Below are positions 1 through 64,000 of a stretch of DNA of 64,000 bases, piece after piece. Numbering within the stretch: the first letter of the stretch is position 1; each line of letters begins with the position of its first letter. The position numbers and the translations under genes were made by a program. Below the pieces are notes generated by a model, which had not been told where the DNA came from, did no database searches, and saw only the letters and a program-made list of their open reading frames with translations. Source of the DNA: Elusimicrobiota bacterium (GTDB lineage: Bacteria > Elusimicrobiota > Elusimicrobia > UBA1565 > UBA9628); the NCBI GenBank assembly GCA_016209035.1, contig JACQWX010000066.1:20180-84179 (forward strand). The letters are read 5' to 3'.

Positions 1-947
1 ACTTCCCCGGCGTGGACATGGAGGTGGTGGTCTCCTCCGGCCGCATCGGCTGCAATCCCAAGATCAACAACCTGGCCAACGCCTACCATCGGGTCAAGCA
101 CGGCACGCTGGTGATCGCCGACTCCGACATCCGGGTGCGGCCCGATTTCCTGCGGACCGCGGTCAGGCCCCTGAGCGACCCTCGGGTGGGCATCGTGACC
201 TGCTTCTACCGCGCCTGCGGCGCCAAGGGGCTCTGGGGCCTCATGGAGGAGTTGGCCATCAACGCCCATTTCCTGCCCCAGGCCCTGGCGGCCGCGGCCA
301 TGGGGATCAAGTTCGCCATGGGCGCCGCCATCGTGGTGCGGCGTCGCGCCTTCGAGGCTACCGGCGGCTTCAAGAACCTGGCCGACCACATCGCCGACGA
401 TTTCGTCCTGGGGCGGGCCGTCCAGGCCGCCGGGTACCGCCTTGCCTTCGCCGAAGCCGTGGTCGACGTCATCTGCGAGGTGGGCAGCTACGCCGACCAT
501 ATCCAGCACCAGATCCGCGAGCAGCGCGTCATCCGCCTGTGCAAGCCGTCCGAGTACTGCGGCATGGCCCTCCTCCACGGGTTCTCCTTCCTGACGCTGA
601 GGATGGCGGTCGTCGGGCCCGATGCCCTGGGCCTGGGGCTCCTCGCCGGGCTCTGGGCCGCGAAGGCGGCTTCCATCGCCTGGATCCAGGACCGCGTCCT
701 GGACGGCCGGGCGAGCTTGCGGTCGCTGTGGCTCCTGCCGCTGAGCGAATGGACGGCGTTCGCGGCTTGGGTCTTCGGCTTCGGGTACAACCGGGTCTCC
801 TGGCGCGGCGTCTCCTACGCCATCCACCCCAACGGCAAGCTCACCCCGGTGCGGCCGTCGCTGGCCGTCCGGCAAGGGCCGGTCGTCCCCGGAGGCGCGG
901 GCCGTCCTCCCCTCGCCGAAGGGGGCGTCCGGGCCCTAAGTCCGTGA
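1..947 (+). CDS. hpnI: Glycosyltransferase family 2, HpnI-like (hopanoid-associated / ceramide glucosyltransferase-like), 5' partial
   Basis: ORF open from window edge; SDIRVRPDFL, TCFYRA, FAMGAAIVVRRRAFEATGGF, DDFVLGRAVQAAGY motifs typical of HpnI-type GT2; followed by hpnL-like gene. Confidence 0.75.
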   Translation, partial: FPGVDMEVVVSSGRIGCNPKINNLANAYHRVKHGTLVIADSDIRVRPDFLRTAVRPLSDPRVGIVTCFYRACGAKGLWGLMEELAINAHFLPQALAAAAMGIKFAMGAAIVVRRRAFEATGGFKNLADHIADDFVLGRAVQAAGYRLAFAEAVVDVICEVGSYADHIQHQIREQRVIRLCKPSEYCGMALLHGFSFLTLRMAVVGPDALGLGLLAGLWAAKAASIAWIQDRVLDGRASLRSLWLLPLSEWTAFAAWVFGFGYNRVSWRGVSYAIHPNGKLTPVRPSLAVRQGPVVPGGAGRPPLAEGGVRALSP

Positions 948-1939
948 AGGCATTCGAGCGGATCATCCTCCTTGTCGGCGTCGCCATGATGGTCGTGCTG
1001 CTGGTGAAGCTCGACCCTTCCGCGGTCTGGGCCCGCATCCTGGAGGTGGGCTGGGGCATGGCCCTGCTCGTCTTGATCCACACGGTGGACCATGTCATCA
1101 ACGCCCATGCCTGGAGGCTGGCCTTCCGTCCCGCCCAAGGCGCGGCCGTGCCGTTCTGGCGGCTCGTGGCGGTCCGCATCGCGGGCGACGGCGTCAACTA
1201 CCTCACCCCGAGCGCCACCATCGCGGGCGAGGTGGTCCGGCCGGGCATGCTCGGAATGGAGGTCGCCCCCGAGGCCAAGGTGGCGAGCGTCGTCGTGGCG
1301 AAGTTCACCCAATCCCTGGGCCAGGCGCTCTTCATCCTGACCGGCATCGTCTTCATCGCGGCCGCGCGCATCCCGGTGGCGGACCAGTTCAAGGGCTGGT
1401 TCTACGCCGCGGTGGCATGCCTGACCGCGGTCTTCACCGCCCTCATCCTCTACGCCGTCCTGGCCCGCAAGAGCAAGGAGGAGCCCGAGGCTCCCTCCTC
1501 GGGCTCAAGCCTCAGGTCCTTCAAGAGGCAGATGGGGACCTACTTCCGCGGGCACCCGGCCAGGTTCATCGGGTCGATTCTGTTCTTCGCGCTGGGCTAC
1601 GTCTGGGGCTGCGTCGAGGCCTTCCTGATCTGCTTCTTCCTGGGCCTGCCCGTCACCGTCACGATGGCCTACGTCATCGAGGTCCTTTCCTCGGCCGTGG
1701 ACGGCGCGTTCTTCATGGTCCCGGCCAAGATGGGGACCCAGGAGGCGGGCAAGACCGCGATCTTCGCCGGCCTGGGATTGCCGGCCGCGACGGGCTTCGC
1801 CTTCGGGGTCATCAGGCACCTGCGGGAGCTCGTGTGGGCGGGCTTCGGCATCGCCCTGTTCTCCCTCCATCAGCGGTCGCGCAGGGCCGTCGCCCCCGGT
1901 CCCCGCCGCGCGGTTGCCGCGCCCGTCGCCGCGCCCTGA
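944..1939 (+). CDS. hpnL: HpnL-like / lysylphosphatidylglycerol synthase-type TM family protein
   Basis: GTG start at 944 overlapping the hpnI stop; polytopic; FFMVPAKMGTQEAGKTAIFAGLGLP...RHLRELVWAG is characteristic of HpnL. Confidence 0.75.
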   Translation: MKAFERIILLVGVAMMVVLLVKLDPSAVWARILEVGWGMALLVLIHTVDHVINAHAWRLAFRPAQGAAVPFWRLVAVRIAGDGVNYLTPSATIAGEVVRPGMLGMEVAPEAKVASVVVAKFTQSLGQALFILTGIVFIAAARIPVADQFKGWFYAAVACLTAVFTALILYAVLARKSKEEPEAPSSGSSLRSFKRQMGTYFRGHPARFIGSILFFALGYVWGCVEAFLICFFLGLPVTVTMAYVIEVLSSAVDGAFFMVPAKMGTQEAGKTAIFAGLGLPAATGFAFGVIRHLRELVWAGFGIALFSLHQRSRRAVAPGPRRAVAAPVAAP

Positions 1940-2005
1940 CCCTACGGCGGTCCCTTCCCTCCGGTCTTGCTCCGGCGGGCATGACCGTCGCTCTCGTAAG
2001 GGACA

Positions 2006-2014
2006 TGGTATCAT
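2006..2014 (+). promoter_or_regulatory. Extended -10 element immediately upstream of GTG 2022
   Basis: TGGTATCAT, 7 nt before start. Confidence 0.45.
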
Positions 2015-2021
2015 ATCCATC

Positions 2022-3602
2022 GTGAGCCTCCCCTTCGGCGGGCTTCGGGTCGGGTCCCGTGGGCGGGAGGCGTTCTGGGGCCTGGGACTCTTCCTGTCCT
2101 GCGTCCTCCTCTATCTCCCCTCCCTCTTCAACGGGTTCCTGCTCGACGACCTCTTCTACATCTCGCGCAACCCGGCGCTGCTCGACCCTGGGCAGTGGCC
2201 TCGGTTCCTGTACGACCCTGCCAGCCTTCTCTCGGAGGAGTCGCTCTCCAGGCTGATCTGGAGGCCGGTCCTGGGCTTGAGCTACGGCCTTAACGCCCTC
2301 CTGGCGGGTCCCGACCCCTTCTGGTTCCACCTGCACGACAGCCTCAACCACGCGGCCAACAGCGTCTTGGTCCTGCTGCTGCTGCGCCGGCTGGCCGGCC
2401 CTGGGCCGCATGCTTGGGCCGGAGCCCTGCTGTTCTGCTGCCACCCGGTCCAGGCCCAGAGCGTAGCCTATGCCGGGGCCCGGGCGGGCCTGCTGTCGCT
2501 GTTCTTCTGCCTGGGAGCGTTCCTCTTGTACGCGGGGCCGGCCGACGATCGTCGGCCCCTGGGCCTTCGGCCCAGGCCGCGTCGGTTCGCGTCGAGCCTC
2601 GGCTGTTTCGCGCTGGCTCTCCTTTCGAAAGAGTCTTCCCTCTTCCTCGTCCCGGTCTTGGCCGCTTTCGAATGGGTCGAGCGGCCTGCGCCCGAGGCGC
2701 GGGGTGAGAGCACGGGGCCGGCCTGGCGGCGGTTGGCCCCGTTCATCGCCGCGGGAGCGCTCTACCTTGGGGCGAGGACGGCCGTCCTGGGTATCGTCTC
2801 CCAGCGGGGCCCGTGGGGAGGCGGATGGATGGAGCATTTCCAGCTCGCGGTGCACGGCCTTTTCAAGACCGCTTCGCTCGTGGTCTGGCCCGTGGACCTC
2901 CGGGAGCCCTACGGCTTCCTCATGGGCCCCTGGTTCCTGCCTGAGTCCGTGGCGATGGCCGGCATCCTCCTGTCGGCGGCCTGCCTGGCTGTCTGGGGAG
3001 TTCGTCGGCGCAGCAGGATGGGATTCGCCCTGTTCTGGGTCTTCTCGGCGCTCCTCCCCGTGTCCAACATCGTGCCCTTCGGGGCGCTGGCGGCCGACCG
3101 GTACCTCTACGCTCCGATGGCGGGCGCCGCGCTCCTGCTCGGCCTGGGTTTGAAGGGGAGGCTCGACGGCCGAGCCAAGGCGGCCGCGGCCCTGCTCGCC
3201 GCGGTCATGGCGTTGGCAGCCGTGGAGGCCCAGCTGAAATGGCGCAGCGGCTTCGTCCTGGCCTGCGAGGCTTGCGCGGCGGCGCCGGACGACCCCTATC
3301 CAGCCTTGAGGCTCGCGACTCACTACCTGGAATGGAGGATGCTCGCCCGGGCCGAGGGGCTCACTCTGCGGGGGTTCGCGCCCGAGGCTCCTCCCGATGT
3401 CCGGAGGCTCGCGCTCAAGAGGCTCGCCGTCATCCGCATGAGCGCCGGCCGCTTCAGGGAAGCCAAGGCGCTCCTGGAGGAGAGCCTCGGGATGGACCCG
3501 AGGCAGCGCAGCGTCCTGGACCTGCTGGCCCGCTGCAGCCTCGCCCTCGGCGACCCAGCCGCGTCGCGGGAGTACTTCGTCAGGGCCGCGGCTTTGCCCT
3601 GA
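2022..3602 (+). CDS. Polytopic TPR membrane protein, TMTC-like GT-C family
   Basis: GTG 2022 just after TGGTATCAT; LDDLFYISRNP, NHAANSVLVLLLLRRL, CHPVQAQSVAYAGARAGLLS, C-terminal TPR-like region. Confidence 0.6.
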   Translation: MSLPFGGLRVGSRGREAFWGLGLFLSCVLLYLPSLFNGFLLDDLFYISRNPALLDPGQWPRFLYDPASLLSEESLSRLIWRPVLGLSYGLNALLAGPDPFWFHLHDSLNHAANSVLVLLLLRRLAGPGPHAWAGALLFCCHPVQAQSVAYAGARAGLLSLFFCLGAFLLYAGPADDRRPLGLRPRPRRFASSLGCFALALLSKESSLFLVPVLAAFEWVERPAPEARGESTGPAWRRLAPFIAAGALYLGARTAVLGIVSQRGPWGGGWMEHFQLAVHGLFKTASLVVWPVDLREPYGFLMGPWFLPESVAMAGILLSAACLAVWGVRRRSRMGFALFWVFSALLPVSNIVPFGALAADRYLYAPMAGAALLLGLGLKGRLDGRAKAAAALLAAVMALAAVEAQLKWRSGFVLACEACAAAPDDPYPALRLATHYLEWRMLARAEGLTLRGFAPEAPPDVRRLALKRLAVIRMSAGRFREAKALLEESLGMDPRQRSVLDLLARCSLALGDPAASREYFVRAAALP

Positions 3603-5499
3603 TCCGGAGTCGTTCCTGCCGCGCTTTCGTGAGCAAGTCGTCGAACGCGCGGCCGGAGGAAGCGGAAGGTCCCATGAGGGCCCGCCGGCGTTCGATCCCC
3701 GCGATGAACCCATCGATCAACGCCGAAGCCTTGTCCGGATCATCGGCCGCGTACAGCCGACTCAGTTCGGAAACGACCTCCCATTGCCAGGGATTGATGG
3801 CCAGGGAGCGTTCATAATACCCCTGAGCCGTCTTCCGATCGTCCCGTCGGAGGGAAAGATCGCCCCGCAGCCGCATGACCCGGGGCCAAAGGGGGGAACC
3901 GGAAGGGATGGAAGCCAGCTCTTGATCCGCTTGGGCCAAGCGTCCCAACGCCACATGGCATGCCGCAAGGTTCAATCGGATCCCGTCATCGGTCCGGTCG
4001 GTCTGCGAGGCCCGGGAGAAAGCCGTCAATGCTTGCTCGTGTCGCCCTGCGCGCAGATGGAAGACCCCCAGGTTATTCCACAACGAAGGCATCGGCCGTT
4101 TCTTCAACGCGGCTTCGGTGAGTTCGATGGCGTGAGCGAGGCGGCCCGTTTCCGCGTAGAGCAAGCCCAAATCCACGGCCGGTTCCAGGTAATCCGGATC
4201 CAATGCCACGGCCCGCCGCAGGGCGCGTTCCGCCTCCGGATAGGATTCGCGGGCTAGATAGACGGCTCCCAAGGCGGCGTGCGCCCTGGGGTTGGCGGGG
4301 GCGCAAGCAGCGGTATGCGACCACAGCGCGAGAGGGTCGGCGAAGCGGGCGCCGAGGAGGAGACTCTGAAGGCCGTACGCGATCGCCAGCGCGGCCAGTC
4401 CCCACGCAGCGGCTCTCTGAGCCGCGGCGGATCGCGCGAAACGGGACACCAGGCGCGACAACGCCAGGAAGAACCCTACGCTGGCCATGTAAAGATAGCG
4501 GTCGGCCACCAAGCTGTAATTGAGGAAGGGGATCAAATTCAGGAAGGGCGCGGCGGCCAGGAAGACCCATGACAGACCCCAGGCAGCGGGGCGATCCCAG
4601 CGGTAGAGGCGCAACATCCCCAGCCCCAGAAGCGCCGCGCCTGCCAGGAGGAGGCTCCCTTCGACGGAGAAGAGCGTCCGGAGCGGGGACAGGGAATGCT
4701 CCAGACAGCGGTCATAAGGCAGCACCAGCTGAACGAGGTACCAAAACAGCAGCTTGCCCGAGGTCAAGATATGGCAGGACCAATGGCCGCCCATCCACTC
4801 GGCCGGCATCCTGGGGGCGAATCTGAGACGCAGGCTTATGTAGACGAGACCGACGAGGGCCAGCCCCGTGAACGTCCATCTGTCCCTGCGAAAACCCTTC
4901 CAGCCCTGGCGCCATGCCGCGTCCAGGAGCGCCAGCAAGAGGAACATGAACGCGCTTTCTTTCCAAAGGAGCGCCATGAAGAACGACGCGGGAGCCGCGA
5001 ACAGCCGCCACCTTCCTTGCCGGCAGCATTGGACATAGAGCATCAGCAGGCCGAAACAACCCACGCCCAAATGCTTCTTGAAGCTGGAAAGAGCCAAGAC
5101 CTCCACGTGCGCGGGATACAGGGAGAAGAGCGCCGCCGTCCAAAAGGCCGCGGCCGCATCCTGCAGGAAATGCCTGGCCAGACGCCACACCAGCAGGCAG
5201 TTGAGCCCATGCCACAGCAGGCTGGTCAGCCGGTAGAGGAAGGGACGCTCTCCCGCGGCGCGGTAGAGCGCCCAGTGGAGCATGGTCGAGAGAGGCTCGT
5301 ATTCATGGCCGAAGGCGAAGCCCTGCGAGAAAAAAGCCGTCCACCCGGGCCAAGGGCCGATGATCAAGGGATTGCGCAGGAGAATCTGTTCGTCATCATA
5401 CACCAAGGGGGCCCATAGGAGGACGCCGTAGCATGCCGCGACCGCCGCGGCCCACAGGAGAACGGCATACCGGCGCGAACCATCTCGTGGCGGTTCCAT
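3580..5499 (-). CDS. Polytopic TPR membrane protein, TMTC-like GT-C family
   Basis: 639 aa; YDDEQILLRNP, WHGLNCLLVWRL, SLYPAHVEVLALSSFKKHLG, multiple C-terminal TPRs. Confidence 0.6.
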   Translation of the reverse strand: MEPPRDGSRRYAVLLWAAAVAACYGVLLWAPLVYDDEQILLRNPLIIGPWPGWTAFFSQGFAFGHEYEPLSTMLHWALYRAAGERPFLYRLTSLLWHGLNCLLVWRLARHFLQDAAAAFWTAALFSLYPAHVEVLALSSFKKHLGVGCFGLLMLYVQCCRQGRWRLFAAPASFFMALLWKESAFMFLLLALLDAAWRQGWKGFRRDRWTFTGLALVGLVYISLRLRFAPRMPAEWMGGHWSCHILTSGKLLFWYLVQLVLPYDRCLEHSLSPLRTLFSVEGSLLLAGAALLGLGMLRLYRWDRPAAWGLSWVFLAAAPFLNLIPFLNYSLVADRYLYMASVGFFLALSRLVSRFARSAAAQRAAAWGLAALAIAYGLQSLLLGARFADPLALWSHTAACAPANPRAHAALGAVYLARESYPEAERALRRAVALDPDYLEPAVDLGLLYAETGRLAHAIELTEAALKKRPMPSLWNNLGVFHLRAGRHEQALTAFSRASQTDRTDDGIRLNLAACHVALGRLAQADQELASIPSGSPLWPRVMRLRGDLSLRRDDRKTAQGYYERSLAINPWQWEVVSELSRLYAADDPDKASALIDGFIAGIERRRALMGPSASSGRAFDDLLTKARQERLRIRAKPRP

Positions 5500-5602
5500 C
5501 GGATGACGCGGGGAATTCTAGCGCACTTCCCTTCCGCGCCGCAAATCGGCGAAGAGCGCGTTCGCGGGCCGGCGGTATTTCATATGATGTCTCTATGCGA
5601 TC

Positions 5603-7585
5603 ATGAAACCGCGCTTCCCGGGCGCCGACCGGATGGGCCTCCTCATCGCGCTGGCCGCGCTGTCCCTGCGCCTGACCCCCTGGCGCGCCGTGTTCTCGCC
5701 GTCCGGCGTGCTGTTCGTGGACGTGGACGACTGGCATCACCTGAGGGTGATGCTCACGGCCGCGAGGAACTTCCCCTTCCTGCCGACGCTGGACCGTTAT
5801 TTCGCCCACCCTGACGGTTTCCTCACCAGCTGGCCCCCGCTGCACGACTGGCTCGTCGGCGCCGCCATCCGCGCCGGGTGGCTCTTCAAGCCCGGGATCG
5901 AGACGGCGGCCGCGGTCGCGGCCGTCGTCCCGGCGCTGGCCGGCGCGCTCACGGTCTTCTTCTTCTGCCGCTTCGCCCGCCGGGCGATCCCGGCTCTTGG
6001 CGCCGCGGCAGCCGCGGCCCTCGCGGGGGTCCTGCCCGCGCCGCTGTTCTACACCGTGCTCGGCCGTCCCGACCACCACTGCGTCGAGACCATGTGGTTC
6101 GCGCTGGCGCTGGGCCCGCTGCTCTCGCTCGTCGAAGGCGGCGGATCGAGAACGGCCCTGCTCGCCGCGCTCGCCCTCTCGGCCGGATGGCTGTCCTGGA
6201 ACGGGTTCGTGGCCTTCGAGGGCGTCGCCTTCCTGTGGCTGCTGGCGGAGTCCCGCCGCCGCCCCGACCCGGAGACGCGCTCCTGGTCCTGGGTCTTCGC
6301 GGCGCAGATTCCGCTCCTGCTGCTCTTCACGGCGGGAAATCCTTTCGTCCGCTCCCGGACCTTCGACTTCGACCTGCCGGGCCTGTTCGCTCCCACGCTG
6401 TGCGTCGCGCTGGCGCTGGCGCTCGAGGGAGCGCGCCGCCGCCTGCGCGGGGCCGGCCTGGCCTTTGGCTTGGGAGGCGCCGTGCTCGGGCTGGTCCTGG
6501 CCTGGCTGTCCCTGCCGTCTTTGGCCCTGTTCGCGGGCGCCCCGCCGCGCATCTTCCATCTTTTTTCCGAGCTTCAGCCTCTGCTGAGGCCCTACGGCCG
6601 CTGGGCGCCGTCAGCGGCCGAGCCATGGTTCGGCTGGGGCCTCTGGCTCTTGCCGGTCCTGGCTTGGGACTTCGCGGCCAGGCGGACCGGCCCAGCGGCG
6701 CGCCTTGCCCTGGTCTGGGGAGCGGTCTTTGGGCTCCTGGCCCTCCTGCAGGCCCGCTACGCCTCTCACTTCTCCTTCGTCTTCGCGCTCCTCGTCGGGA
6801 GCGCGCTGGAGCGCGCCTGGTCCTGGGGCCGCGCCCGGAGCCGGGGGGCCGCGGCTTTCGCCGCGGCCTGCGCGGTCACGACCGTCGTCTTGGGGTCGGC
6901 CTTGCGCAACGCCGCGGCCCTGCCCTTCGCCGGCCCCCAGCTGGTGGGCGACCCAGCCCTGCGCGAGGCCTGCGAGTGGATCCGGGCCAACACCCCCCCC
7001 ACGCGCTCGCGCGACCGCGACGAGGGCATCCCGGAGTACGGCGTCTTCGCCGACTCCAACGCCGGGCCGATGGTGGCGGCCCTTGCGGAGCGGCCGACCA
7101 CCGCCGCCAACAACCACGCCATGCGGGGGCCGCTCGTCTGGACCATCCTCCGGTTCCTGGGCGACGATCCTGAGCAGGCGCGGGCGGACCTCTCCGGCCG
7201 CGGCTTCCGCTACCTGCTGTTGGGCCCGATGAACGACGGCGGCCTGCTTTTCTCCTACCTGGGGATCGCCGGCGTGCCGCCGGTCGAGTGGGAAGCGCGG
7301 CGCGAACGGTTGGCGCTTTGGCGGCTTTACCGGACCGGCGGATCGGACCCCGACCTGGCCCGGGCCTTCCGGCTCGTGCATCAGACCCCGGGCGGAACCT
7401 TCAAGGTGTTCTCCGTGCTAGCATCACGCGGCGATTCGCGTAGTGGTATAATCACCCGGTGCCGGAACGCTCCCTCCTGCGCGACGCGCGCCTCCTGGCC
7501 GTCCTGGCCGCGGCGGTCTGCGTCCTCCCTTTCGTGGACGCGCTGGGGTTCCCCTTCCTGGAATGGGACGACCGGGTCAACGTGA
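5603..7585 (+). CDS. STT3/PglB/AglB-like oligosaccharyltransferase catalytic-subunit homolog
   Basis: DVDDWHHLRVM, PDGFLTSWPPLHDW, GRPDHHCVE, then EYGVFADSNAGPMVAALAERPTTAANNHAM at the position of WWDYG; polytopic N-terminus. Confidence 0.65.
   Translation: MKPRFPGADRMGLLIALAALSLRLTPWRAVFSPSGVLFVDVDDWHHLRVMLTAARNFPFLPTLDRYFAHPDGFLTSWPPLHDWLVGAAIRAGWLFKPGIETAAAVAAVVPALAGALTVFFFCRFARRAIPALGAAAAAALAGVLPAPLFYTVLGRPDHHCVETMWFALALGPLLSLVEGGGSRTALLAALALSAGWLSWNGFVAFEGVAFLWLLAESRRRPDPETRSWSWVFAAQIPLLLLFTAGNPFVRSRTFDFDLPGLFAPTLCVALALALEGARRRLRGAGLAFGLGGAVLGLVLAWLSLPSLALFAGAPPRIFHLFSELQPLLRPYGRWAPSAAEPWFGWGLWLLPVLAWDFAARRTGPAARLALVWGAVFGLLALLQARYASHFSFVFALLVGSALERAWSWGRARSRGAAAFAAACAVTTVVLGSALRNAAALPFAGPQLVGDPALREACEWIRANTPPTRSRDRDEGIPEYGVFADSNAGPMVAALAERPTTAANNHAMRGPLVWTILRFLGDDPEQARADLSGRGFRYLLLGPMNDGGLLFSYLGIAGVPPVEWEARRERLALWRLYRTGGSDPDLARAFRLVHQTPGGTFKVFSVLASRGDSRSGIITRCRNAPSCATRASWPSWPRRSASSLSWTRWGSPSWNGTTGST
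7444..7452 (+). promoter_or_regulatory. Extended -10 element immediately upstream of GTG 7459
   Basis: TGGTATAAT, 6 nt before start. Confidence 0.6.
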
Positions 7586-8886
7586 CGGACAACCCCTTCT
7601 TGCGGCTCGATTGGGCGGGCCTGGGGCTGATGCTGACGGGCACTCGCCTGGGGCATTGGCATCCCCTCACCTGGCTGTCCTTGGCGGTCGACAAGGCGCT
7701 GTGGGGGACTAGGCCCATGGGGTTCCACGCCACGAACCTTCTCCTCCACGGGCTCAACGCCGGCCTCCTGTTCCTGGCGGGCCGGAGGCTCTTGGCCGCC
7801 GACGGCCGCCCCGAGAGCCTCGACGCCGCCGCTTTCCCAGCCCTTGCGGCCGCGCTCCTGTGGGCCGTGCACCCGATGAGGGCGGAGTCGGTGGCCTGGG
7901 TGACGGAGCGGCGCGACGTGCTCTCGGGGACTCTGTCCCTCGGCTGCCTGCTCGCTCACCTGGCTTCGGCCGACGCCCGCGCCCCCAAGCTCGCCCGGCG
8001 GTTCGCGCTTCTGGCCCTGGTCCTCGGCGCGCTGGCCATGGCGTGCAAGGTCTTCGCGGTCATGCTCCCCGCCGCGCTCCTCGTCGTCGACCTCCGGCTC
8101 GGCCGGGGCCTGCGGTGGAAAGAGAAGCTCCCCTACGCGGTCCCGGCGGCCGTCTCTCTGTGCATGGCCGCGACGGCCCAAGCGCAGACCGCCGCGGTGG
8201 GCTTGGCGCGGTTCGGCGTCGTCCAGCGTCTGGCCCAGGCCGGGTACGGTCTCTCCTTCCATGTCCTGCGCACGGCGGTCCCCTCCGGGCTCTCCCCCTT
8301 CCACGAGCGCTCGCTGCTGCTCGAGCCGGGGCTTTTCCTGTCAGCTGGGCTGGCTTCGGCGGCCGGAGCCGCGGCGGTGTGGGCCCTGCGGCGCCGGCAG
8401 CCGGGCCTGGCCCAGGCCGCGCTCGCCTATCTCGTTGTGCTGCTGCCCACCCTCGGGCTCTTCAAGTCCGGCCGCATGACAGTGGCCGAGCGGTGGTCCT
8501 ACGGGCCTGCCATGCCGCTGTGCCTGCTGGCCGCGGGAGCCATGAGCCGCCTGCCGGGCAGGGTATTCGCGCCGGCCGCTCTGGCGTGGGTCCTGGGCAT
8601 GGCCGCCCTCACGCAGCAGTACGTGCGCGTCTGGTCATCGGACCGCGCGCTCTGGACCCGGGCGGTCAAGGCATCGCCGTTGAGCTACTTCGCGCGAAGC
8701 CTCCTTGCCGACGCCCTCGAGCGCGAAGGGCGCCTCGCCGAGGCCGCGGCCGAGCGCCGGCGGGCGCGGGACCTGCGCCGCGAGGTCTTCGAGAGAGCGG
8801 CCGCCGTGCGCGCGGGCCGGGGCGACCCGCGCGCCGTCCCGGAGATGCGCCGCCGCGCCGAGGCGGGACTTGATCCGGGGCGCTGA
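7459..8886 (+). CDS. TMTC-like TPR/GT-C membrane protein
   Basis: GTG 7459 6 nt after TGGTATAAT; FLEWDDRVNVTDNP, HWHPLTWLSLAVDKALWG, GFHATNLLLHGLNAGLLFL, HPMRAESVAWVTERRDVLSG. Confidence 0.7.
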   Translation: MPERSLLRDARLLAVLAAAVCVLPFVDALGFPFLEWDDRVNVTDNPFLRLDWAGLGLMLTGTRLGHWHPLTWLSLAVDKALWGTRPMGFHATNLLLHGLNAGLLFLAGRRLLAADGRPESLDAAAFPALAAALLWAVHPMRAESVAWVTERRDVLSGTLSLGCLLAHLASADARAPKLARRFALLALVLGALAMACKVFAVMLPAALLVVDLRLGRGLRWKEKLPYAVPAAVSLCMAATAQAQTAAVGLARFGVVQRLAQAGYGLSFHVLRTAVPSGLSPFHERSLLLEPGLFLSAGLASAAGAAAVWALRRRQPGLAQAALAYLVVLLPTLGLFKSGRMTVAERWSYGPAMPLCLLAAGAMSRLPGRVFAPAALAWVLGMAALTQQYVRVWSSDRALWTRAVKASPLSYFARSLLADALEREGRLAEAAAERRRARDLRREVFERAAAVRAGRGDPRAVPEMRRRAEAGLDPGR

Positions 8887-8887
8887 C

Positions 8888-9316
8888 TTACGGCAGCAGA
8901 TCGTTGGTGCAGTCCGACGTGCTGCAGGTAACCGCGAGAACGCCGGTCGGGGTGGGGTGCGTGTAGGTTACCACGTAGAGCCCGTAGACCGCCGGAGCCG
9001 GGGTGTTGCGCGTCAAGGTGATTACCCACCCCGGCGTCGTGTTGACCGTGATGTTGCTCATCGCGAAATACTTCATGGTGCCCAGCATGATGCCGTACCC
9101 GCCCGCGGCCGTGTAGGAGGTGCAATACGTCCCCTGCTTGATGAGGCAGGTCTCCTGCGCGGTCTTCAAACCGCCGAGCCAATTCATGCCTTCCGAGCAC
9201 TTGGCTCTTTCCACCACCCTGAAGTACTGCGGCACCGCGACCGCGGCCAGGATGCCGATGATCAGAACGACCACCAGCAGCTCGATCAGGGTGAATCCTC
9301 TCAAAGCCTTCTTCAT
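8888..9316 (-). CDS. Type IV major pilin-like prepilin
   Basis: MKKALRG^FTLIELLVVVLIIGILAAVAVPQY prepilin cleavage and helix; C-terminal cysteines. Confidence 0.9.
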   Translation of the reverse strand: MKKALRGFTLIELLVVVLIIGILAAVAVPQYFRVVERAKCSEGMNWLGGLKTAQETCLIKQGTYCTSYTAAGGYGIMLGTMKYFAMSNITVNTTPGWVITLTRNTPAPAVYGLYVVTYTHPTPTGVLAVTCSTSDCTNDLLP

Positions 9317-9365
9317 AATGTCCCCCGCCTCTGGAAGCCGGCCTCCCGGGCCGGCTCCTACCCTC

Positions 9366-9371
9366 ATTATA
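9366..9371 (-). promoter_or_regulatory. -10 box of pilin gene 8888-9316
   Basis: TATAAT on minus strand, 49 nt before ATG. Confidence 0.5.
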
Positions 9372-9387
9372 GCCGATGCGTCTGTGC

Positions 9388-9417
9388 AAGGTGTGGGCGA
9401 GTTGTGTGCGACTTGTG
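9388..9417 (+). promoter_or_regulatory. Triple direct repeat with 11-bp period in divergent pilin/OmpR promoter
   Basis: AAGGTGTG (9388), GAGTTGTG (9399), GACTTGTG (9410). Confidence 0.5.
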
Positions 9418-9445
9418 AATTCTCCTATAATGGGGCCGGGCCCCT

Positions 9446-10159
9446 ATGCCGCGCATCATGATCGTCGAAGACGAGGAGTGCATCGTCTCGGCGGTCGAGA
9501 AGACCCTGGCCTCTGCGGGAGGATTCGCGTTGACCGCGGTGCGCGACCCCGCCAAGGCGCTGCCGGCGGCCATCAGCGGCAAGCCCGACCTCATCCTCCT
9601 CGACATCCGCCTGCCCGGCTCGGACGGCCGGCACATCCTGAAGGCCCTCAAGGAGAACGCCGCCACGAGGCCCATCCCCGTCATCTTCCTGACCGGCATG
9701 TCCGGCGAGGGCGACAAGGTGATCGGCCTCGACATGGGCGCGGACGACTACGTGGTGAAGCCCTTCGGAGCGATGGAGCTCCTGGCCCGGATCCACGCGG
9801 TCCTGCGCCGGACCCGCCCGCGGGGCGCCCGGCCGACGGCCGCTTCGAGCCTCGACGCCGTGAGCGTCGGGGGCCTCAAGCTCGACGCGTCCTCCCGCAG
9901 CGCCAGCTTCAGGGGAAAGCCCCTGCGCCTGCAGCCCAAGGAGTTCGAGATCCTCTTCTTGCTGGCCTCCCGGCCCGGAAGGGCCCACGCCCGCGGCTGG
10001 CTCATCGACAACACCTCCTCCTACGGCATGTCCGTGGCTACGAGGAGCCTCGACACCCACATCAAGAACATCCGCCGCAAGCTTGGGCGCGCGCGCCGAC
10101 TCATCGAGACGGTGCCGAAGATCGGCTACCGCTTCGTGCGTCCCCATGACCGCTTCTAG
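9446..10159 (+). CDS. OmpR/PhoB-family response regulator
   Basis: Receiver (MIVEDEE, DLILLDIRLPGSDG, FLTG, VVKPF) plus winged-helix (LQPKEFEILFLLASRPG...VATRSLDTHIKNIRRKL...IETVPKIGYRF). Confidence 0.92.
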   Translation: MPRIMIVEDEECIVSAVEKTLASAGGFALTAVRDPAKALPAAISGKPDLILLDIRLPGSDGRHILKALKENAATRPIPVIFLTGMSGEGDKVIGLDMGADDYVVKPFGAMELLARIHAVLRRTRPRGARPTAASSLDAVSVGGLKLDASSRSASFRGKPLRLQPKEFEILFLLASRPGRAHARGWLIDNTSSYGMSVATRSLDTHIKNIRRKLGRARRLIETVPKIGYRFVRPHDRF

Positions 10160-11423
10160 GCCGCCGTCCCCCCACCCGTCATCGGACGAGCGGCGCACCA
10201 CCTACTTCGCCTTCCAGGGCCTGCTCGCGGCCGTGCTCATCCTCATCTTCCTCACCCACCGGCAGGACGCCTCCACCTGGGTCCCCCGGTTCGCCTTCCT
10301 GCTGGTCTTCCTGGCCGCGTCGCTTGCGGTCCTGCGCCTGGTCCCGTCCGCGCACCTGGCGAGTTGGCGGTTCCAGGTGGGGCTCTTCCTGACCGACGCG
10401 GTCCTGGCGACCATCGCCCTGGCCTGGGCGAAGCCCCTCCCCGAGCTCTATCTGATCTTCCTGCTCATCATCTTCGGGGCGGCGCTGACGCGCAGCCTGG
10501 CCTCGAGCCTGGCCATCGCCGTCGTCACCTCGCTTCTCTTCCTGGCCGCGGGCTGGAAGCCCGTCCGCGGGCTGCCGGGGGACGCCGCTTTTTGGGCGCA
10601 GTTCATGTTCCTGTGGGTGGTCTCCGCGCTCCTTGCCATCCTTTCCCGTGATTCCCAGCGCGCCCAGGACTTCCGCGAGCGCAGGCTCCTCGAGGCCGTC
10701 GTGGAGGCGGAGCGGCTCTCGAGCCTCGGCAGGCTCTCCGCCGAGGTCGCCCACCGCATCAAGGGGCCCCTGACCACCATCATGGTCAACGCGGACCTCC
10801 TGGCCGCGCAGTTCCAGGGCTCCAAGAAGGCCGCCGCCGACCTCCGGCAGGTCCGGGACGCGGCCCGGCACTGCAAGGATATCCTCAAGAGCCTGCTGGA
10901 CCTGGGCCGCATCGAGGAGATGGACCGCTCACCAATGGACTTGGGCCGGGCCGCGGCCTCGGCCCTGGCCTCGTTCGACGCTCAGGCCCGGAAGAAGTCC
11001 GTCCGCGTCGAGGCCGAGGGCCTTGGGGTCCCGGCTCCCATGGAAGGCGACCCGTCGCTGCTCCATGAGGCGGTGTCGGCGCTCCTGCAAAACGCGCTCG
11101 AGTCCGTGGACAAGGGCGGCCGGGTGCGAGTCTCGCTAAAGACAAGGCTCGGCGCGTTCGAACGGATCGCCCTGGGGACCGGCGGGCACTACGCCCTGGA
11201 GGTCTCGGACGACGGCCGGGGCATCGCGCCTGACGTCATGGACAGGATCTTCCAGCCGTTCTTCACGACGCGCAAGAGCGAGGGCTCGGGCCTGGGGCTC
11301 TCGGCGGCGCTGCGCATCCTGCAGAAGCACGGCGGGACCATCGAGGCCCACAGCGACGGCCCGGGCCGCGGCGCGACCTTCACCCTGGTCCTGCCCCGGC
11401 CCGCCGCGCCTCGACCAGGCTGA
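10146..11423 (+). CDS. Membrane sensor histidine kinase
   Basis: TM helices, LSAEVAHRIKGPLTTIMVN (H box), N/G boxes DDGRGIAPDVMDRIFQPFFTTRKSEGSGLGLS; overlaps the response regulator stop. Confidence 0.92.
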   Translation: MTASRPPSPHPSSDERRTTYFAFQGLLAAVLILIFLTHRQDASTWVPRFAFLLVFLAASLAVLRLVPSAHLASWRFQVGLFLTDAVLATIALAWAKPLPELYLIFLLIIFGAALTRSLASSLAIAVVTSLLFLAAGWKPVRGLPGDAAFWAQFMFLWVVSALLAILSRDSQRAQDFRERRLLEAVVEAERLSSLGRLSAEVAHRIKGPLTTIMVNADLLAAQFQGSKKAAADLRQVRDAARHCKDILKSLLDLGRIEEMDRSPMDLGRAAASALASFDAQARKKSVRVEAEGLGVPAPMEGDPSLLHEAVSALLQNALESVDKGGRVRVSLKTRLGAFERIALGTGGHYALEVSDDGRGIAPDVMDRIFQPFFTTRKSEGSGLGLSAALRILQKHGGTIEAHSDGPGRGATFTLVLPRPAAPRPG

Positions 11424-12249
11424 CCCCGCACCGGTCGAGGCATTCCCGGACCCTCGGGCTCGTGAGGGCTCGCAGCTCCTCGCGGGAATGGTGGGTGGGC
11501 GTGGGCCCCGCCTGGGCGGAGGCGCCGGCGTCCGCCGTCGGGTGGAGATAGACCTCGGTCAAGCCGGCGGGGAGCCTGGGGATGATCCAGAGGAGGTAGT
11601 CCTCGGTCATCATGCCGGAGCGCAGGAGCCCCAGCACCGCGTCGCAGACGACCAGCTCGCGGGCCTGCGGAAAGGAGTTACACCTTACCGCAGGTCCCTG
11701 CGGCGATAACGCCGCAGGGGCCCGCGGGCCCTTGAGCCAGGACCGCAGACAGCCGAAGACGCAGCCCATCGCCAGGCTTGGCAGCAGCCCGCCTAGGCCG
11801 AACCCGAGGCGCAGGCCCAGTTCCCCGCCCGTCAGCCGGATGCGGCCGATGCCGTGGCGCAGGGCGGCCCGGGCGACCATGGGGAACACGGTCGGATGGA
11901 CGTGGACGTTGAGGTGGCTGTCGAGGTGGGTCGGCCTGACGCCCAGCGAGAGGCACAGCCTCAATTGGGAGTCGATCTCCTCTTCGAGGCCCCGCCCGCG
12001 CCGCAGGAACTGGCGCAGCCCCCACGCCGCGGCGCATCCACCCTCGCAGAGGTCGAGGTGCACGCCGACGCCCAGGCCCGGGTTGGCCCGGGCGACGCGC
12101 ACGGCGTCGCGGACGGCGGCCCCCCGGACCATGAGGCTGGCGAACCTGAGGATCCCGCGCCGATGGGAGGCCTCGACCGCCTCGTTGACGCCCGGGGTGC
12201 TCCCGAAATCATCCGCGGTGACGATCAGCCGGCGCGGGGCAGGCCCCAT
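11380..12249 (-). CDS. hpnK: HpnK-like / ChbG-YdjC family polysaccharide deacetylase
   Basis: RLIVTADDFGSTPGVNEAVEASHRRGIL, GVHLDLCEG, HLDSHLNVHVHPTVFPM. Confidence 0.8.
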   Translation of the reverse strand: MGPAPRRLIVTADDFGSTPGVNEAVEASHRRGILRFASLMVRGAAVRDAVRVARANPGLGVGVHLDLCEGGCAAAWGLRQFLRRGRGLEEEIDSQLRLCLSLGVRPTHLDSHLNVHVHPTVFPMVARAALRHGIGRIRLTGGELGLRLGFGLGGLLPSLAMGCVFGCLRSWLKGPRAPAALSPQGPAVRCNSFPQARELVVCDAVLGLLRSGMMTEDYLLWIIPRLPAGLTEVYLHPTADAGASAQAGPTPTHHSREELRALTSPRVRECLDRCGVSLVEARRAGAGPG

Positions 12250-12644
12250 CAGGGCTGGGCCTGCTCGAATCTCGCGGTCACCTCGCAGCTGCCGCCGACG
12301 ATCTGCGCGACGACCTCCGGGTAGAAGCCGGGGGGGTTGGGGGTGCAGGTGCAGCTGCAGAGGCCGGCGGTGCCGCCGCAGGAGTAGGCCACGCCCGAGC
12401 CGGGAGTAAAGCTCAGGCAGTAGGCGGGCTGGCCGTTGTACAGGTCCGCGTTGGCGCTCCAGTAGGTGATCAGCAGCGACACGGCCTGCTCGTCGTATTT
12501 CTTGCCGCGGCTCCCGTAGTGCTCCCGGTGGATCAGCCGGTACTGCATCAAGACGATGCTCATCATGCCGGCCGCGAGCAGGCCCATGATCACGCTCGTG
12601 ATCAGGACGTGCACCATCACGGAGCCGCGCCGGCTCTTCGTCAT
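12249..12644 (-). CDS. PilX-like minor pilin / pilus-associated protein
   Basis: Short N-terminus, RRGSVMVHVLITSVIMGLLAAGMMSIVLMQYR helix; in pilin cluster. Confidence 0.55.
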   Translation of the reverse strand: MTKSRRGSVMVHVLITSVIMGLLAAGMMSIVLMQYRLIHREHYGSRGKKYDEQAVSLLITYWSANADLYNGQPAYCLSFTPGSGVAYSCGGTAGLCSCTCTPNPPGFYPEVVAQIVGGSCEVTARFEQAQP

Positions 12645-12651
12645 CGTCCCC

Positions 12652-13392
12652 TCATTCGCTCCCGCCGTACGGCCTGTTCGCCCGCAGGAAGGTGTCGACC
12701 TTCAGGTGGACCGGGACGGGAAGCTGCGACGTCGGCCCCGTCGTGGGCATGGTGGAGCTGCCCACGGCGAAGTGCATCTCGATGCCGTCGCCCCGGTTCG
12801 TGAAGATGGGCGGGGTCGCGGTGGCGTCGTTGTCGCGGTAATGGAGGTTCCTGATGACCACGGAGGCGTTCGCGCCGAGAGCGCAGCCCGCGGGGATGTT
12901 GTCCGGGCAGACCAGGCCCGGCCCCGAGACCGTGAGGCGCAACAGCGCGGGAATGCCTCCTCCGATGTCGGGGTTCCGGCAGTAGCGGAACGCCAACACG
13001 TCCTTGTTGCCATCGAGGCGCCCCCCGGCTGCGGAGGTGTTGGAGTCGTAGAGCTGCCTGGAGAAGTTGACGCAGCCGTCGAGATTGTCCCCGCTGGTCC
13101 CGAGCGCGGGGGAGTTGATGTGAGTTGTTTCCTCGACCTCCGAATTCAATCGGTCGAGCGCGACGACGGTCCATCCGCTCACCTCGCCCCGGAGGCTCGT
13201 GTCGACGTGGTACCTCAGCATGGACGCGAGCACGGTCACGAGCGCGATCAGGACGAACGAGCTCAACGACATGGCGATGAGAATCTCGATGAGGGTGAAC
13301 CCGTGTCTGCTCGCCTCCCCCACGGGGAGGTGAGCAAGCCGTCGAGGGGGATGATGCGTCAAACCCCTACTGCGGTTCCGTCCAGTCGACAT
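12652..13392 (-). CDS. PilW-like minor pilin
   Basis: SRHG^FTLIEILIAMSLSSFVLIALVTVLASMLRY. Confidence 0.75.
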   Translation of the reverse strand: MSTGRNRSRGLTHHPPRRLAHLPVGEASRHGFTLIEILIAMSLSSFVLIALVTVLASMLRYHVDTSLRGEVSGWTVVALDRLNSEVEETTHINSPALGTSGDNLDGCVNFSRQLYDSNTSAAGGRLDGNKDVLAFRYCRNPDIGGGIPALLRLTVSGPGLVCPDNIPAGCALGANASVVIRNLHYRDNDATATPPIFTNRGDGIEMHFAVGSSTMPTTGPTSQLPVPVHLKVDTFLRANRPYGGSE

Positions 13393-13918
13393 AGACCTCC
13401 ACCTGAGGGATGCTGCGCGTCTCGATAGGAAGGCCGACGCCCTCCGGGGCCATGTTCCCGGCCGAGAAGGTCTGCATGTAGGTCACCACGTAGCGGATCG
13501 TGGCGTTGTACGGCGCCCCCGCGAACCATGGCGGGAGCACCCCTGTCAGGGTATGAGTGCCGAAAGCGAGGGCGGGGACGGCGCCCTGGCTGTCCGTGAT
13601 GGTCCCGTTGATCGGTGGGATGCCGGTGCCGTCCATCGCAGGCGAGCCGTTGATGGACCAGTTCGCGGCCGCGGTCCCCCCGCCGGAGGGGCCGCGGAAG
13701 CCCAAGTCGAAGGGCGCCTGGCCCCTGTCGCCGGAGACGTACCCCTTGAGCTTCTCGGAGAGCTGACGCGAAACCTGGTCCGCCACGAGGCGGCGCATGG
13801 ACCTCCCCGAGCCGCGCTTGGCGCTGATGGCGACGCTGAAAACCGAGCCCGTGACCACCGCCAGCAGCAGCATGGCGATGGAGACCTCGAGGAAGGTCGA
13901 CCCGCGTTTCTTAGCCAT
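13367..13918 (-). CDS. PilV-like minor pilin
   Basis: MAKKRGSTFLEVSIAMLLLAVVTGSVFSVAIS; overlaps pilW-like start. Confidence 0.7.
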   Translation of the reverse strand: MAKKRGSTFLEVSIAMLLLAVVTGSVFSVAISAKRGSGRSMRRLVADQVSRQLSEKLKGYVSGDRGQAPFDLGFRGPSGGGTAAANWSINGSPAMDGTGIPPINGTITDSQGAVPALAFGTHTLTGVLPPWFAGAPYNATIRYVVTYMQTFSAGNMAPEGVGLPIETRSIPQVEVYVDWTEPQ

Positions 13919-13940
13919 GACCGCGGCCCAAGCCTGGCGC

Positions 13941-14510
13941 CTATAACCCCGTCACCGACGGCGGGCTCGTACCCACCGCCTCCACGGCTCCGTTCGTGTC
14001 CACCGCGAGCCCCCACGTGTTGTAGGGCGCCGAGTTCGTGCCCGGATTCGCCCCGGTCCTCCTCGCCGCGCACGCGACCCAGGCCCTGGCGGAGAAGGTC
14101 TTGCCGCCGCAGCTCGAGGTCGTGGTCCCGTCGGCGCCGGTGTAGACGTAGGGCCGGGTGCCCCACTCCTGGGCTATGAGGTACTTGCACCTGACGAGGC
14201 CGCACACGTCCGCGGCCCCGCCGGCGGGGCAGGCCCCGGAGTTGCAGGTGCCGTCGATGGTCCCCGAGAAGAAGGCGGTGGAGTTGCGGTCCAAGGCGCA
14301 CATGCGGTTGGCCGCGGCGATCGCGCGCACGTTGGCGACGGCCTCGTCGAACTTGGTCGACTCGATGGCCCTCAGGTACTGCGGGATGCCGAACGCCGCG
14401 AGCATGGCGATGATGGCCACCACGACCATCAGCTCGATCAAGGTGAAGCCCGTGTCAGCAAGCCCCCCCACGGGGGGCTTGCTTGCGTCGGGGGGCGAGA
14501 TCCGTTTCAT
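13941..14510 (-). CDS. Type IV pilin-like prepilin
   Basis: MKRIS...ADTG^FTLIELMVVVAIIAMLAAFGIPQYLRAIE; upstream TATACT. Confidence 0.85.
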   Translation of the reverse strand: MKRISPPDASKPPVGGLADTGFTLIELMVVVAIIAMLAAFGIPQYLRAIESTKFDEAVANVRAIAAANRMCALDRNSTAFFSGTIDGTCNSGACPAGGAADVCGLVRCKYLIAQEWGTRPYVYTGADGTTTSSCGGKTFSARAWVACAARRTGANPGTNSAPYNTWGLAVDTNGAVEAVGTSPPSVTGL

Positions 14511-14582
14511 CAAGTCCTCCCTACCCATAGTATAGCCCCAGAATCTGGGCAAACCCAGGGCAATCCGTGTTCAAGTTGTGAA

Positions 14583-15809
14583 TCATTTGGCGCCCAGCGT
14601 CGACATCTTGAAGATGGGCAGGAACACGGAGAGCACGATCGTCCCGACGATGACGCCGATCCCGACGACCATGACGGGCTCGATGATGGCGGTGAACCGC
14701 CGGGTGAACTGGTCGATCTGCTCGCGGTAGAACCCGGAGAGGGTCACCAGCATCTCCGGGAGCTTGCCGGACTCCTCTCCCATGAACATCATCTCGGTCA
14801 CCAGGGGCGGGAGCGCCCCCGTCTTCTTGAAGGCCCCGGAGATGGATTTGCCGCTGGCCACGTCGTTGCGCACCGTCCGCAGGAAGCGCTGGAAGATGAG
14901 GTTGTTGGAGAAGACCCCCTCCAGCACCGTGATCGTGTTGAGGATGCTCACGCCGCTCTCGATCAAGGCCGACATGGTCGTGAGGAGCCGTTCGACGAGG
15001 ATGTTCATGATGAATTCCCCGAAGAACGGGACCTTGAAGAAGATGGTCCACTTGGTCACGTTGCCGGCCTCGGTCGAGGTGTAGGCCTTCCAGACGAAGC
15101 CCAGGCCCACCAGGACGAACACCAGGGCGGCCAGGTGGTGGACCAGGATGTCCGAGACCAGGATGATGAACTTCGTGAGCGGCGGCAGCTCCACCCCGAA
15201 CTGTTTGAAGATGTCCGAGAACACCGGCACGATCTTCACGATGAAGAAGGTGAGCACCCCCATGGAGATGAAGAAGAGGATGCCGGGGTACGCCAGGGCC
15301 GTGATGACCTTGGCCTTGAGCTCGGCCTGCGCCGCGAGGTAGGAGCCGATCTGCTTGAGGGACTTGGGGAGTTGCCCCCCCATCTCTCCGGCCTGCACCA
15401 GGGAGACCCACAGCGAGTCGAAGGCCTTGGGGTGCTTCTCGAGCGCCTTGTAGAGGGCCGTGCCGCTGGCCACGTCCTTGGTGACCTGGCCGACGGCGAT
15501 CTGGAGGCCCTTGGAGCTGGAGTGCTCGCCGAGGAGCGAGAGGGCCCTCACCAGGGGCACGCCGCCGTTGAGGAGGGTCGCGAGCTGCTCGGCGAAGAAG
15601 ACGAGGTCCCGCTGGGCGACGCTCACCGCCCTCGCCCCCGAGACCTTGCCGGCCAGCGAGGACCGCGCGCTCTTGTCGGACGAGATGGAGAGGATGAAGT
15701 AGCCCTTCCCCTGGAGGACGCCGATCGCGTCGTTCTCGTCGTTGGCCTCGAGCGACCCGGAGATGGTCTCCCCTTTGCTGTCCTGCACGGTGTAGGCGAA
15801 TCGCGCCAT
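14583..15809 (-). CDS. pilC: Type IV pilus inner-membrane platform protein PilC/GspF
   Basis: MARFAYTVQDSKGETISGSLEA, ALEKHPKAFDSLWVSLVQAGEMGGQL, second GspF repeat, MVVGIGVIVGTIVLSVFLPIFKM. Confidence 0.93.
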   Translation of the reverse strand: MARFAYTVQDSKGETISGSLEANDENDAIGVLQGKGYFILSISSDKSARSSLAGKVSGARAVSVAQRDLVFFAEQLATLLNGGVPLVRALSLLGEHSSSKGLQIAVGQVTKDVASGTALYKALEKHPKAFDSLWVSLVQAGEMGGQLPKSLKQIGSYLAAQAELKAKVITALAYPGILFFISMGVLTFFIVKIVPVFSDIFKQFGVELPPLTKFIILVSDILVHHLAALVFVLVGLGFVWKAYTSTEAGNVTKWTIFFKVPFFGEFIMNILVERLLTTMSALIESGVSILNTITVLEGVFSNNLIFQRFLRTVRNDVASGKSISGAFKKTGALPPLVTEMMFMGEESGKLPEMLVTLSGFYREQIDQFTRRFTAIIEPVMVVGIGVIVGTIVLSVFLPIFKMSTLGAK

Positions 15810-15817
15810 GTCGCTCC

Positions 15818-17566
15818 CTAATCCATCATCGTGATGGACAGGACCTCGTCCATCGTAGTCAGGCCCCGGAGCACCTTGCGCCAGCCGCTCGCGCGCAGGT
15901 TGAGCTTGCCGAGCTTGTCCGCCACGGCGCGCAGGCGGGTGAGGTCGCCGCCGTACTTGTAGATTATCTCGCGCATCTCCTTCTCGATGGGGTAGACCTC
16001 GAGGATGGCCTTGCGGCCGGCGTAGCCGGTGCGCGCGCACTTGTCGCAGCCCTTCTCCTTGTAGAAGGTCAGGGTATCGGGGTTCGGCCGGTCCTCGGGC
16101 TTGAGCAGCGCCTGGTCGATGACCATCTGGACGTCCTCGGCCGTGGGCTTGTAGGGCTTCTTGCACAGCGGGCACAGTATCCGGACCAGCCGTTGGGCCG
16201 CGGCCAGGACCAAGGAGCCCGAGAGGAGGAAGGGCTCGATGCCGAGGTCGATCAAGCGCACGACGGTCGAGAGGGCGTCGTTGGTGTGCAGGGTCGAGAG
16301 CACCAGGTGGCCGGTCAGGGCCGCGCGCAGGCAGGTCTGCGCGGTCTCCTGGTCGCGCACCTCCCCCACCAGGATGACGTCGGGGTCCTGGCGCAGGAAG
16401 GAGCGCAGGGCCGCCGCGAAGGTCAGCCCGATGTTGGCGCGGACCTGCACCTGGTTGATCCCCTCGAGCTTGATTTCCACCGGGTCTTCGATGGTCATGA
16501 AGTTCAGCTCGGGGGTCTTGATGGTGTTCAAGACCGTGTTGAGGGTCGTGGTCTTGCCCGACCCGGTCGGCCCGGTGAGGAAGATGAGGCCGTGCGGGAG
16601 CTGGGCGCAGCGGAGGAAGTCCTCCTTCTGCTCGGGCTCGAGGCCGATCTTGTCGATGTTGAGCTCCACCGCCCCTTTGTCGAGCAGGCGCATGACCACC
16701 TTCTCGCCGTACACCGTCGGGCAGACCGAGATGCGCAGGTCGATGGTCCGGTTCTGGATCTTCATGGAGAAGGTGCCGTCCTGGGGGAGCCGGCGCTCCG
16801 CGATGTCGAGGCGGGAGAGGATCTTGATCCTCGAGACCACGGCTCCGAAGAGGTTCTTGGGAGGGGGCATGCGCTCGTAGAGCACGCCGTCGATGCGGAA
16901 GCGCAGCATGATCCGCTCGTCGTAGGAATCGAGGTGGATGTCCGAGGCCCGTTCGGCCACGGCCTGCTTGAGGACGGCGTTGGTGATGGAGACCGCGTGG
17001 GCGCTGCCGCCGCCGGTCGAGTCCTCCTTGTCGAGGTCGAGCTTGATGTCGGAGTCCGGCATGTCCTCGTGGACCTCGGCCGAGGCCGCCTGCTTGTCCA
17101 TCGTCTTCTCGATGATCTCCCTGCCGCCCCCCTGGTAGAACTCGTCGATGGCCTTGATGATCTGGGTCTTGGTGGCGACGAAGGGCTGGACCTCGCGGTT
17201 GGTGAGGAGTTTCAGGTTGTCCATCATCACCATGTTGTCCGGGTTGGCCACGGCCACCGCGATGACGCCGTCGTCCAGGAACAAAGGCAGGACCAGGTTC
17301 TCCCGCGCGAAGGACTCGTTGATGAGCTTGTCGAGGTCCTGGCCCTTCTCGGCCTTGAGGATCTTGTTCTCCTTGGAGGCGTAGGGCATGCCGATCTGCT
17401 TGGACACCGCGATGGCGATGTCCTCCTCGGTGGCAAGGCCCAGCTTGACGACGGCCTCGGCGAACGGACAGCGCGCCTGCTGGGCGGTCTTCAAGGCCTT
17501 GGCGTGCTGCTCCATGTCGAGGATGCCGCTCTGCAGCAGGATCTGGTCAAGGGGGAGCTTCTGCAT
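15818..17566 (-). CDS. pilB: Type IV pilus assembly ATPase PilB/GspE
   Basis: GspE N-terminal domain, GPTGSGKTTTLNT Walker A, DPDVILVGEVRDQETAQ, CPLCKKPY...CDKCARTGYAGR Zn motif. Confidence 0.95.
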   Translation of the reverse strand: MQKLPLDQILLQSGILDMEQHAKALKTAQQARCPFAEAVVKLGLATEEDIAIAVSKQIGMPYASKENKILKAEKGQDLDKLINESFARENLVLPLFLDDGVIAVAVANPDNMVMMDNLKLLTNREVQPFVATKTQIIKAIDEFYQGGGREIIEKTMDKQAASAEVHEDMPDSDIKLDLDKEDSTGGGSAHAVSITNAVLKQAVAERASDIHLDSYDERIMLRFRIDGVLYERMPPPKNLFGAVVSRIKILSRLDIAERRLPQDGTFSMKIQNRTIDLRISVCPTVYGEKVVMRLLDKGAVELNIDKIGLEPEQKEDFLRCAQLPHGLIFLTGPTGSGKTTTLNTVLNTIKTPELNFMTIEDPVEIKLEGINQVQVRANIGLTFAAALRSFLRQDPDVILVGEVRDQETAQTCLRAALTGHLVLSTLHTNDALSTVVRLIDLGIEPFLLSGSLVLAAAQRLVRILCPLCKKPYKPTAEDVQMVIDQALLKPEDRPNPDTLTFYKEKGCDKCARTGYAGRKAILEVYPIEKEMREIIYKYGGDLTRLRAVADKLGKLNLRASGWRKVLRGLTTMDEVLSITMMD

Positions 17567-17572
17567 ACCTGA

Positions 17573-17601
17573 AGTATAACTCGAACGGCGCCAATCTTCA
17601 A
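17573..17601 (-). promoter_or_regulatory. Promoter of pilB abutting its start codon
   Basis: Minus strand TTGAAG-17 bp-TATACT-6 nt-ATG (17566). Confidence 0.55.
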
Positions 17602-17631
17602 GAGGAAATGTCCGACACCGGGCCCGGCGCC

Positions 17632-17674
17632 TCGTCGGCGATTAGACGCGCTCCGCGCGTCTAATCGCCGACGA
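17632..17674. repeat. Perfect 20-bp-stem inverted repeat overlapping the pilQ stop codon
   Basis: TCGTCGGCGATTAGACGCGC-tcc-GCGCGTCTAATCGCCGACGA. Confidence 0.85.
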
Positions 17675-19340
17675 CGGTGGGCGTGATGAAGATGACGAGG
17701 TCCGTATTGGCCCTGCGCATGGACGTGGAGGTGAACAGCCACCCCACGAGCGGGATGTACCCCAGGAACGGGACCTTGCGCACCACCTTGGTTTCCGTGG
17801 ACTGCAGGAGCCCCCCCAGCACCAGGGTCTGACCGTTCTTGATCCGCACCATGGTGGAAACGCCCCGCGTGGTGGCGTCGAACACCGGCTGGGAGCCCTG
17901 GGAGATGGCCGACGCCTGGACGTCGGTGAAGGTCGGCTGGATGAGCATGGTGATGTAGCCGTCCTTGTTGATCTGCGGGGTGACCGTCAAGACGAGACCG
18001 GTCTTGACCCGCTCGACCGTCACGGCCGAGCTGGTCAGGCTTCCGCCGCTCGAGGACTGCTGCTGGAGCGCCACGGCCTGGCTCTTCGCGACTTGGATGA
18101 CGGCCGGCTTGTTGTTGAGGGTGAGCACCTTGGGCTTGCCGAGGAAGCGGGCCTCGGAGCGGCTGACCAGCGCCCTCAGCACGACCTTGAGCGAGGTGAG
18201 GTCGAAGAGGCCGGGGAGCAGGGCGCCGGGGGCAGGGACCGTGGCCGGGACGGTGACGCCTCTCTCGTTATACAGAGTTTCAGCCGAGACGCTCTTGGTT
18301 GCTTCGCCGGTGGCATCCGTCATTCCCGTCGTGACGCCTCCGGCCGTGAACGGGTCGAAGAAATGCGCGTGCCCGAGGTTCGTCGGAAGGTTGAGCGGGA
18401 AGGTGGTCTCGCGCGTGCCGGCCGTGAAGCTGGCGAGCTCTCCGCTCGCGCCTCCCCACTCGAAGCCGAGTTCCCGGGCGCGGTCGGAGTTGATCTCCAC
18501 GATCTGGGCCTCGATCATGACCTGCGGGGTCTTCTTGTCGAGCTCCGCGATGATCTGCTCGACCTGCGGGAAGGACTCCGGGATGTCGGTGATGATGATC
18601 GCGTTGGTCCGGGGCTCCAGGGCGATCTTGCCGGCCTTGCTGAGCACGCTCTGCAGCACGTTGACGATGGAGATGTCGGACTGCGCGCCGCCGGAGCTCG
18701 CCCCGATCACGCCCATGGACGTCGGGGTGATCGCGTCGGTCTCCGACTTGGCCGTGCCCAGGGGGATCAGGGGGATGTAGGCCAGGGTGTAGATGCGGGT
18801 GATCACCGGCTCGGCGGCCTTCGACCGGGGGGCGATGACGAAGGTGTTGCTCTTGCCGATCTGCTGGTAGGTCAGGCCCTTGATCTCGAGAAGGATCTGC
18901 AGGGCCTCGCGCACCGTCACGTTCTGCAGGAAGGCCGTGATCTGCTTGGTCTCGAGACCCTCCGTGATGATGAAGTTCACCTTGGACTGGGCGGAGATGG
19001 TGTCCAGGAAGGTGGCGAGCGGCGCTCCCTTGACCCGCACCGTGACGCGGGTCTCGAGCGGGTTCAAGGGGGAGGCGGGGGCGGTCTTCGCGGGCGCGGC
19101 CGCGCCGATCTGGATGCCGACCGAGGGGCGTGGAGCGGACTCCCCCTCCCCGCCGGGGCCTGCGCCCTCGTCCGTGGGCACGCCGAGAGGGCCGCTCTCG
19201 CCCGCCGGGGCTTGGCTGCCCTTGAAATCCGGGTTGGCGACGGGCTCCTCGCGGCGCCGTTGCGCGAAGCCCGGGCTGGCCGAGGCCAAGATGATCTGGA
19301 CGGCGACTGCGACGGCGCCGATGCGCTTTGCTGTCATCAT
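17661..19340 (-). CDS. pilQ: Secretin PilQ/GspD
   Basis: STN-like and N-domains, secretin core (GYITMLIQPTFTDV, VRIKNGQTLVLGGLLQSTETKVVRKVPFLGYIPLVGWLF). Confidence 0.93.
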   Translation of the reverse strand: MMTAKRIGAVAVAVQIILASASPGFAQRRREEPVANPDFKGSQAPAGESGPLGVPTDEGAGPGGEGESAPRPSVGIQIGAAAPAKTAPASPLNPLETRVTVRVKGAPLATFLDTISAQSKVNFIITEGLETKQITAFLQNVTVREALQILLEIKGLTYQQIGKSNTFVIAPRSKAAEPVITRIYTLAYIPLIPLGTAKSETDAITPTSMGVIGASSGGAQSDISIVNVLQSVLSKAGKIALEPRTNAIIITDIPESFPQVEQIIAELDKKTPQVMIEAQIVEINSDRARELGFEWGGASGELASFTAGTRETTFPLNLPTNLGHAHFFDPFTAGGVTTGMTDATGEATKSVSAETLYNERGVTVPATVPAPGALLPGLFDLTSLKVVLRALVSRSEARFLGKPKVLTLNNKPAVIQVAKSQAVALQQQSSSGGSLTSSAVTVERVKTGLVLTVTPQINKDGYITMLIQPTFTDVQASAISQGSQPVFDATTRGVSTMVRIKNGQTLVLGGLLQSTETKVVRKVPFLGYIPLVGWLFTSTSMRRANTDLVIFITPTVVGD

Positions 19341-19354
19341 GATGTCTCCCTAAG

Positions 19355-20119
19355 TCACTGCATGTGCTTCGTGAAGGTCCTGCCCTTGTGCGAGAACGTG
19401 ACGCTGCTCGGCAAGATCTTCATGACCTTGATCCCCGTCCGTCCGACCCACTCGCCCTCGCCGAACATGTCGTTGTTGATGATGGCCTTGTTGCCCTCCG
19501 GCATGGCCACGATGCCCTGCAGGCTCAAGGTCTGCTCCACCGGCTTATCCTTGCGCGCCTTGGCCTGCCGCGCCTGGTCCTCGACCTCCTTGCGCTTGAT
19601 GAGCCTCTCGAGCTCGTCCTGCTCGATGAGGAACTGGTCGTAGGGCGAGAGCAAAGGGTCGCGCCAATCGACCGCCGCCAGGTCCGCGGTGCTCACCGCC
19701 ACCTCAACCCCCGGCGCGGCCTGCGCCTGCGGCGCAGGCGCGGATGGCGCGGGCGCCTGGGGAGCGGCCGCCGGGGCCTCGACCGCGGCGGGCTGCGGGG
19801 CCGGCTCCGCCTGGGGCGCCGTCGCATCGACTACGGCCGCCGCCGCCTGCGATGCGGTCTCGGCGCCGGCGGCGACTCCGGCCTCGACCGCCTGGGGCGC
19901 CCCAGGCTCGGGGGTCGACGCGGGCGCGCCGATCGGGTTGGTGAGTTTCGCTGCGCCGGCCGGCTCCGGGAACAGCCCCCCCTCCGGGACGCGCTTCTTG
20001 ATCCGGTCCGCCATCTTGTTCTCGCGGTCCTTCGCCACGTAGGACTTGTAGTACATGAGGGCCGGCACCGCGAGGACGACGGCCAGGAAGATCCAGCCCA
20101 GCGACCCCCGTGTCTTCAT
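19355..20119 (-). CDS. PilP-like type IV pilus protein
   Basis: Single TM, Ala/Pro linker, WRDPLLSPYD...LSLQGIVAMPEGNKAIINNDMFGEGEWVGRTGIKVMKILPSSVTFSHKGRTF; position between pilO-like and pilQ. Confidence 0.65.
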   Translation of the reverse strand: MKTRGSLGWIFLAVVLAVPALMYYKSYVAKDRENKMADRIKKRVPEGGLFPEPAGAAKLTNPIGAPASTPEPGAPQAVEAGVAAGAETASQAAAAVVDATAPQAEPAPQPAAVEAPAAAPQAPAPSAPAPQAQAAPGVEVAVSTADLAAVDWRDPLLSPYDQFLIEQDELERLIKRKEVEDQARQAKARKDKPVEQTLSLQGIVAMPEGNKAIINNDMFGEGEWVGRTGIKVMKILPSSVTFSHKGRTFTKHMQ

Positions 20120-20706
20120 CGATCCAACCTCTGTTTCGGGATGATCGTGGCGATCTCGCAGTTGAGTTCGTTGGCGCCGATCGCCGCGGCCTGCTTCTTG
20201 GCGATGACCACCGAGTTGATATGGATGATGGGACTGCCGGACTCGATGCGGTTGAGCCACCGGACCGCTTCCATGAACCGGACGGTCGCGCCCACGCTGA
20301 CCTGCTGGGTGATGATTCCGCCCATTTCAGCCTCCGCCATGGGAGGCAGCTTCTCCGGCACGATGTTCTCCGCCTTGAGCGAGTCCACCAGGGACTTGAA
20401 GAGCCACTGTTCGCGGTCCTCCAGGCGCGGCAGATGGGAGTAGGACCAAGAGAGCCGGTCGCGCTTGGCTCTGAATTCCTCCGCGTACCTCGAGACGGAT
20501 TGGGCCGTCGCGATCTTGGCGTCGAGCGAGTTCGCCTTCTTCACGCCGGGCTTGTAGATGAGCTGGTGCGCGCAGAGCACGAGGATCGCTCCGATGATGA
20601 TGGGGCGGCCGAAATGCGGGAGCCCCTTCTCCCTGAAGACGCCGACGACCGTCTCCAAGTCGGCTTGGAGGCCCGCGATGATCGACGCGAAATCGGTTCT
20701 CGTCAT
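20116..20706 (-). CDS. PilO-like type IV pilus protein
   Basis: 196 aa, one TM and coiled region, between PilMN-like and PilP-like genes. Confidence 0.6.
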   Translation of the reverse strand: MTRTDFASIIAGLQADLETVVGVFREKGLPHFGRPIIIGAILVLCAHQLIYKPGVKKANSLDAKIATAQSVSRYAEEFRAKRDRLSWSYSHLPRLEDREQWLFKSLVDSLKAENIVPEKLPPMAEAEMGGIITQQVSVGATVRFMEAVRWLNRIESGSPIIHINSVVIAKKQAAAIGANELNCEIATIIPKQRLDR

Positions 20707-20719
20707 CCGTCGTCCTCTC

Positions 20720-22360
20720 CTAGGTCTTCTTGCGCACCTTCATCGTGATGTCGAACATGGTCCTAGCCTCGAGTTTCCTCTTGTAAGAGTCGCGTTCGCT
20801 CTGGACCGGCGATGCCCCGGAGTCCTGCGTCATGGCCTGCTGGGAGAGCTGGATCGCGATGTCGTCGAAGATCCTGGTCAGGGCGGGCGACCTGCCGAGC
20901 TTGTCCTTGAACTCCAGCGCCTTCGTCTGTTCGTCGGAGACGTTGGCGCCCATCGCGTGCCCCGTGAGGCGGATCTCGGCCGGGTTGGAGACGCCCGGCT
21001 TGATCGGGTTGCTGATCAGGATCCTCGTCAGCCAGACTTTCTCCGGGAGGGCGTCCACCATGGCTTTGAGCATGGGCACGACCGCGGGCCGGCCGGCGCC
21101 CGAGAGGTCGGGCAGGTTCGAGAGCTGGTCCTGCATCGAGGCGATCATGTTCTCGATGTCCATGGGGCTTTTCCCCTTGAAGAGGGCCTCGATGTCGGGC
21201 TGCGGGGTGAAGGCGCGCAGGCCCCGGGTCTTGTTCCAGTACTTCAGATGGTTCACGGCGCCGAGGGCCGCGAGGATGAGGGACGCCAACAGCGAGATCG
21301 AGAAGAAGTACTTGACCGTGAGCCGTTCGCCGTCGCCGATCTTGCCCACGGGGCTCAGCTCCAGGGTCATGGCCGACGGCGCGATGAACCGGAGCGCCGC
21401 GCCGACCGAGGCGTAGCCTCCCCAATCGCCGCCCTTGATCCCCAGCAGGCCCGCGGTGTCGTGGCTCTCCGCCGTCATGGACAGCTCGGAGCCGAAGGCG
21501 TCCTTCCAGCCCGCCAGCTCGGGGGTGGAGCCGCTGATCCGCACGGCCGCGAGGTTCCCGACGCCGAGCTGCTTCTGGGCGAAGGCCACGCAGCCCCCCA
21601 GGTCGACCTTGCGCTGGTCGGAGACGTAGGCCTCGGGCCCCAGGAAGACCTCTCGGAAGAAGACGGGCAGGCCTTTGTCCGAGATGAGCACGCGCACGCT
21701 GCCGCCGTCGAAATGCACTTGGGCGTAGGGCTCGCGCACCTTGGCCGGTTCGACGGCGTTCCAGAGCCTGAGCATGGAGCAGGGGGCCACCTCCATGCCC
21801 ACCACCCGCAGGCCCAGGGATTCCATCAGGGCGGAGATGCTGGGGAGGTTCTTGGACGGGACGCACGCGACCAGGGCGGCCTGCCGGGGCCTGTTGTCCG
21901 GGCCCATGGGCATCGGCAGCACCTGGTAGTCGAGGGACAGCATGTCCAGCGGCACGGGGATGAATTTCTTGGCTTCCAGCGGGATGGCGGACTTCCAGAA
22001 GCGGCGGTCCACCGCCGGCATCGTGAAGTACCGCAGCAGGCCCAGGTGGTGGGAGAGGGTGACGATCACGTCCTTGGAGTTCCAGCGCAGCTGCGAGATG
22101 GCCTGGCGGATGAGCGCCGAGAGTTTGGGGACGTCGGCGAGGAAGTCCGTGACCAGGGTAGGGTTGGTCGACGGCTCCTTGCCTTGTTCCGGGACCGGGA
22201 CCGGGACGCGGACGAGGTGGTCCACCACGGGCTTTCCCTTGACGGTGTGGACTTCGCAGACGTAGATGATGTCCGGGCTCAGGTAGACGCCCAGGCAGCG
22301 CGAGAGCTTCGGCGTCACCTTGCCGAAAGCCAGCTGCTCGATGAGCGGGTCGATCTCCAT
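20720..22360 (-). CDS. PilM-PilN fusion-type type IV pilus inner-membrane protein
   Basis: N-terminal PilM-like (LGVYLSPDIIYVCEV...AIPLEAKKFIPVPLDMLSLDYQVLP), then TM (YFFSISLLASLILAALGAV) and PilN-like region (MVDALPEKVWLTRI). Confidence 0.7.
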   Translation of the reverse strand: MEIDPLIEQLAFGKVTPKLSRCLGVYLSPDIIYVCEVHTVKGKPVVDHLVRVPVPVPEQGKEPSTNPTLVTDFLADVPKLSALIRQAISQLRWNSKDVIVTLSHHLGLLRYFTMPAVDRRFWKSAIPLEAKKFIPVPLDMLSLDYQVLPMPMGPDNRPRQAALVACVPSKNLPSISALMESLGLRVVGMEVAPCSMLRLWNAVEPAKVREPYAQVHFDGGSVRVLISDKGLPVFFREVFLGPEAYVSDQRKVDLGGCVAFAQKQLGVGNLAAVRISGSTPELAGWKDAFGSELSMTAESHDTAGLLGIKGGDWGGYASVGAALRFIAPSAMTLELSPVGKIGDGERLTVKYFFSISLLASLILAALGAVNHLKYWNKTRGLRAFTPQPDIEALFKGKSPMDIENMIASMQDQLSNLPDLSGAGRPAVVPMLKAMVDALPEKVWLTRILISNPIKPGVSNPAEIRLTGHAMGANVSDEQTKALEFKDKLGRSPALTRIFDDIAIQLSQQAMTQDSGASPVQSERDSYKRKLEARTMFDITMKVRKKT

Positions 22361-22367
22361 GAGGGCC

Positions 22368-24329
22368 CTAGGGCGCAGCCGTCAGCCGCACCTCCACCTT
22401 GTCCGCCTCCGAGGCGGACGACTGGATCTGGATCCTCTCCGGCGGGACCCCGTGCTTGCGCATGAGCCTGTCCGCGACGTCTCCGGCGCGTTTCTTGGCG
22501 AGAGCCGCCGCTTCCAGGCCCGTGCCGCGCGCGTGCCCGGTGATGTCAATACTACTCTTCTTATCCGTCGCCAACGCCTCCCCGATCTGGTCCACCACCT
22601 GCTCGGCTTGGGGCCTCAGCTCCGACGACTCGGGGTCGAAGGCGATCTCGAAGGGGCCTTTGGCGCCGGCCGCCGGCGCAGGCGCAGGCCCGGCCTCCTC
22701 CTTCTTGGCCCCGGCGGCGACCCGGCGGACCTTCTTCGGCCGGGCCGGCCTCTTGGCGGCGGGCGCCGCCCCGATGGTGACCCCTTTCACCAGGGTCTCG
22801 GGCGCGTCCACCTGGGGCTCTCCCCCGACGGCGCCCAGGTCCGCGGGCGGCGGTCCGGCCGGCGAGCGTCCGATGGCGAGGTCGGAGGCCTGCGAGTCTT
22901 GCGACCGGGCGGCGGACCTCGGCGTCCCGGGCGGCTGCGCCGCGCCGCCGAGTTGGATCCAGCGGTGCAGGGTCCGCGAGCGGTTCTTCGCGTCGGTCGC
23001 GGTCAGGACGCACTCGTAGCGGCCGGCGGGGAGCGGGTCGCCGAAGTAGCTCTTGCGTCCGTTCCAGAAGATCTGATGGAAGACGGGGCCGGAGCCCACG
23101 ACGTCGTTGAGCGGGGCGAGGTCCTCCCCTTCCTCCAGGGAAGGCCGCAGGAGCCGGAACCTCCAGGAGGCCAGCCCGGCCGGCGGCTCGATCACGGAGA
23201 ACTCGATGACGGCGCCCTCGGAGAGCCCCGGGTTGAGACGGTCGGGGAACACGCCCAGGGACATGGTCGGCCCGGCGTCGTGGGCGGCCACGCTTTCCAT
23301 CACAAGGTCGAGGGGGCGGTTGTAGACGAAGACGAGCAGGATCCCCCTGTAATCCTTGAGGGCCTTGGGCGTCTCTACCTGGCTCGACAGGAGGTTGACC
23401 CGGACCCTCGCCGGGGAGATGCCCGCCGAGAACAGGTGGGAGCTGATCCCCATGGTGCGCCTCATGTCGAGCACCTTGGGATCGCCGATGGAGGTCCCTT
23501 CCGGGAGGATCACGATCTGGGCGTTCTTCAGGGAGTAGACGATCCCCGTCAGCGCGTCGAGGATGGGCTTGGCGGTCTTCTTGAAGGCGATGCCTGATTG
23601 GAACAGGATCGGAGTCGGGATGCCGATCGCCTCGGGGTTCCCGTCGGGCCCGATGGCGACCTGGATCTCCTCGGTCTCCCGGAGCTTCTCCAGGTTGCGG
23701 GTGAAGACGGCCCTGATCTTGGCGCGGATGTCCTTCTCGACGGCTTCCCGGCTCGGCTTGCGGACTTGCGGGGGCGCGGGTTCGCTCTCGTCCTCTTCCT
23801 CGACTCTCGGCCGCCTGACGGACCCGCGGCGCGGCTCCGGGGCCACCATCCTGGGCTGGTCCGGCTCCACCACGACCTCGGGGCCGGCAGGGACGGCCGG
23901 CGCGTGGGCCGGGGCCCGGGCCTGCCGCGCAGCCGCCTCAGGCGGTTGCGAGCGCGTCGCGTCCCGCTTCGGCGCGACGACCGCGGGCGCCGGCTCCTCG
24001 TCCGTCACCGTCACCACACCCGCGGGGTGGGTCCTGTCCCCTCCTTTCCCCGGGACCGCCCCCGAGGCGTTCATCCGCTGGGTGATGAGGTTGATGTACT
24101 CGTTGGCGAGCGGGCGCTCGGCGGCGTCGCCGCGGGTCAGGACGTCCATGAACCGGTCCATGGCCTGGCCGTCCTCGCCGCGCTCGTAGAACATGATGGC
24201 GAGCTTCATCTGGCGGCTCAAGGTCCTCTCTTCGGCGAGGCTTCGGCCGGCCAGGGCGGCAAGGCCGAGGCCGAAGGCCGCCAAGGCCGCCAACAGCGTC
24301 CGCCACGCCGATCTCTTCATCGGGCTCAC
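22368..24329 (-). CDS. OmpA-domain (peptidoglycan-associating) protein in type IV pilus operon
   Basis: Signal sequence, N-terminal TPR-like region, Pro/Ala linkers, C-terminal IAFDPESSELRPQAEQVVDQIGEAL...IDITGHARGTGLEAAALAKKRAGDVADRLM. Confidence 0.65.
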   Translation of the reverse strand: MSPMKRSAWRTLLAALAAFGLGLAALAGRSLAEERTLSRQMKLAIMFYERGEDGQAMDRFMDVLTRGDAAERPLANEYINLITQRMNASGAVPGKGGDRTHPAGVVTVTDEEPAPAVVAPKRDATRSQPPEAAARQARAPAHAPAVPAGPEVVVEPDQPRMVAPEPRRGSVRRPRVEEEDESEPAPPQVRKPSREAVEKDIRAKIRAVFTRNLEKLRETEEIQVAIGPDGNPEAIGIPTPILFQSGIAFKKTAKPILDALTGIVYSLKNAQIVILPEGTSIGDPKVLDMRRTMGISSHLFSAGISPARVRVNLLSSQVETPKALKDYRGILLVFVYNRPLDLVMESVAAHDAGPTMSLGVFPDRLNPGLSEGAVIEFSVIEPPAGLASWRFRLLRPSLEEGEDLAPLNDVVGSGPVFHQIFWNGRKSYFGDPLPAGRYECVLTATDAKNRSRTLHRWIQLGGAAQPPGTPRSAARSQDSQASDLAIGRSPAGPPPADLGAVGGEPQVDAPETLVKGVTIGAAPAAKRPARPKKVRRVAAGAKKEEAGPAPAPAAGAKGPFEIAFDPESSELRPQAEQVVDQIGEALATDKKSSIDITGHARGTGLEAAALAKKRAGDVADRLMRKHGVPPERIQIQSSASEADKVEVRLTAAP

Positions 24330-24361
24330 GCTATTACATTTAGTCGAAACGCATTACTGAT

Positions 24362-27001
24362 TTATTGCGTCTTCCCCAGGGCCGAGAGGCCCATCCTGGC
24401 GTCCGTGTTGGCGGGGTCCAACGCCAGGACGGCGCTCAACTCCCGCGCCGCGTCTCCTTTTCTTGACAAGCGCATGTAGGCCCGCGCAAGGTTGAGCCGC
24501 GCCCCGAGCAGGCCGGGGTCGCGGCTCGAGGCCCATTCCAGGTGCAGGGCGGCTTCCTGGTAGCGGCCCCGGGCCAGGAGGATGGTCCCGAGCATGAACC
24601 TGGCTTTGGAGGACTCGGGCAGGGCCTGGGCGGTCTTGACGGCGAGCTCCAAGGACCTCTCCGAGTAGTCCGCCGTGGTCAGGCGCCGCTCGAGTTCCCT
24701 CAAGGCGTCCAGGGCCCGCAGGACCGGGGGCTCAGGCCGCTTCGATTGCTGGAGGACCGAGCGGAGGTTGCTTTCGGCGATGCGCAAGGCGGGCTCAAGC
24801 TCCAGGGCCCGGACATAGGCGGCCTCCGCGTCGACCCAGCGTTTCTTGTTGCTGAGGACGAAGCCCATGTTGTTCCAGTGGTTGGGGTTGCGCGGGAATA
24901 CCCGCATGGCCTTGGCGAGCATGGCCTCGGCCTCATCCAGCCGGCGCAAGGGGCTCTGGAGGTAGAGGGCGCTCAAGGCCGCGTAGACGTCCTGGGAGAT
25001 GGGGTTGATGGCCACGGCTGAGCGGTAGTACGGCTCGGCCTGGGAGCTAAGCCCCAGCCGGGAGCTCTTGATCGTCCCGAGGTTGAAATATATTTCGTCG
25101 TAGCCCGCATTCGCGCGCATGGCGTCGGCATAGACCCGATCGGCGTCCTGGAACCGCTCCAGGCGCGCATAGGCGTTGCCCAACTCATAGATGGCGTTGA
25201 CCTCCCTGGGACCCCATGCCTTCGAACGCTCCAACTCCTTCACCGCGGCGGCGACCGACCCCTGGCGCATGAGCTTGAACCCCTCGAAGTAGTGGACCTC
25301 GCGGAACCAAGTGCTCACCCAATACCAGGCGATGCAGGCCAGCAGCGCCCCCCCTGCCCAGGCCGCGGCCCGCGCCAACGCCGGCGCCTGCCAAGGCGCA
25401 GGGGCAGGCCCCCCCGTCGTCCGCCAGGGCCGGTCCGGGGGGTAGACGACGCTCACGGCCATGCCGGCCGCCCACCAGAACATGAAGGCCGGCATGGCGA
25501 AATGGAGGCTCACATTCAGCAGGTTGTCGGCGAGCATCCCGCCGACGCCGCACGCCGCCGCCAAGCCCAGGCCTTCGCGGATGCCCTTGAACGACGTCCA
25601 ACGAGGCCTGGTGGAGCGGAAGAAGGTCGTCCATAGCCAGAACAGGACCCCCAGCCCCAGGATGCCCGCCTGCGCCCAGACCTCCATGATCTCGTTGTGG
25701 GAGTTGTTGGCATGGGTGCGCATGGTGCGGAAGAAGGGGATGGAGTCAAGCAGGTGGCCTTGGTAGAACGGGTAGAAAAGCTCGAAGAGGCCCCACCCTT
25801 TGCCGGTGACCGGGTTCTCCGCTCCCATCAGCCAGGAGCAGGTCCAGATGAGGAGGCGCTGGTGGAAGGGGCTGTAGTAGCCGTCCGCTTCGCTGAAGGT
25901 CTTGATCTCGGCGATGCGTCCCACGACGCTCGGATGATAGGAGCCCGCGACGCGGCTCTCCGGCCAGAGCGCAAGGATCATGACCGTGATCCCGGCCACG
26001 AGGCCCGCGGCCCGGGGAGCCTCCATGACCCTCGCGCGCATGTCGCGCGACGATAGGAGCAGGGTCATGGCGACGGCCGTCCCGCCCCACGAGGACCGGG
26101 TGAGGCTCGCCAGGATGGCCGCTCCCATCGTCAGGAGCAGCGTCCCGTAGACGGCCTGCCGGGACCAGGTCCTGGCGTGGAGGAACAGGGCGCCCGCGAT
26201 CGGCATGAGCACGACGTTGTAGGACGAGAGGAAGTTGGGGTTGCCGAAGGTCGAGACGGAGCGGCCTCCGTAGGGGTTGAGGATGCTCGGCCAGATGAAT
26301 TCCACGTTGAAGTACTGCAGCACCCCGTATGCGGACGCGAGGAACCCGGCCGCGAGCGCGAGGTGCAGGTAGTCGAGCATCCTGCCGGCCCGGGCGAGCC
26401 ACGCCGCGCCGGCGAACCCGGCGGCCCAAAGCAGGGCGCCGTAGCCGTCCCACACCTGAGCCCAGATGCCGTTCGACGCCCGGGCCGAGCGCATCTGGGG
26501 GAACAGGGCCCAGAGCGCTCCCCAGACCAGGGCGAACGCCGCCCAGCGCATGACGGGATACTCGTCCCAGGCGGGACCGCGGTTGCCCGGCTTGGACCGG
26601 AGGATGGGCGCCTTGTCCGCCTCGGCCTCCTCTCGGCCGAGAGCGGCGGCCAGGTAGAAGGGGAAGAGCGCGTTCACGAGCGCGAAGATCGTGATCCGCG
26701 TCCCCTCGCTCACGATGGCGGGCCGGAAGAAGGGCTGATGTCCCAGGAAGCCGACCAGCCAGCTGGCCGCGGCCACGACGCAGGCGGCCGCGATGGGGAG
26801 GTCGAGCGCCGTCCTAGGCAGGCGCAGGCTCCCCGAAGTCCCCCATCCCCACAGGAAACGGGCTCCGACCGCGGCGCAGAGGAGGATGTTCAGCAGGCAG
26901 ATCTGGGTGACGTAGGGGTTCCGGGTCAGGTTGGTGAAGAAGACGAGCGGGGTGACGAAGAAGCAGCCTACGAGGAGGAGGTTGGCGACGCGCGAGTTCA
27001 T
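24362..27001 (-). CDS. O-antigen ligase/Wzy_C-like polytopic protein with C-terminal TPRs
   Basis: GRSVSTFGNPNFLSSYNVVLMPIAGA, LTRSSWGG, THANNSHNEIMEVWAQAGILGL, then TPR array. Confidence 0.8.
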   Translation of the reverse strand: MNSRVANLLLVGCFFVTPLVFFTNLTRNPYVTQICLLNILLCAAVGARFLWGWGTSGSLRLPRTALDLPIAAACVVAAASWLVGFLGHQPFFRPAIVSEGTRITIFALVNALFPFYLAAALGREEAEADKAPILRSKPGNRGPAWDEYPVMRWAAFALVWGALWALFPQMRSARASNGIWAQVWDGYGALLWAAGFAGAAWLARAGRMLDYLHLALAAGFLASAYGVLQYFNVEFIWPSILNPYGGRSVSTFGNPNFLSSYNVVLMPIAGALFLHARTWSRQAVYGTLLLTMGAAILASLTRSSWGGTAVAMTLLLSSRDMRARVMEAPRAAGLVAGITVMILALWPESRVAGSYHPSVVGRIAEIKTFSEADGYYSPFHQRLLIWTCSWLMGAENPVTGKGWGLFELFYPFYQGHLLDSIPFFRTMRTHANNSHNEIMEVWAQAGILGLGVLFWLWTTFFRSTRPRWTSFKGIREGLGLAAACGVGGMLADNLLNVSLHFAMPAFMFWWAAGMAVSVVYPPDRPWRTTGGPAPAPWQAPALARAAAWAGGALLACIAWYWVSTWFREVHYFEGFKLMRQGSVAAAVKELERSKAWGPREVNAIYELGNAYARLERFQDADRVYADAMRANAGYDEIYFNLGTIKSSRLGLSSQAEPYYRSAVAINPISQDVYAALSALYLQSPLRRLDEAEAMLAKAMRVFPRNPNHWNNMGFVLSNKKRWVDAEAAYVRALELEPALRIAESNLRSVLQQSKRPEPPVLRALDALRELERRLTTADYSERSLELAVKTAQALPESSKARFMLGTILLARGRYQEAALHLEWASSRDPGLLGARLNLARAYMRLSRKGDAARELSAVLALDPANTDARMGLSALGKTQ

Positions 27002-27013
27002 GGGCCGGACAAA

Positions 27014-28018
27014 TCAACAGATCCTCGGGAGTTGCTCCCCGCTGAGCATGTCGACCAGGCGGGCGGCGCCGATCTTGCTGCGCAGCACGACCATGGGCCT
27101 GCCTTCGGCGCCCACCTTCCCGATGCGGCCCGCGCCGCTCGCGGCCTCATGGCCCCTCATGATCCCGACCGCCTGGTCCGCCTGATGCTCGGGGACGAAG
27201 GCCACGAACCTGCCCTCGTTGGCCACGTAGAGGGGGTCGAACCCGAGGATCTCGCAGGCCCCCTCCACGTCCTCGCGCACCGGGACCGCGGCCTCGTCGA
27301 ACTCGATGCGCACCCGCCTGGCCTCGGCGATCTCCACCAAGGCTGTCGCCAGCCCCCCGCGAGTGAGGTCCCTCAAGGCGTGCGCCTCGATGCCGGCGGC
27401 CAGGAGGGCCGAAACCACGCCGTTGAGCGGGGCCGAGTCGCTCTCGATGGCCGACTCGAAGGAGAGCCCTTCCCGGACCGCCATCACTGCCATGCCGTGG
27501 CGGCCGACGTCGCCGCTCAGGACGACCGCGTCCCCGGGCCGAACGCTCGACGGCGCGACCACGAGCCCGTGCTCGACGACGCCGATCCCGGCCGTGTTGA
27601 TGAAGAGCCCGTCGCCCTTGCCCCGGCCCACGACCTTGGTGTCGCCGGTCACGAGCCGCACGCCGGCCCGGCCCGCCGCCTCGCGCATGGAGGCGACGAC
27701 CCTGCGGAGGTCCGCGACGGGCAGGCCTTCCTCCAGGATGCACCCCGCGCTCAAGTAGAGCGGCCGCGCCCCGCACATGGCGAGGTCGTTGACCGTGCCG
27801 TGGACCGCGAGCGAGCCTATGTCCCCGCCGGGGAAGAACAGGGGCTGCACCACGTAGGAGTCCGTGGTGAAGGCGAGCCTGGTCTTGCCCACCTCGACCA
27901 CGGCGCCGTCGTGGCGGGTCTCCAGGGCCGGGTCGGCGAAGGCGGGCAGGAAGACATCATCGAGGAGCTGGTGCATGAGCCTGCCGCCCCCGCCGTGGGC
28001 CAGCAGGATCTGCTTCAT
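27014..28018 (-). CDS. hypE: Hydrogenase maturation protein HypE
   Basis: [50 protein letters not shown]-terminal PRIC. Confidence 0.95.
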
Positions 28019-28263
28019 TGATATCCCTCCGCGAGTTCGTCCAGCTGCTTGAAGTACTCGAAGGTCCGCGCCGCCTCGCTTTCGTCGAGGAGGCTGATGG
28101 CGAACCCCACGTGGACGATGGCGTAGTCGCCCACCTTGGCCTCCGGGACATAGGCCAGGCTGGCCTCCTTGACGACTCCCCCGAAGCTGACCTTGCCCGT
28201 GCGGGCCAAGGGGTCCTCGCCTTCCTGGATGCTGATGATCTTGCCCGGCACCGCGAGACACAT
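28015..28263 (-). CDS. hypC: Hydrogenase maturation chaperone HypC
   Basis: MCLAVPGKI...[17 protein letters not shown] overlap with hypE. Confidence 0.95.
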
Positions 28264-28264
28264 G

Positions 28265-30661
28265 TCAGTCCTCCTCCCCGAACGGCTGGGATGCGTCCTT
28301 CCATCCCCAGGACGCGGCCACGGCCTGCCCGAGCGCGTTGGAGCCGTCGTTGGGCGGCACGCGCTGGTGCCGGTACGGCCGGAATCCCTCGGCGGAGAGC
28401 CTCTCGACCGCCCGCTCCGTGAGATACCGGTTCTGGAAGCACCCGCCGCTTAAGGCCACCCGCTCCAGGCCCGCGGACCGCGCGATCCCGACGATCGCCT
28501 CCGCGAGGGAGTTGTGGAACTTCGCCGCGACCTCTCCGGCCGATGTCCCGGCCGCGCGGTCCCGGATGATGGCGCGCACCATCGGCTCCCAATCCAGGAC
28601 GACGGGCGATGGCCCGTCGTCCTTCCTCCCGCCGGTCAGAGCGAAGGGATACCGTTCTTCCGTCTTGAAGGCCGCGGCCGCGTATTCGAGTTCCATCGCC
28701 GCCTGGCCTTCGTAGGCGCCAAGGTCCCGCAGGCCCGCCAGGCAGGCGACGGCGTCGAAGAGGCGGCCCACGCTCGATGTCAGGGGGGCGTTCGTGCGGG
28801 TCCGGCACATCTGGAGCAGGAGCCTGCGGTCCTTGACGGAAAAAGACCGCAGGACCCCGGGGGCGACGCCATCGGGCTCCAAGAGCGCCTCGCCGAAGAC
28901 CTCGAAGAGCAGCCCGAAGGCCGAGCGCCTCATCTCGCGCACGGCCCTGTCTCCTCCGGGGAGCGGGAAGGTCCGCCAATGCGCGGCCCGCGCCCAGCCC
29001 TTCTCCCAGACCCTCAGGAACTCCCCTCCCCACACCGTCTGGTCCGGGCCGTACCCGGTGCCGTCCCAGGCGACCCCGAGCACCGGGCCTTCGAGCTCGT
29101 TGTCCGCCATGCAGGCCAGGACGTGGCTGACGTGGTGCTGGACGGGCACGACCGGCAGTCCCAGCTTCCCCGCGTGGCGCGTCGAGACGTAGTCGGGATG
29201 GCTGTCTCGGGCCACGACCCCGGGCTTGAGGTCGTAGAGCTTGGAGAGGCTTTCGATCACGCGTTCAAAGGCCTCGTAGGATCCCGCGCTCTCCAGGTCG
29301 CCGATGTGCTGGCTCAGATGGATGCCGTCTGCGACCGAGACCGCGACCGTGTTCTTCAGGTGCCCGCCCACGGCCAGGAGCGTGGGCGCGGGCTCGCCTC
29401 CGGGGCGGCCGGACCGGGCCGGCCGCAGGCGCACCGGCATGGGCGCGTAGCCCCGGGCGCGGCGCAGGAGCAGGGGGCGGCCCGCCAGGACGCGCACGAT
29501 GGAGTCGTCGACGTGGCGGCTGATGGGGCGGTCGTGCACGAGGAAGAGGTCCGCGATGCCGGCGAGCCGAGAGAGGGCGTCTCGTTCATCGGTGCAGATG
29601 GGCTCCTCGGAGAGGTTCCCGCTCGTGGCGACCACGGGTGATGCGAGGTCGTGGAGCAGGACGTGGTGCAGGGGCGTCGACGGCAGCATGGCCCCGATGT
29701 TTGGGTTGCCGGGCGCCACGAGTCGCGACACGCACTGCGGGCAGGCTCCGGGACGCAGCGCCAGCAGGACGATCGGCGCCTCGGGCGAAGACAGAATCCT
29801 CGCTTCGGTCTCGCGGATCCGGGCGCATCGGCTCAGGGCTTCGAGCGTCGGGAACATGACCGCGAAGGGCTTCTCCTCGCGGTGCTTCCTGGCGCGCAGG
29901 GCCTTGACCGCCGCGTCGCTGCGCGCGTCCGCCATCAGGTGGAAGCCTCCCACGCCCTTGACCGCCACCACCAGCCCGCGGGCCAGGGCCTCCACGGCGC
30001 CCTTCAGGGCCTCGTCGCGAGACGACCTGACCTTGCCGTCCGGGTCCCAGAGCTCCACCTGCGGGCCGCAGGCCGGGCAGGCGTTGGGCTGGGCGTGGAA
30101 CCTGCGGTCGGCCGGGTCCTCGTATTCCTTGCGGCACGCCTCGCACATACGGAAGCCCCGCATGGCGGTGTTGGGCCGGTCGTAGGGGAGCCCTTCGATG
30201 ATGCTGAAGCGCGGACCGCAATGGGTGCAGTTGGTGAAGGGATAGCGGTGCCGCCGGTCCTTCTGGTCGAAGACCTCGGCGAGGCACGCGGCGCAGGGCG
30301 CGATGTCGGGCAGGACCAGCGCGGTCTTGCGGCCGCCGGGCTCGCTCTTGCGTATCTCGAACGACGCGTAGGGCACGGGATCGAGGAACGCGTGCTCCAT
30401 CCCTTCGATGACGGAGTTGGGCGGCTTCTCGGCGACAAGGCGGGCGAGGAAGGCCTCCAGCGCGTGGGTCGGACCCTCGGCCTCGACCGTGACGCCCTGG
30501 GCCGAGTTGTTGACCCAGCCGTTCAGGCCCAGCTCACGGGCGAGCCGGAACACGAAAGGCCTGAATCCCACGCCCTGCACGGCCCCTCGGACGAGGACCC
30601 AGAGCCGCCGCGCGGGCGCGGCCATCGCTCCCCCGCGGGGGGCCGCCTTGGTCTTGCCCAT
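28265..30661 (-). CDS. hypF: Carbamoyltransferase HypF
   Basis: Acylphosphatase domain (VRGAVQGVGFRPFVFRLA), Zn fingers CAACLAEVF / CTHCGPRFSI, VAWDGTGYGPDQTVWGGEFL, SGGCFQNRYLTERA. Confidence 0.96.
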   Translation of the reverse strand: MGKTKAAPRGGAMAAPARRLWVLVRGAVQGVGFRPFVFRLARELGLNGWVNNSAQGVTVEAEGPTHALEAFLARLVAEKPPNSVIEGMEHAFLDPVPYASFEIRKSEPGGRKTALVLPDIAPCAACLAEVFDQKDRRHRYPFTNCTHCGPRFSIIEGLPYDRPNTAMRGFRMCEACRKEYEDPADRRFHAQPNACPACGPQVELWDPDGKVRSSRDEALKGAVEALARGLVVAVKGVGGFHLMADARSDAAVKALRARKHREEKPFAVMFPTLEALSRCARIRETEARILSSPEAPIVLLALRPGACPQCVSRLVAPGNPNIGAMLPSTPLHHVLLHDLASPVVATSGNLSEEPICTDERDALSRLAGIADLFLVHDRPISRHVDDSIVRVLAGRPLLLRRARGYAPMPVRLRPARSGRPGGEPAPTLLAVGGHLKNTVAVSVADGIHLSQHIGDLESAGSYEAFERVIESLSKLYDLKPGVVARDSHPDYVSTRHAGKLGLPVVPVQHHVSHVLACMADNELEGPVLGVAWDGTGYGPDQTVWGGEFLRVWEKGWARAAHWRTFPLPGGDRAVREMRRSAFGLLFEVFGEALLEPDGVAPGVLRSFSVKDRRLLLQMCRTRTNAPLTSSVGRLFDAVACLAGLRDLGAYEGQAAMELEYAAAAFKTEERYPFALTGGRKDDGPSPVVLDWEPMVRAIIRDRAAGTSAGEVAAKFHNSLAEAIVGIARSAGLERVALSGGCFQNRYLTERAVERLSAEGFRPYRHQRVPPNDGSNALGQAVAASWGWKDASQPFGEED

Positions 30662-30728
30662 CGGGCCACATTCTACAAAATGAGATTCATGCTATCATTG
30701 GTTTCGTCGGCAGGGGAGGGCTGATGAG

Positions 30729-30943
30729 ATGACGATCCGTGACCTGAGGGCCAGTGACCGCGCGGCGGTGATCGCGGTCGCCGGATCGCCGCCTACACCC
30801 TGGGCGAGGGCGTGGACTACGCGCCCTACGAGAAAACGCGGGCGTTCTACGCCCGGAGCGGGTTCGAGGTGTATCAGCGCAGCACGACGGACAACCCCGG
30901 CTGCCCTGAGGAGATCCGGCTCAGGAAAAGGCTGGCGCCGTAG
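30729..30943 (+). pseudogene. GNAT-family acetyltransferase remnant with internal deletion
   Basis: Frame 1 gives MTIRDLRASDRAAVIAV (N-terminus); another frame gives YEKTRAFYARSGFEVYQRSTTDNPGCPEEIRLRKRLAP* (C-terminus); the central domain is missing. Confidence 0.5.
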
Positions 30944-30958
30944 GGGCGTTGGAGTCCC

Positions 30959-31757
30959 TCACAGCCCCGCTTCCTTGAGCAACGCCTTCGGCAAGTCCTT
31001 GAGGCGCCGGCGCTTCGCGTCGTCGATCAGCCGCTTCTCGCCCTCCGAGAGGTCGAGCAGGAATTGGTATCGCTTCTCGCAGACCGCGATGAACCTCTTG
31101 GGGTCGATCCCCTCGCTCCTACGAACGAGTTGGCGGAGGTCGTCCCAGTCGTACTTCCCCTCACGAAAGCGCCCGAGAAGCTTCTCCGGCTCGAAAGGCG
31201 ACCCGACATTCCAGCACTTGATGACCGCGAGGGCGCGGATCAGCCGGGGAGCGGTCGGCCTCTCGGCAGCTTTCGCGAGGTCATAGATGTCCCGGGAGCG
31301 AAGCCGCTGGCATGAAGCGCGAATCTTTTCTCCCAACATTTCCTCGAACCGGAAGCAGGGAACAGGGAACGGCTTGAACTCAAGGTGTTTGAAATAGGCT
31401 TGCGGTTGGAGAGCCAGGTCCTCCAAAGGCAGCGAAGGCGCCTCGCGCAGGCTAATGTCCAGCTTGAAGGCTCCCTCCGTCCAAGAGTGGCGGTATTTGA
31501 TCTTCGCGCCGCACGACATCCCGTCGTCTGAGACATAGAAGTCCTTGGTATCCACCTCGCAGGTCCCCCGAGAACCGCGTTTCCTTGCCATAGACGCACT
31601 TCCTAAGGCACGTCCCTCCCTTGAACGCCAGGCTCTTAAGCAGCCCCGCGTCATCCAGGATTCTCAGGACATAGGTCAGCACAATCTCGCGCTCTGCTAC
31701 CTCGAAGCCAACCTGGGCGCCTTGCATGAAAAGGTCCGCGTAGCGTTTCTCGATCAT
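30959..31757 (-). pseudogene. AbiEii-type nucleotidyltransferase toxin, frameshifted
   Basis: MIEKRYADLF...LAFKGGTCLRKCVYGKETRFSGDL in one frame, then EVDTKDFYVSDDGMSCGAKIKY...KLDISLREAP...KIRASCQRLRSRDIYDLAK in another; shift near 31550-31585. Confidence 0.75.
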
Positions 31758-32584
31758 CCGATGTGGACCTCTCCAAGGAGCTCTTGCCTCGGCACATTGA
31801 CGACCAGACGCCAATGCTTGTCCAGCGGCCCTTCCTTACCCCATCGGCTAGGCGTGCCTAGAAAGGCGGGAATCCGTTTCGTCTGGCCCGAGAGATAGTC
31901 GCTCAGGTCCTTGGGCAGGGGGACCTTCAGTAACTCGCAGAGGTAGCCCAGTCGACGCGCCAAGGCGCTGTCATCAAACCGCCGAAGGTATTCGAGAAGC
32001 CTCTGGAACTCCATTCTCTTGCCCGCGCTGAAGACCGCTTCGGTCGCGGCCTCGATGCCGCCGACAAGTCCCGGGCGGTCGATCGCGTCCAGGACCGTTC
32101 GCTCCAGATCAGAGACATAGAGCTTTTCGCCCGCCTTCTCGGTCTCCTCGTAACCGAACATGCGCTTGGGGGCAAGCTCGATGAACTCGAAGCGGGTATT
32201 CTTGATTTCGATGGGGCGTTTCGGCCGGGCGAGAGCGACGTGAACGAGGGTAGGGACCTGAGTCGTCAAGCCATGATGGAGGCACGCCCAGCGATAGGCG
32301 AAGAAGTAGGGCTTTGGAAGGACCCGTGCTATCACAAATGGGTTCATTTCCGGAACGCCCTTGGGCCCCCTCTCCGCGCCAATGAGCAGAAAGGTCCCGG
32401 GGACGACGGGCTCAAGCCATCCCTTCCTCTGAAGACTGTGCGCCAGCCAATAGGCAAAGTTGCGGGTGCAACGGAGGCACTTCACGATTTCCTTGATCGT
32501 GACTAGCCGCCGCTTGTCCCACTCAAGGGCCAGCACCAAGTCGGCTTCGCGTTTCGACAGGCTTCTGCGAGTTATTCGATTCAT
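31754..32584 (-). CDS. AbiEi-family antitoxin / transcriptional regulator
   Basis: N-terminal wHTH (LVTIKEIVKCLRCTRNFAYWLAHSLQRKGWLEPVVPGTFLL), FAYRWACLHHGLTTQ, VSDLERTVLDAIDRPGLVGGIEA; ATGA overlap with toxin start. Confidence 0.8.
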   Translation of the reverse strand: MNRITRRSLSKREADLVLALEWDKRRLVTIKEIVKCLRCTRNFAYWLAHSLQRKGWLEPVVPGTFLLIGAERGPKGVPEMNPFVIARVLPKPYFFAYRWACLHHGLTTQVPTLVHVALARPKRPIEIKNTRFEFIELAPKRMFGYEETEKAGEKLYVSDLERTVLDAIDRPGLVGGIEAATEAVFSAGKRMEFQRLLEYLRRFDDSALARRLGYLCELLKVPLPKDLSDYLSGQTKRIPAFLGTPSRWGKEGPLDKHWRLVVNVPRQELLGEVHIG

Positions 32585-32593
32585 ACCATTGCG

Positions 32594-32612
32594 TCTTAGT
32601 GGATCGCTAAGA
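32594..32612. promoter_or_regulatory. Inverted repeat upstream of abiEi-like gene, candidate autoregulatory operator
   Basis: TCTTAG-tggatcg-CTAAGA, 10 bp upstream of the ATG at 32584. Confidence 0.35.
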
Positions 32613-32636
32613 GTGTAAGGCATAACTATCAGACTG

Positions 32637-32973
32637 TCAAGGCCCCTGTCCGATCCCCAGTGGCTCACTCGCGGTCACGACGCCCTGGGCCACCGGCCCG
32701 AGGGTCACGGCGGGACTGCCGTGGCGGACCGGCGGCACGCGCGCGGAAAAGGCGCCGACGCGCAGCCAAGTCTTCATTCGCGCCGGCTATCGCGGACGCA
32801 GGCAAGCCTCCGCGAAGGGTTAGCAGGAAGTCGCCGAATACCTTGGCTCCGTGATTGACTTTCTCATGGGTAATCCACAGGCGCTCCCGCCAGGAGTCGC
32901 CGCCATCCTTGGGACCGTGTAGGCGCATGGTGTAAGCGCGCTGAGTCGTACCGAAATTGACAGGACTGGTCAT
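32637..32973 (-). pseudogene. Cas12b-like effector remnant (N-terminal fragment, possible short C-terminal fragment)
   Basis: QRAYTMRLHGPKDGGDSWRERLWITHEKVNHGAKVFGDFLLTLRGGL (32803-32943) resembles Cas12b N-termini (xLWxTHExxNHG); another frame 32637-32774 reads KTWLRVGAFSARVPPVRHGSPAVTLGPVAQGVVTASEPLGIGQGP*. Confidence 0.45.
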
Positions 32974-33040
32974 GGGTTATCCGGTACAGGTGCCGATGGA
33001 GGAAGCAAGCGCCATTGTCTTAAGTGCAAGCGAAAAGCCA

Positions 33041-33112
33041 AGCCGAGGATGGGATTCGAACCCACAACCTATCGCTTACGAAGCGATTGCTCTACCGTTG
33101 AGCTACCTCGGC
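33041..33112 (-). tRNA. tRNA-Thr (anticodon CGT)
   Basis: GCCGAGG/CCTCGGC acceptor, GCTCAACGGTAGAGC D arm, ATCGC-TTCGTAA-GCGAT anticodon arm, GTGGG-TTCGAAT-CCCAT T arm. Confidence 0.93.
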
Positions 33113-33176
33113 GCGGAGGTGATTCTACCATATGCGGCGGTCCCTCTGGCGGCCGTGGGCATTGAGCGTCTCTCCT

Positions 33177-34436
33177 TCAAGGCACGAACGGGATGACGGC
33201 GAACCCGCGGTCCTTGTAGCGCGCCTGGGTCATCGTCACGACCTTGGTGCGGACGTCCCCCTTCGCGTCGAAAACGACCGTGCCCATGAAGCCCGCATGC
33301 GGACGGCGGCGGATGGCCGAAACGATGCCGGCCCGGTCGCGGCCGGCGCGCTCCATGGCCGCCAGGACGATCCTCGCGGCCTCGTAGGCGAGATGGTCGT
33401 AGGGCTTCAATCCCTCCCCGGACTTCTTCCAGCGCTCGCGGTAGCGCTCGACGAAATCCTTGGCGCTCGGCAGGACTTCGACCGGGACGCCGACCATGGA
33501 AACGTAGGCCCCATCGGAGGCCTCGCCGGCCACGTCGAAGAATCCCGGGGTCTTGGCCCCGTCGCCGGACACGAAGACCGCCTTGAGGCCCGCGGTCCGC
33601 ATCCCCTTGACGAAGACGCCGGCCTCGGTGTAGACCCCGGCGAAGTAGACGGCCTGAGGGTCCGCCGACTTGACCCGGGCGATGAGCTTGCGAGCCTCCT
33701 TGGCGCGAGGGTCCAGGCAGTCCTCGAGGAGGACCTTCCCCCCCAGGCGGGTGAAGACCTTCTTGAACTCGGCGGTGAGGTCGCGGCCGTAGGCGGTCCC
33801 GTCGTGCACGAGCGCGACCGTCCGCTTTCGCAGCCTCTGGACCATGAAGCTCGCGGCATAGGCGCCCTGCACGTCGTCCGTCGGCACCAGCCTGAAGACG
33901 GTCCTCGGCCCCGGCCAGCCCTCCCGGGTCTGCTGCAGGGTGACCTCCGGGTTGGTGGCCGACGGCGTCACCATGGCCATTCCGGCCTGGGCGTAGACGC
34001 GGGCGGCGGCGATGCAGCAGCCCGAGTTGTAATGCCCGACGACCGCGGCGATCCTGGGATCGAGGGCGATGAGGTTGGCGACGTTCACCGCTTCCTGGGG
34101 GTCGGCCCGGTCGTCGAACGGAGCGACCTCGACCCGGAACGGGAGGGCCTTGGCGGCGTTGGCCTCTTCCACGGCCAGTTCCACGGCCCTTGAGAGGCCC
34201 TGCCCTTCAGTCCCCATGTCGCCGGTCAAGGGAGCCGCGACCGCGATGCGCACGGGACGGTCCCGCTTGCCGCAGCCTGCCGCAAGGAAGGCCGCCGACA
34301 GCAGAACGGCCGGCCAGGCCGAGGGCGACAGGCGGAGGCGCGGTCGAGGCCGGAGGCCGAGCGTCGCGGCCGCCCTCCGGAATGGCGTTGGCGGCCGGCG
34401 GCTCCGGGCGGAAGTCGAGAAGACCGGTTTCTTCAT
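33177..34436 (-). CDS. Branched-chain amino-acid-type ABC transporter substrate-binding lipoprotein
   Basis: Lipobox SAAFLAAGC; VRIAVAAPLTGDMGTEGQGLSRAVELAVEEAN, VVGHYNSGCCIAAARVYAQAGMAMVTPSATNPEVT. Confidence 0.88.
   Translation of the reverse strand: MKKPVFSTSARSRRPPTPFRRAAATLGLRPRPRLRLSPSAWPAVLLSAAFLAAGCGKRDRPVRIAVAAPLTGDMGTEGQGLSRAVELAVEEANAAKALPFRVEVAPFDDRADPQEAVNVANLIALDPRIAAVVGHYNSGCCIAAARVYAQAGMAMVTPSATNPEVTLQQTREGWPGPRTVFRLVPTDDVQGAYAASFMVQRLRKRTVALVHDGTAYGRDLTAEFKKVFTRLGGKVLLEDCLDPRAKEARKLIARVKSADPQAVYFAGVYTEAGVFVKGMRTAGLKAVFVSGDGAKTPGFFDVAGEASDGAYVSMVGVPVEVLPSAKDFVERYRERWKKSGEGLKPYDHLAYEAARIVLAAMERAGRDRAGIVSAIRRRPHAGFMGTVVFDAKGDVRTKVVTMTQARYKDRGFAVIPFVP
34337..34397 (+). repeat. 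61-bp dispersed repeat, copy A
   Basis: 59/61 identical to the reverse complement of 57398-57458. Confidence 0.85.
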
Positions 34437-34472
34437 TTTAGAAAAGATGAATATAACCTATCGGGGAGGATT

Positions 34473-34502
34473 TTGCAACGAGGCCGCGCCAAGAGGTATA
34501 AT
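34473..34502 (+). promoter_or_regulatory. Sigma70-like promoter of shc
   Basis: TTGCAA-18 bp-TATAAT, 20 nt before ATG 34523, SD AAGGGGG between. Confidence 0.5.
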
Positions 34503-34522
34503 GCACCGAGAAAGGGGGAACG

Positions 34523-36577
34523 ATGATCAGGACCGTTTCAGCGTGGTTGACGTCTACCCGATGGATCTACCGCAAGCCCAAGGATTGGGCCGACAACCTC
34601 AGGCCGGACCTCGCTGACCCGCACCCGGACGCGGCCATCCCCGAGGACCTGCAGACGGTCGTCAACCGCGCCCAGAACGCGATGCTCCAGCAGCAGAACC
34701 AGGAGGAAGGCTTCTGGTGCGGGCCGCTCAAGGCCGACACCACCGTCGATTCCGACACGGTCATGCTCCTCAACTTCCTGGGGCGCGGGCATTCCATCAA
34801 GGTCCGCAGGTTCGCCAACCGCATCCTCAAGGCCCAGCTTCCCGACGGCGGCTGGCCCATCTACGCCAACGGCCCCGCCGACATCTCGGCCACGGTCAAG
34901 GCGTATTGGGCTCTCAAGTTCGCCGGCCACTCCCCCAACGAGCCGAGCATGGTCAGGGCCCGGAGGAAGATCCGGGAGTTGGGCGGCATCCACAAGGTCA
35001 ACACCTACACCAAGTTCTACCTCGCCATCTTCGGGCAGTACGATTGGGCGGGCGTTCCCACCATCCCGCCGGAGCTGATGCTCTTCCCGAACTGGTTCTA
35101 CTTCAACGTCTACCAGATGTCCTCGTGGACCCGCTCCATCGTGGTGCCCCTGTCCATCGTGTGGGCCCGCCAGCCGTCCCTTCCCTGCCCGCCGCACGCC
35201 GTCTTGAGCGAGCTCTTCCCCGACTCGCGCCGCCACATCCCATTGTCCGAGGCGGTCGGCCCGCATTCGTTCGTGTCCTGGACCAACTTCTTCCTCTGGT
35301 GGGACCGGGGCCTCAAGTTCCTGGAGGGCCGGGGCCCCCATTGGATCCGGGTCTGGGCCTTGCGCCTGGCCGAGGATTGGATGCTCGAGCGCCTGCAGGG
35401 TTCCGACGGGCTGGGCGCCATCTATCCCGGCATCGTCAACACCATCATGGCGATGAAGTGCCTGGGCTATGGCGAGACCGACCCGAGGCTGACCGAGCAG
35501 CTCCAGGTCCTCGAGCGGCTCGAGCTTCCCGGCGAAGACCTGCAGATGCAGCCTTGCCAGTCGCCCGTATGGGACACGGCGATCTCCGTCATCGCCCTGG
35601 CCGAGTCCGGCCTCGACCGCAACCACCCGGCGCTCGTGCGCGCCGCCGAATGGCTCATCTCCAGGGAGATCAAGACCGGGGGAGACTGGAGGATCGGCAA
35701 CTCGAAGGGCCATCCGGGCGGCTGGGCCTTCGAGTTCAACAACGAGTTCTATCCCGACGTGGACGACACCGCGATGGTGATGCTCGCCTTGAGGCACGTC
35801 TACCTCGACGAGCCTTTGACGGTGCTCAGGGAGAAAGCCTGCCAGCGGGGGCTGCACTGGATGCTCTCCATGCAGGGCGCCAACGGCGGCTGGGCCGCCT
35901 TCGACAAGGACAACACCAAGACCATCTTCAACAAGATACCCTTCGCGGACCACAACGCCATGATCGACCCTCCCTCGGTCGACGTCACGGGCCGCGTGCT
36001 CGAGTTCCTCGGCTACATCGGGTTCGACCGGTCCTACCCGTGCGTCGAGCGGGCGGCCGGGTACCTCAAGGCCGAGCAGGAGTCCGACGGCTCCTGGTAC
36101 GGCCGCTGGGGAGTGAACTATGTCTACGGCACCTGGCAGGTCCTGCGAGGCTTGGCGGCCATCGACGAGGACATGAGCCTCCCCTACGTCCGGAAGGCCG
36201 CGGATTGGCTCAAGAGCGTCCAGCACGAGGACGGCGGCTGGGGAGAGACCTGCGCGACCTATCACGACCCTGGCTTGAAGGGGAAGGGTCCTTCCACGCC
36301 TTCACAGACGGCCTGGGCGGTCCAGGGGCTCATGGCGGCAAGGGTGTACGACGAATCGGTGGAGCGCGGCATCGAGTACCTGATGTCCACGCAGCGCGAA
36401 GACGGCACGTGGGCCGAGACAGAGTTCACGGGCACGGGCTTCCCCAAGGTCTTCTACCTCGAGTACACGATGTACCGGAACAACTTCCCCCTCCAGACCC
36501 TGGGGACCTACCTGCGGATGGTCAAGGAATCCCAGCGGGAGGCGGAACGTCGGACCATGGCGGAGGCCCGCTTCTAG
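34523..36577 (+). CDS. shc: Squalene-hopene cyclase
   Basis: DVDDTAM (DXDD catalytic motif), multiple QW repeats (QEEGFW, QESDGSWYGRWG, QREDGTW), WAFEFNNEFYPDVDD. Confidence 0.96.
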   Translation: MIRTVSAWLTSTRWIYRKPKDWADNLRPDLADPHPDAAIPEDLQTVVNRAQNAMLQQQNQEEGFWCGPLKADTTVDSDTVMLLNFLGRGHSIKVRRFANRILKAQLPDGGWPIYANGPADISATVKAYWALKFAGHSPNEPSMVRARRKIRELGGIHKVNTYTKFYLAIFGQYDWAGVPTIPPELMLFPNWFYFNVYQMSSWTRSIVVPLSIVWARQPSLPCPPHAVLSELFPDSRRHIPLSEAVGPHSFVSWTNFFLWWDRGLKFLEGRGPHWIRVWALRLAEDWMLERLQGSDGLGAIYPGIVNTIMAMKCLGYGETDPRLTEQLQVLERLELPGEDLQMQPCQSPVWDTAISVIALAESGLDRNHPALVRAAEWLISREIKTGGDWRIGNSKGHPGGWAFEFNNEFYPDVDDTAMVMLALRHVYLDEPLTVLREKACQRGLHWMLSMQGANGGWAAFDKDNTKTIFNKIPFADHNAMIDPPSVDVTGRVLEFLGYIGFDRSYPCVERAAGYLKAEQESDGSWYGRWGVNYVYGTWQVLRGLAAIDEDMSLPYVRKAADWLKSVQHEDGGWGETCATYHDPGLKGKGPSTPSQTAWAVQGLMAARVYDESVERGIEYLMSTQREDGTWAETEFTGTGFPKVFYLEYTMYRNNFPLQTLGTYLRMVKESQREAERRTMAEARF

Positions 36578-36603
36578 ATGCGACCGGAGCGCTAGACCTC
36601 CTC

Positions 36604-37704
36604 ATGCCCGCTCCAATCGGGTTGCAGGCGGCGGTCCTCAGACACGTCGTCGGGCGCCGGATCGCGGGAACGCGGCGTTTTCCGCTGGTGCTCATGCTCG
36701 AACCCCTCTTCGGCTGCAACCTCGCGTGCCGGGGCTGCGGGAAGATCCAGTACCCGCCGGACGTGATGCGCCGCATGCTCTCTCCCGAGGAGTGCTGGAA
36801 GGCGGCCGCCGAGTGCGGCGCGCCCGTGGTCGCGGTGGCCGGCGGCGAGCCCCTCATCCACCCGGAGATCGGCCGGATCGTGGAGGGACTCATCGATCGC
36901 GGCCGGTATGTCCACCTGTGCACCAACGCCCTCCTCCTGGAGGGTAGCCTCGAGAAGTTCCGGCCGAGCTCCCATCTGGTCTGGAGCGTCCATCTCGACG
37001 GCGGCGAGGAGGTCCACGACCGGATGGTGGGCCGCAAAGGCGCCTACCAGACCGTGACCCGCGCGATCAGGGAGGCCTTGGCCCGCGGGCACCGGGTCAT
37101 GACCAACACCACGGTCTTCGTGGGCGGGGACCCGGAGCTCTTCCGGCGGTTCTTCGACGACTGCATGGCCTTAGGTATCGACGGCATGATCATCTCGCCG
37201 GGCTACGCCTACGACAACGCCCTGGAGGTTGGGATATTCCTGGACAGGAGCGGGACGCAGGCCTGGTTCCGGGAGACCCTGCGGGGCTGGCGTTCCATGG
37301 GGTGGGACTTCAACCACAGCCCCTACTACCTCGACTTCCTTGAGGGGAAACGCGACTACGAGTGCATGCCCTGGGGCAACCCTCTGCGCCACGTGCTGGG
37401 GTGGCAGAGGCCCTGTTATCTCATGTCCGAAGGCGCGCCCGCGCCAACCTATCGGGAGCTCCTGGAGAGCACCCCCTGGGAGCGCTACGGCCGGCGGTCC
37501 GGGCACCCCAGCTGCAGCCAGTGCATGGCCCATGTCGGCTACGAGCCGGCTGCGGTCCTCGAGGGGTTCGCGAGCGTCGGGAGCTTCTTCAAGCTGGTCA
37601 AAGAATTCATGAGCGTCAAAAGGAGTCCCCGAAAAACGGCGAACGCAGAAACGGCCGTTCGGGAAGCCGCCGCTTCCCGAGCGGGCAGGCTTCCCGCGCT
37701 ATGA
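36604..37704 (+). CDS. hpnH: Adenosyl-hopene transferase HpnH (radical SAM)
   Basis: CNLACRGCGKIQYP, VAVAGGEPLIHPEI, SVHLDGGEEVHDRMV, ISPGYAYDNA. Confidence 0.95.
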   Translation: MPAPIGLQAAVLRHVVGRRIAGTRRFPLVLMLEPLFGCNLACRGCGKIQYPPDVMRRMLSPEECWKAAAECGAPVVAVAGGEPLIHPEIGRIVEGLIDRGRYVHLCTNALLLEGSLEKFRPSSHLVWSVHLDGGEEVHDRMVGRKGAYQTVTRAIREALARGHRVMTNTTVFVGGDPELFRRFFDDCMALGIDGMIISPGYAYDNALEVGIFLDRSGTQAWFRETLRGWRSMGWDFNHSPYYLDFLEGKRDYECMPWGNPLRHVLGWQRPCYLMSEGAPAPTYRELLESTPWERYGRRSGHPSCSQCMAHVGYEPAAVLEGFASVGSFFKLVKEFMSVKRSPRKTANAETAVREAAASRAGRLPAL

Positions 37705-39446
37705 AGGACGCCGCTTTCCTCACGGGCGCGACCGGCTTCGTCGGAGGCAACCTGGCGCGGCTCCTCGTGAAGAAGGGCTTAAGGGTCCGGGCGCTGGTGC
37801 GGCCTGACGCCGACGTGCGCAACATCACGGGCCTGGATGTCGAGATTATTCAGGGAGATCTCTTAGACACGAAAGCATTGCGCGCCGGCGTAGCCGGCGC
37901 GCGGCTCGTCTTCCACCTCGCCGCCGATTACCGTCTGTGGGTCAGGAACCCGGACGACATGTACGCGGCCAACGTCCAGGGCACGGTCAACGTCCTCTCA
38001 GCCGCCGGGGAAGCCGGCGCCGAGAGGATCGTCCACTGCTCGAGCGTGGCCGCGGTCCGCCCCCCTAAGGGCCGCAGCCCGGTCGGCGAGGAATCGCATT
38101 ACGCCGGCCCGCACGAGCCGATCGGCCCCTACAAGAAGTCGAAGTTCCTGGCCGAGAAGGCCGCCCTCGAGCTCGCGGCCAAGGGCCTTCCCGTGGTGGT
38201 GGTCAACCCCTCGACGCCGGTCGGGCCCTTCGACGTCAAGCCGACCCCGACGGGCAAGGTCATCGTCGATTTCCTCTGCGGCCGCATGCCTTCCTATGTG
38301 GAGACCGGCCTCAACCTCGTCGACGTCCGCGACGTGGCGGAAGGGCACTGGCTCGCGGCGCTCAAAGGGCGTCCCGGCGAGCGCTACATCCTCGGCGCCG
38401 AGAACATGACCCTCGGCGACATCCTGTCCGTGGTCTCGGAGTTGAGCGGCCTGCCCAAACCCGCTTTCAAGACGCCCTACGCGCTCGCCTATCTCGTCGG
38501 CGTGCTCGACACCGCGCGTTGCCGGGCGTTCGGCGGCGACCCGTTCGCCCCGCTCGATGCGGTCAAGATGGCGAGGCACTACATGTGGTACGACTCCTCC
38601 AAGGCCCGAACGGAGTTGGGCTTCAGCCCCGGCCCCGCGCGCCTGGCGCTCGCCGACGCCGTGGAATGGTTCCGCGCCAACGGATACGCCCCCGAAGGGA
38701 CCTGCCCTGGGCCTCGCCCAGGACCTTCCAGCGCACGCCCGCCGTCGGAGGCCTCGGGGACGCAGCTGTTGTGCGCCGCGACCCGCTGGGAGGCCGGGCC
38801 TCTAGCCGCCCGGCTCGGCCTGACGGCCCAGCCCGACCATCGCCTCTTCGAAGGGGTCGTGGGGGCGCGCCCGATGCTCCTCTTGAAGACGGGCATGGGA
38901 GCCCGGAAGACTTCCGAGGCGATGGCCGGATTCGAGCGCGCGGCTGGAGGAAGGCTTGCGTCCATCTCCCGCGTGCTCAGCGTCGGCCTGGCAGGCGCCC
39001 TGCGGCCCGACATCAAGCCGGGGGACCTGGTCGCGGACTTCACGGCGGAGCCTGGGGTCGGCCTCGCCGCCAGGCAGGCCGCCTCTGGCCGGGGCCTGCG
39101 CCTGCACCTCGGCCGGATCGGCGCCGGTTCCGGCGTCCTGACGCCCGCCCAGAAGGTTTCCGCCGGGGAGGCGACCGACGAATGCGCCGTGGACATGGAG
39201 TCCGGCGCTGTTCGGCGATGGGCGGCCCTGCATGGCCGGCCGTTCCTCAATGTCCGGGTCATCCTGGACGCCATGGACGAGCCGCTCCCCGCGTTCATCG
39301 ACGATCCCGACGATCTCGCGGCGCTCGCCCTCCAGGCCCTGCTCCATCCCTTCAGCGTCCCATACCTGCTGAGGCTGGGCGCGAGGGCCGACCGATGCGT
39401 CGGGAACCTGGCGGCATTCTTGGAGGAGTTCCTCCCTCGGCTATGA
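37701..39446 (+). CDS. HpnA (sugar epimerase/SDR)-HpnG (hopanoid-associated phosphorylase) fusion
   Basis: FLTGATGFVGGNLARLLV, FHLAADYRLWVRNP, PVGPFDVKPTPTGK (HpnA); then, with no stop, CAATRWEAGPLAARL, VSVGLAGAL-type region, DMESGAVRRWA (HpnG). Confidence 0.85.
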   Translation: MKDAAFLTGATGFVGGNLARLLVKKGLRVRALVRPDADVRNITGLDVEIIQGDLLDTKALRAGVAGARLVFHLAADYRLWVRNPDDMYAANVQGTVNVLSAAGEAGAERIVHCSSVAAVRPPKGRSPVGEESHYAGPHEPIGPYKKSKFLAEKAALELAAKGLPVVVVNPSTPVGPFDVKPTPTGKVIVDFLCGRMPSYVETGLNLVDVRDVAEGHWLAALKGRPGERYILGAENMTLGDILSVVSELSGLPKPAFKTPYALAYLVGVLDTARCRAFGGDPFAPLDAVKMARHYMWYDSSKARTELGFSPGPARLALADAVEWFRANGYAPEGTCPGPRPGPSSARPPSEASGTQLLCAATRWEAGPLAARLGLTAQPDHRLFEGVVGARPMLLLKTGMGARKTSEAMAGFERAAGGRLASISRVLSVGLAGALRPDIKPGDLVADFTAEPGVGLAARQAASGRGLRLHLGRIGAGSGVLTPAQKVSAGEATDECAVDMESGAVRRWAALHGRPFLNVRVILDAMDEPLPAFIDDPDDLAALALQALLHPFSVPYLLRLGARADRCVGNLAAFLEEFLPRL

Positions 39447-40354
39447 CGCGGCTCAAGCGTTTCATCGAGGCCCATTCCCCCATCGTCGACCGGGAGTTGG
39501 ACCGGCTCCTCAGCCCCCGGCCCGGAGAACCGGGCTCCATCCGCCGGGCCATGCGCTACTCGGTCTTCGCCGGAGGCAAGAGGCTCAGACCCGTGCTCGT
39601 CTTCGCCGCGGCACGCGCCTGCGGCAAGCCTTCCTCAAGCGTCGCCGGGGCCGCGGCGGCGTTGGAGATGATCCACGCCTACTCTCTGATCCACGACGAC
39701 CTTCCGGCCATGGACGACGACGACCTCAGGCGCGGCAAGCCTACGAACCACAAGGTCTTCGGCGAGGCCATGGCGATCCTGGCGGGCGACGGGCTCCTCA
39801 CCCTCGCCTTCGAGGCCTTGGCCTTGAACGCCCGCCGAGCCGGCTTGGACGCGAAGTCGGCCTGTGAGTTGGTCCGCGTCGTCTCGGAGGCGGCCGGGAC
39901 CAGGGGGATGGTGGGCGGGCAGGTGGCGGACATCGAGGCGGAGGGCTTGCTGGGGAGGAAGAAGAGCCGGGCCGCTCTGGCGGCTCGGTTGAGATACATC
40001 CACGAGCGCAAGACGGCGGCGCTCATCACGGCAAGCCTCGATGCCGGGGCCATTCTGGCGAAGGCAAGCCTTCGCCAGAGAAACGCCCTGCGCCTCTACG
40101 GCCGCGCCCTGGGATTGGCCTTTCAGGTCGCCGACGACGTCCTGGACGTGGTGGGCGACAAGAGGAAGCTGGGGAAGAAGGGCTCCGACCGCCGGAACAA
40201 GAAGCTCACCTACGCCTCCCTGTGCGGCCTTGCCGCGGCGCGCGGGGAGGCTCGGCGCCTCGTGGCACGCGCCCATGCCCATCTGCGGCCCTTCGGGAGC
40301 GGGGCGCAGGTGCTGCACGAGTTGGCGGATTACGTAGTGGAGAGGGATCGGTAG
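39443..40354 (+). CDS. ispA: Polyprenyl synthetase (farnesyl/geranyl diphosphate synthase-like)
   Basis: GGKRLRPVLVFAAARACG, SLIHDDLPAMDDDDLRRGKPTNHKVFGEA, FQVADDVLDVVGDKRKLGKKGSD. Confidence 0.92.
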   Translation: MTRLKRFIEAHSPIVDRELDRLLSPRPGEPGSIRRAMRYSVFAGGKRLRPVLVFAAARACGKPSSSVAGAAAALEMIHAYSLIHDDLPAMDDDDLRRGKPTNHKVFGEAMAILAGDGLLTLAFEALALNARRAGLDAKSACELVRVVSEAAGTRGMVGGQVADIEAEGLLGRKKSRAALAARLRYIHERKTAALITASLDAGAILAKASLRQRNALRLYGRALGLAFQVADDVLDVVGDKRKLGKKGSDRRNKKLTYASLCGLAAARGEARRLVARAHAHLRPFGSGAQVLHELADYVVERDR

Positions 40355-40485
40355 GAGGCAGAAGATGACGAACGGCATCAGCCCCCACAGCTGCTTGCCC
40401 CTGGCCTTAGGGAAAGCGGTGCCAGGGGCCGTGCGACAGTATGTTCTCCTCATCGCACGGCCTCCCCGCGGGGGAGGCAAGTGAC

Positions 40486-40680
40486 ATGAGAGACGGCAAA
40501 TGGCTGCAGCCTCGGTACGCCGGCCGGGAGGTCTTCGAGCGCGACTATCCCGTCATCGACTTCGCCGGCTTGGACGTCTACTGCCCGGGGTGCCGGGCGC
40601 CGGTGAGGCTTTCCCGCAAGGCGGCCAGCGGCCGCATCGGGGGCTGGTGCAAGAGATGCGACCGAGGGGTGTGTCCATGA
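40486..40680 (+). CDS. Small zinc-ribbon-like protein, 64 aa
   Basis: MRDGKW...YCPGCRAPV...GGWCKRCDRGVCP; CxxC pairs. Confidence 0.5.
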   Translation: MRDGKWLQPRYAGREVFERDYPVIDFAGLDVYCPGCRAPVRLSRKAASGRIGGWCKRCDRGVCP

Positions 40681-40729
40681 CCGAGCATAGCGAGGGGATG
40701 GTAGATTCCGAGGCCGTGGGAGGGAAACC

Positions 40730-40984
40730 ATGACGACCGAGACCGTCACGAAGAAGGAGAAGACCAAGAAGGCCGGGGAGGGACGCGACCCCTCCAAAGT
40801 GGAGCAGCGCCTCCCTCCCTCCCGGGGCCTGTGCCGCCGCTGCGGCGAGAACAAGCCCGTCAACCGCCTGATGCTGTGCTACCCCTGCTGGGTCAAGACC
40901 AGGCTCGAGGAGCGCGGCTGGCGGGAAGGCATGCCCCATCCCGACGACTGCGGCTGCGTCGGCCTGGGCGAGCACGCTATCTGA
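40730..40984 (+). CDS. Small zinc-ribbon-like protein, 84 aa
   Basis: GLCRRCGENKPVNRLMLCYPCWVKTRLEERGWREGMPHPDDCGCVG; CxxC pairs. Confidence 0.5.
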   Translation: MTTETVTKKEKTKKAGEGRDPSKVEQRLPPSRGLCRRCGENKPVNRLMLCYPCWVKTRLEERGWREGMPHPDDCGCVGLGEHAI

Positions 40985-41516
40985 AGACGGTCTTGCGGTA
41001 GAAGGCGAGCTCCCGGAGCGAGTCGCGCACATCCTCCAGGGCCTCGTGTTTCTCGGGTTTCTGCGGGAAGTGCGATTCGGGAGGATACCAGCGGAGCACC
41101 AGCTCCTTGAGCGTGCTCACATCGATCGAGCGGTAGTGGAAGAAATCGTGCAGGCGAGGCATGTACTTCAACAGGAAGCGCCGGTCCTGCCCGATGGTGT
41201 TGCCGCAGAGCGGGGAGGCCCTGGGCAGACACCATTCCTGGACGAACCGCAGCGTGCGCTCCTCTGCCGCGGCCATCGCGACCCCCGATCCGCGCACTCT
41301 CTGGATGAGCCCCGAGCCGCCGTGGTGCTCGAGGCACCAGGGGTCCATCGAGGAGAGCGTCTTCTCGGGATGGCGCACCGGCAGGCAGGGACCCTCCGCC
41401 AGGACGTTGAGGTCGCTGTCCGTGACGATGGTCGCGATCTCGAGGATGGTATGCCTCTCGGGGTCGAGCCCCGTCATCTCCAGGTCGAGCCACACAAGGT
41501 TCTTCTCGTGCCGCAC
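40977..41516 (-). CDS. orn: Oligoribonuclease
   Basis: NLVWLDLEMTGLDPERHTILEIATIVTDSDLNVLAEGP, RSIDVSTLKELVLRWYP, HEALEDVRDSLRELAFYR. Confidence 0.95.
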   Translation of the reverse strand: MRHEKNLVWLDLEMTGLDPERHTILEIATIVTDSDLNVLAEGPCLPVRHPEKTLSSMDPWCLEHHGGSGLIQRVRGSGVAMAAAEERTLRFVQEWCLPRASPLCGNTIGQDRRFLLKYMPRLHDFFHYRSIDVSTLKELVLRWYPPESHFPQKPEKHEALEDVRDSLRELAFYRKTVFR

Positions 41517-41526
41517 GGTGGAACCC

Positions 41527-41535
41527 ATGATACCA
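41527..41535 (-). promoter_or_regulatory. Extended -10 element upstream of orn GTG 41516
   Basis: Minus strand TGGTATCAT, 10 nt before GTG. Confidence 0.45.
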
Positions 41536-41724
41536 TACCGGTATCCAACATGCCAGGAGGGGGCCGCGAGGCATGATAGGAGCTCGACCTCACCCACTTT
41601 TCCCTGAGGGCTGACGGGCCAGCCTGCCCGATTCAAATCATGCTCGGGGTCCTGCCGCCGGTGGGGCCCATCGGCCTCTGCTCGCTCGTCGTGCATCGGG
41701 ATTGACTGGCGGACGCTGAGCAAG

Positions 41725-42297
41725 ATGGGCGGATACGTAGGCCTTCTGGGATACGCTCTCGCCCTGGGCCTGGTGGCGGGCTGCGCCACCACGTCGAAGC
41801 CGCAGCAACCTGTCGGCCCGGCGTCCCCTGAGTGGGTCATGAAGGGCTCGGGAGCCTTCAAGGACGCCAACGGCATCAGCATCATCTACGGCGTCGGCGC
41901 GTCGCAGGGGACGAGGCTGGTCCCGCTCGCCCGCAACGAGGCCGACAACAAGGCGGCCGAGGAGATCTCGCGGGTCATCAACAACTACGTCTCGGGCCTG
42001 CTGAAGTCCTACATGGCCTCCACCACGGCCGGCGACCTGAGCAAGTCCAGCGAGGAGAAGCATGTCTCGTCCACGATGAAGGCCTACACCCAGTCCTTGC
42101 TGCACGGGGCGCAGGTCATCGACCACTGGAAGGACCCGCAGGACGGGACCCTCTACGCCCTGGCCAAGCTCGACATGACCGGGATCAGGAAGGCCCTGGA
42201 GGAGACGAAGGAGCTCGACGCCAAGGTCCGCGACTACGTCCGGGCCAACGCCGAGAAGGCCTTCGACGAGCTGGCTGCCGAGGAAGCGAAGCATTAA
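41725..42297 (+). CDS. LPP20-family lipoprotein
   Basis: Lipobox GLVAGC; PEWVMKGSGAFKD, YGVGASQG, ARNEADNKAAEEISRVI. Confidence 0.75.
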   Translation: MGGYVGLLGYALALGLVAGCATTSKPQQPVGPASPEWVMKGSGAFKDANGISIIYGVGASQGTRLVPLARNEADNKAAEEISRVINNYVSGLLKSYMASTTAGDLSKSSEEKHVSSTMKAYTQSLLHGAQVIDHWKDPQDGTLYALAKLDMTGIRKALEETKELDAKVRDYVRANAEKAFDELAAEEAKH

Positions 42298-42299
42298 TC

Positions 42300-42392
42300 A
42301 ACAAGGCAAGCGCCGCATCGGCGCTTGCCCCGGCTCGCCGGACCTAGGGCTCGCCGGGACTAGCGAGAGGAGGACGGAGCGCTTGCCTTGTT
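42300..42392. repeat. Intergenic structured element with nested inverted repeats
   Basis: AACAAGGCAAGCGC (42300-42313) / GCGCTTGCCTTGTT (42379-42392), inner GGCAAGCGC / GCGCTTGCC hairpin (42305-42329), T-rich tail. Confidence 0.7.
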
Positions 42393-42424
42393 TGTTTTCT
42401 GCGTTTGAGCGTCTGAGGAGTTTT

Positions 42425-43039
42425 ATGAACTTCTATTGGCCTTTCCTTTTCATCTTCATCGCCGCGGGCATCCTGCCGGCGGCGACGGGATGCGGCGCCT
42501 CGACCAAGGTCCAACGCATGGACGTCGACGAGGTGAAGGACATCAGCGGCAAGTGGAACGACGCCGACTCCAAGATGGTCGCCGACGAGATGATCCAGGA
42601 CTGCCTGAGCAGGCCGTGGCTGGGCAAGGCCAAGGAGGCCAAGGGCGCGGAGCCGACCGTGATCGTCGGCGCCGTGCGCAATCAGAGCCACGAGCACATC
42701 AACACCGACACCTTCGTGGAGAACCTCCAAAGGGCGCTGATCAACTCGGGGGACGTCGAGTTCGTCGCTTCCAAAGGCGAACGCGGCGAGGTCCGCGATG
42801 AGCGCCTGGACCAGGACGCCAACGCCTCGGAGGAGACGCGCAAGGAGCACGGCCAGGAGTCCGGCGCGGACTTCATGCTCTCCGGCGCGATCAACACCAT
42901 CCAAGATTCCGAGGGCGGCAAGACCGTCATGTTCTATCAGGTCAACCTCAAGCTCTTGAACATGAAGAGCAACAAGATCTCATGGAACGGCGAGAAGAAG
43001 ATCAAGAAGTTCATCAAGCAGGCGAAAGTGTCATGGTGA
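42425..43039 (+). CDS. LpoB-like penicillin-binding-protein activator lipoprotein
   Basis: DISGKWNDADSKMVADEMIQDCL, VGAVRNQSHEHINTDTFVENLQRALINSG, GADFMLSGAINTI. Confidence 0.78.
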   Translation: MNFYWPFLFIFIAAGILPAATGCGASTKVQRMDVDEVKDISGKWNDADSKMVADEMIQDCLSRPWLGKAKEAKGAEPTVIVGAVRNQSHEHINTDTFVENLQRALINSGDVEFVASKGERGEVRDERLDQDANASEETRKEHGQESGADFMLSGAINTIQDSEGGKTVMFYQVNLKLLNMKSNKISWNGEKKIKKFIKQAKVSW

Positions 43040-44409
43040 TCGCCGCGGCTCGGGTCCCGGGACAAGGGCGGGCGCTGTTGCCCGCCCTTGCCCTTTTCGT
43101 GCTGGCGGCCTGCGGGCCGTCGATCGCGACGAAGAGGACGCTCAACACCTTCATCGCGGCGAAGGACTACGGCGCGGCCGAGGCTCACCTCCAGAAAGTC
43201 AAGGAGTCGCAGTACGCCAAGAAGAACGCCGTTCTCTACTACCTCGAGCTCGGGACCGTGCAGCATCACGCCGGCAAGTACAAGGAGTCGGACGCGAGCT
43301 TCGAGAAGGCGGAGAACCGGATGCGGGAGCTCTACACCAAGTCCGCCACCAAGGCCGCCGGGTCCATGATGATCAACGACATGACCGTGGATTACGCGGG
43401 CGAGGCCTTCGAAAGGGCGCTCACCCACGTGTTCCGGGCGCTGAACTACGTCTTCTTGGAGGACATCGAGGAGGCGCTGGTGGAGTCGCGCAAGGTGGAG
43501 GTCTTCCTGGACGAGCTCAACAGGCTCCGGGGGAGGAAGAGCACCTACAAGGACGACGCCTTCGCCCGCTACCTCGACGGGATGCTCTACGAGGAGGCGG
43601 GCAAGGAGGACGACGCGCGCATCTCCTTCGAATCGGCGGAGAATGCCTATGGCTGGTACGCCTCGGACTACAACACCCCTCCCCCCCGGTTCGACCTGCC
43701 TGAGGACGGGAATCTGGGCGAGGTGGTGTTCATCCACTACGCCGGGGTCGCGCCCATCAAGCTCTCCAAGACCTTCCAGGTGGCGTGGAACGACGCGATG
43801 GTCGCGGTCAACTCGAGCGAGATGAGGGACGACCCCGAGAGGAACTCGGCCCAGTTCAAGAACGCCCTGCGCGCGGGCTTGACCGGCAAGGCCATCACGG
43901 TCTCCTACCCCGAGTACACGCAGGACCCGTTCGTCATCACGGACTCCGACATCGAGGTGGGTGGGCAGACGGCTCCCGCGGTCCTCATGGAGGACGTCTC
44001 GGCCATCGCGTTCAAGGACCTCAAAGAGCGCCAGGCGCTCATCCGCACCAAGTCCATCGCCCGGGCCATGATCAAGTACATGATCGCCCAGACCATCAAC
44101 AAGTCCGTCGAGAAGGAGTACGGAGCGGGCTGGGGCCTCGTCTCGAAGCTCGTGACCAGCGGGGCGGCGGCCGCCAGCGAGGTGGCCGACACCCGAGGGT
44201 GGTCCACGGTCCCTTCCCAGATACGCATGGCCCGCATGAGGCTCAAGCCCGGGACCTACACGGTCACCGCGCGCTTCAAGTCGAGCACCACGGCGGTCGT
44301 GTCGACGCAGACGTTCGACAACGTCGTGGTCAAGCGGGGAAAGCGCACCTTCCTCAACCACCGGACCGCCTGCGAGCCGGCTTGCGCGCCGGCGACGCCT
44401 AGGAGGTAG
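43033..44409 (+). CDS. COG3014-type TPR lipoprotein
   Basis: Lipobox LAAC; AAKDYGAAEAHLQ, YYLELGTVQHHAGKYKESDASFEKAE, PEDGNLGEVVFIHYAGVAPIK. Confidence 0.75.
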   Translation: MVIAAARVPGQGRALLPALALFVLAACGPSIATKRTLNTFIAAKDYGAAEAHLQKVKESQYAKKNAVLYYLELGTVQHHAGKYKESDASFEKAENRMRELYTKSATKAAGSMMINDMTVDYAGEAFERALTHVFRALNYVFLEDIEEALVESRKVEVFLDELNRLRGRKSTYKDDAFARYLDGMLYEEAGKEDDARISFESAENAYGWYASDYNTPPPRFDLPEDGNLGEVVFIHYAGVAPIKLSKTFQVAWNDAMVAVNSSEMRDDPERNSAQFKNALRAGLTGKAITVSYPEYTQDPFVITDSDIEVGGQTAPAVLMEDVSAIAFKDLKERQALIRTKSIARAMIKYMIAQTINKSVEKEYGAGWGLVSKLVTSGAAAASEVADTRGWSTVPSQIRMARMRLKPGTYTVTARFKSSTTAVVSTQTFDNVVVKRGKRTFLNHRTACEPACAPATPRR

Positions 44410-44421
44410 CCTCCCACGTCC

Positions 44422-45672
44422 ATGATCGATCTCGTCAAGAACCTCGCCGCCGTCAACCGCAGGACCAAGGCGTCCGTCATCAGGGAACTGCTGAAGCTCA
44501 CCAACAAGCCGGAGATCATCTCCTTCGCCGGCGGGCTGCCGGACCCCAAGACCTTCCCGGCCGAGATCTTCTCCGACATCGCCTCCGACATCCTCAAGAC
44601 CAAGAGCTCCCGGGCGCTCCAGTACGGGCCGACCGAGGGCCTGCCGGAGTTCCAGGAGCAGATCATCCGGATGCTGCGCGAGGAGGAGGGCATCGTCATC
44701 AAGCCGGAGAACGTCCTCGTCACCACCGCCTCCCAACAGGCCTTGGACCTCGTGGGCAGGGCCTTCATCGACCTGATGGATCCCATCATCGTGGAGCTCC
44801 CCAGCTACATCGGGGGACTCCAAGCCTTCAACGCCAGCGGGGCGAGGATGATCGGCGTGCGCGGCGACGACAACGGCCTCCTGGCCGACGAGCTCGAGAA
44901 GAAGCTCCACCAGCTGCGCGACGAGGAGGAGCACTACAAGTTCGTCTACGTCGTGCCCGACTTCCAGAACCCGAGCGGGGTCACCCTGGCCGAGGAGCGC
45001 CGCAGGAAGGTGGTGCGCCTCGCCGAGATGTACAACGTGCTCGTGCTGGAGGATTCCCCCTACCGCGCCATCCGCTTCGAGGGCAAGGAGCCCCACATGC
45101 TCTTCAAGCTCGGCCGGGTCGGGAACACCGTGTCCCTGTTCACCTTCTCGAAGACCCTGGCGCCGAGCCTGAGGCTGGGCTTCGTGGTCGCCCACGAGGC
45201 CATCATCAGGCGGCTCTCCATCCTCAAGCAGTCCATGGACCTGTGCACCTCGCCGCTCTGCCAGCTCATGGCGTCGGAGTTCCTGGCGCGCGGCCTTTAC
45301 AAGCCCCATGTCGAGACCCTGCGCAGGCTCTACAAGGTCAAGAAGGACGCCATGCTCTCGGCCCTCCAGCGCTACATGCCGGAGGACGAGGGCATCACCT
45401 GGACCAAGCCCGAGGGCGGCCTCTTCCTCTGGGTGCGCCTGCCCGAGCACATGAACGCCGACGAACTGTTCTACGAGGCGGTCAAGGAGAACGTGGCCTA
45501 CGTCATCGGGTCGGCCTTCCACTGCGACGGGACCGGCCACAACACCATGCGCCTGAACTTCTCCTACCCGACCGTGGAGCGGATCGACGAGGGCATCAAA
45601 AGGCTGGCCAAGGTCGTCAAGGCCAACCTGCACCGCGTCAAGGCCCGCCCCGCGGCTCAGGCCGTCCGTTGA
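44422..45672 (+). CDS. PLP-dependent aminotransferase class I/II (2-aminoadipate transaminase-like)
   Basis: ISFAGGLPDPKTFP, LQYGPTEGLPEFQEQI, VPDFQNPSGVTLAEERR, LFTFSKTLAPSLRLGF. Confidence 0.92.
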   Translation: MIDLVKNLAAVNRRTKASVIRELLKLTNKPEIISFAGGLPDPKTFPAEIFSDIASDILKTKSSRALQYGPTEGLPEFQEQIIRMLREEEGIVIKPENVLVTTASQQALDLVGRAFIDLMDPIIVELPSYIGGLQAFNASGARMIGVRGDDNGLLADELEKKLHQLRDEEEHYKFVYVVPDFQNPSGVTLAEERRRKVVRLAEMYNVLVLEDSPYRAIRFEGKEPHMLFKLGRVGNTVSLFTFSKTLAPSLRLGFVVAHEAIIRRLSILKQSMDLCTSPLCQLMASEFLARGLYKPHVETLRRLYKVKKDAMLSALQRYMPEDEGITWTKPEGGLFLWVRLPEHMNADELFYEAVKENVAYVIGSAFHCDGTGHNTMRLNFSYPTVERIDEGIKRLAKVVKANLHRVKARPAAQAVR

Positions 45673-45722
45673 CAGCCGAGAGAGGGACGTATTGCGGCGG
45701 ATCATTGGACTTGGTAGGGAAG

Positions 45723-46556
45723 ATGAAAAGAATCATAACGATGTCGATTGTCGTCTTGGCCATGCTTGGGCTGGTGAACGCCGCGAACGCCAAGTGCGTT
45801 AGCGTGATACAGTTGTCATGCGGCTGTTCGGGTTATTGCCAATCAAACAGGTGTCATAAATTCTGTGGCTTGACGGCGGAGAATGCGACTCAATGTTGGT
45901 ATGAGGAGTGCACTCCTTGTGAATGCGATATCGTCACAATCGCTTCCGTGAAGCCCGTTAGGAACCGGCGCATTTCTCTCTTCCGCAAATTGCCTGATTT
46001 TGCTTCAGTGGTTGAGGCAGCGGAAAACCCATTGCCCAACAACAAACTCAAGGGAGTCAAGAATAAGGATGGCGAATTCATCGTTGTTTCTCCTGGCCAT
46101 GCCGCCAAGATGTCCCCGGAGCAACAAGGCATCATCGGAATAACCTTGGGCCTAAAGGATAGTGACCTGATTGCAGGGAGCGTATTCCCCGGTGGGCCTG
46201 CAGACAAAGCGGGCATGAAACCTGGGGACAAGATTTTGGCCATAGACGCACGCAAGACACATGGCATCAGCGTTTCCTTGGCACAAGACAATATAGGCGG
46301 CAAACCTGGCACGCTCGTCGTTCTGAAGGTACGAAGGGGGAAGAGGCTGTTGAAGTTCCCCTTGATTCGTGAACCTCGCACCGAAGTCGATCCGAAATTA
46401 ATCGAGTTGCAACAGCGACCACGGAAAACGATTATTAAAGAAGTACGCCAAGACTTGTTCAAGGATGGGGTGTGCCCGCCAATTCATAACGGCTGCAACT
46501 TCCTCGATCTTTCGGACAAGGTGTGCTATTACTCATGCCCCAATAAGACGCCATGA
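45723..46556 (+). CDS. Secreted cysteine-rich protein with PDZ domain
   Basis: Signal peptide MKRIITMSIVVLAMLGLVNAANA; 10 Cys in N-terminus; AGSVFPGGPADKAGMKPGDKILAIDARKT PDZ core. Confidence 0.7.
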   Translation: MKRIITMSIVVLAMLGLVNAANAKCVSVIQLSCGCSGYCQSNRCHKFCGLTAENATQCWYEECTPCECDIVTIASVKPVRNRRISLFRKLPDFASVVEAAENPLPNNKLKGVKNKDGEFIVVSPGHAAKMSPEQQGIIGITLGLKDSDLIAGSVFPGGPADKAGMKPGDKILAIDARKTHGISVSLAQDNIGGKPGTLVVLKVRRGKRLLKFPLIREPRTEVDPKLIELQQRPRKTIIKEVRQDLFKDGVCPPIHNGCNFLDLSDKVCYYSCPNKTP

Positions 46557-46574
46557 CACATGAACTCATGGCGT
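46548..46574 (+). terminator. Hairpin at 3' end of PDZ gene
   Basis: ACGCCATGA-cacatgaac-TCATGGCGT overlapping the TGA stop; no strong T tract. Confidence 0.35.
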
Positions 46575-46618
46575 GTCTAACCTAGATAGGCGATCGGACG
46601 CCTGGCGCAGGCTCGCTG

Positions 46619-48673
46619 GTGAGCGCACGCAGACGCCGAGCAGGAGTCGTCGCCTTCCTCGGCTCGCTGCTGCTGTTCACCATCGAGCTCATCGCGGCCA
46701 AGCTCCTCCTGCCGTCCTTCGGCGGCAGCGCGCAGGTCTGGACGACCTGCATGGTCTTCTTCCAGGCCGCGCTCCTGGCCGGCTATCTCTACGCCAGGCT
46801 CTCCACCGCCCTGCTGCCCTCCCGCTTGCAGGCCTGGCTGCACCTGGCGGCGCTGACGGCCTCGGCCTGGGCCGCTTTCCCTCTCCATCTCTCCGTTGTC
46901 GGCCACGGGAGTCCCGTGGCCCGGCTGCTGGGGGCGCTGACCCTCTCCATCGGCGGGCCGTTCATCGTCCTTTCCGCCACCGTCCCGGTCGTCCAATCCT
47001 GGTCGAGCGGGCCGCAGGCGCAGCGCGGCACAGACCCCTACATCCTCTACGCCTCCTCGAACGCCGGGGCCCTGGCGGGCCTCCTGGCCTACCCTTTCGT
47101 CGTGGAGCCTCTCCTGCCCGTGACCGCGCAGCTGTGGGCGTGGCAGGGCTGCTTCGCCCTGTTCGCCCTTCTGCACCTGGCCTGCCTCCCGCCAGTCGGC
47201 GGGCGCCCGCCGCAGGCGGGTCTTCCGCTTCCGGCCGTCCTTGGGGTGACGCCCGAAGGGCGTATGGGAACCTCAGGGGCGGCCCGATGGTGCGCCTGGC
47301 TGGCGCTCTCCGCAGGGCCGAGCGCCGCCCTGCTGGCCGCGACCCGCTTCCTGAGCGACGCGCTGACAGCCGTCCCGCTCCTCTGGGTGGTCCCCCTGGC
47401 CGTGTACCTGAGCACCTTCATCCTGACCTTCAAGCGCGAGCCTCTGCGGCTCTCGGGCCGGGCCCTGGGCGTCTCAGCCGCGGCCGTGGCATTGCCGCTG
47501 GCCGCGGCCTGGGCCGCAGGGGCCGCGGCGCTGGCGGGCGTGGCGCTCAACGTCGCGGCCCTCTTCTTCCTGGCCATGATCTGCCACGGTTCCCTGGCAG
47601 CCTCCAAGCCCGCTCAAGGCCACGCGGCTCCCACCTTCTACCTCCTCATCGCGACCGGCGGCTTGGCCGGCGGCGTCCTCATGGGGGTGATCCTGCCCTT
47701 GCTCGGCCGGGGCATCGGCTGGCTGGGCCTGGAGTGGCTCGTGGCGGGCCTCGCATGCCTGGCCAGTCTCGTGGCCAGGGACTGGGAATCCTGGAGCCGG
47801 TCCAAGGCGTTCAAGCCCGCCGCCCTGGCCTTCCTGGCCGTCCTGCTGGCCGCCGGGTGGGCGGTGTCTCGGCAGGCCGGAGGAGGAACGGCGCCGGCCG
47901 CCCTGCGCAACTTCTACGGAATCTACCGGATCGTGGACGGGGATGGCCTGCGCAAGTTCTACCACGGCAACACCTTGCACGGCATGCAGTCCCTCGACCC
48001 GGCCAAGAGCGGGGAGCCATTGGCCTATTTCCACCGGCTCTCTCCGGCCGGCGACGTCTTCCGGACGCTGGGCGCGGGCCTCCGCGAGGTCGCCATCGTG
48101 GGCCTGGGCGTGGGCGCTCTGGCCGCTTACGGCAGGCCGGGCGCGGGCATGACCTTCTATGAACTCGACCCGGACGTCGAGAGCCTCGCGCGGCGGCACT
48201 TCTCCTTCCTGGCGGACTCCCCGGCCCGGGTTAGGGTCGTGACCGGCGATGCCCGCCTGAGCCTCGCCCGCGAGCCGCCGGCCTCCTACGACCTCTTGGT
48301 CCTCGACGCATTCAACAGCGGCGCCGTTCCGACGCATCTGCTCACCGCGGAGGCCTTCGTCCTCTACCTCCGGCGCCTCGCGAAGGACGGGGTCATCCTC
48401 TGCAACATCTCCAACCGCTTCCTCGACATGCGGCCTCTGTTGGCCGCGTTGTCGAAGGACTTGGGGCTGGCCGGGGTGGTCAGGCACGCTGAGCCGCCCC
48501 GGGGCCTCGAGCGCGAATTCTACCCCTGCCGCTGGGCGGCGTTGAGCCGGGACCCGGCCAAGATCAGGGAACTCGCGCGGATCGGATGGACGGACCTGTC
48601 GGTCTACGCCCCGCCGCGCGTGCGCGCGTGGACGGACGACCACGCCAGCATCTTGCCCCTCATCCGGTTCTAA
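46619..48673 (+). CDS. Fused membrane-domain/spermidine synthase-like protein
   Basis: Polytopic N-terminus (FTIELIAAKLLLPSFGGSAQVWTTCMVFFQ), C-terminal FYELDPDVESLARRHFSFL...VVTGDARLSL...YDLLVLDAFNSGAVPTHLLT. Confidence 0.85.
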   Translation: MSARRRRAGVVAFLGSLLLFTIELIAAKLLLPSFGGSAQVWTTCMVFFQAALLAGYLYARLSTALLPSRLQAWLHLAALTASAWAAFPLHLSVVGHGSPVARLLGALTLSIGGPFIVLSATVPVVQSWSSGPQAQRGTDPYILYASSNAGALAGLLAYPFVVEPLLPVTAQLWAWQGCFALFALLHLACLPPVGGRPPQAGLPLPAVLGVTPEGRMGTSGAARWCAWLALSAGPSAALLAATRFLSDALTAVPLLWVVPLAVYLSTFILTFKREPLRLSGRALGVSAAAVALPLAAAWAAGAAALAGVALNVAALFFLAMICHGSLAASKPAQGHAAPTFYLLIATGGLAGGVLMGVILPLLGRGIGWLGLEWLVAGLACLASLVARDWESWSRSKAFKPAALAFLAVLLAAGWAVSRQAGGGTAPAALRNFYGIYRIVDGDGLRKFYHGNTLHGMQSLDPAKSGEPLAYFHRLSPAGDVFRTLGAGLREVAIVGLGVGALAAYGRPGAGMTFYELDPDVESLARRHFSFLADSPARVRVVTGDARLSLAREPPASYDLLVLDAFNSGAVPTHLLTAEAFVLYLRRLAKDGVILCNISNRFLDMRPLLAALSKDLGLAGVVRHAEPPRGLEREFYPCRWAALSRDPAKIRELARIGWTDLSVYAPPRVRAWTDDHASILPLIRF

Positions 48674-48676
48674 GCT

Positions 48677-48685
48677 TGGTATAAT
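48677..48685 (+). promoter_or_regulatory. Extended -10 element immediately upstream of GTG 48694
   Basis: TGGTATAAT, 8 nt before start. Confidence 0.6.
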
Positions 48686-48693
48686 CCCTGTCC

Positions 48694-49992
48694 GTGGAAT
48701 CGACCGCCCCGACGGCCCGCCATCCTCATCCCAAAGGCCTCTACTTCCTGTTCTTCACCGAGATGTGGGAGCGCTTCTCCTATTACGTGATGCGCTCTCT
48801 CCTGGTCTACTACATGATGAAGCACCTCATGTTCTCCCAGGAGAAGTCCTCCCAGATCTACGGGCTCTACACCGGGTTCGTGTATTTCACGCCCTTCTTC
48901 GGCGGCCTGCTCGCGGACAGGGTCATCGGCCAGCGCCGGGCCGTGATCGTGGGCGGCGTGCTCATGGCCATCGGCCACTTCCTCATGGCCTCCGAGCCCC
49001 TCTTCTTCCCCGCGCTCATCTTCCTCATCCTGGGCAACGGCTGCTTCAAGCCCAACATCTCGACCCAGGTCGGCGGCCTCTACGCTCCCGGCGACCACAA
49101 CCGGGACAGGGCCTTCAGCATCTTCTACGTGGGCATCAACCTCGGGGCCTTCTTCTCACCCCTCGTGTGCGGCACCTTGGGCGAGAAGCTCGGCTGGCAC
49201 TACGGGTTCGCGGCCGCGGGCGTGGGCATGGTGGCGGGCCTCGTCATCTACCTCTTGGGCCAGAAGCACCTGGCCCCGGACAACCTGATGAAGGAGGCGG
49301 CAGGCCAAGCCCGCCCCGAGCCCCTCACGCCCGACGACTGGAAGAAGATCTGGGCCCTGGTGGTCCTGTGCCTCTTCAACATCGTGTTTTGGGCGGTCTA
49401 CGAACAGCAGGGCAACACCATGGCCCTGTGGGCCGACGCCAACACCGACCGGATCATCCTCGGGTGGGAGATGCCCGCGTCCTGGTTCCAGGCCTTCAAT
49501 CCAGCCATGATCTTCCTCTTCACGCCCGCCCTGACCTGGTTCTGGTCCTGGCAGGAGAGCCGCGGGACCGAGCCGCTCAGCGTGACCAAGATGGCCATCG
49601 GGTGCGTGCTCCTCGGGGCGTCCTTCCTCGTGATGCTCCCGGCCACGACGATCTGCGCCGCGGGAGGCAAGGCCGGGATGGGCTGGCTGACCGCGACCAC
49701 CTTCGTCCTGACCGTGGGCGAGCTCTACCTCTCGCCGGTGGGCCTTTCGCTCGTCACCAAGCTCGCTCCGGTCCGCTACGTCTCCATGCTCATGGGCATG
49801 TGGTTCTTGTCGAGCTTCTTCGGCAACTACCTCTCCGGCTACATCGGCACCTTCTGGGAGAAGATGCCCAAGGAGCACTTCTTCCTGATGCTGACCGGGC
49901 TTTCCGTCGCGGCGGGGCTCGGGATTTTCGCGGTGCTCAAGCCCTTGAAGCGCGCCATCGGCCACGGCAGCGAGGAGACGGTGGACGTCTGA
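48694..49992 (+). CDS. POT/PTR family proton-dependent oligopeptide transporter
   Basis: PKGLYFLFFTEMWERFSYYVMRSLLVYYM, GGLLADRVIGQRRAV, GNGCFKPNISTQVG, FYVGINLGAF. Confidence 0.95.
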   Translation: MESTAPTARHPHPKGLYFLFFTEMWERFSYYVMRSLLVYYMMKHLMFSQEKSSQIYGLYTGFVYFTPFFGGLLADRVIGQRRAVIVGGVLMAIGHFLMASEPLFFPALIFLILGNGCFKPNISTQVGGLYAPGDHNRDRAFSIFYVGINLGAFFSPLVCGTLGEKLGWHYGFAAAGVGMVAGLVIYLLGQKHLAPDNLMKEAAGQARPEPLTPDDWKKIWALVVLCLFNIVFWAVYEQQGNTMALWADANTDRIILGWEMPASWFQAFNPAMIFLFTPALTWFWSWQESRGTEPLSVTKMAIGCVLLGASFLVMLPATTICAAGGKAGMGWLTATTFVLTVGELYLSPVGLSLVTKLAPVRYVSMLMGMWFLSSFFGNYLSGYIGTFWEKMPKEHFFLMLTGLSVAAGLGIFAVLKPLKRAIGHGSEETVDV

Positions 49993-50009
49993 CGGCTCTC
50001 GGCCAATTT

Positions 50010-50018
50010 TGATATCAT
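50010..50018 (+). promoter_or_regulatory. Extended -10 element upstream of autotransporter ATG 50032
   Basis: TGATATCAT, 13 nt before start. Confidence 0.45.
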
Positions 50019-50031
50019 TCCAAAGATACCC

Positions 50032-52935
50032 ATGCGATTTCGCGCGTTGTTGAGGAAGGCCCTCTGCGTCGCAACCGCGTGCGCCCTGCTCGCTCAGGAG
50101 GCCGGCGCCGCGACCGTGACCGTTTCCAATGCCTTGGATGATGGCAGCGCCGGAAGCCTCCGGGTCGTCCTGGGCGCCGCTGCCGCGGGCGACACCGTCT
50201 CCTGGGCGGGCAACGGCAGCGCAGGGACGATCAACATCCTCGCGACCGATCTGCCGAGCGTCCCCGCGACCACGACCCTCGATGTGACCAACGCCAAAGA
50301 CGGCGGCGGTGCGGCGGCCTCGGTGACGATCGCGGGGGCGTTCAACCTCCCCCTGGGGGGGGGCGTGACCTTCCTGAACGGCGGGGCGAACGACTGGACC
50401 ATATCCTCCTTCATCTCCGGAACGGGGTCCCTGACCAAGGCCGGGGCAGGCACCCTGGTCCTTTCCACCAGGGACAACACCTACTCCGGGGGGACCTTGC
50501 TCAACGCCGGGACCTTGAGCGTGGACAGCGACGCGAGGCTCGGCGCGGCCGCCGGCTTGCTCACCTTCGACGGAGGAACACTCAAGACCACCGGCGCAGG
50601 CGTCGCCTCGGGCCGCTCCCTGACGCTCAACTCGGGCGGAGGCGCCATCGAGGTCGACGGGGGCGGGAACACCGCGGCCTTCTCGGGCTCCATCTACGGG
50701 CCGGGCAGCCTCACCAAGAAGGGCGGCGGCACCCTCGCCCTGACGGGGTCGAGCTACTACAGCGGAGGAACCACGCTCGATGCGGGGACTCTGAGCGTCA
50801 ACAGCGATGCCGCCCTGGGCTACGGCGGCGGGGCGCTGACCTTCAACGGGGGCACGCTCAAGACCGCCGCGGGCATCGGCTCCCTGCGCGGCGTGACGCT
50901 CAACGCCGGCGGAGGCGTCGTCGACACCGCCGGGTTCGATTCGGTGCTCTGGGGCGACATCGGCGGCGCGGGCAAGCTGACGAAGAACGGGGCCGGCATC
51001 CTCTACCTCAGGGGGTACAACACCTATTCCGGCGGCACCCTGCTCAAGGCCGGGACCGTCAACATCATCGCCGACGACTGCCTGGGCGCCGCCTCCGGCC
51101 CGGTCACCTTCGACGGCGGCACCCTGCAGACCGTGGTGGGCATGACCTTGTCCCGCAACATGGCGCTCGAGGATGAGGGAGGCACCATCAACGTCTATGA
51201 CAAGGTCCTGACGCTCACGGGCGTCATCAGCGGGGCGAATGGGGGCGCGTTCACCAAGGCCGGGGAGGGGACGCTCGTGCTCGTCGGCGCCGGCACCTAC
51301 GACGGGGCCACCAACGCGAACGCCGGCATCCTGGAGCTCGGGGCCGACAACGTGCTGCCTGCCGGCACGGACCTCACGGTGGCCGCCGGAGGGACTCTGG
51401 AGATGGGGGGCCATACCCAGAGCGTGGCCAGCTATACCGGCCCCGGGACTCTGCGGTTGAGGCTCCAGCCGAACGTGAACAACCTCGCGGTCACGGGCGG
51501 CGTGGGAAAAAACGCCACCCTGACCGGCGGGACCCTGGCGGTGAGCATCGCGCCGCAAGCCTTCACGGCAGGGCAGACCTTCACCCCTATCAAGGTCACG
51601 GGCGCCGGCGCCGTGGTGGGGACCTTCGCGCGCATCACCTCGCCGGCCGCGCTCAGCTTCACCCCGACCTATACCGACACCGATGTGACGCTGACCGTGG
51701 GGCTGGTCCCGTTCGCCGACATCGCCGGCACGGGGAACCAGGCCGAGGTGGGGAAAGGCCTCGAACCCCTCCGCGCCAACCCGACCGGGGACGCCGCCAC
51801 GGTGCTAGGCGAGCTCTACACCCTCGACGCGACCCAGCTGCGCTCGGCCCTGGACCAGATCGGCCCGGTTTCCCTGGCGTCCATGGCCGGCGCCGGCGCG
51901 GGGGCGTCGGGCCTGCAGTCCGGGGTCCTGAGCCAGCGCATGGCCGTGTTGGCGGGCGGGGCGCGTGGCGGCGGATCGGCTTCCCACAAGGGCGACGGCC
52001 GCTCGCCCTTTCCTGGTCCGCTCGTGGCCTCCGCGGGTGCTGCCGACGTCGAGATCAACGAGCCCCTCGACGCCGGCTCGGAGGCTTCTTGGGGCCTCTT
52101 CACCTCAGGCGTCTATGCCGACGGCAGGCTCCGGGAGGCCTATGGCGGCTCGGGCCTCCAGCCCGGCTACGCCTTCAACAGCGCCGGCGTCATCGTGGGC
52201 GCGGACCGCGTTGTCAGCGACCATCTCGCGGCCGGACTGTCGGCCGGGTATGTCCGGGGCCACGCTTCCATCTACGCTCCGGGCAGCGGCACGGTGGACA
52301 GCCACAGCGCGCGTTTCGGAGGCTACGCCACGGCCTTCAGCGAACGCGCTCACGCGAACCTCTACCTCGGAGGCGCCCTGGACCTCTTCTCCACCAATCG
52401 AGACATCGTCGTCGGAAGCCTCAAGAGGACGGCGACCGCCGACCCTGTGGCCGGGGAGTTCAACGCGGACGCCGGCGTGGGCTACGACTTCAGGCCGACC
52501 CCGTGGGGGACCTTCTCGCCGTTCGCGGGCCTGAGCTACGACCGGCTGATGATCGGCTCCTTCACGGAGGACGGGGCAGGCGACCTGGACCTCGCCGTGG
52601 GAAGGCAGACGGCCGAGACGCTGCGCTCGAGGGTCGGACTGCGCTTGTCGGAGAAGTTCGACGGCGGCTCGTATGTCTTCACGCCGTACGCGAGCGCGGG
52701 CTGGAGGCACGAGCTCCTGAGCCAGAGCCGCCCCATCGAGGCCCGGCTGGCCCGGGGCGCGGGGAACGCCTTCTCAGTGAAGACCGGGGACTACGCGCGC
52801 GACGGGATGCTCCTGGGAGCGGGATTCTCGCTCGATTGGAGCGACCGGCTCTCCGCCAAGTTCGATTACTCCGGCGACTTCCGCTCCCATTTCATGGAGA
52901 ACGTCTTCAACGCCGGCCTGCGGCTGAAGTTCTAG
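50032..52935 (+). CDS. Autotransporter (type V secretion) with autotransporter-associated beta-strand repeats
   Basis: Repeated LTKxGxGTLxLxxxxxYSGGTxLxAGTLxVxSD; C-terminal autotransporter beta-barrel ending GLRLKF. Confidence 0.93.
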   Translation: MRFRALLRKALCVATACALLAQEAGAATVTVSNALDDGSAGSLRVVLGAAAAGDTVSWAGNGSAGTINILATDLPSVPATTTLDVTNAKDGGGAAASVTIAGAFNLPLGGGVTFLNGGANDWTISSFISGTGSLTKAGAGTLVLSTRDNTYSGGTLLNAGTLSVDSDARLGAAAGLLTFDGGTLKTTGAGVASGRSLTLNSGGGAIEVDGGGNTAAFSGSIYGPGSLTKKGGGTLALTGSSYYSGGTTLDAGTLSVNSDAALGYGGGALTFNGGTLKTAAGIGSLRGVTLNAGGGVVDTAGFDSVLWGDIGGAGKLTKNGAGILYLRGYNTYSGGTLLKAGTVNIIADDCLGAASGPVTFDGGTLQTVVGMTLSRNMALEDEGGTINVYDKVLTLTGVISGANGGAFTKAGEGTLVLVGAGTYDGATNANAGILELGADNVLPAGTDLTVAAGGTLEMGGHTQSVASYTGPGTLRLRLQPNVNNLAVTGGVGKNATLTGGTLAVSIAPQAFTAGQTFTPIKVTGAGAVVGTFARITSPAALSFTPTYTDTDVTLTVGLVPFADIAGTGNQAEVGKGLEPLRANPTGDAATVLGELYTLDATQLRSALDQIGPVSLASMAGAGAGASGLQSGVLSQRMAVLAGGARGGGSASHKGDGRSPFPGPLVASAGAADVEINEPLDAGSEASWGLFTSGVYADGRLREAYGGSGLQPGYAFNSAGVIVGADRVVSDHLAAGLSAGYVRGHASIYAPGSGTVDSHSARFGGYATAFSERAHANLYLGGALDLFSTNRDIVVGSLKRTATADPVAGEFNADAGVGYDFRPTPWGTFSPFAGLSYDRLMIGSFTEDGAGDLDLAVGRQTAETLRSRVGLRLSEKFDGGSYVFTPYASAGWRHELLSQSRPIEARLARGAGNAFSVKTGDYARDGMLLGAGFSLDWSDRLSAKFDYSGDFRSHFMENVFNAGLRLKF
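50380..51470 (+). repeat. About four ~85-aa autotransporter passenger repeats
   Basis: GSLTKAGAGTLVLSTRDNTYSGGT / GSLTKKGGGTLALTGSSYYSGGT / GKLTKNGAGILYLRGYNTYSGGT / GAFTKAGEGTLVLVGAGTYDGAT. Confidence 0.85.
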
Positions 52936-52970
52936 GAGCCTGAGCAATTAGTCGGCGCGGGGACGGGTTG

Positions 52971-53002
52971 TCCACCGACATATCTTAAGAGATGTCGGTG
53001 GA
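52971..53002. terminator. Bidirectional terminator-like hairpin between convergent genes
   Basis: TCCACCGACAT-atcttaagag-ATGTCGGTGGA, 11-bp perfect stem between autotransporter (+) and AsmA (-) stops. Confidence 0.55.
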
Positions 53003-53072
53003 TAACTAAGGTCCGCAGCGAGTGGGCCTTGGTGTGCGCGGCGCTTGATCATCGCCTCCAGGACCTCCGGAA

Positions 53073-55511
53073 CTATTTGGGAGATAAGAATTCGATGAGC
53101 TTCTTCGCCGGGTCGAGGAGGGGGCTCAAGACGCTTCCGACGGCGTCGGGCCTGACCTTGGGGTCGTTCAAGGTCCCCGTCACGCTGAACTTGAGCGGCA
53201 GCGGCAGCTTCAGGACCTTGGCCGCGACGTCGAGAGCCAGCCGGTCGCCGTGGAAATCGACCGTGCCTCCCGCTTCGATGGACAAGGTGAGGCTCGAAAG
53301 GCGGCATTCCTTGACCTCCATCACGCCGTCCCGGAAGACGTAGGCGCCCCGGATGGTCGCGAAGGAGACCTCGGTCAGGTCGGGCAGCATGTTGAGGCCG
53401 GGCAGACGCTGGACCTTCTGGATGACGAGCAGGGGCATGAGGAGGACCTTCGCCGCCGTGGACCTCGAGGCTAGGGCGTCGAGGCTCCGGAACCTGCCGG
53501 AGGCCACCGTCACGGTCGAGGCCCCGTTGATCTCGGAGAGGTCCTTGGTCACGTCCTTGAGGTCCCATTCGAGCTTGAGGTCCTTGGCGGAGAAAAAGGG
53601 ATGGGCGACTTCGCCGACCCGGACCTTCCCCTGCAGCGCCATCGGCGGCGGGGGCTTGCGGCCGGGCCGGGACGCAGCGAAGGCTTGCTGAGGCGCCCCG
53701 GCGCTCCCCGTCCCCTGGCCCCTTGGCCCAGGGGGCTTCGGGGACAAGAGTCTCTCCAGGTCGAGGCGCGTCATGTCCGCCTCCAAAGACACCTTGAGCC
53801 CGCGGCCGAGCCCGGTGACGGCGAGGTCCTTGACCGTGACCCGGCCGCCGGCCGCCTCCCCCTCGAGATGCCCGACCATGAGGTCCCGGCCCGCCAGCGT
53901 CCCTCTGCCGGAGAGCCTCGACACTTGGACGCCCTTGAACTGCCCGGAGAGGTCCAGGAGCTCGAAGTCCCCGGACACGGAGGGCGCCTTGAGCGTGCCC
54001 CCGATGCTGAGCGTGCCCTGGACCCTGCCTGAGAGACCGAGCTTCTGCGTCTTCGGGGCGATCCCCGCGACCTGTCCGGCGTCCAGCGAGACCCTGCCCG
54101 CGTGCAGCCTTAGCGTGGTCCGGCCGGAGGCGTCCCTGAGCAGACGCCCGGAGAACTCGACCGTGCTCGGACCCAGCTCGACCGACAGCGAACCGATCTC
54201 GATCTCCCGGTCCGCCACGCGCAGCCGGGCGTTCACGCGCGACGCCGGGAGCGACAGGCCCCGCGGGACCCTCCGCAGGAACTTGACGTCCTCGGACTCG
54301 AAGGCGGGGACATCGAACGCGGCCGAGGCGTCCAGGAATGGCCTGGCCTTGCGCCCGAGTCCCAGTATCCGACCGGAGACCGACATCGACCCCAGGGGAC
54401 TCTCCGCCGAGAAGGAGCGGATATCGAGGTCCTTGCCCTCGAGCCGCACGGCCCCCTCGACCCGAGTCTCCGGCAGGCGGGGGAATCCCTCCGGCAGGCG
54501 CGCCAGCCGGGCCAGCATGCTGGCGCCTGCCGGAGGAACCGTTGCGGAGAGCCGCATGGCCAAGGCCTTCTTCCTTCTGCCTTCCTCGACTTTCCGGCCG
54601 GGCTCCACCGCGATGTCGAGCTTGGCGCGGCCTAGCCCCCTGCCTTCCTTCGACAGGACGGCGTCGATGCGGAACAACGGCAGCTTGAACCTTCGGATCG
54701 TGCCCGAGGCGGCCGCGTCGATCCCCCAGACCTGGGTCCGGAAGACCGAGACCTCGGCGGACATCTTCTCAGGGTCCAAGGCCGCCAGGTCCAGCGTCCC
54801 CGATGCCATGACGTCCCCTTCCAGCGTGGCCGCCGGCAGGCCGCTTTCCAGTTTTGATCGAGGCGGCACGCCCGCGCCAGAAACGCCGGGCGCGGGCAGG
54901 ATCCACTTGGCGTGCATGGAGACATCGACCGGGAACGGCCCGTTGACCGCGAACCCAGAGGCCCCGACGTCGATGCCGGAGATGTCCCAACCCTTCTTCT
55001 TGCGGGCGTTGTGGTAGGTGAACCTGCCGTTCGACACCTCGACATAGCGCACGTCGAGATCGATCGGCCTGCGCCCGGCTCCGGTCTTGCGAGGACGCTT
55101 CTTGCGCGTGGCGCTCCCGGGGAGATTGAGCGTCCCGTCCATCCTCCTCTCGAGGTGGAAACGCGCGTCGTGGAGCGAGACGGCCTCGGCCACGACGCGC
55201 TTCTGCAGGAGCGGCAGCCACCGAAGCCTCAGCCGCGCGGTCCCGGCCGCCGCGAAGGTCCCCTCCTCGAAGCCGCCCTCCTCGGAGACCTCCAGCCCCT
55301 CCACGGCGAGCCCGACCACCAGCCCCAGGGAGACGCCGGAGAGCCGCACGTCGCGGTCCAGGGCCTTCTCCAGGTGGGCGACCACCATCTCGCGCAGGCG
55401 CTCGGGCGGCAGCAGGCCCTTGAGGACGAAGGCCATGCAGGCCGAGAGCGCGGCGACGATGACGGCCGCAAGAAGGACCGCCTTGAGGAGGACTCCTGCG
55501 CGATGGGGCAT
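53073..55511 (-). CDS. AsmA-family protein
   Basis: N-terminal TM, LLQKRVVAEAVSLHDARFHLERRMDGTLNLP, long beta-repeat body, C-terminal AsmA-like VKECRLSSLTLSIEAGGTVDFHGDRL. Confidence 0.85.
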   Translation of the reverse strand: MPHRAGVLLKAVLLAAVIVAALSACMAFVLKGLLPPERLREMVVAHLEKALDRDVRLSGVSLGLVVGLAVEGLEVSEEGGFEEGTFAAAGTARLRLRWLPLLQKRVVAEAVSLHDARFHLERRMDGTLNLPGSATRKKRPRKTGAGRRPIDLDVRYVEVSNGRFTYHNARKKKGWDISGIDVGASGFAVNGPFPVDVSMHAKWILPAPGVSGAGVPPRSKLESGLPAATLEGDVMASGTLDLAALDPEKMSAEVSVFRTQVWGIDAAASGTIRRFKLPLFRIDAVLSKEGRGLGRAKLDIAVEPGRKVEEGRRKKALAMRLSATVPPAGASMLARLARLPEGFPRLPETRVEGAVRLEGKDLDIRSFSAESPLGSMSVSGRILGLGRKARPFLDASAAFDVPAFESEDVKFLRRVPRGLSLPASRVNARLRVADREIEIGSLSVELGPSTVEFSGRLLRDASGRTTLRLHAGRVSLDAGQVAGIAPKTQKLGLSGRVQGTLSIGGTLKAPSVSGDFELLDLSGQFKGVQVSRLSGRGTLAGRDLMVGHLEGEAAGGRVTVKDLAVTGLGRGLKVSLEADMTRLDLERLLSPKPPGPRGQGTGSAGAPQQAFAASRPGRKPPPPMALQGKVRVGEVAHPFFSAKDLKLEWDLKDVTKDLSEINGASTVTVASGRFRSLDALASRSTAAKVLLMPLLVIQKVQRLPGLNMLPDLTEVSFATIRGAYVFRDGVMEVKECRLSSLTLSIEAGGTVDFHGDRLALDVAAKVLKLPLPLKFSVTGTLNDPKVRPDAVGSVLSPLLDPAKKLIEFLSPK

Positions 55512-55557
55512 GTCCCGACTATGAAACAGAATTACGTGGCGATGGGGCAAGTGTTCA

Positions 55558-55586
55558 TTGACAAACCCGCGCATCTCTGCTTGAAT
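55558..55586 (+). promoter_or_regulatory. Sigma70-like promoter directly abutting start codon 55592
   Basis: TTGACA-17 bp-TTGAAT then 5 nt to ATG. Confidence 0.5.
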
Positions 55587-55591
55587 GAGAC

Positions 55592-57358
55592 ATGGCCAAG
55601 AAGATCCTTTGCGTCGTCGTCGTCTTATCCCTGTCGGCGGGGGCTGCCTTCGCAGCCTACGCCAACCCCAAGAAGACCAAGCCCAAGACCGGCCTGGCCG
55701 GGCTCCTGTCCAGGATCTCCGCCTACATGAACTCCGACCCGGTGGTCCGTTCCAGGGTCACGGCCGTGGCCGCGGTCCGAGGCGGCATCCCCACGGACCA
55801 GGGCGAGGACCTCGACCAGAGGCTCCTGGACCGCGTGGCCTACCTGCGCGACCGGGTCCTCGCGGCTGCGGACCCTCGCGAGGAGGCTGCCTTGAGGAGA
55901 GTCTACCAGGCCCTCTCCGTGTCCCAGCTCGTGCAAGCCATGGAACTGCCCTTGGAGCCCGACATGCGCGCCGAGGCCAAGGCGGCCCTCAAGGCATGGT
56001 CGCAGCTCAAGCATGCCCCGCCGCTTCCCCCTTCCCTCAAGGAATACCTCGGGAGCCTCCCGGACCAGCCCGGCGACAAGGACTTCGTGGCCGCGGGTTG
56101 GGCGCGCTACTGCAGGGAGCTCACCGCGACGATGGCCCCGGGCAAGACGGTCGATGCCTCCGGCCGCGTCCCCCATCGAGACACCGCCAACCTCGACGAG
56201 GCCCTGCAGGGCCTGAGGAGGACCTGGACGGAGAGGGCCGTGACCGAGGCGGACGCGGCCAAGGCTCATTTCCTGGCAGGGTTCACCTATTCCGAGCTCG
56301 CCCGCTCTCAGCTGAAAGGAGTGGCCGCCCCGCCCCCGGACGCGACGGTCCGGAGGCCCCTCCCCGCCGACGAGACCCCTGGGCCGGCCGCGCGGCCGTC
56401 CAAGAAGGTCGCCGCTCCGGTCGCGGCTCCGGACGAGACCGAGAGCCGGTTCAACCCCCGCTTCGTCTACTCGAAGGCGGCCAAGTCGGTCGTGCTCATC
56501 ATCTGCGCCGCCGAGGACGGGAACGGCGAGCTGGGCTCGGGGAGCTTCATCGATGCCTCAGGCGGGGTCCTCACCAACGCCCATGTGGTCATCCGGGACT
56601 CCACCCGCAAGCCCTGGCCGAACATCCGGGTCTACCTCAAGCCCGCCAAGCTGACGGGCGACAACACCGTGGACCTCTCCTCCCCCGTCAACGCCGAGGT
56701 CTCATCCTATGACAGCGCCTTGGACCTGGCCCTGCTCAAGCTCGACCGCGCCCCGGCGGACGTCTCCCCGCTGGAGCTCGCCGACCCTGAGAGCGTCGAG
56801 ATCGGCGACAAGGTCGCGGCCATCGGCCACCCCGAGCAGGGAGGATTGTGGACCTTGACCACCGGCGTGGTGAGCAGCCTCATCGCGGACATCGGCAACG
56901 TCAAGGGCAAGAGCGTCTTCCAGACCGACGCCTCCATCAACCGCGGCAACTCCGGCGGGCCGCTCCTCAACTCTTCCGGCGACATCGTGGGAGTGAACAC
57001 CCTGATGTCCCGCAAGGCCGCCGACGGCCTCGCCATCACCTCGGTCAACTTCGCGGTCAAAGCGGACGTCGCGAGACGCTGGATGGCCAAGTCCGGGACC
57101 AAGGTGGCCTTCGCCGCGCCTCCGCCCGCCGGCCAGAGCGCCGCGGCGCCGCCTCCCGTGGCCGCGAGCGTCCCGCCGGTCAAGCTCATCGAGACCTCCG
57201 CCGGCGCGGGCGCGAAGAAGGTCGCCAAGGAGGTGGTGTCGGAGAGCAAGCCTTTCAGCCGCGAGGACGTCATCGCGCAGGCCATCAAGGAGATGGAGGA
57301 CCTCGAGAGCGAGATGCGCGGGGAGGTCGACAAGAGGAGGAGCAACCTGAACCCATGA
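55592..57358 (+). CDS. Secreted trypsin-like serine protease (S1C/DegP-like fold)
   Basis: GSGSFIDASGGVLTNAHVV, DLALLKLD, TDASINRGNSGGPLLNSSGDIVGVNT. Confidence 0.9.
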   Translation: MAKKILCVVVVLSLSAGAAFAAYANPKKTKPKTGLAGLLSRISAYMNSDPVVRSRVTAVAAVRGGIPTDQGEDLDQRLLDRVAYLRDRVLAAADPREEAALRRVYQALSVSQLVQAMELPLEPDMRAEAKAALKAWSQLKHAPPLPPSLKEYLGSLPDQPGDKDFVAAGWARYCRELTATMAPGKTVDASGRVPHRDTANLDEALQGLRRTWTERAVTEADAAKAHFLAGFTYSELARSQLKGVAAPPPDATVRRPLPADETPGPAARPSKKVAAPVAAPDETESRFNPRFVYSKAAKSVVLIICAAEDGNGELGSGSFIDASGGVLTNAHVVIRDSTRKPWPNIRVYLKPAKLTGDNTVDLSSPVNAEVSSYDSALDLALLKLDRAPADVSPLELADPESVEIGDKVAAIGHPEQGGLWTLTTGVVSSLIADIGNVKGKSVFQTDASINRGNSGGPLLNSSGDIVGVNTLMSRKAADGLAITSVNFAVKADVARRWMAKSGTKVAFAAPPPAGQSAAAPPPVAASVPPVKLIETSAGAGAKKVAKEVVSESKPFSREDVIAQAIKEMEDLESEMRGEVDKRRSNLNP

Positions 57359-58701
57359 ACCGACTTCTGCTGCTCGCCGCCCTTCTCGCCGCGCCGGCGG
57401 CCGCCAACGCCAGTCCTGAGGGCGGCCGCGACGCTCGGCCTCCGGCCTCGACCGCGCCGGCGGCCGCCCAGGCCGCCCGGCAGAACGTGCTCGAGTACCT
57501 CGACGCCGAGGTGAGGAAGGACCCGGGCATCACGGCCATGGACCGGGCCGCTCTGCTCTCCGCCATCGAAGGCCGCTTCGCCGCCTACGCCCTGGAAGTC
57601 GTGAGGGACCGGAAGCTCGACGGGGCGAACGTCGTGCTGCGCATGATCGTGGAGGGGACCTTCGACAACGCCTCCCCTGAACGGATCGCCGACGTGTCCT
57701 TCGCCGCCTACCAGGCCATCAGCCGCGGCGCTCCCCCCGACGTGGTGGAGGGCATCGCTCTCTACGGCTACAGGAAGAAGATCCATTGGGAGACGATCAG
57801 CCTTTGGGCCAACGGCTACAACGAGATGTCTCAGCGCGGGATTCCGGGCGACGTGGCCGCCGACCTCGTGGCAAACGGGGTGGACCGGGGATGGGACGAC
57901 TACGCCTTCACCACCATGAAGAGGTCCCTGATCGACGCCAAGAGAGCCGGGTTCGACGCGAAGGACTACGCCACCTACCTCTTCGGCCACATGGTCCAGG
58001 GCAAGTCCAAGCCGGGAGAACTCTCGGCCAGGGCCATGACCTATTTCCGGGAGCTCGCGAGAGCCAAGGCCAAGCCCGACCTGCCCCCTTACGAAGGGGT
58101 CTTCACGAAAAAGCCCGAGCCTCCGGCGCGCTACGAGGTCCAGCCTCCGACCGTCGAGGAGCCCAAGGCGCAGGTCCGCTTCGACACGGTGGAGGAGCCG
58201 GCAGGTCCTCCGGCGCCCAAGGAGCCGCCGCCCAAGGTCCGGTTCGACGCCATCGAGACCGCGCCGCCGGCCGCCACGCCCGAGCCCCCGAAGCTCACTC
58301 CGCGCGAATTGGGCATCGTCATGTCCCGACTCTGGCCAGGGATCGAGAAATCCTCCAAGTCCTACCTGGGGACCCCCTATGTCTGGGGCGGGACCACGCA
58401 CAAGGGCATCGACTGCTCCGCGCTCACGCGAAACTCCTACCGGGAGAACGAGGTGGGCATCCCCCGAGTCAGCCGCGACCAGTACAAGGTCGGCGACAAG
58501 GTCGACTCGAAGGAACTGCGCGAAGGGGACCTCGTGTTCTTCAACACCAGGGGCGTGGGCGTCTCCCATGTCGCCATGATGGTCGACCCGAAGAACAACA
58601 AGTTCATCCACGCCTCATCCTCGCGCGGGGTCATCATCGACGACCTGAGCAAGAACTGGTTCAAGACGCGCTATCTGGGCGCCCGCCGCATCGTTCCCTG
58701 A
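57355..58701 (+). CDS. Secreted NlpC/P60-family cell-wall hydrolase
   Basis: YLGTPYVWGGTTHKGIDCSALTRN, LREGDLVFFNTRGVGVSHVAMMVD; ATGA overlap with upstream protease gene. Confidence 0.93.
   Translation: MNRLLLLAALLAAPAAANASPEGGRDARPPASTAPAAAQAARQNVLEYLDAEVRKDPGITAMDRAALLSAIEGRFAAYALEVVRDRKLDGANVVLRMIVEGTFDNASPERIADVSFAAYQAISRGAPPDVVEGIALYGYRKKIHWETISLWANGYNEMSQRGIPGDVAADLVANGVDRGWDDYAFTTMKRSLIDAKRAGFDAKDYATYLFGHMVQGKSKPGELSARAMTYFRELARAKAKPDLPPYEGVFTKKPEPPARYEVQPPTVEEPKAQVRFDTVEEPAGPPAPKEPPPKVRFDAIETAPPAATPEPPKLTPRELGIVMSRLWPGIEKSSKSYLGTPYVWGGTTHKGIDCSALTRNSYRENEVGIPRVSRDQYKVGDKVDSKELREGDLVFFNTRGVGVSHVAMMVDPKNNKFIHASSSRGVIIDDLSKNWFKTRYLGARRIVP
57398..57458 (-). repeat. 61-bp dispersed repeat, copy B
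   Basis: GGCGCGGTCGAGGCCGGAGGCCGAGCGTCGCGGCCGCCCTC.GGA.TGGCGTTGGCGGCCG on minus strand. Confidence 0.85.
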
Positions 58702-58714
58702 GTTTTCCCCATTC

Positions 58715-60052
58715 CTAGCGCGGCCTCCGGCCATCCCAGTCGGGCTTGCGCGGCAGGGGAGGCTTTGGATCGATCCTTCCGCCTCCACCCCCGGGATCGG
58801 CGCCGGGGTTTTCACCGGGAGCAGAGGGAGGTGGCGGCGGAACCGGGTACTTCGCCGCGATCCTCCGCGATGTGGCGTTATAGTCCGCCGACGTTCGAGC
58901 CGGCTCTTTCCCCAATTCCCAGAACAGCCACTGGCGCACCATCTCCTGCTGGCAGGCCGAATACCTCTCGGGCACCAGACCGACGGTCGGATCGATAAGG
59001 CTCCAGTACTCCAAGAGCCACAGGTAATACGTGCGGATGTCGCCGACTTCTCCTTCGGTCATGGCTCCAGGTTGGGAGCATTCCCTGGCGGCGATGGCCC
59101 CGAAATATTCGTAGGCTAGGTCGAAGTTCCGCCGCGCTTCGGCCAGACGCGCCGCCCAGGCTGACGCGGTCTCGCGGGACTTGGCGTTGAGCTCTGCGAT
59201 CGAGAGCCCGTCCAGCTTCCCCGAACCTGCCCACACGATCCATTGGACCGCCAAGTCCTCCGCGCAGCCGTCCAGGTCCTCCCTCGCCAATTCCACCGTG
59301 TTCATGTTCCGATCGATGAACCACCGGTACTCCTCGATCCGCCTGTAGGCATCCTGGATCCTTCCCCGACCTACTTCCGTCATCTGGCCCGGCTGGGCGC
59401 ATGCCCACCGGGCCATTTTCCCCAAGGTTTCGCGCGCAGGCCCGAAGTTTTCCGTAATCTCCTTGTACCGTTCCCCGATTCTGATTCGAAGCTCCTTCTG
59501 CTGTTCCTGGATCTTCTTGAGTTCGCCCTGGTAATCTTCGAAACTCTTCCTGTTGTCCTGCTCTTCGGCCGCGGACATGTACGCCGGCGACAGCGGCCGG
59601 CGTTCCCTCCGGGCGGCCAGGATCTTGTCGGAGTATTTCCTCATCCCGGCCGCAATGGCCTTGTACTCGTCCGGCGTCCCCTTCTCGGTAATCCCCAGGA
59701 TGCCCGCGATCTGGTGCTCAGCATTCCATGCGTCGAGTTCGGTCTCCTCGTTCGACTTCCAGCCGGTCACGACCAGCCCCTTGGCGTGGACATACTCGTG
59801 GTAGATGGCCAGGGCGAGCTGGCGGGGATTGTTGATGTCTTTCTTTATGCACTCCTGAAATGCACCGAGGCGGATCAGCGCGGTCCCATCATCCGACGTG
59901 ACCCCCATGGCAATCGGCAACTTGCGCGGGTCGCGGAAACAAAACCGTCCTTCCTCTTCCTTGCAGCCCCAATACTGCTCTTGGCTGAATCGAGGCGAAT
60001 ACTGCGTCAGATATTTCCCATCCAGCAGACCGCCCTTGATGGTGCCTCCGAT
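58715..60052 (-). pseudogene. HExxH-containing putative metallopeptidase-like secreted protein, 5' end removed by IS66-family element
   Basis: HEYVHA...E motif; frame open upstream to the IS left end (IGGTIKGGLLDGKYLTQYSPRFSQEQYWG...) with no start codon context. Confidence 0.55.
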
Positions 60053-60088
60053 GTAAGCGTTCAGGGGCGTGCGCGGACGTCCTGACTT

Positions 60089-61510
60089 TTACGCGGCCTT
60101 CGCCGCAGTCGGCAGCAGGGATTGCGGGCGTTCACCTCGCAGCGAGGCCTCGATGCTGCTCGTCACGTAGTCGACGACGCCGCGCCCTTGCTGCCTCAGC
60201 GTGGCGGTCACCGTCAGCATCCGTTCGGCGAATCGGCTGCCGGCCTCGCTGTGAGTGCCGAAACACAGCTTCCGCCAGATGACGCCGCGCCGGATCGCCC
60301 GCTCGGAGGCGTTGTTGGTGGGGCTGACCCCCGCCAGTCGGACGAACGTCCACATCGCCGGTTCGAGCTTGAGAAGCTCCCGGCATGTGGCCTGCGTCTT
60401 GCCGTGGCCGCAGGCACTTCCCCGCCGCAACAGGGCCTTCACCCGTCGCCGCAGCGCAACCGTGTAGACTCGGAACGTCGAGCGCGCAAGCGTTCCATCC
60501 CGGACGCGATGCCACCACTCGAAGAGGAGCTTCTCCTCCACGAGAAGTGCTTGTCCGATGCGCCCGGCTTTGCCGCCGGCATCGACAAAGGCTTGGAAGT
60601 GCCGTTTGAGATGCGCCCAGCAAAGCTGTCTCCACCGGAGCGGCCACCAGGTGTAACCGCACCAGCGGTCCGTCACCAAGACCCCCAAGGTCTGCCCCAG
60701 CAGTTCCTTGGCGATGTCCGTGCCGCGTGATGCTCGGATCAGAAAGACCGTGACCTGCTGCGTGAAGGCGACCCACAGCCAGACCCTCGTCCTGGAGGCG
60801 CCTTCGAACCAGCTTGTCTCGTCGGCCTGTTTGATGGCCTGCTCTTTGACGTAGGCCTGAGCTTCGCTCACGGGCTCCGCCAGCACCGCGCTCGCTATCC
60901 GCTCGCAGGCCGGGACCGACCCCAGCGACATCCGCAGCCCAAAAAGGTCCTGCATGGCCTCGACCGCCGCCCTTCGGCCCAAACGGTAGAAGCTGGTCAA
61001 CAGCGAGACAGTCGCCACCGCGCGCGGGCCGAAGGCTCCTGAAGGAACTCCCGGAGGCAGGTCGGCGATCGTGACGGCGCTACAGTGGCCGCAGATGAGC
61101 GCGTGGAGCTGGTATTCGCTGATGCGCGGCTTGACCTGGGGAATCTCCGCGACTTGATGCCGCCGCGGCGCCGGGTCCTCCCCGTGCAACGCGGCTCCGC
61201 AGTCGCGGCATTGCGTGGGTTTGACCGGGATGACCTCATCGACGTCGGCCTCCGGCACCAGTTCGCGCTGGTGTCCCGTATGCCCCGGCTGGCCGCCGGG
61301 CTTCCTTCCAGAGCCGGTTTTTGGCGGCGGCGGTGGAAGTGATGGCGGATCGCTGGAAGGAGGCTTGGAGGTATTGCGGGAATTCTGGCCCAGGCGCTCC
61401 TCCAATTCGCTCACGCGCGCTTTCAACCGCCGGTTCTCCTCGCGCAGCCGAGCCACTTCCTCAGCGAGGGCTTTTACTTGCTTCTCAAGCTGACGATTAC
61501 GCTTCGACAT
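60089..61510 (-). CDS. tnpC: IS66-family transposase (TnpC)
   Basis: Leu-rich coiled coil, GQNSRNTSKPPSSDPP, GRKPGGQPGHTGHQRELVPEADV, QADETSWFEG, VLVTDRWCGY, CWAHLKRHFQAF, NNASERAIR. Confidence 0.96.
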   Translation of the reverse strand: MSKRNRQLEKQVKALAEEVARLREENRRLKARVSELEERLGQNSRNTSKPPSSDPPSLPPPPPKTGSGRKPGGQPGHTGHQRELVPEADVDEVIPVKPTQCRDCGAALHGEDPAPRRHQVAEIPQVKPRISEYQLHALICGHCSAVTIADLPPGVPSGAFGPRAVATVSLLTSFYRLGRRAAVEAMQDLFGLRMSLGSVPACERIASAVLAEPVSEAQAYVKEQAIKQADETSWFEGASRTRVWLWVAFTQQVTVFLIRASRGTDIAKELLGQTLGVLVTDRWCGYTWWPLRWRQLCWAHLKRHFQAFVDAGGKAGRIGQALLVEEKLLFEWWHRVRDGTLARSTFRVYTVALRRRVKALLRRGSACGHGKTQATCRELLKLEPAMWTFVRLAGVSPTNNASERAIRRGVIWRKLCFGTHSEAGSRFAERMLTVTATLRQQGRGVVDYVTSSIEASLRGERPQSLLPTAAKAA

Positions 61511-62378
61511 GGCAAAGCCGTTCCCGCCATGGCGAGGCCAGCGGGTAGAGATAGACGTCTTTGATCGGCACGCGCAACTCGCGGGCGCGGTCTTGCCGGC
61601 TGCGACCCTGGGTCTGGCCCACGCACGTCCAATTGGCCGCTCGATAGCAAGTCCCCTTGAAACGCTCGCGCTCGACAAAGGTCTCCAGGAGATGGACGGG
61701 GTGGCCGTATGCGGTTTGCCAATCCTCCGCCAGACGCCGAGCAACGCGTCCCAAGATATGACTGGCCAAGTGAGGCACCTGGACCCATGGCAATATGAGG
61801 AAGCGGTGGTTGTTCGCTACAAACGACAGGCGCCGGGTACGGGTGTCATCGTCCCATCCGATCCATGCGTCCCGCGGTTTCGTCTTCCAGGCCGCGGCGC
61901 CGAACAGGACACAGGCCACATCACGTCCCTGACAATCGCGCACGAGATAAGCCAAGCTCTCGCCCACGGGTCCGCGATAGCCCAGATAGTGGTGCTGGGA
62001 CAAATAGCCCGAGAAGATCGGGCGGTCGGGATGTCTTGGGGGCACCAGCCCCACGTGCAACGGCAGCAGTCCAGCCAGAGGTTCGGCAATCGGTGCGGCC
62101 GCGGGGAGCGAAGCTTGCAACGTAGAAGCGCGCCGTGGGTGGTGGGTGCCGCGACGCGACGGCAATGTGATCGCGCCCCGTCGCTCCAACTTGAGCAGCA
62201 AGCTGCGCGCCGCCATATCCTGGAACCGGCCGGAAGCGGAGCGCCAGTTCCAAGCACGCGTCAGTTCAACCGAGAGCCGGGTCCGATGCCAGGCGGGGTT
62301 GGCGGCGATCAGAGAACGGATCGCCTCGATGTCCGACTCGCCCAAGTCGCGGCCCTGGATGCGGCGGACGCTTTCCAT
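61497..62378 (-). CDS. DUF4338 / DruA-like protein
   Basis: QHHYLGYRGPVGESLAYLV, GAAAWKTKPRDAWIGWDD, VANNHRFLILPWVQVPHLASHILGRVARRLAEDWQTAYGHPVHLLETFVERERFKGTCYRAANWTCVGQTQGRSRQDR. Confidence 0.85.
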   Translation of the reverse strand: MESVRRIQGRDLGESDIEAIRSLIAANPAWHRTRLSVELTRAWNWRSASGRFQDMAARSLLLKLERRGAITLPSRRGTHHPRRASTLQASLPAAAPIAEPLAGLLPLHVGLVPPRHPDRPIFSGYLSQHHYLGYRGPVGESLAYLVRDCQGRDVACVLFGAAAWKTKPRDAWIGWDDDTRTRRLSFVANNHRFLILPWVQVPHLASHILGRVARRLAEDWQTAYGHPVHLLETFVERERFKGTCYRAANWTCVGQTQGRSRQDRARELRVPIKDVYLYPLASPWRERLCHVEA

Positions 62379-62425
62379 GCGTCCACAAGACTACCAAAGA
62401 GGAACAGCGTGAGTCCAGCGGAAAA

Positions 62426-62713
62426 TCACATCAGAGGCTCCCGACCCCCTGAACGCTTACTGGCGGCCTGGGCCTTGTCATGGGCGTCCCTCCAGGCTGT
62501 CAGCAGGAAGAGGTCCCTCTTCGAGATGTCAGAGACGAAGGCGGCTTCGCGCCTGGATTTTTCTTTGTCCTCCAGGTCCTTGAGCTTGCTCTGGGCATCG
62601 AGCCCTATTTTGATGTGGTCCATGATCTCGGTCTGCTGCTCAGGCGTGGCATTGCGGACTTCGGCCCTTGAGGAAGGAGCTATTGCCAGCAACATAGCCA
62701 CCCACAGAATCAT
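62426..62713 (-). pseudogene. Small secreted protein truncated by the IS66 right end
   Basis: Signal peptide MILWVAMLLAIAPSSRAEV; ORF enters the IS TIR at 62460 and ends at 62426. Confidence 0.5.
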
Positions 62714-63654
62714 GGAACCACTTCCACCCTGACTTCGTTGGATTCGATCTCCCCAACTTTATCGTGCTCAAAATCATCCGGCGGGGGCTTGGGCCATAAG
62801 ACTCCGATTGACTTTCTTGTCCACACCGCCTTGATGTGATAAGCGCCGAGGTTCTCGAAAGGGTCCAAGCCTGGGAACTCACGGAACTCCCCTGGGATGC
62901 GGGCGTCCGGGTCTTCGCCGCGCTTGACCATATCGCAATACTCAAACCCGCCGTAATACCGCCAGGGCCTGGTCACCAGGGTTTCCCCTGGCTGAAGCGT
63001 CACGTCCAGCCCTTGCTCCAGCTTGTCATGAAACTCCAGGTCCTCGATGTACTTGCGTCTGGCTTCCTTGGCCATGCCTCGCACCTCCCGGACCTCCTCG
63101 GCGCCGCAATGGACGCCCCGATCCACCCACATACGCTTGGTCTTGCCATTGGGCAGAGTCATGCGGAATTCCCAGTCGCTCAATGCTTTCCCGTGCTTGA
63201 AGAAGGACCAGTCGTGATCCATCCAGCGGATGGGTTCCGGACCCATGTTCCGCAGTTCGATCCTGTACCAAAAGGACCCGCCCACCTTGACCTTGGCATC
63301 CCTCGCGATCAGGGTGATCTTGACGCGCTTCCTGGACTTGGAGGGCTTGAAGCCGGCCGGAGCCTGACGCACAAGCTCGGCCCGGTCCTTGGCGCGTTGG
63401 GCCTCCTCGAAGGGCCGCCTCCTTTCCCATTCGGGCATGCGGCTGCGGAAATCGAGAATCAAGGCCTGATGCTCAGGAGAGAGCTTGTCGAAGTCGGGTG
63501 GGAGCCCGGTTTGGGCCTGTGTTGCCGCGACAGGCTGGGCCTTCGGCTTGGGGGGCGGTTCTTTCCTCTTGCAGGAGGGAAAGACCAAAGCACCAAACAA
63601 AAGGAGGCCTATTTTCCCGCAATTCGCCCAAACCCGGCTTGAGCGACAGTCCAT
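62710..63654 (-). CDS. Lipoprotein of unknown function
   Basis: Lipobox ALVFPSC; conserved-looking C-terminal domain WYRIELRNMGPEPIRWMDHDW...LQPGETLVTRPWRY. Confidence 0.6.
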   Translation of the reverse strand: MDCRSSRVWANCGKIGLLLFGALVFPSCKRKEPPPKPKAQPVAATQAQTGLPPDFDKLSPEHQALILDFRSRMPEWERRRPFEEAQRAKDRAELVRQAPAGFKPSKSRKRVKITLIARDAKVKVGGSFWYRIELRNMGPEPIRWMDHDWSFFKHGKALSDWEFRMTLPNGKTKRMWVDRGVHCGAEEVREVRGMAKEARRKYIEDLEFHDKLEQGLDVTLQPGETLVTRPWRYYGGFEYCDMVKRGEDPDARIPGEFREFPGLDPFENLGAYHIKAVWTRKSIGVLWPKPPPDDFEHDKVGEIESNEVRVEVVP

Positions 63655-64000
63655 GCCCCTCACCCCCAGAAAAAAACCAAGCGAAACCGCCGACTGCGGC
63701 GGTCTCACCTGGTGACCCCGAATTAGGCTCGGGGGTGGATGCTCCCTGACCGAATCTCAGGGATTACAGGCAACGATATCATACCTGCTCTGGGGAGTCC
63801 GGGCCAGAGGCTTTGGGCCCAGCCGACTTTGGGCCATGGTGCCCACGTTCAGCCCTGACGAATAGCCCTAAAGGGGGTATGCACTTAGCCCCACCTCGGT
63901 CCGCAAAGCTCCCCCGCCGTGGACTCCGACCTAGCAATCACGTGGTTGTATGTCATCGGCTTCATGGTCACCGCCTGCTGCATCAGACGAAAGAAGAGCT

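What the first reader, a model, noticed from the sequence alone, without database searches (positions are those of the whole stretch)
61497..62378. DruA-like (DUF4338) protein as the partner gene of an IS66-family transposon
Seen: within a 2.4-kb unit bounded by 15-bp TIRs, the only ORF besides TnpC is a 293-aa protein with the hallmark string FLILPWVQVPHLASHIL...LLETFVERERFKGTCYRAANWTCVGQTQGRSRQDR, overlapping the tnpC start by 14 nt. Known: DUF4338 is the domain of DruA from the Druantia anti-phage system, while classical IS66 elements carry TnpA and TnpB before TnpC. Here TnpA/TnpB are absent and the DruA-like protein occupies their place. Inference: the Druantia component may derive from, or still act as, a transposition accessory factor.
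Basis: partly seen in the sequence, partly recalled or inferred. Interest (0 to 1): 0.8.

Follow-up and report, generated by a model that had tools for sequence, protein, structure and literature searches.

The report
Jumping gene with DNA-modification-like partner
A bacterial jumping gene carries, beside its transposase, a protein related both to the DruA anti-phage protein and to phage Mu's DNA-modifying enzyme Mom, and the same protein accompanies or is fused to at least seven families of transposase, which points to a little-noticed accessory part of many transposons.

Summary
A 2408-bp unit with 15-bp TIRs carries only tnpC (IS66) and a 293-aa protein over the Pfam DruA cut-off (E 2.8e-36), overlapping by 14 nt. 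It is not an accident. Two-gene druA-tnpC elements with 8-bp target duplications recur: 7 copies of 2413 bp, 3 of 2368 bp, one on a viral contig. Of 129 distinct transposon-type DruA-like sequences, 105 have a DDE transposase fused (44) or on the same strand within 1 kb, from seven families: IS66, IS4/Tn5, ISAs1, IS701, ISKra4, IS1634 and an unnamed one.

Corrections: druA does not replace TnpA/TnpB; at least nine IS66 elements have tnpA-tnpB-druA-tnpC, and single-gene IS66 (ISBst12 group) is known. Canonical DruA forms one separate clade, so descent of Druantia from transposons is neither shown nor excluded.

New: the protein has an HTH-like N-terminal part plus a GNAT-like domain that is specifically Mom-like (hhalign E 8e-10; Mom's H, R, S, D/E and Y positions kept in 97-100%). 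I infer a transposition accessory protein that acts on DNA, perhaps by Mom-like base modification. Activity is untested.

The parts
60053..60067 (.). terminal inverted repeat, GTAAGCGTTCAGGGG (end beside the tnpC stop)
   Evidence: same 15-mer at ends of sibling copies C6, C14, C15, C48
62446..62460 (.). terminal inverted repeat, CCCCTGAACGCTTAC (end beside the druA start)
   Evidence: ends of sibling copies on C6 and C15
60089..61510 (-). tnpC, IS66-family DDE transposase, 473 aa (DUF6444 + zf-IS66 + DDE_Tnp_IS66)
   Evidence: Pfam; NCBIfam NF033517 1e-81
61497..62378 (-). DruA-like (DUF4338) accessory protein, 293 aa
   Evidence: Pfam PF14236 2.8e-36; AF2 model pLDDT 84.7
62169..62378 (-). 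N-terminal helical, HTH-like part of the DruA-like protein (about residues 1-70); missing from the ISAs1 fusions
   Evidence: secondary structure of model; alignment starts by partner family. HTH assignment is inference
61509..62108 (-). GNAT-fold, Mom-like domain (about residues 91-290)
   Evidence: Foldseek PDB: GNATs, TM (target) up to 0.65; hhalign versus Mom E 8.2e-10
61497..61510 (-). 14-nt druA/tnpC overlap (probable translational coupling); identical length in the 2413-bp elements of G868
62461..62713 (-). flanking gene cut by the element (host side, not part of the element)
   Evidence: no target duplication
58715..60052 (-). other flanking gene fragment (host side, not part of the element)

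Best explanation
This is an IS66-family transposon of a recurrent two-gene type, druA-like then tnpC. Shown: the gene travels inside exact, TIR- and TSD-bounded elements (sister elements), is under the same purifying selection as tnpC, and is a module shared by at least seven families of DDE transposase, three of which have it fused to their N-terminus. So it works with the transposase and is not cargo. Shown by sequence and model: it has a GNAT-like domain that is specifically Mom-like, behind an N-terminal helical, HTH-like part. Inferred: it binds DNA in or near the transposition complex and acts chemically on DNA as Mom does, by acyl-type modification of a base, thereby controlling or protecting the element, in the way host Dam methylation regulates IS10 and IS50. 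The link to transposition is very likely (about 0.9); the Mom-like chemistry is plausible (about 0.45).
For: Exact elements: G868, 2413 bp, 7 copies, 3 with 8-bp TSD; G834, 2368 bp, 3 copies, all with TSD; viral contig L236, 2492 bp, TSD TTAAATCA. G343: tnpA-tnpB-druA-tnpC, 3475 bp, 5 identical copies, 3 with 8-bp TSD; and a druA plus unnamed-transposase element, 2556 bp, 6 copies, all with 9-bp TSD. Survey: 105 of 129 distinct sequences with a fused or same-strand transposase, 3 with any on the opposite strand; families named by Pfam/NCBIfam. None of 10 canonical DruA loci has one. dN/dS 0.16 for druA and 0.16 for tnpC between G868 and G834. At least 17 partner-family changes on the tree. Mom link: 14 of 25 members match PF25680 Mom and no generic GNAT model; hhalign prob 96.5, E 8.2e-10, score 71.6 against at most 20.0 for shuffled or reversed controls; S206 100%, R192 99%, H130 98%, Y245 98%, D/E236 97% of about 120 sequences.
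Against: No assay of anything. Single-gene IS66 relatives of this TnpC lack druA, so it is not universally needed. Mom's ELNR glutamate (E98) is replaced, and the first glycine of the usual GNAT pyrophosphate motif is not kept (NLAS or HLAS in most), so an acyl-CoA reaction is not assured. The Mom match is below Pfam's cut-off for individual proteins. Seed loci were found through the window protein, so the survey leans towards its kin; transposase classes came from profiles seeded within the same loci.
Confidence: 0.62

Rival explanations
1. Non-catalytic DNA-binding or target-choosing subunit: the GNAT fold has lost its enzyme activity and the protein only tethers the transposase to ends or targets.
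For: HTH-like N-terminal part in the model; first Gly of the GNAT motif replaced; the HTH-like part is missing from the ISAs1 and IS701 fusions, whose own transposase could supply DNA binding.
Against: The residues aligned with Mom's invariant ones are among the most conserved in the whole set, which a pure tether would not need; the GNAT-like domain, not the HTH-like part, is what all fusions keep.
Confidence: 0.25
2. Passenger (cargo) gene: a defence or counter-defence gene that happens to ride on insertion sequences and benefits the host or the element during transfer.
For: Relation to DruA of Druantia and to the anti-restriction enzyme Mom.
Against: Fusion to the N-terminus of IS4/Tn5, ISAs1 and IS701 transposases in 44 distinct cases; no other cargo; no Druantia helicase domain family (PF09369) in the window's genome; only weak PADLOC matches.
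Confidence: 0.1
3. Chance neighbour: an unrelated gene trapped between IS66 ends in this one genome.
For: The window copy lacks a TSD.
Against: Same two-gene layout with TSDs in other genomes; sibling copies in the same genome with the same druA 5' end.
Confidence: 0.01

Closest known systems
IS66 family, ISBst12 group (single-ORF IS66 elements; e.g. ISDge4, PMC12898284)
   Same: TnpC with DDE_Tnp_IS66 and zf-IS66; GTAA-type ends; 8-bp TSD in sister elements; no tnpA/tnpB
   Different: Has a second, DruA-like gene overlapping the start of tnpC
Three-gene IS66 elements (tnpA, tnpB, tnpC)
   Same: TnpC family; G343 g1 and eight other loci carry tnpA-tnpB-druA-tnpC
   Different: The window element lacks tnpA and tnpB
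DruA of Druantia type I (PF14236, DUF4338)
   Same: Same Pfam family over the cut-off; shared RDxxIGW...R core; hhalign E 9.3e-10
   Different: Canonical DruA is about 370-460 aa, matches the whole profile, forms one separate clade, and had no transposase nearby in 10 loci; the transposon type has another N-terminus and an NLAS-type motif
Mom of phage Mu (PF25680; GNAT-superfamily adenine modification, PMC7824862)
   Same: Alignment over the whole GNAT domain, E 8.2e-10; invariant H, R, S, D/E, G, Y, N positions shared
   Different: No HTH-like N-terminal part in Mom; E98 replaced; individual proteins under Pfam's cut-off; activity untested
DUF4338 as a GNAT-like domain in DndF proteins (PMC10853773)
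   Same: Independent statement that DUF4338 is a GNAT-like domain, as the model here shows
   Different: Context is DNA phosphorothioation, not transposons

Membership tests
IS66 family | IS66 DDE transposase (TnpC) | tested here: met
   PF03050 8.1e-29; NF033517 1e-81, over cut-off
IS66 family | TIRs of the IS66 type, GTAAGCG... | tested here: met
   15-bp perfect GTAAGCGTTCAGGGG; that this is the IS66 type is from memory
IS66 family | 8-bp target-site duplication | tested here: not met
   Not at the window copy, so this copy was probably rearranged after insertion; met in sister two-gene elements of G868, G834 and L236
IS66 family, three-gene type | tnpA and tnpB present | tested here: not met
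   Only 67 nt between druA start and right TIR
ISBst12 group of IS66 | tnpC without tnpA/tnpB | tested here: met
   group described in PMC12898284
ISBst12 group of IS66 | single ORF | tested here: not met
   second gene druA-like 61497-62378
PF14236 DruA/DUF4338 domain family | score over Pfam's gathering cut-off | tested here: met
   125.6 bits versus 27
Druantia DruA (canonical) | match along the whole DruA model and to PADLOC DruA | tested here: not met
   profile 34-231 of 297; PADLOC E 0.0088, 13 bits, against E 3.5e-112 for a canonical DruA
Druantia defence system | DruE-type helicase (PF09369 domain) in the genome | tested here: not met
   none in G000, 93% complete
Druantia DruA (canonical) | groups with canonical DruA in a tree | tested here: not met
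   other side of a branch with full support
Mom family (PF25680) | score over Pfam's cut-off | tested here: not met
   window protein not listed up to E 1; 14 of 25 relatives match, best 1.3e-5
Mom family (PF25680) | profile similarity and shared invariant residues | tested here: met
   hhalign E 8.2e-10; residue counts and shuffled controls; E98 is an exception
Mom family (PF25680) | modifies adenine in DNA | not testable with these tools
   needs mass spectrometry of DNA
GNAT superfamily | GNAT fold | tested here: met
   Foldseek PDB: nearly all top matches are GNATs, best E 5.8e-5, TM(target) 0.65
GNAT superfamily | acyl-CoA motif Q/R-x-x-G-x-G/A | tested here: inconclusive
   R or Q in 46 of 90 and A205 98%, but the first G is N or H in most

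The most novel reading that the evidence does not exclude
Many families of DDE transposons have taken up a common Mom-type DNA-modifying enzyme, as a separate gene or fused to the transposase, and use it to mark or protect their own DNA or to time transposition. Druantia's DruA and phage Mu's Mom are two other branches of the same enzyme stock, with the transposon form the bridge between them.
Probability: 0.38. Interest if true: 0.92.

Novelty: new variant of a known kind. Interest (0 to 1): 0.78.

Why it matters
If right, it identifies a widespread accessory component of bacterial transposons that the held literature does not connect with transposition, and gives a testable biochemical guess (Mom-like DNA modification) for DruA, whose function in Druantia is described as unknown (PMC7251935). 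It also warns that lone 'DruA' calls in defence surveys may be parts of insertion sequences rather than remnants of Druantia.

Tried and rejected
Scans of viral contigs with the single proteins found no relative, nor did GenBank phages; the alignment query found four loci. phmmer against PDB found nothing credible. No TSD could be paired for the window copy or its siblings in G000. Rejected: druA as substitute for tnpA/tnpB, because elements with all four genes exist. Rejected: orphan druA in L003, because it is followed by what reads as a tnpC start (read by eye). Canonical DruA against Mom directly gave no signal (prob 0.4). My first partner clustering was muddled by shadow ORFs and was replaced by profile searches. 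ISfinder and two older papers on Mom families were not available.

Full report
What is there. The window carries a 2408-bp unit, 60053-62460, bounded by perfect 15-bp inverted repeats. It holds two genes on the minus strand: a 293-aa DruA-domain protein, 61497-62378, and an IS66 transposase, tnpC, 60089-61510, overlapping by 14 nt. The first passes Pfam's cut-off for DruA easily (125.6 bits against 27), the second NCBIfam's IS66 model (1e-81). The copy has no target duplication; its ends lie in two different truncated reading frames. The genome (4.2 Mb MAG, 136 contigs) holds one full DruA-domain gene and end fragments of sibling copies, most at 86-90% identity. Three lie at or near contig ends; one on C6 keeps the first 53 codons of druA before another sequence interrupts it.

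Is it a real kind of element? Yes. In G868 (a single 4.03-Mb contig) a 2413-bp element with the same two genes, the same 14-nt overlap and TIRs identical over at least the 60 bases compared occurs in seven copies, three with exact 8-bp duplications. G834 has three copies of a 2368-bp version, all with duplications. Viral contig L236 has a 2492-bp one with TTAAATCA on both sides. All have GTAA ends. Between the G868 and G834 versions dN/dS is 0.16 for druA and 0.16 for tnpC: the gene is kept as strictly as the transposase.

It does not replace TnpA and TnpB. G343 has five identical copies of a 3475-bp element tnpA-tnpB-druA-tnpC with 8-bp duplications in three, and ten IS66 loci in the survey have tnpB just upstream of druA, nine of them with tnpA too. 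Up to ten others have tnpC before druA. Relatives of this TnpC on plasmids (Nostoc, Aeromonas ISUnCu16) lack druA altogether, and IS66 elements with a single ORF are an established group, ISBst12 (PMC12898284). Some TnpC can therefore do without any of the three.

It is not confined to IS66. I searched samples of genomes from five further phyla and the window's own with the Pfam model, collected 150 distinct sequences and classified their neighbours by profile. Of 129 of the transposon type, 105 have a transposase fused or on the same strand within 1 kb, against three with any on the opposite strand. Partners: IS66 35, IS4/Tn5 24 (20 fused), ISAs1 22 (21 fused), an unnamed family 11, IS701 7 (3 fused), ISKra4 3, IS1634 3; names from Pfam and NCBIfam. 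Two more loci without a recognised partner have another IS4-type transposase upstream (L141, L164); many of the rest are fragments or end at contig ends. Ten canonical DruA loci have no transposase of these classes within 1.5 kb. The survey leans towards the window's kin because seed genomes came from its own hits.

History. In a tree of 119 GNAT-domain sequences canonical DruA is one clade, separated with full support by a very long branch from all transposon-type sequences. The tree needs at least 17 changes of transposase family, so the module has moved between families many times. The window sequence groups with L002, L154 and L003, from Elusimicrobiota and a genome of the Planctomycetota sample. 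Which side is ancestral cannot be told from this unrooted split.

What the protein is. An AlphaFold2 model from 14 sequences (mean pLDDT 84.7) shows an N-terminal helical part resembling a helix-turn-helix (my reading) and a GNAT-like domain; nearly all top PDB matches are GNAT acetyltransferases, in line with a published remark that DUF4338 is GNAT-like (PMC10853773). Fusions to ISAs1 and IS701 transposases keep only the GNAT part. Within GNATs the kinship is specific: 14 of 25 members match the Pfam family Mom, none a generic acetyltransferase model. Against an alignment of 13 phage Mom proteins hhalign gives E 8.2e-10 over 166 columns, score 71.6; shuffled and reversed Mom alignments reach at most 20.0. 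Positions invariant or conserved in Mom are kept: H130 98%, R192 99%, S206 in all 123, D/E236 97%, G242 98%, Y245 98%, G254 99%. Canonical DruA is as close to the transposon type (E 9.3e-10) but shows no direct similarity to Mom.

How it probably works. Shown: a mobile, conserved, repeatedly recruited partner of DDE transposases, sometimes one polypeptide with them. Inferred: it acts on DNA at the transposition complex. Mom transfers an acyl-type group to adenine N6 and protects phage DNA (PMC7824862), so a Mom-like modification of element or target DNA is my preferred mechanism, either protecting the element or timing transposition; the parallel with Dam control of IS10 and IS50 is from memory. 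A catalytically dead tether is the main rival: the first glycine of the classic GNAT motif is replaced and Mom's E98 is not kept. Cargo for defence is unlikely given the fusions, and no Druantia helicase domain occurs in the genome.

Novelty. IS66, DUF4338 and its GNAT fold are known. In 5.39 million held papers DUF4338 occurs in three, none linking it to transposons in the passages read, and DUF4338 with IS66 in none. ISfinder and most subscription papers could not be consulted, so priority is uncertain. I rate it a new variant of a known kind.

Noticed in passing
G343 (loci L109, L110): Two identical druA-Tn5-type fusion elements have swapped flanks: the 9-bp target duplication of each is split between the two copies, a sign of recombination between them.
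   Followed up: partly
G343, G350: Single genomes with 23 and 15 DruA-domain hits from several transposase families at once.
   Followed up: partly
G000 contig C6:15715-16196 (L058): Sibling copy whose druA is interrupted after 53 codons by other sequence, which by eye encodes an IS1634-like transposase stretch at the contig end.
   Followed up: partly
L037, L123, L124, L130, L217, L218, L230: A long form of DruA-domain protein (about 650-1300 aa) in which an insertion splits the domain, apparently in non-transposon loci.
   Followed up: no
structure search of the model: Viral structural matches include proteins named homing endonuclease or restriction-endonuclease-like, so GNAT-like domains of this shape may recur beside phage nucleases.
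   Followed up: no
Ralstonia survey PMC7251935: Strains scored with DruA but without the full set of Druantia genes could hold transposon-type DruA; Druantia calls by DruA alone need care.
   Followed up: no
L237 and L238 (one viral contig): The same tnpB-druA-tnpC element lies at both ends of a 42.7-kb viral contig.
   Followed up: no
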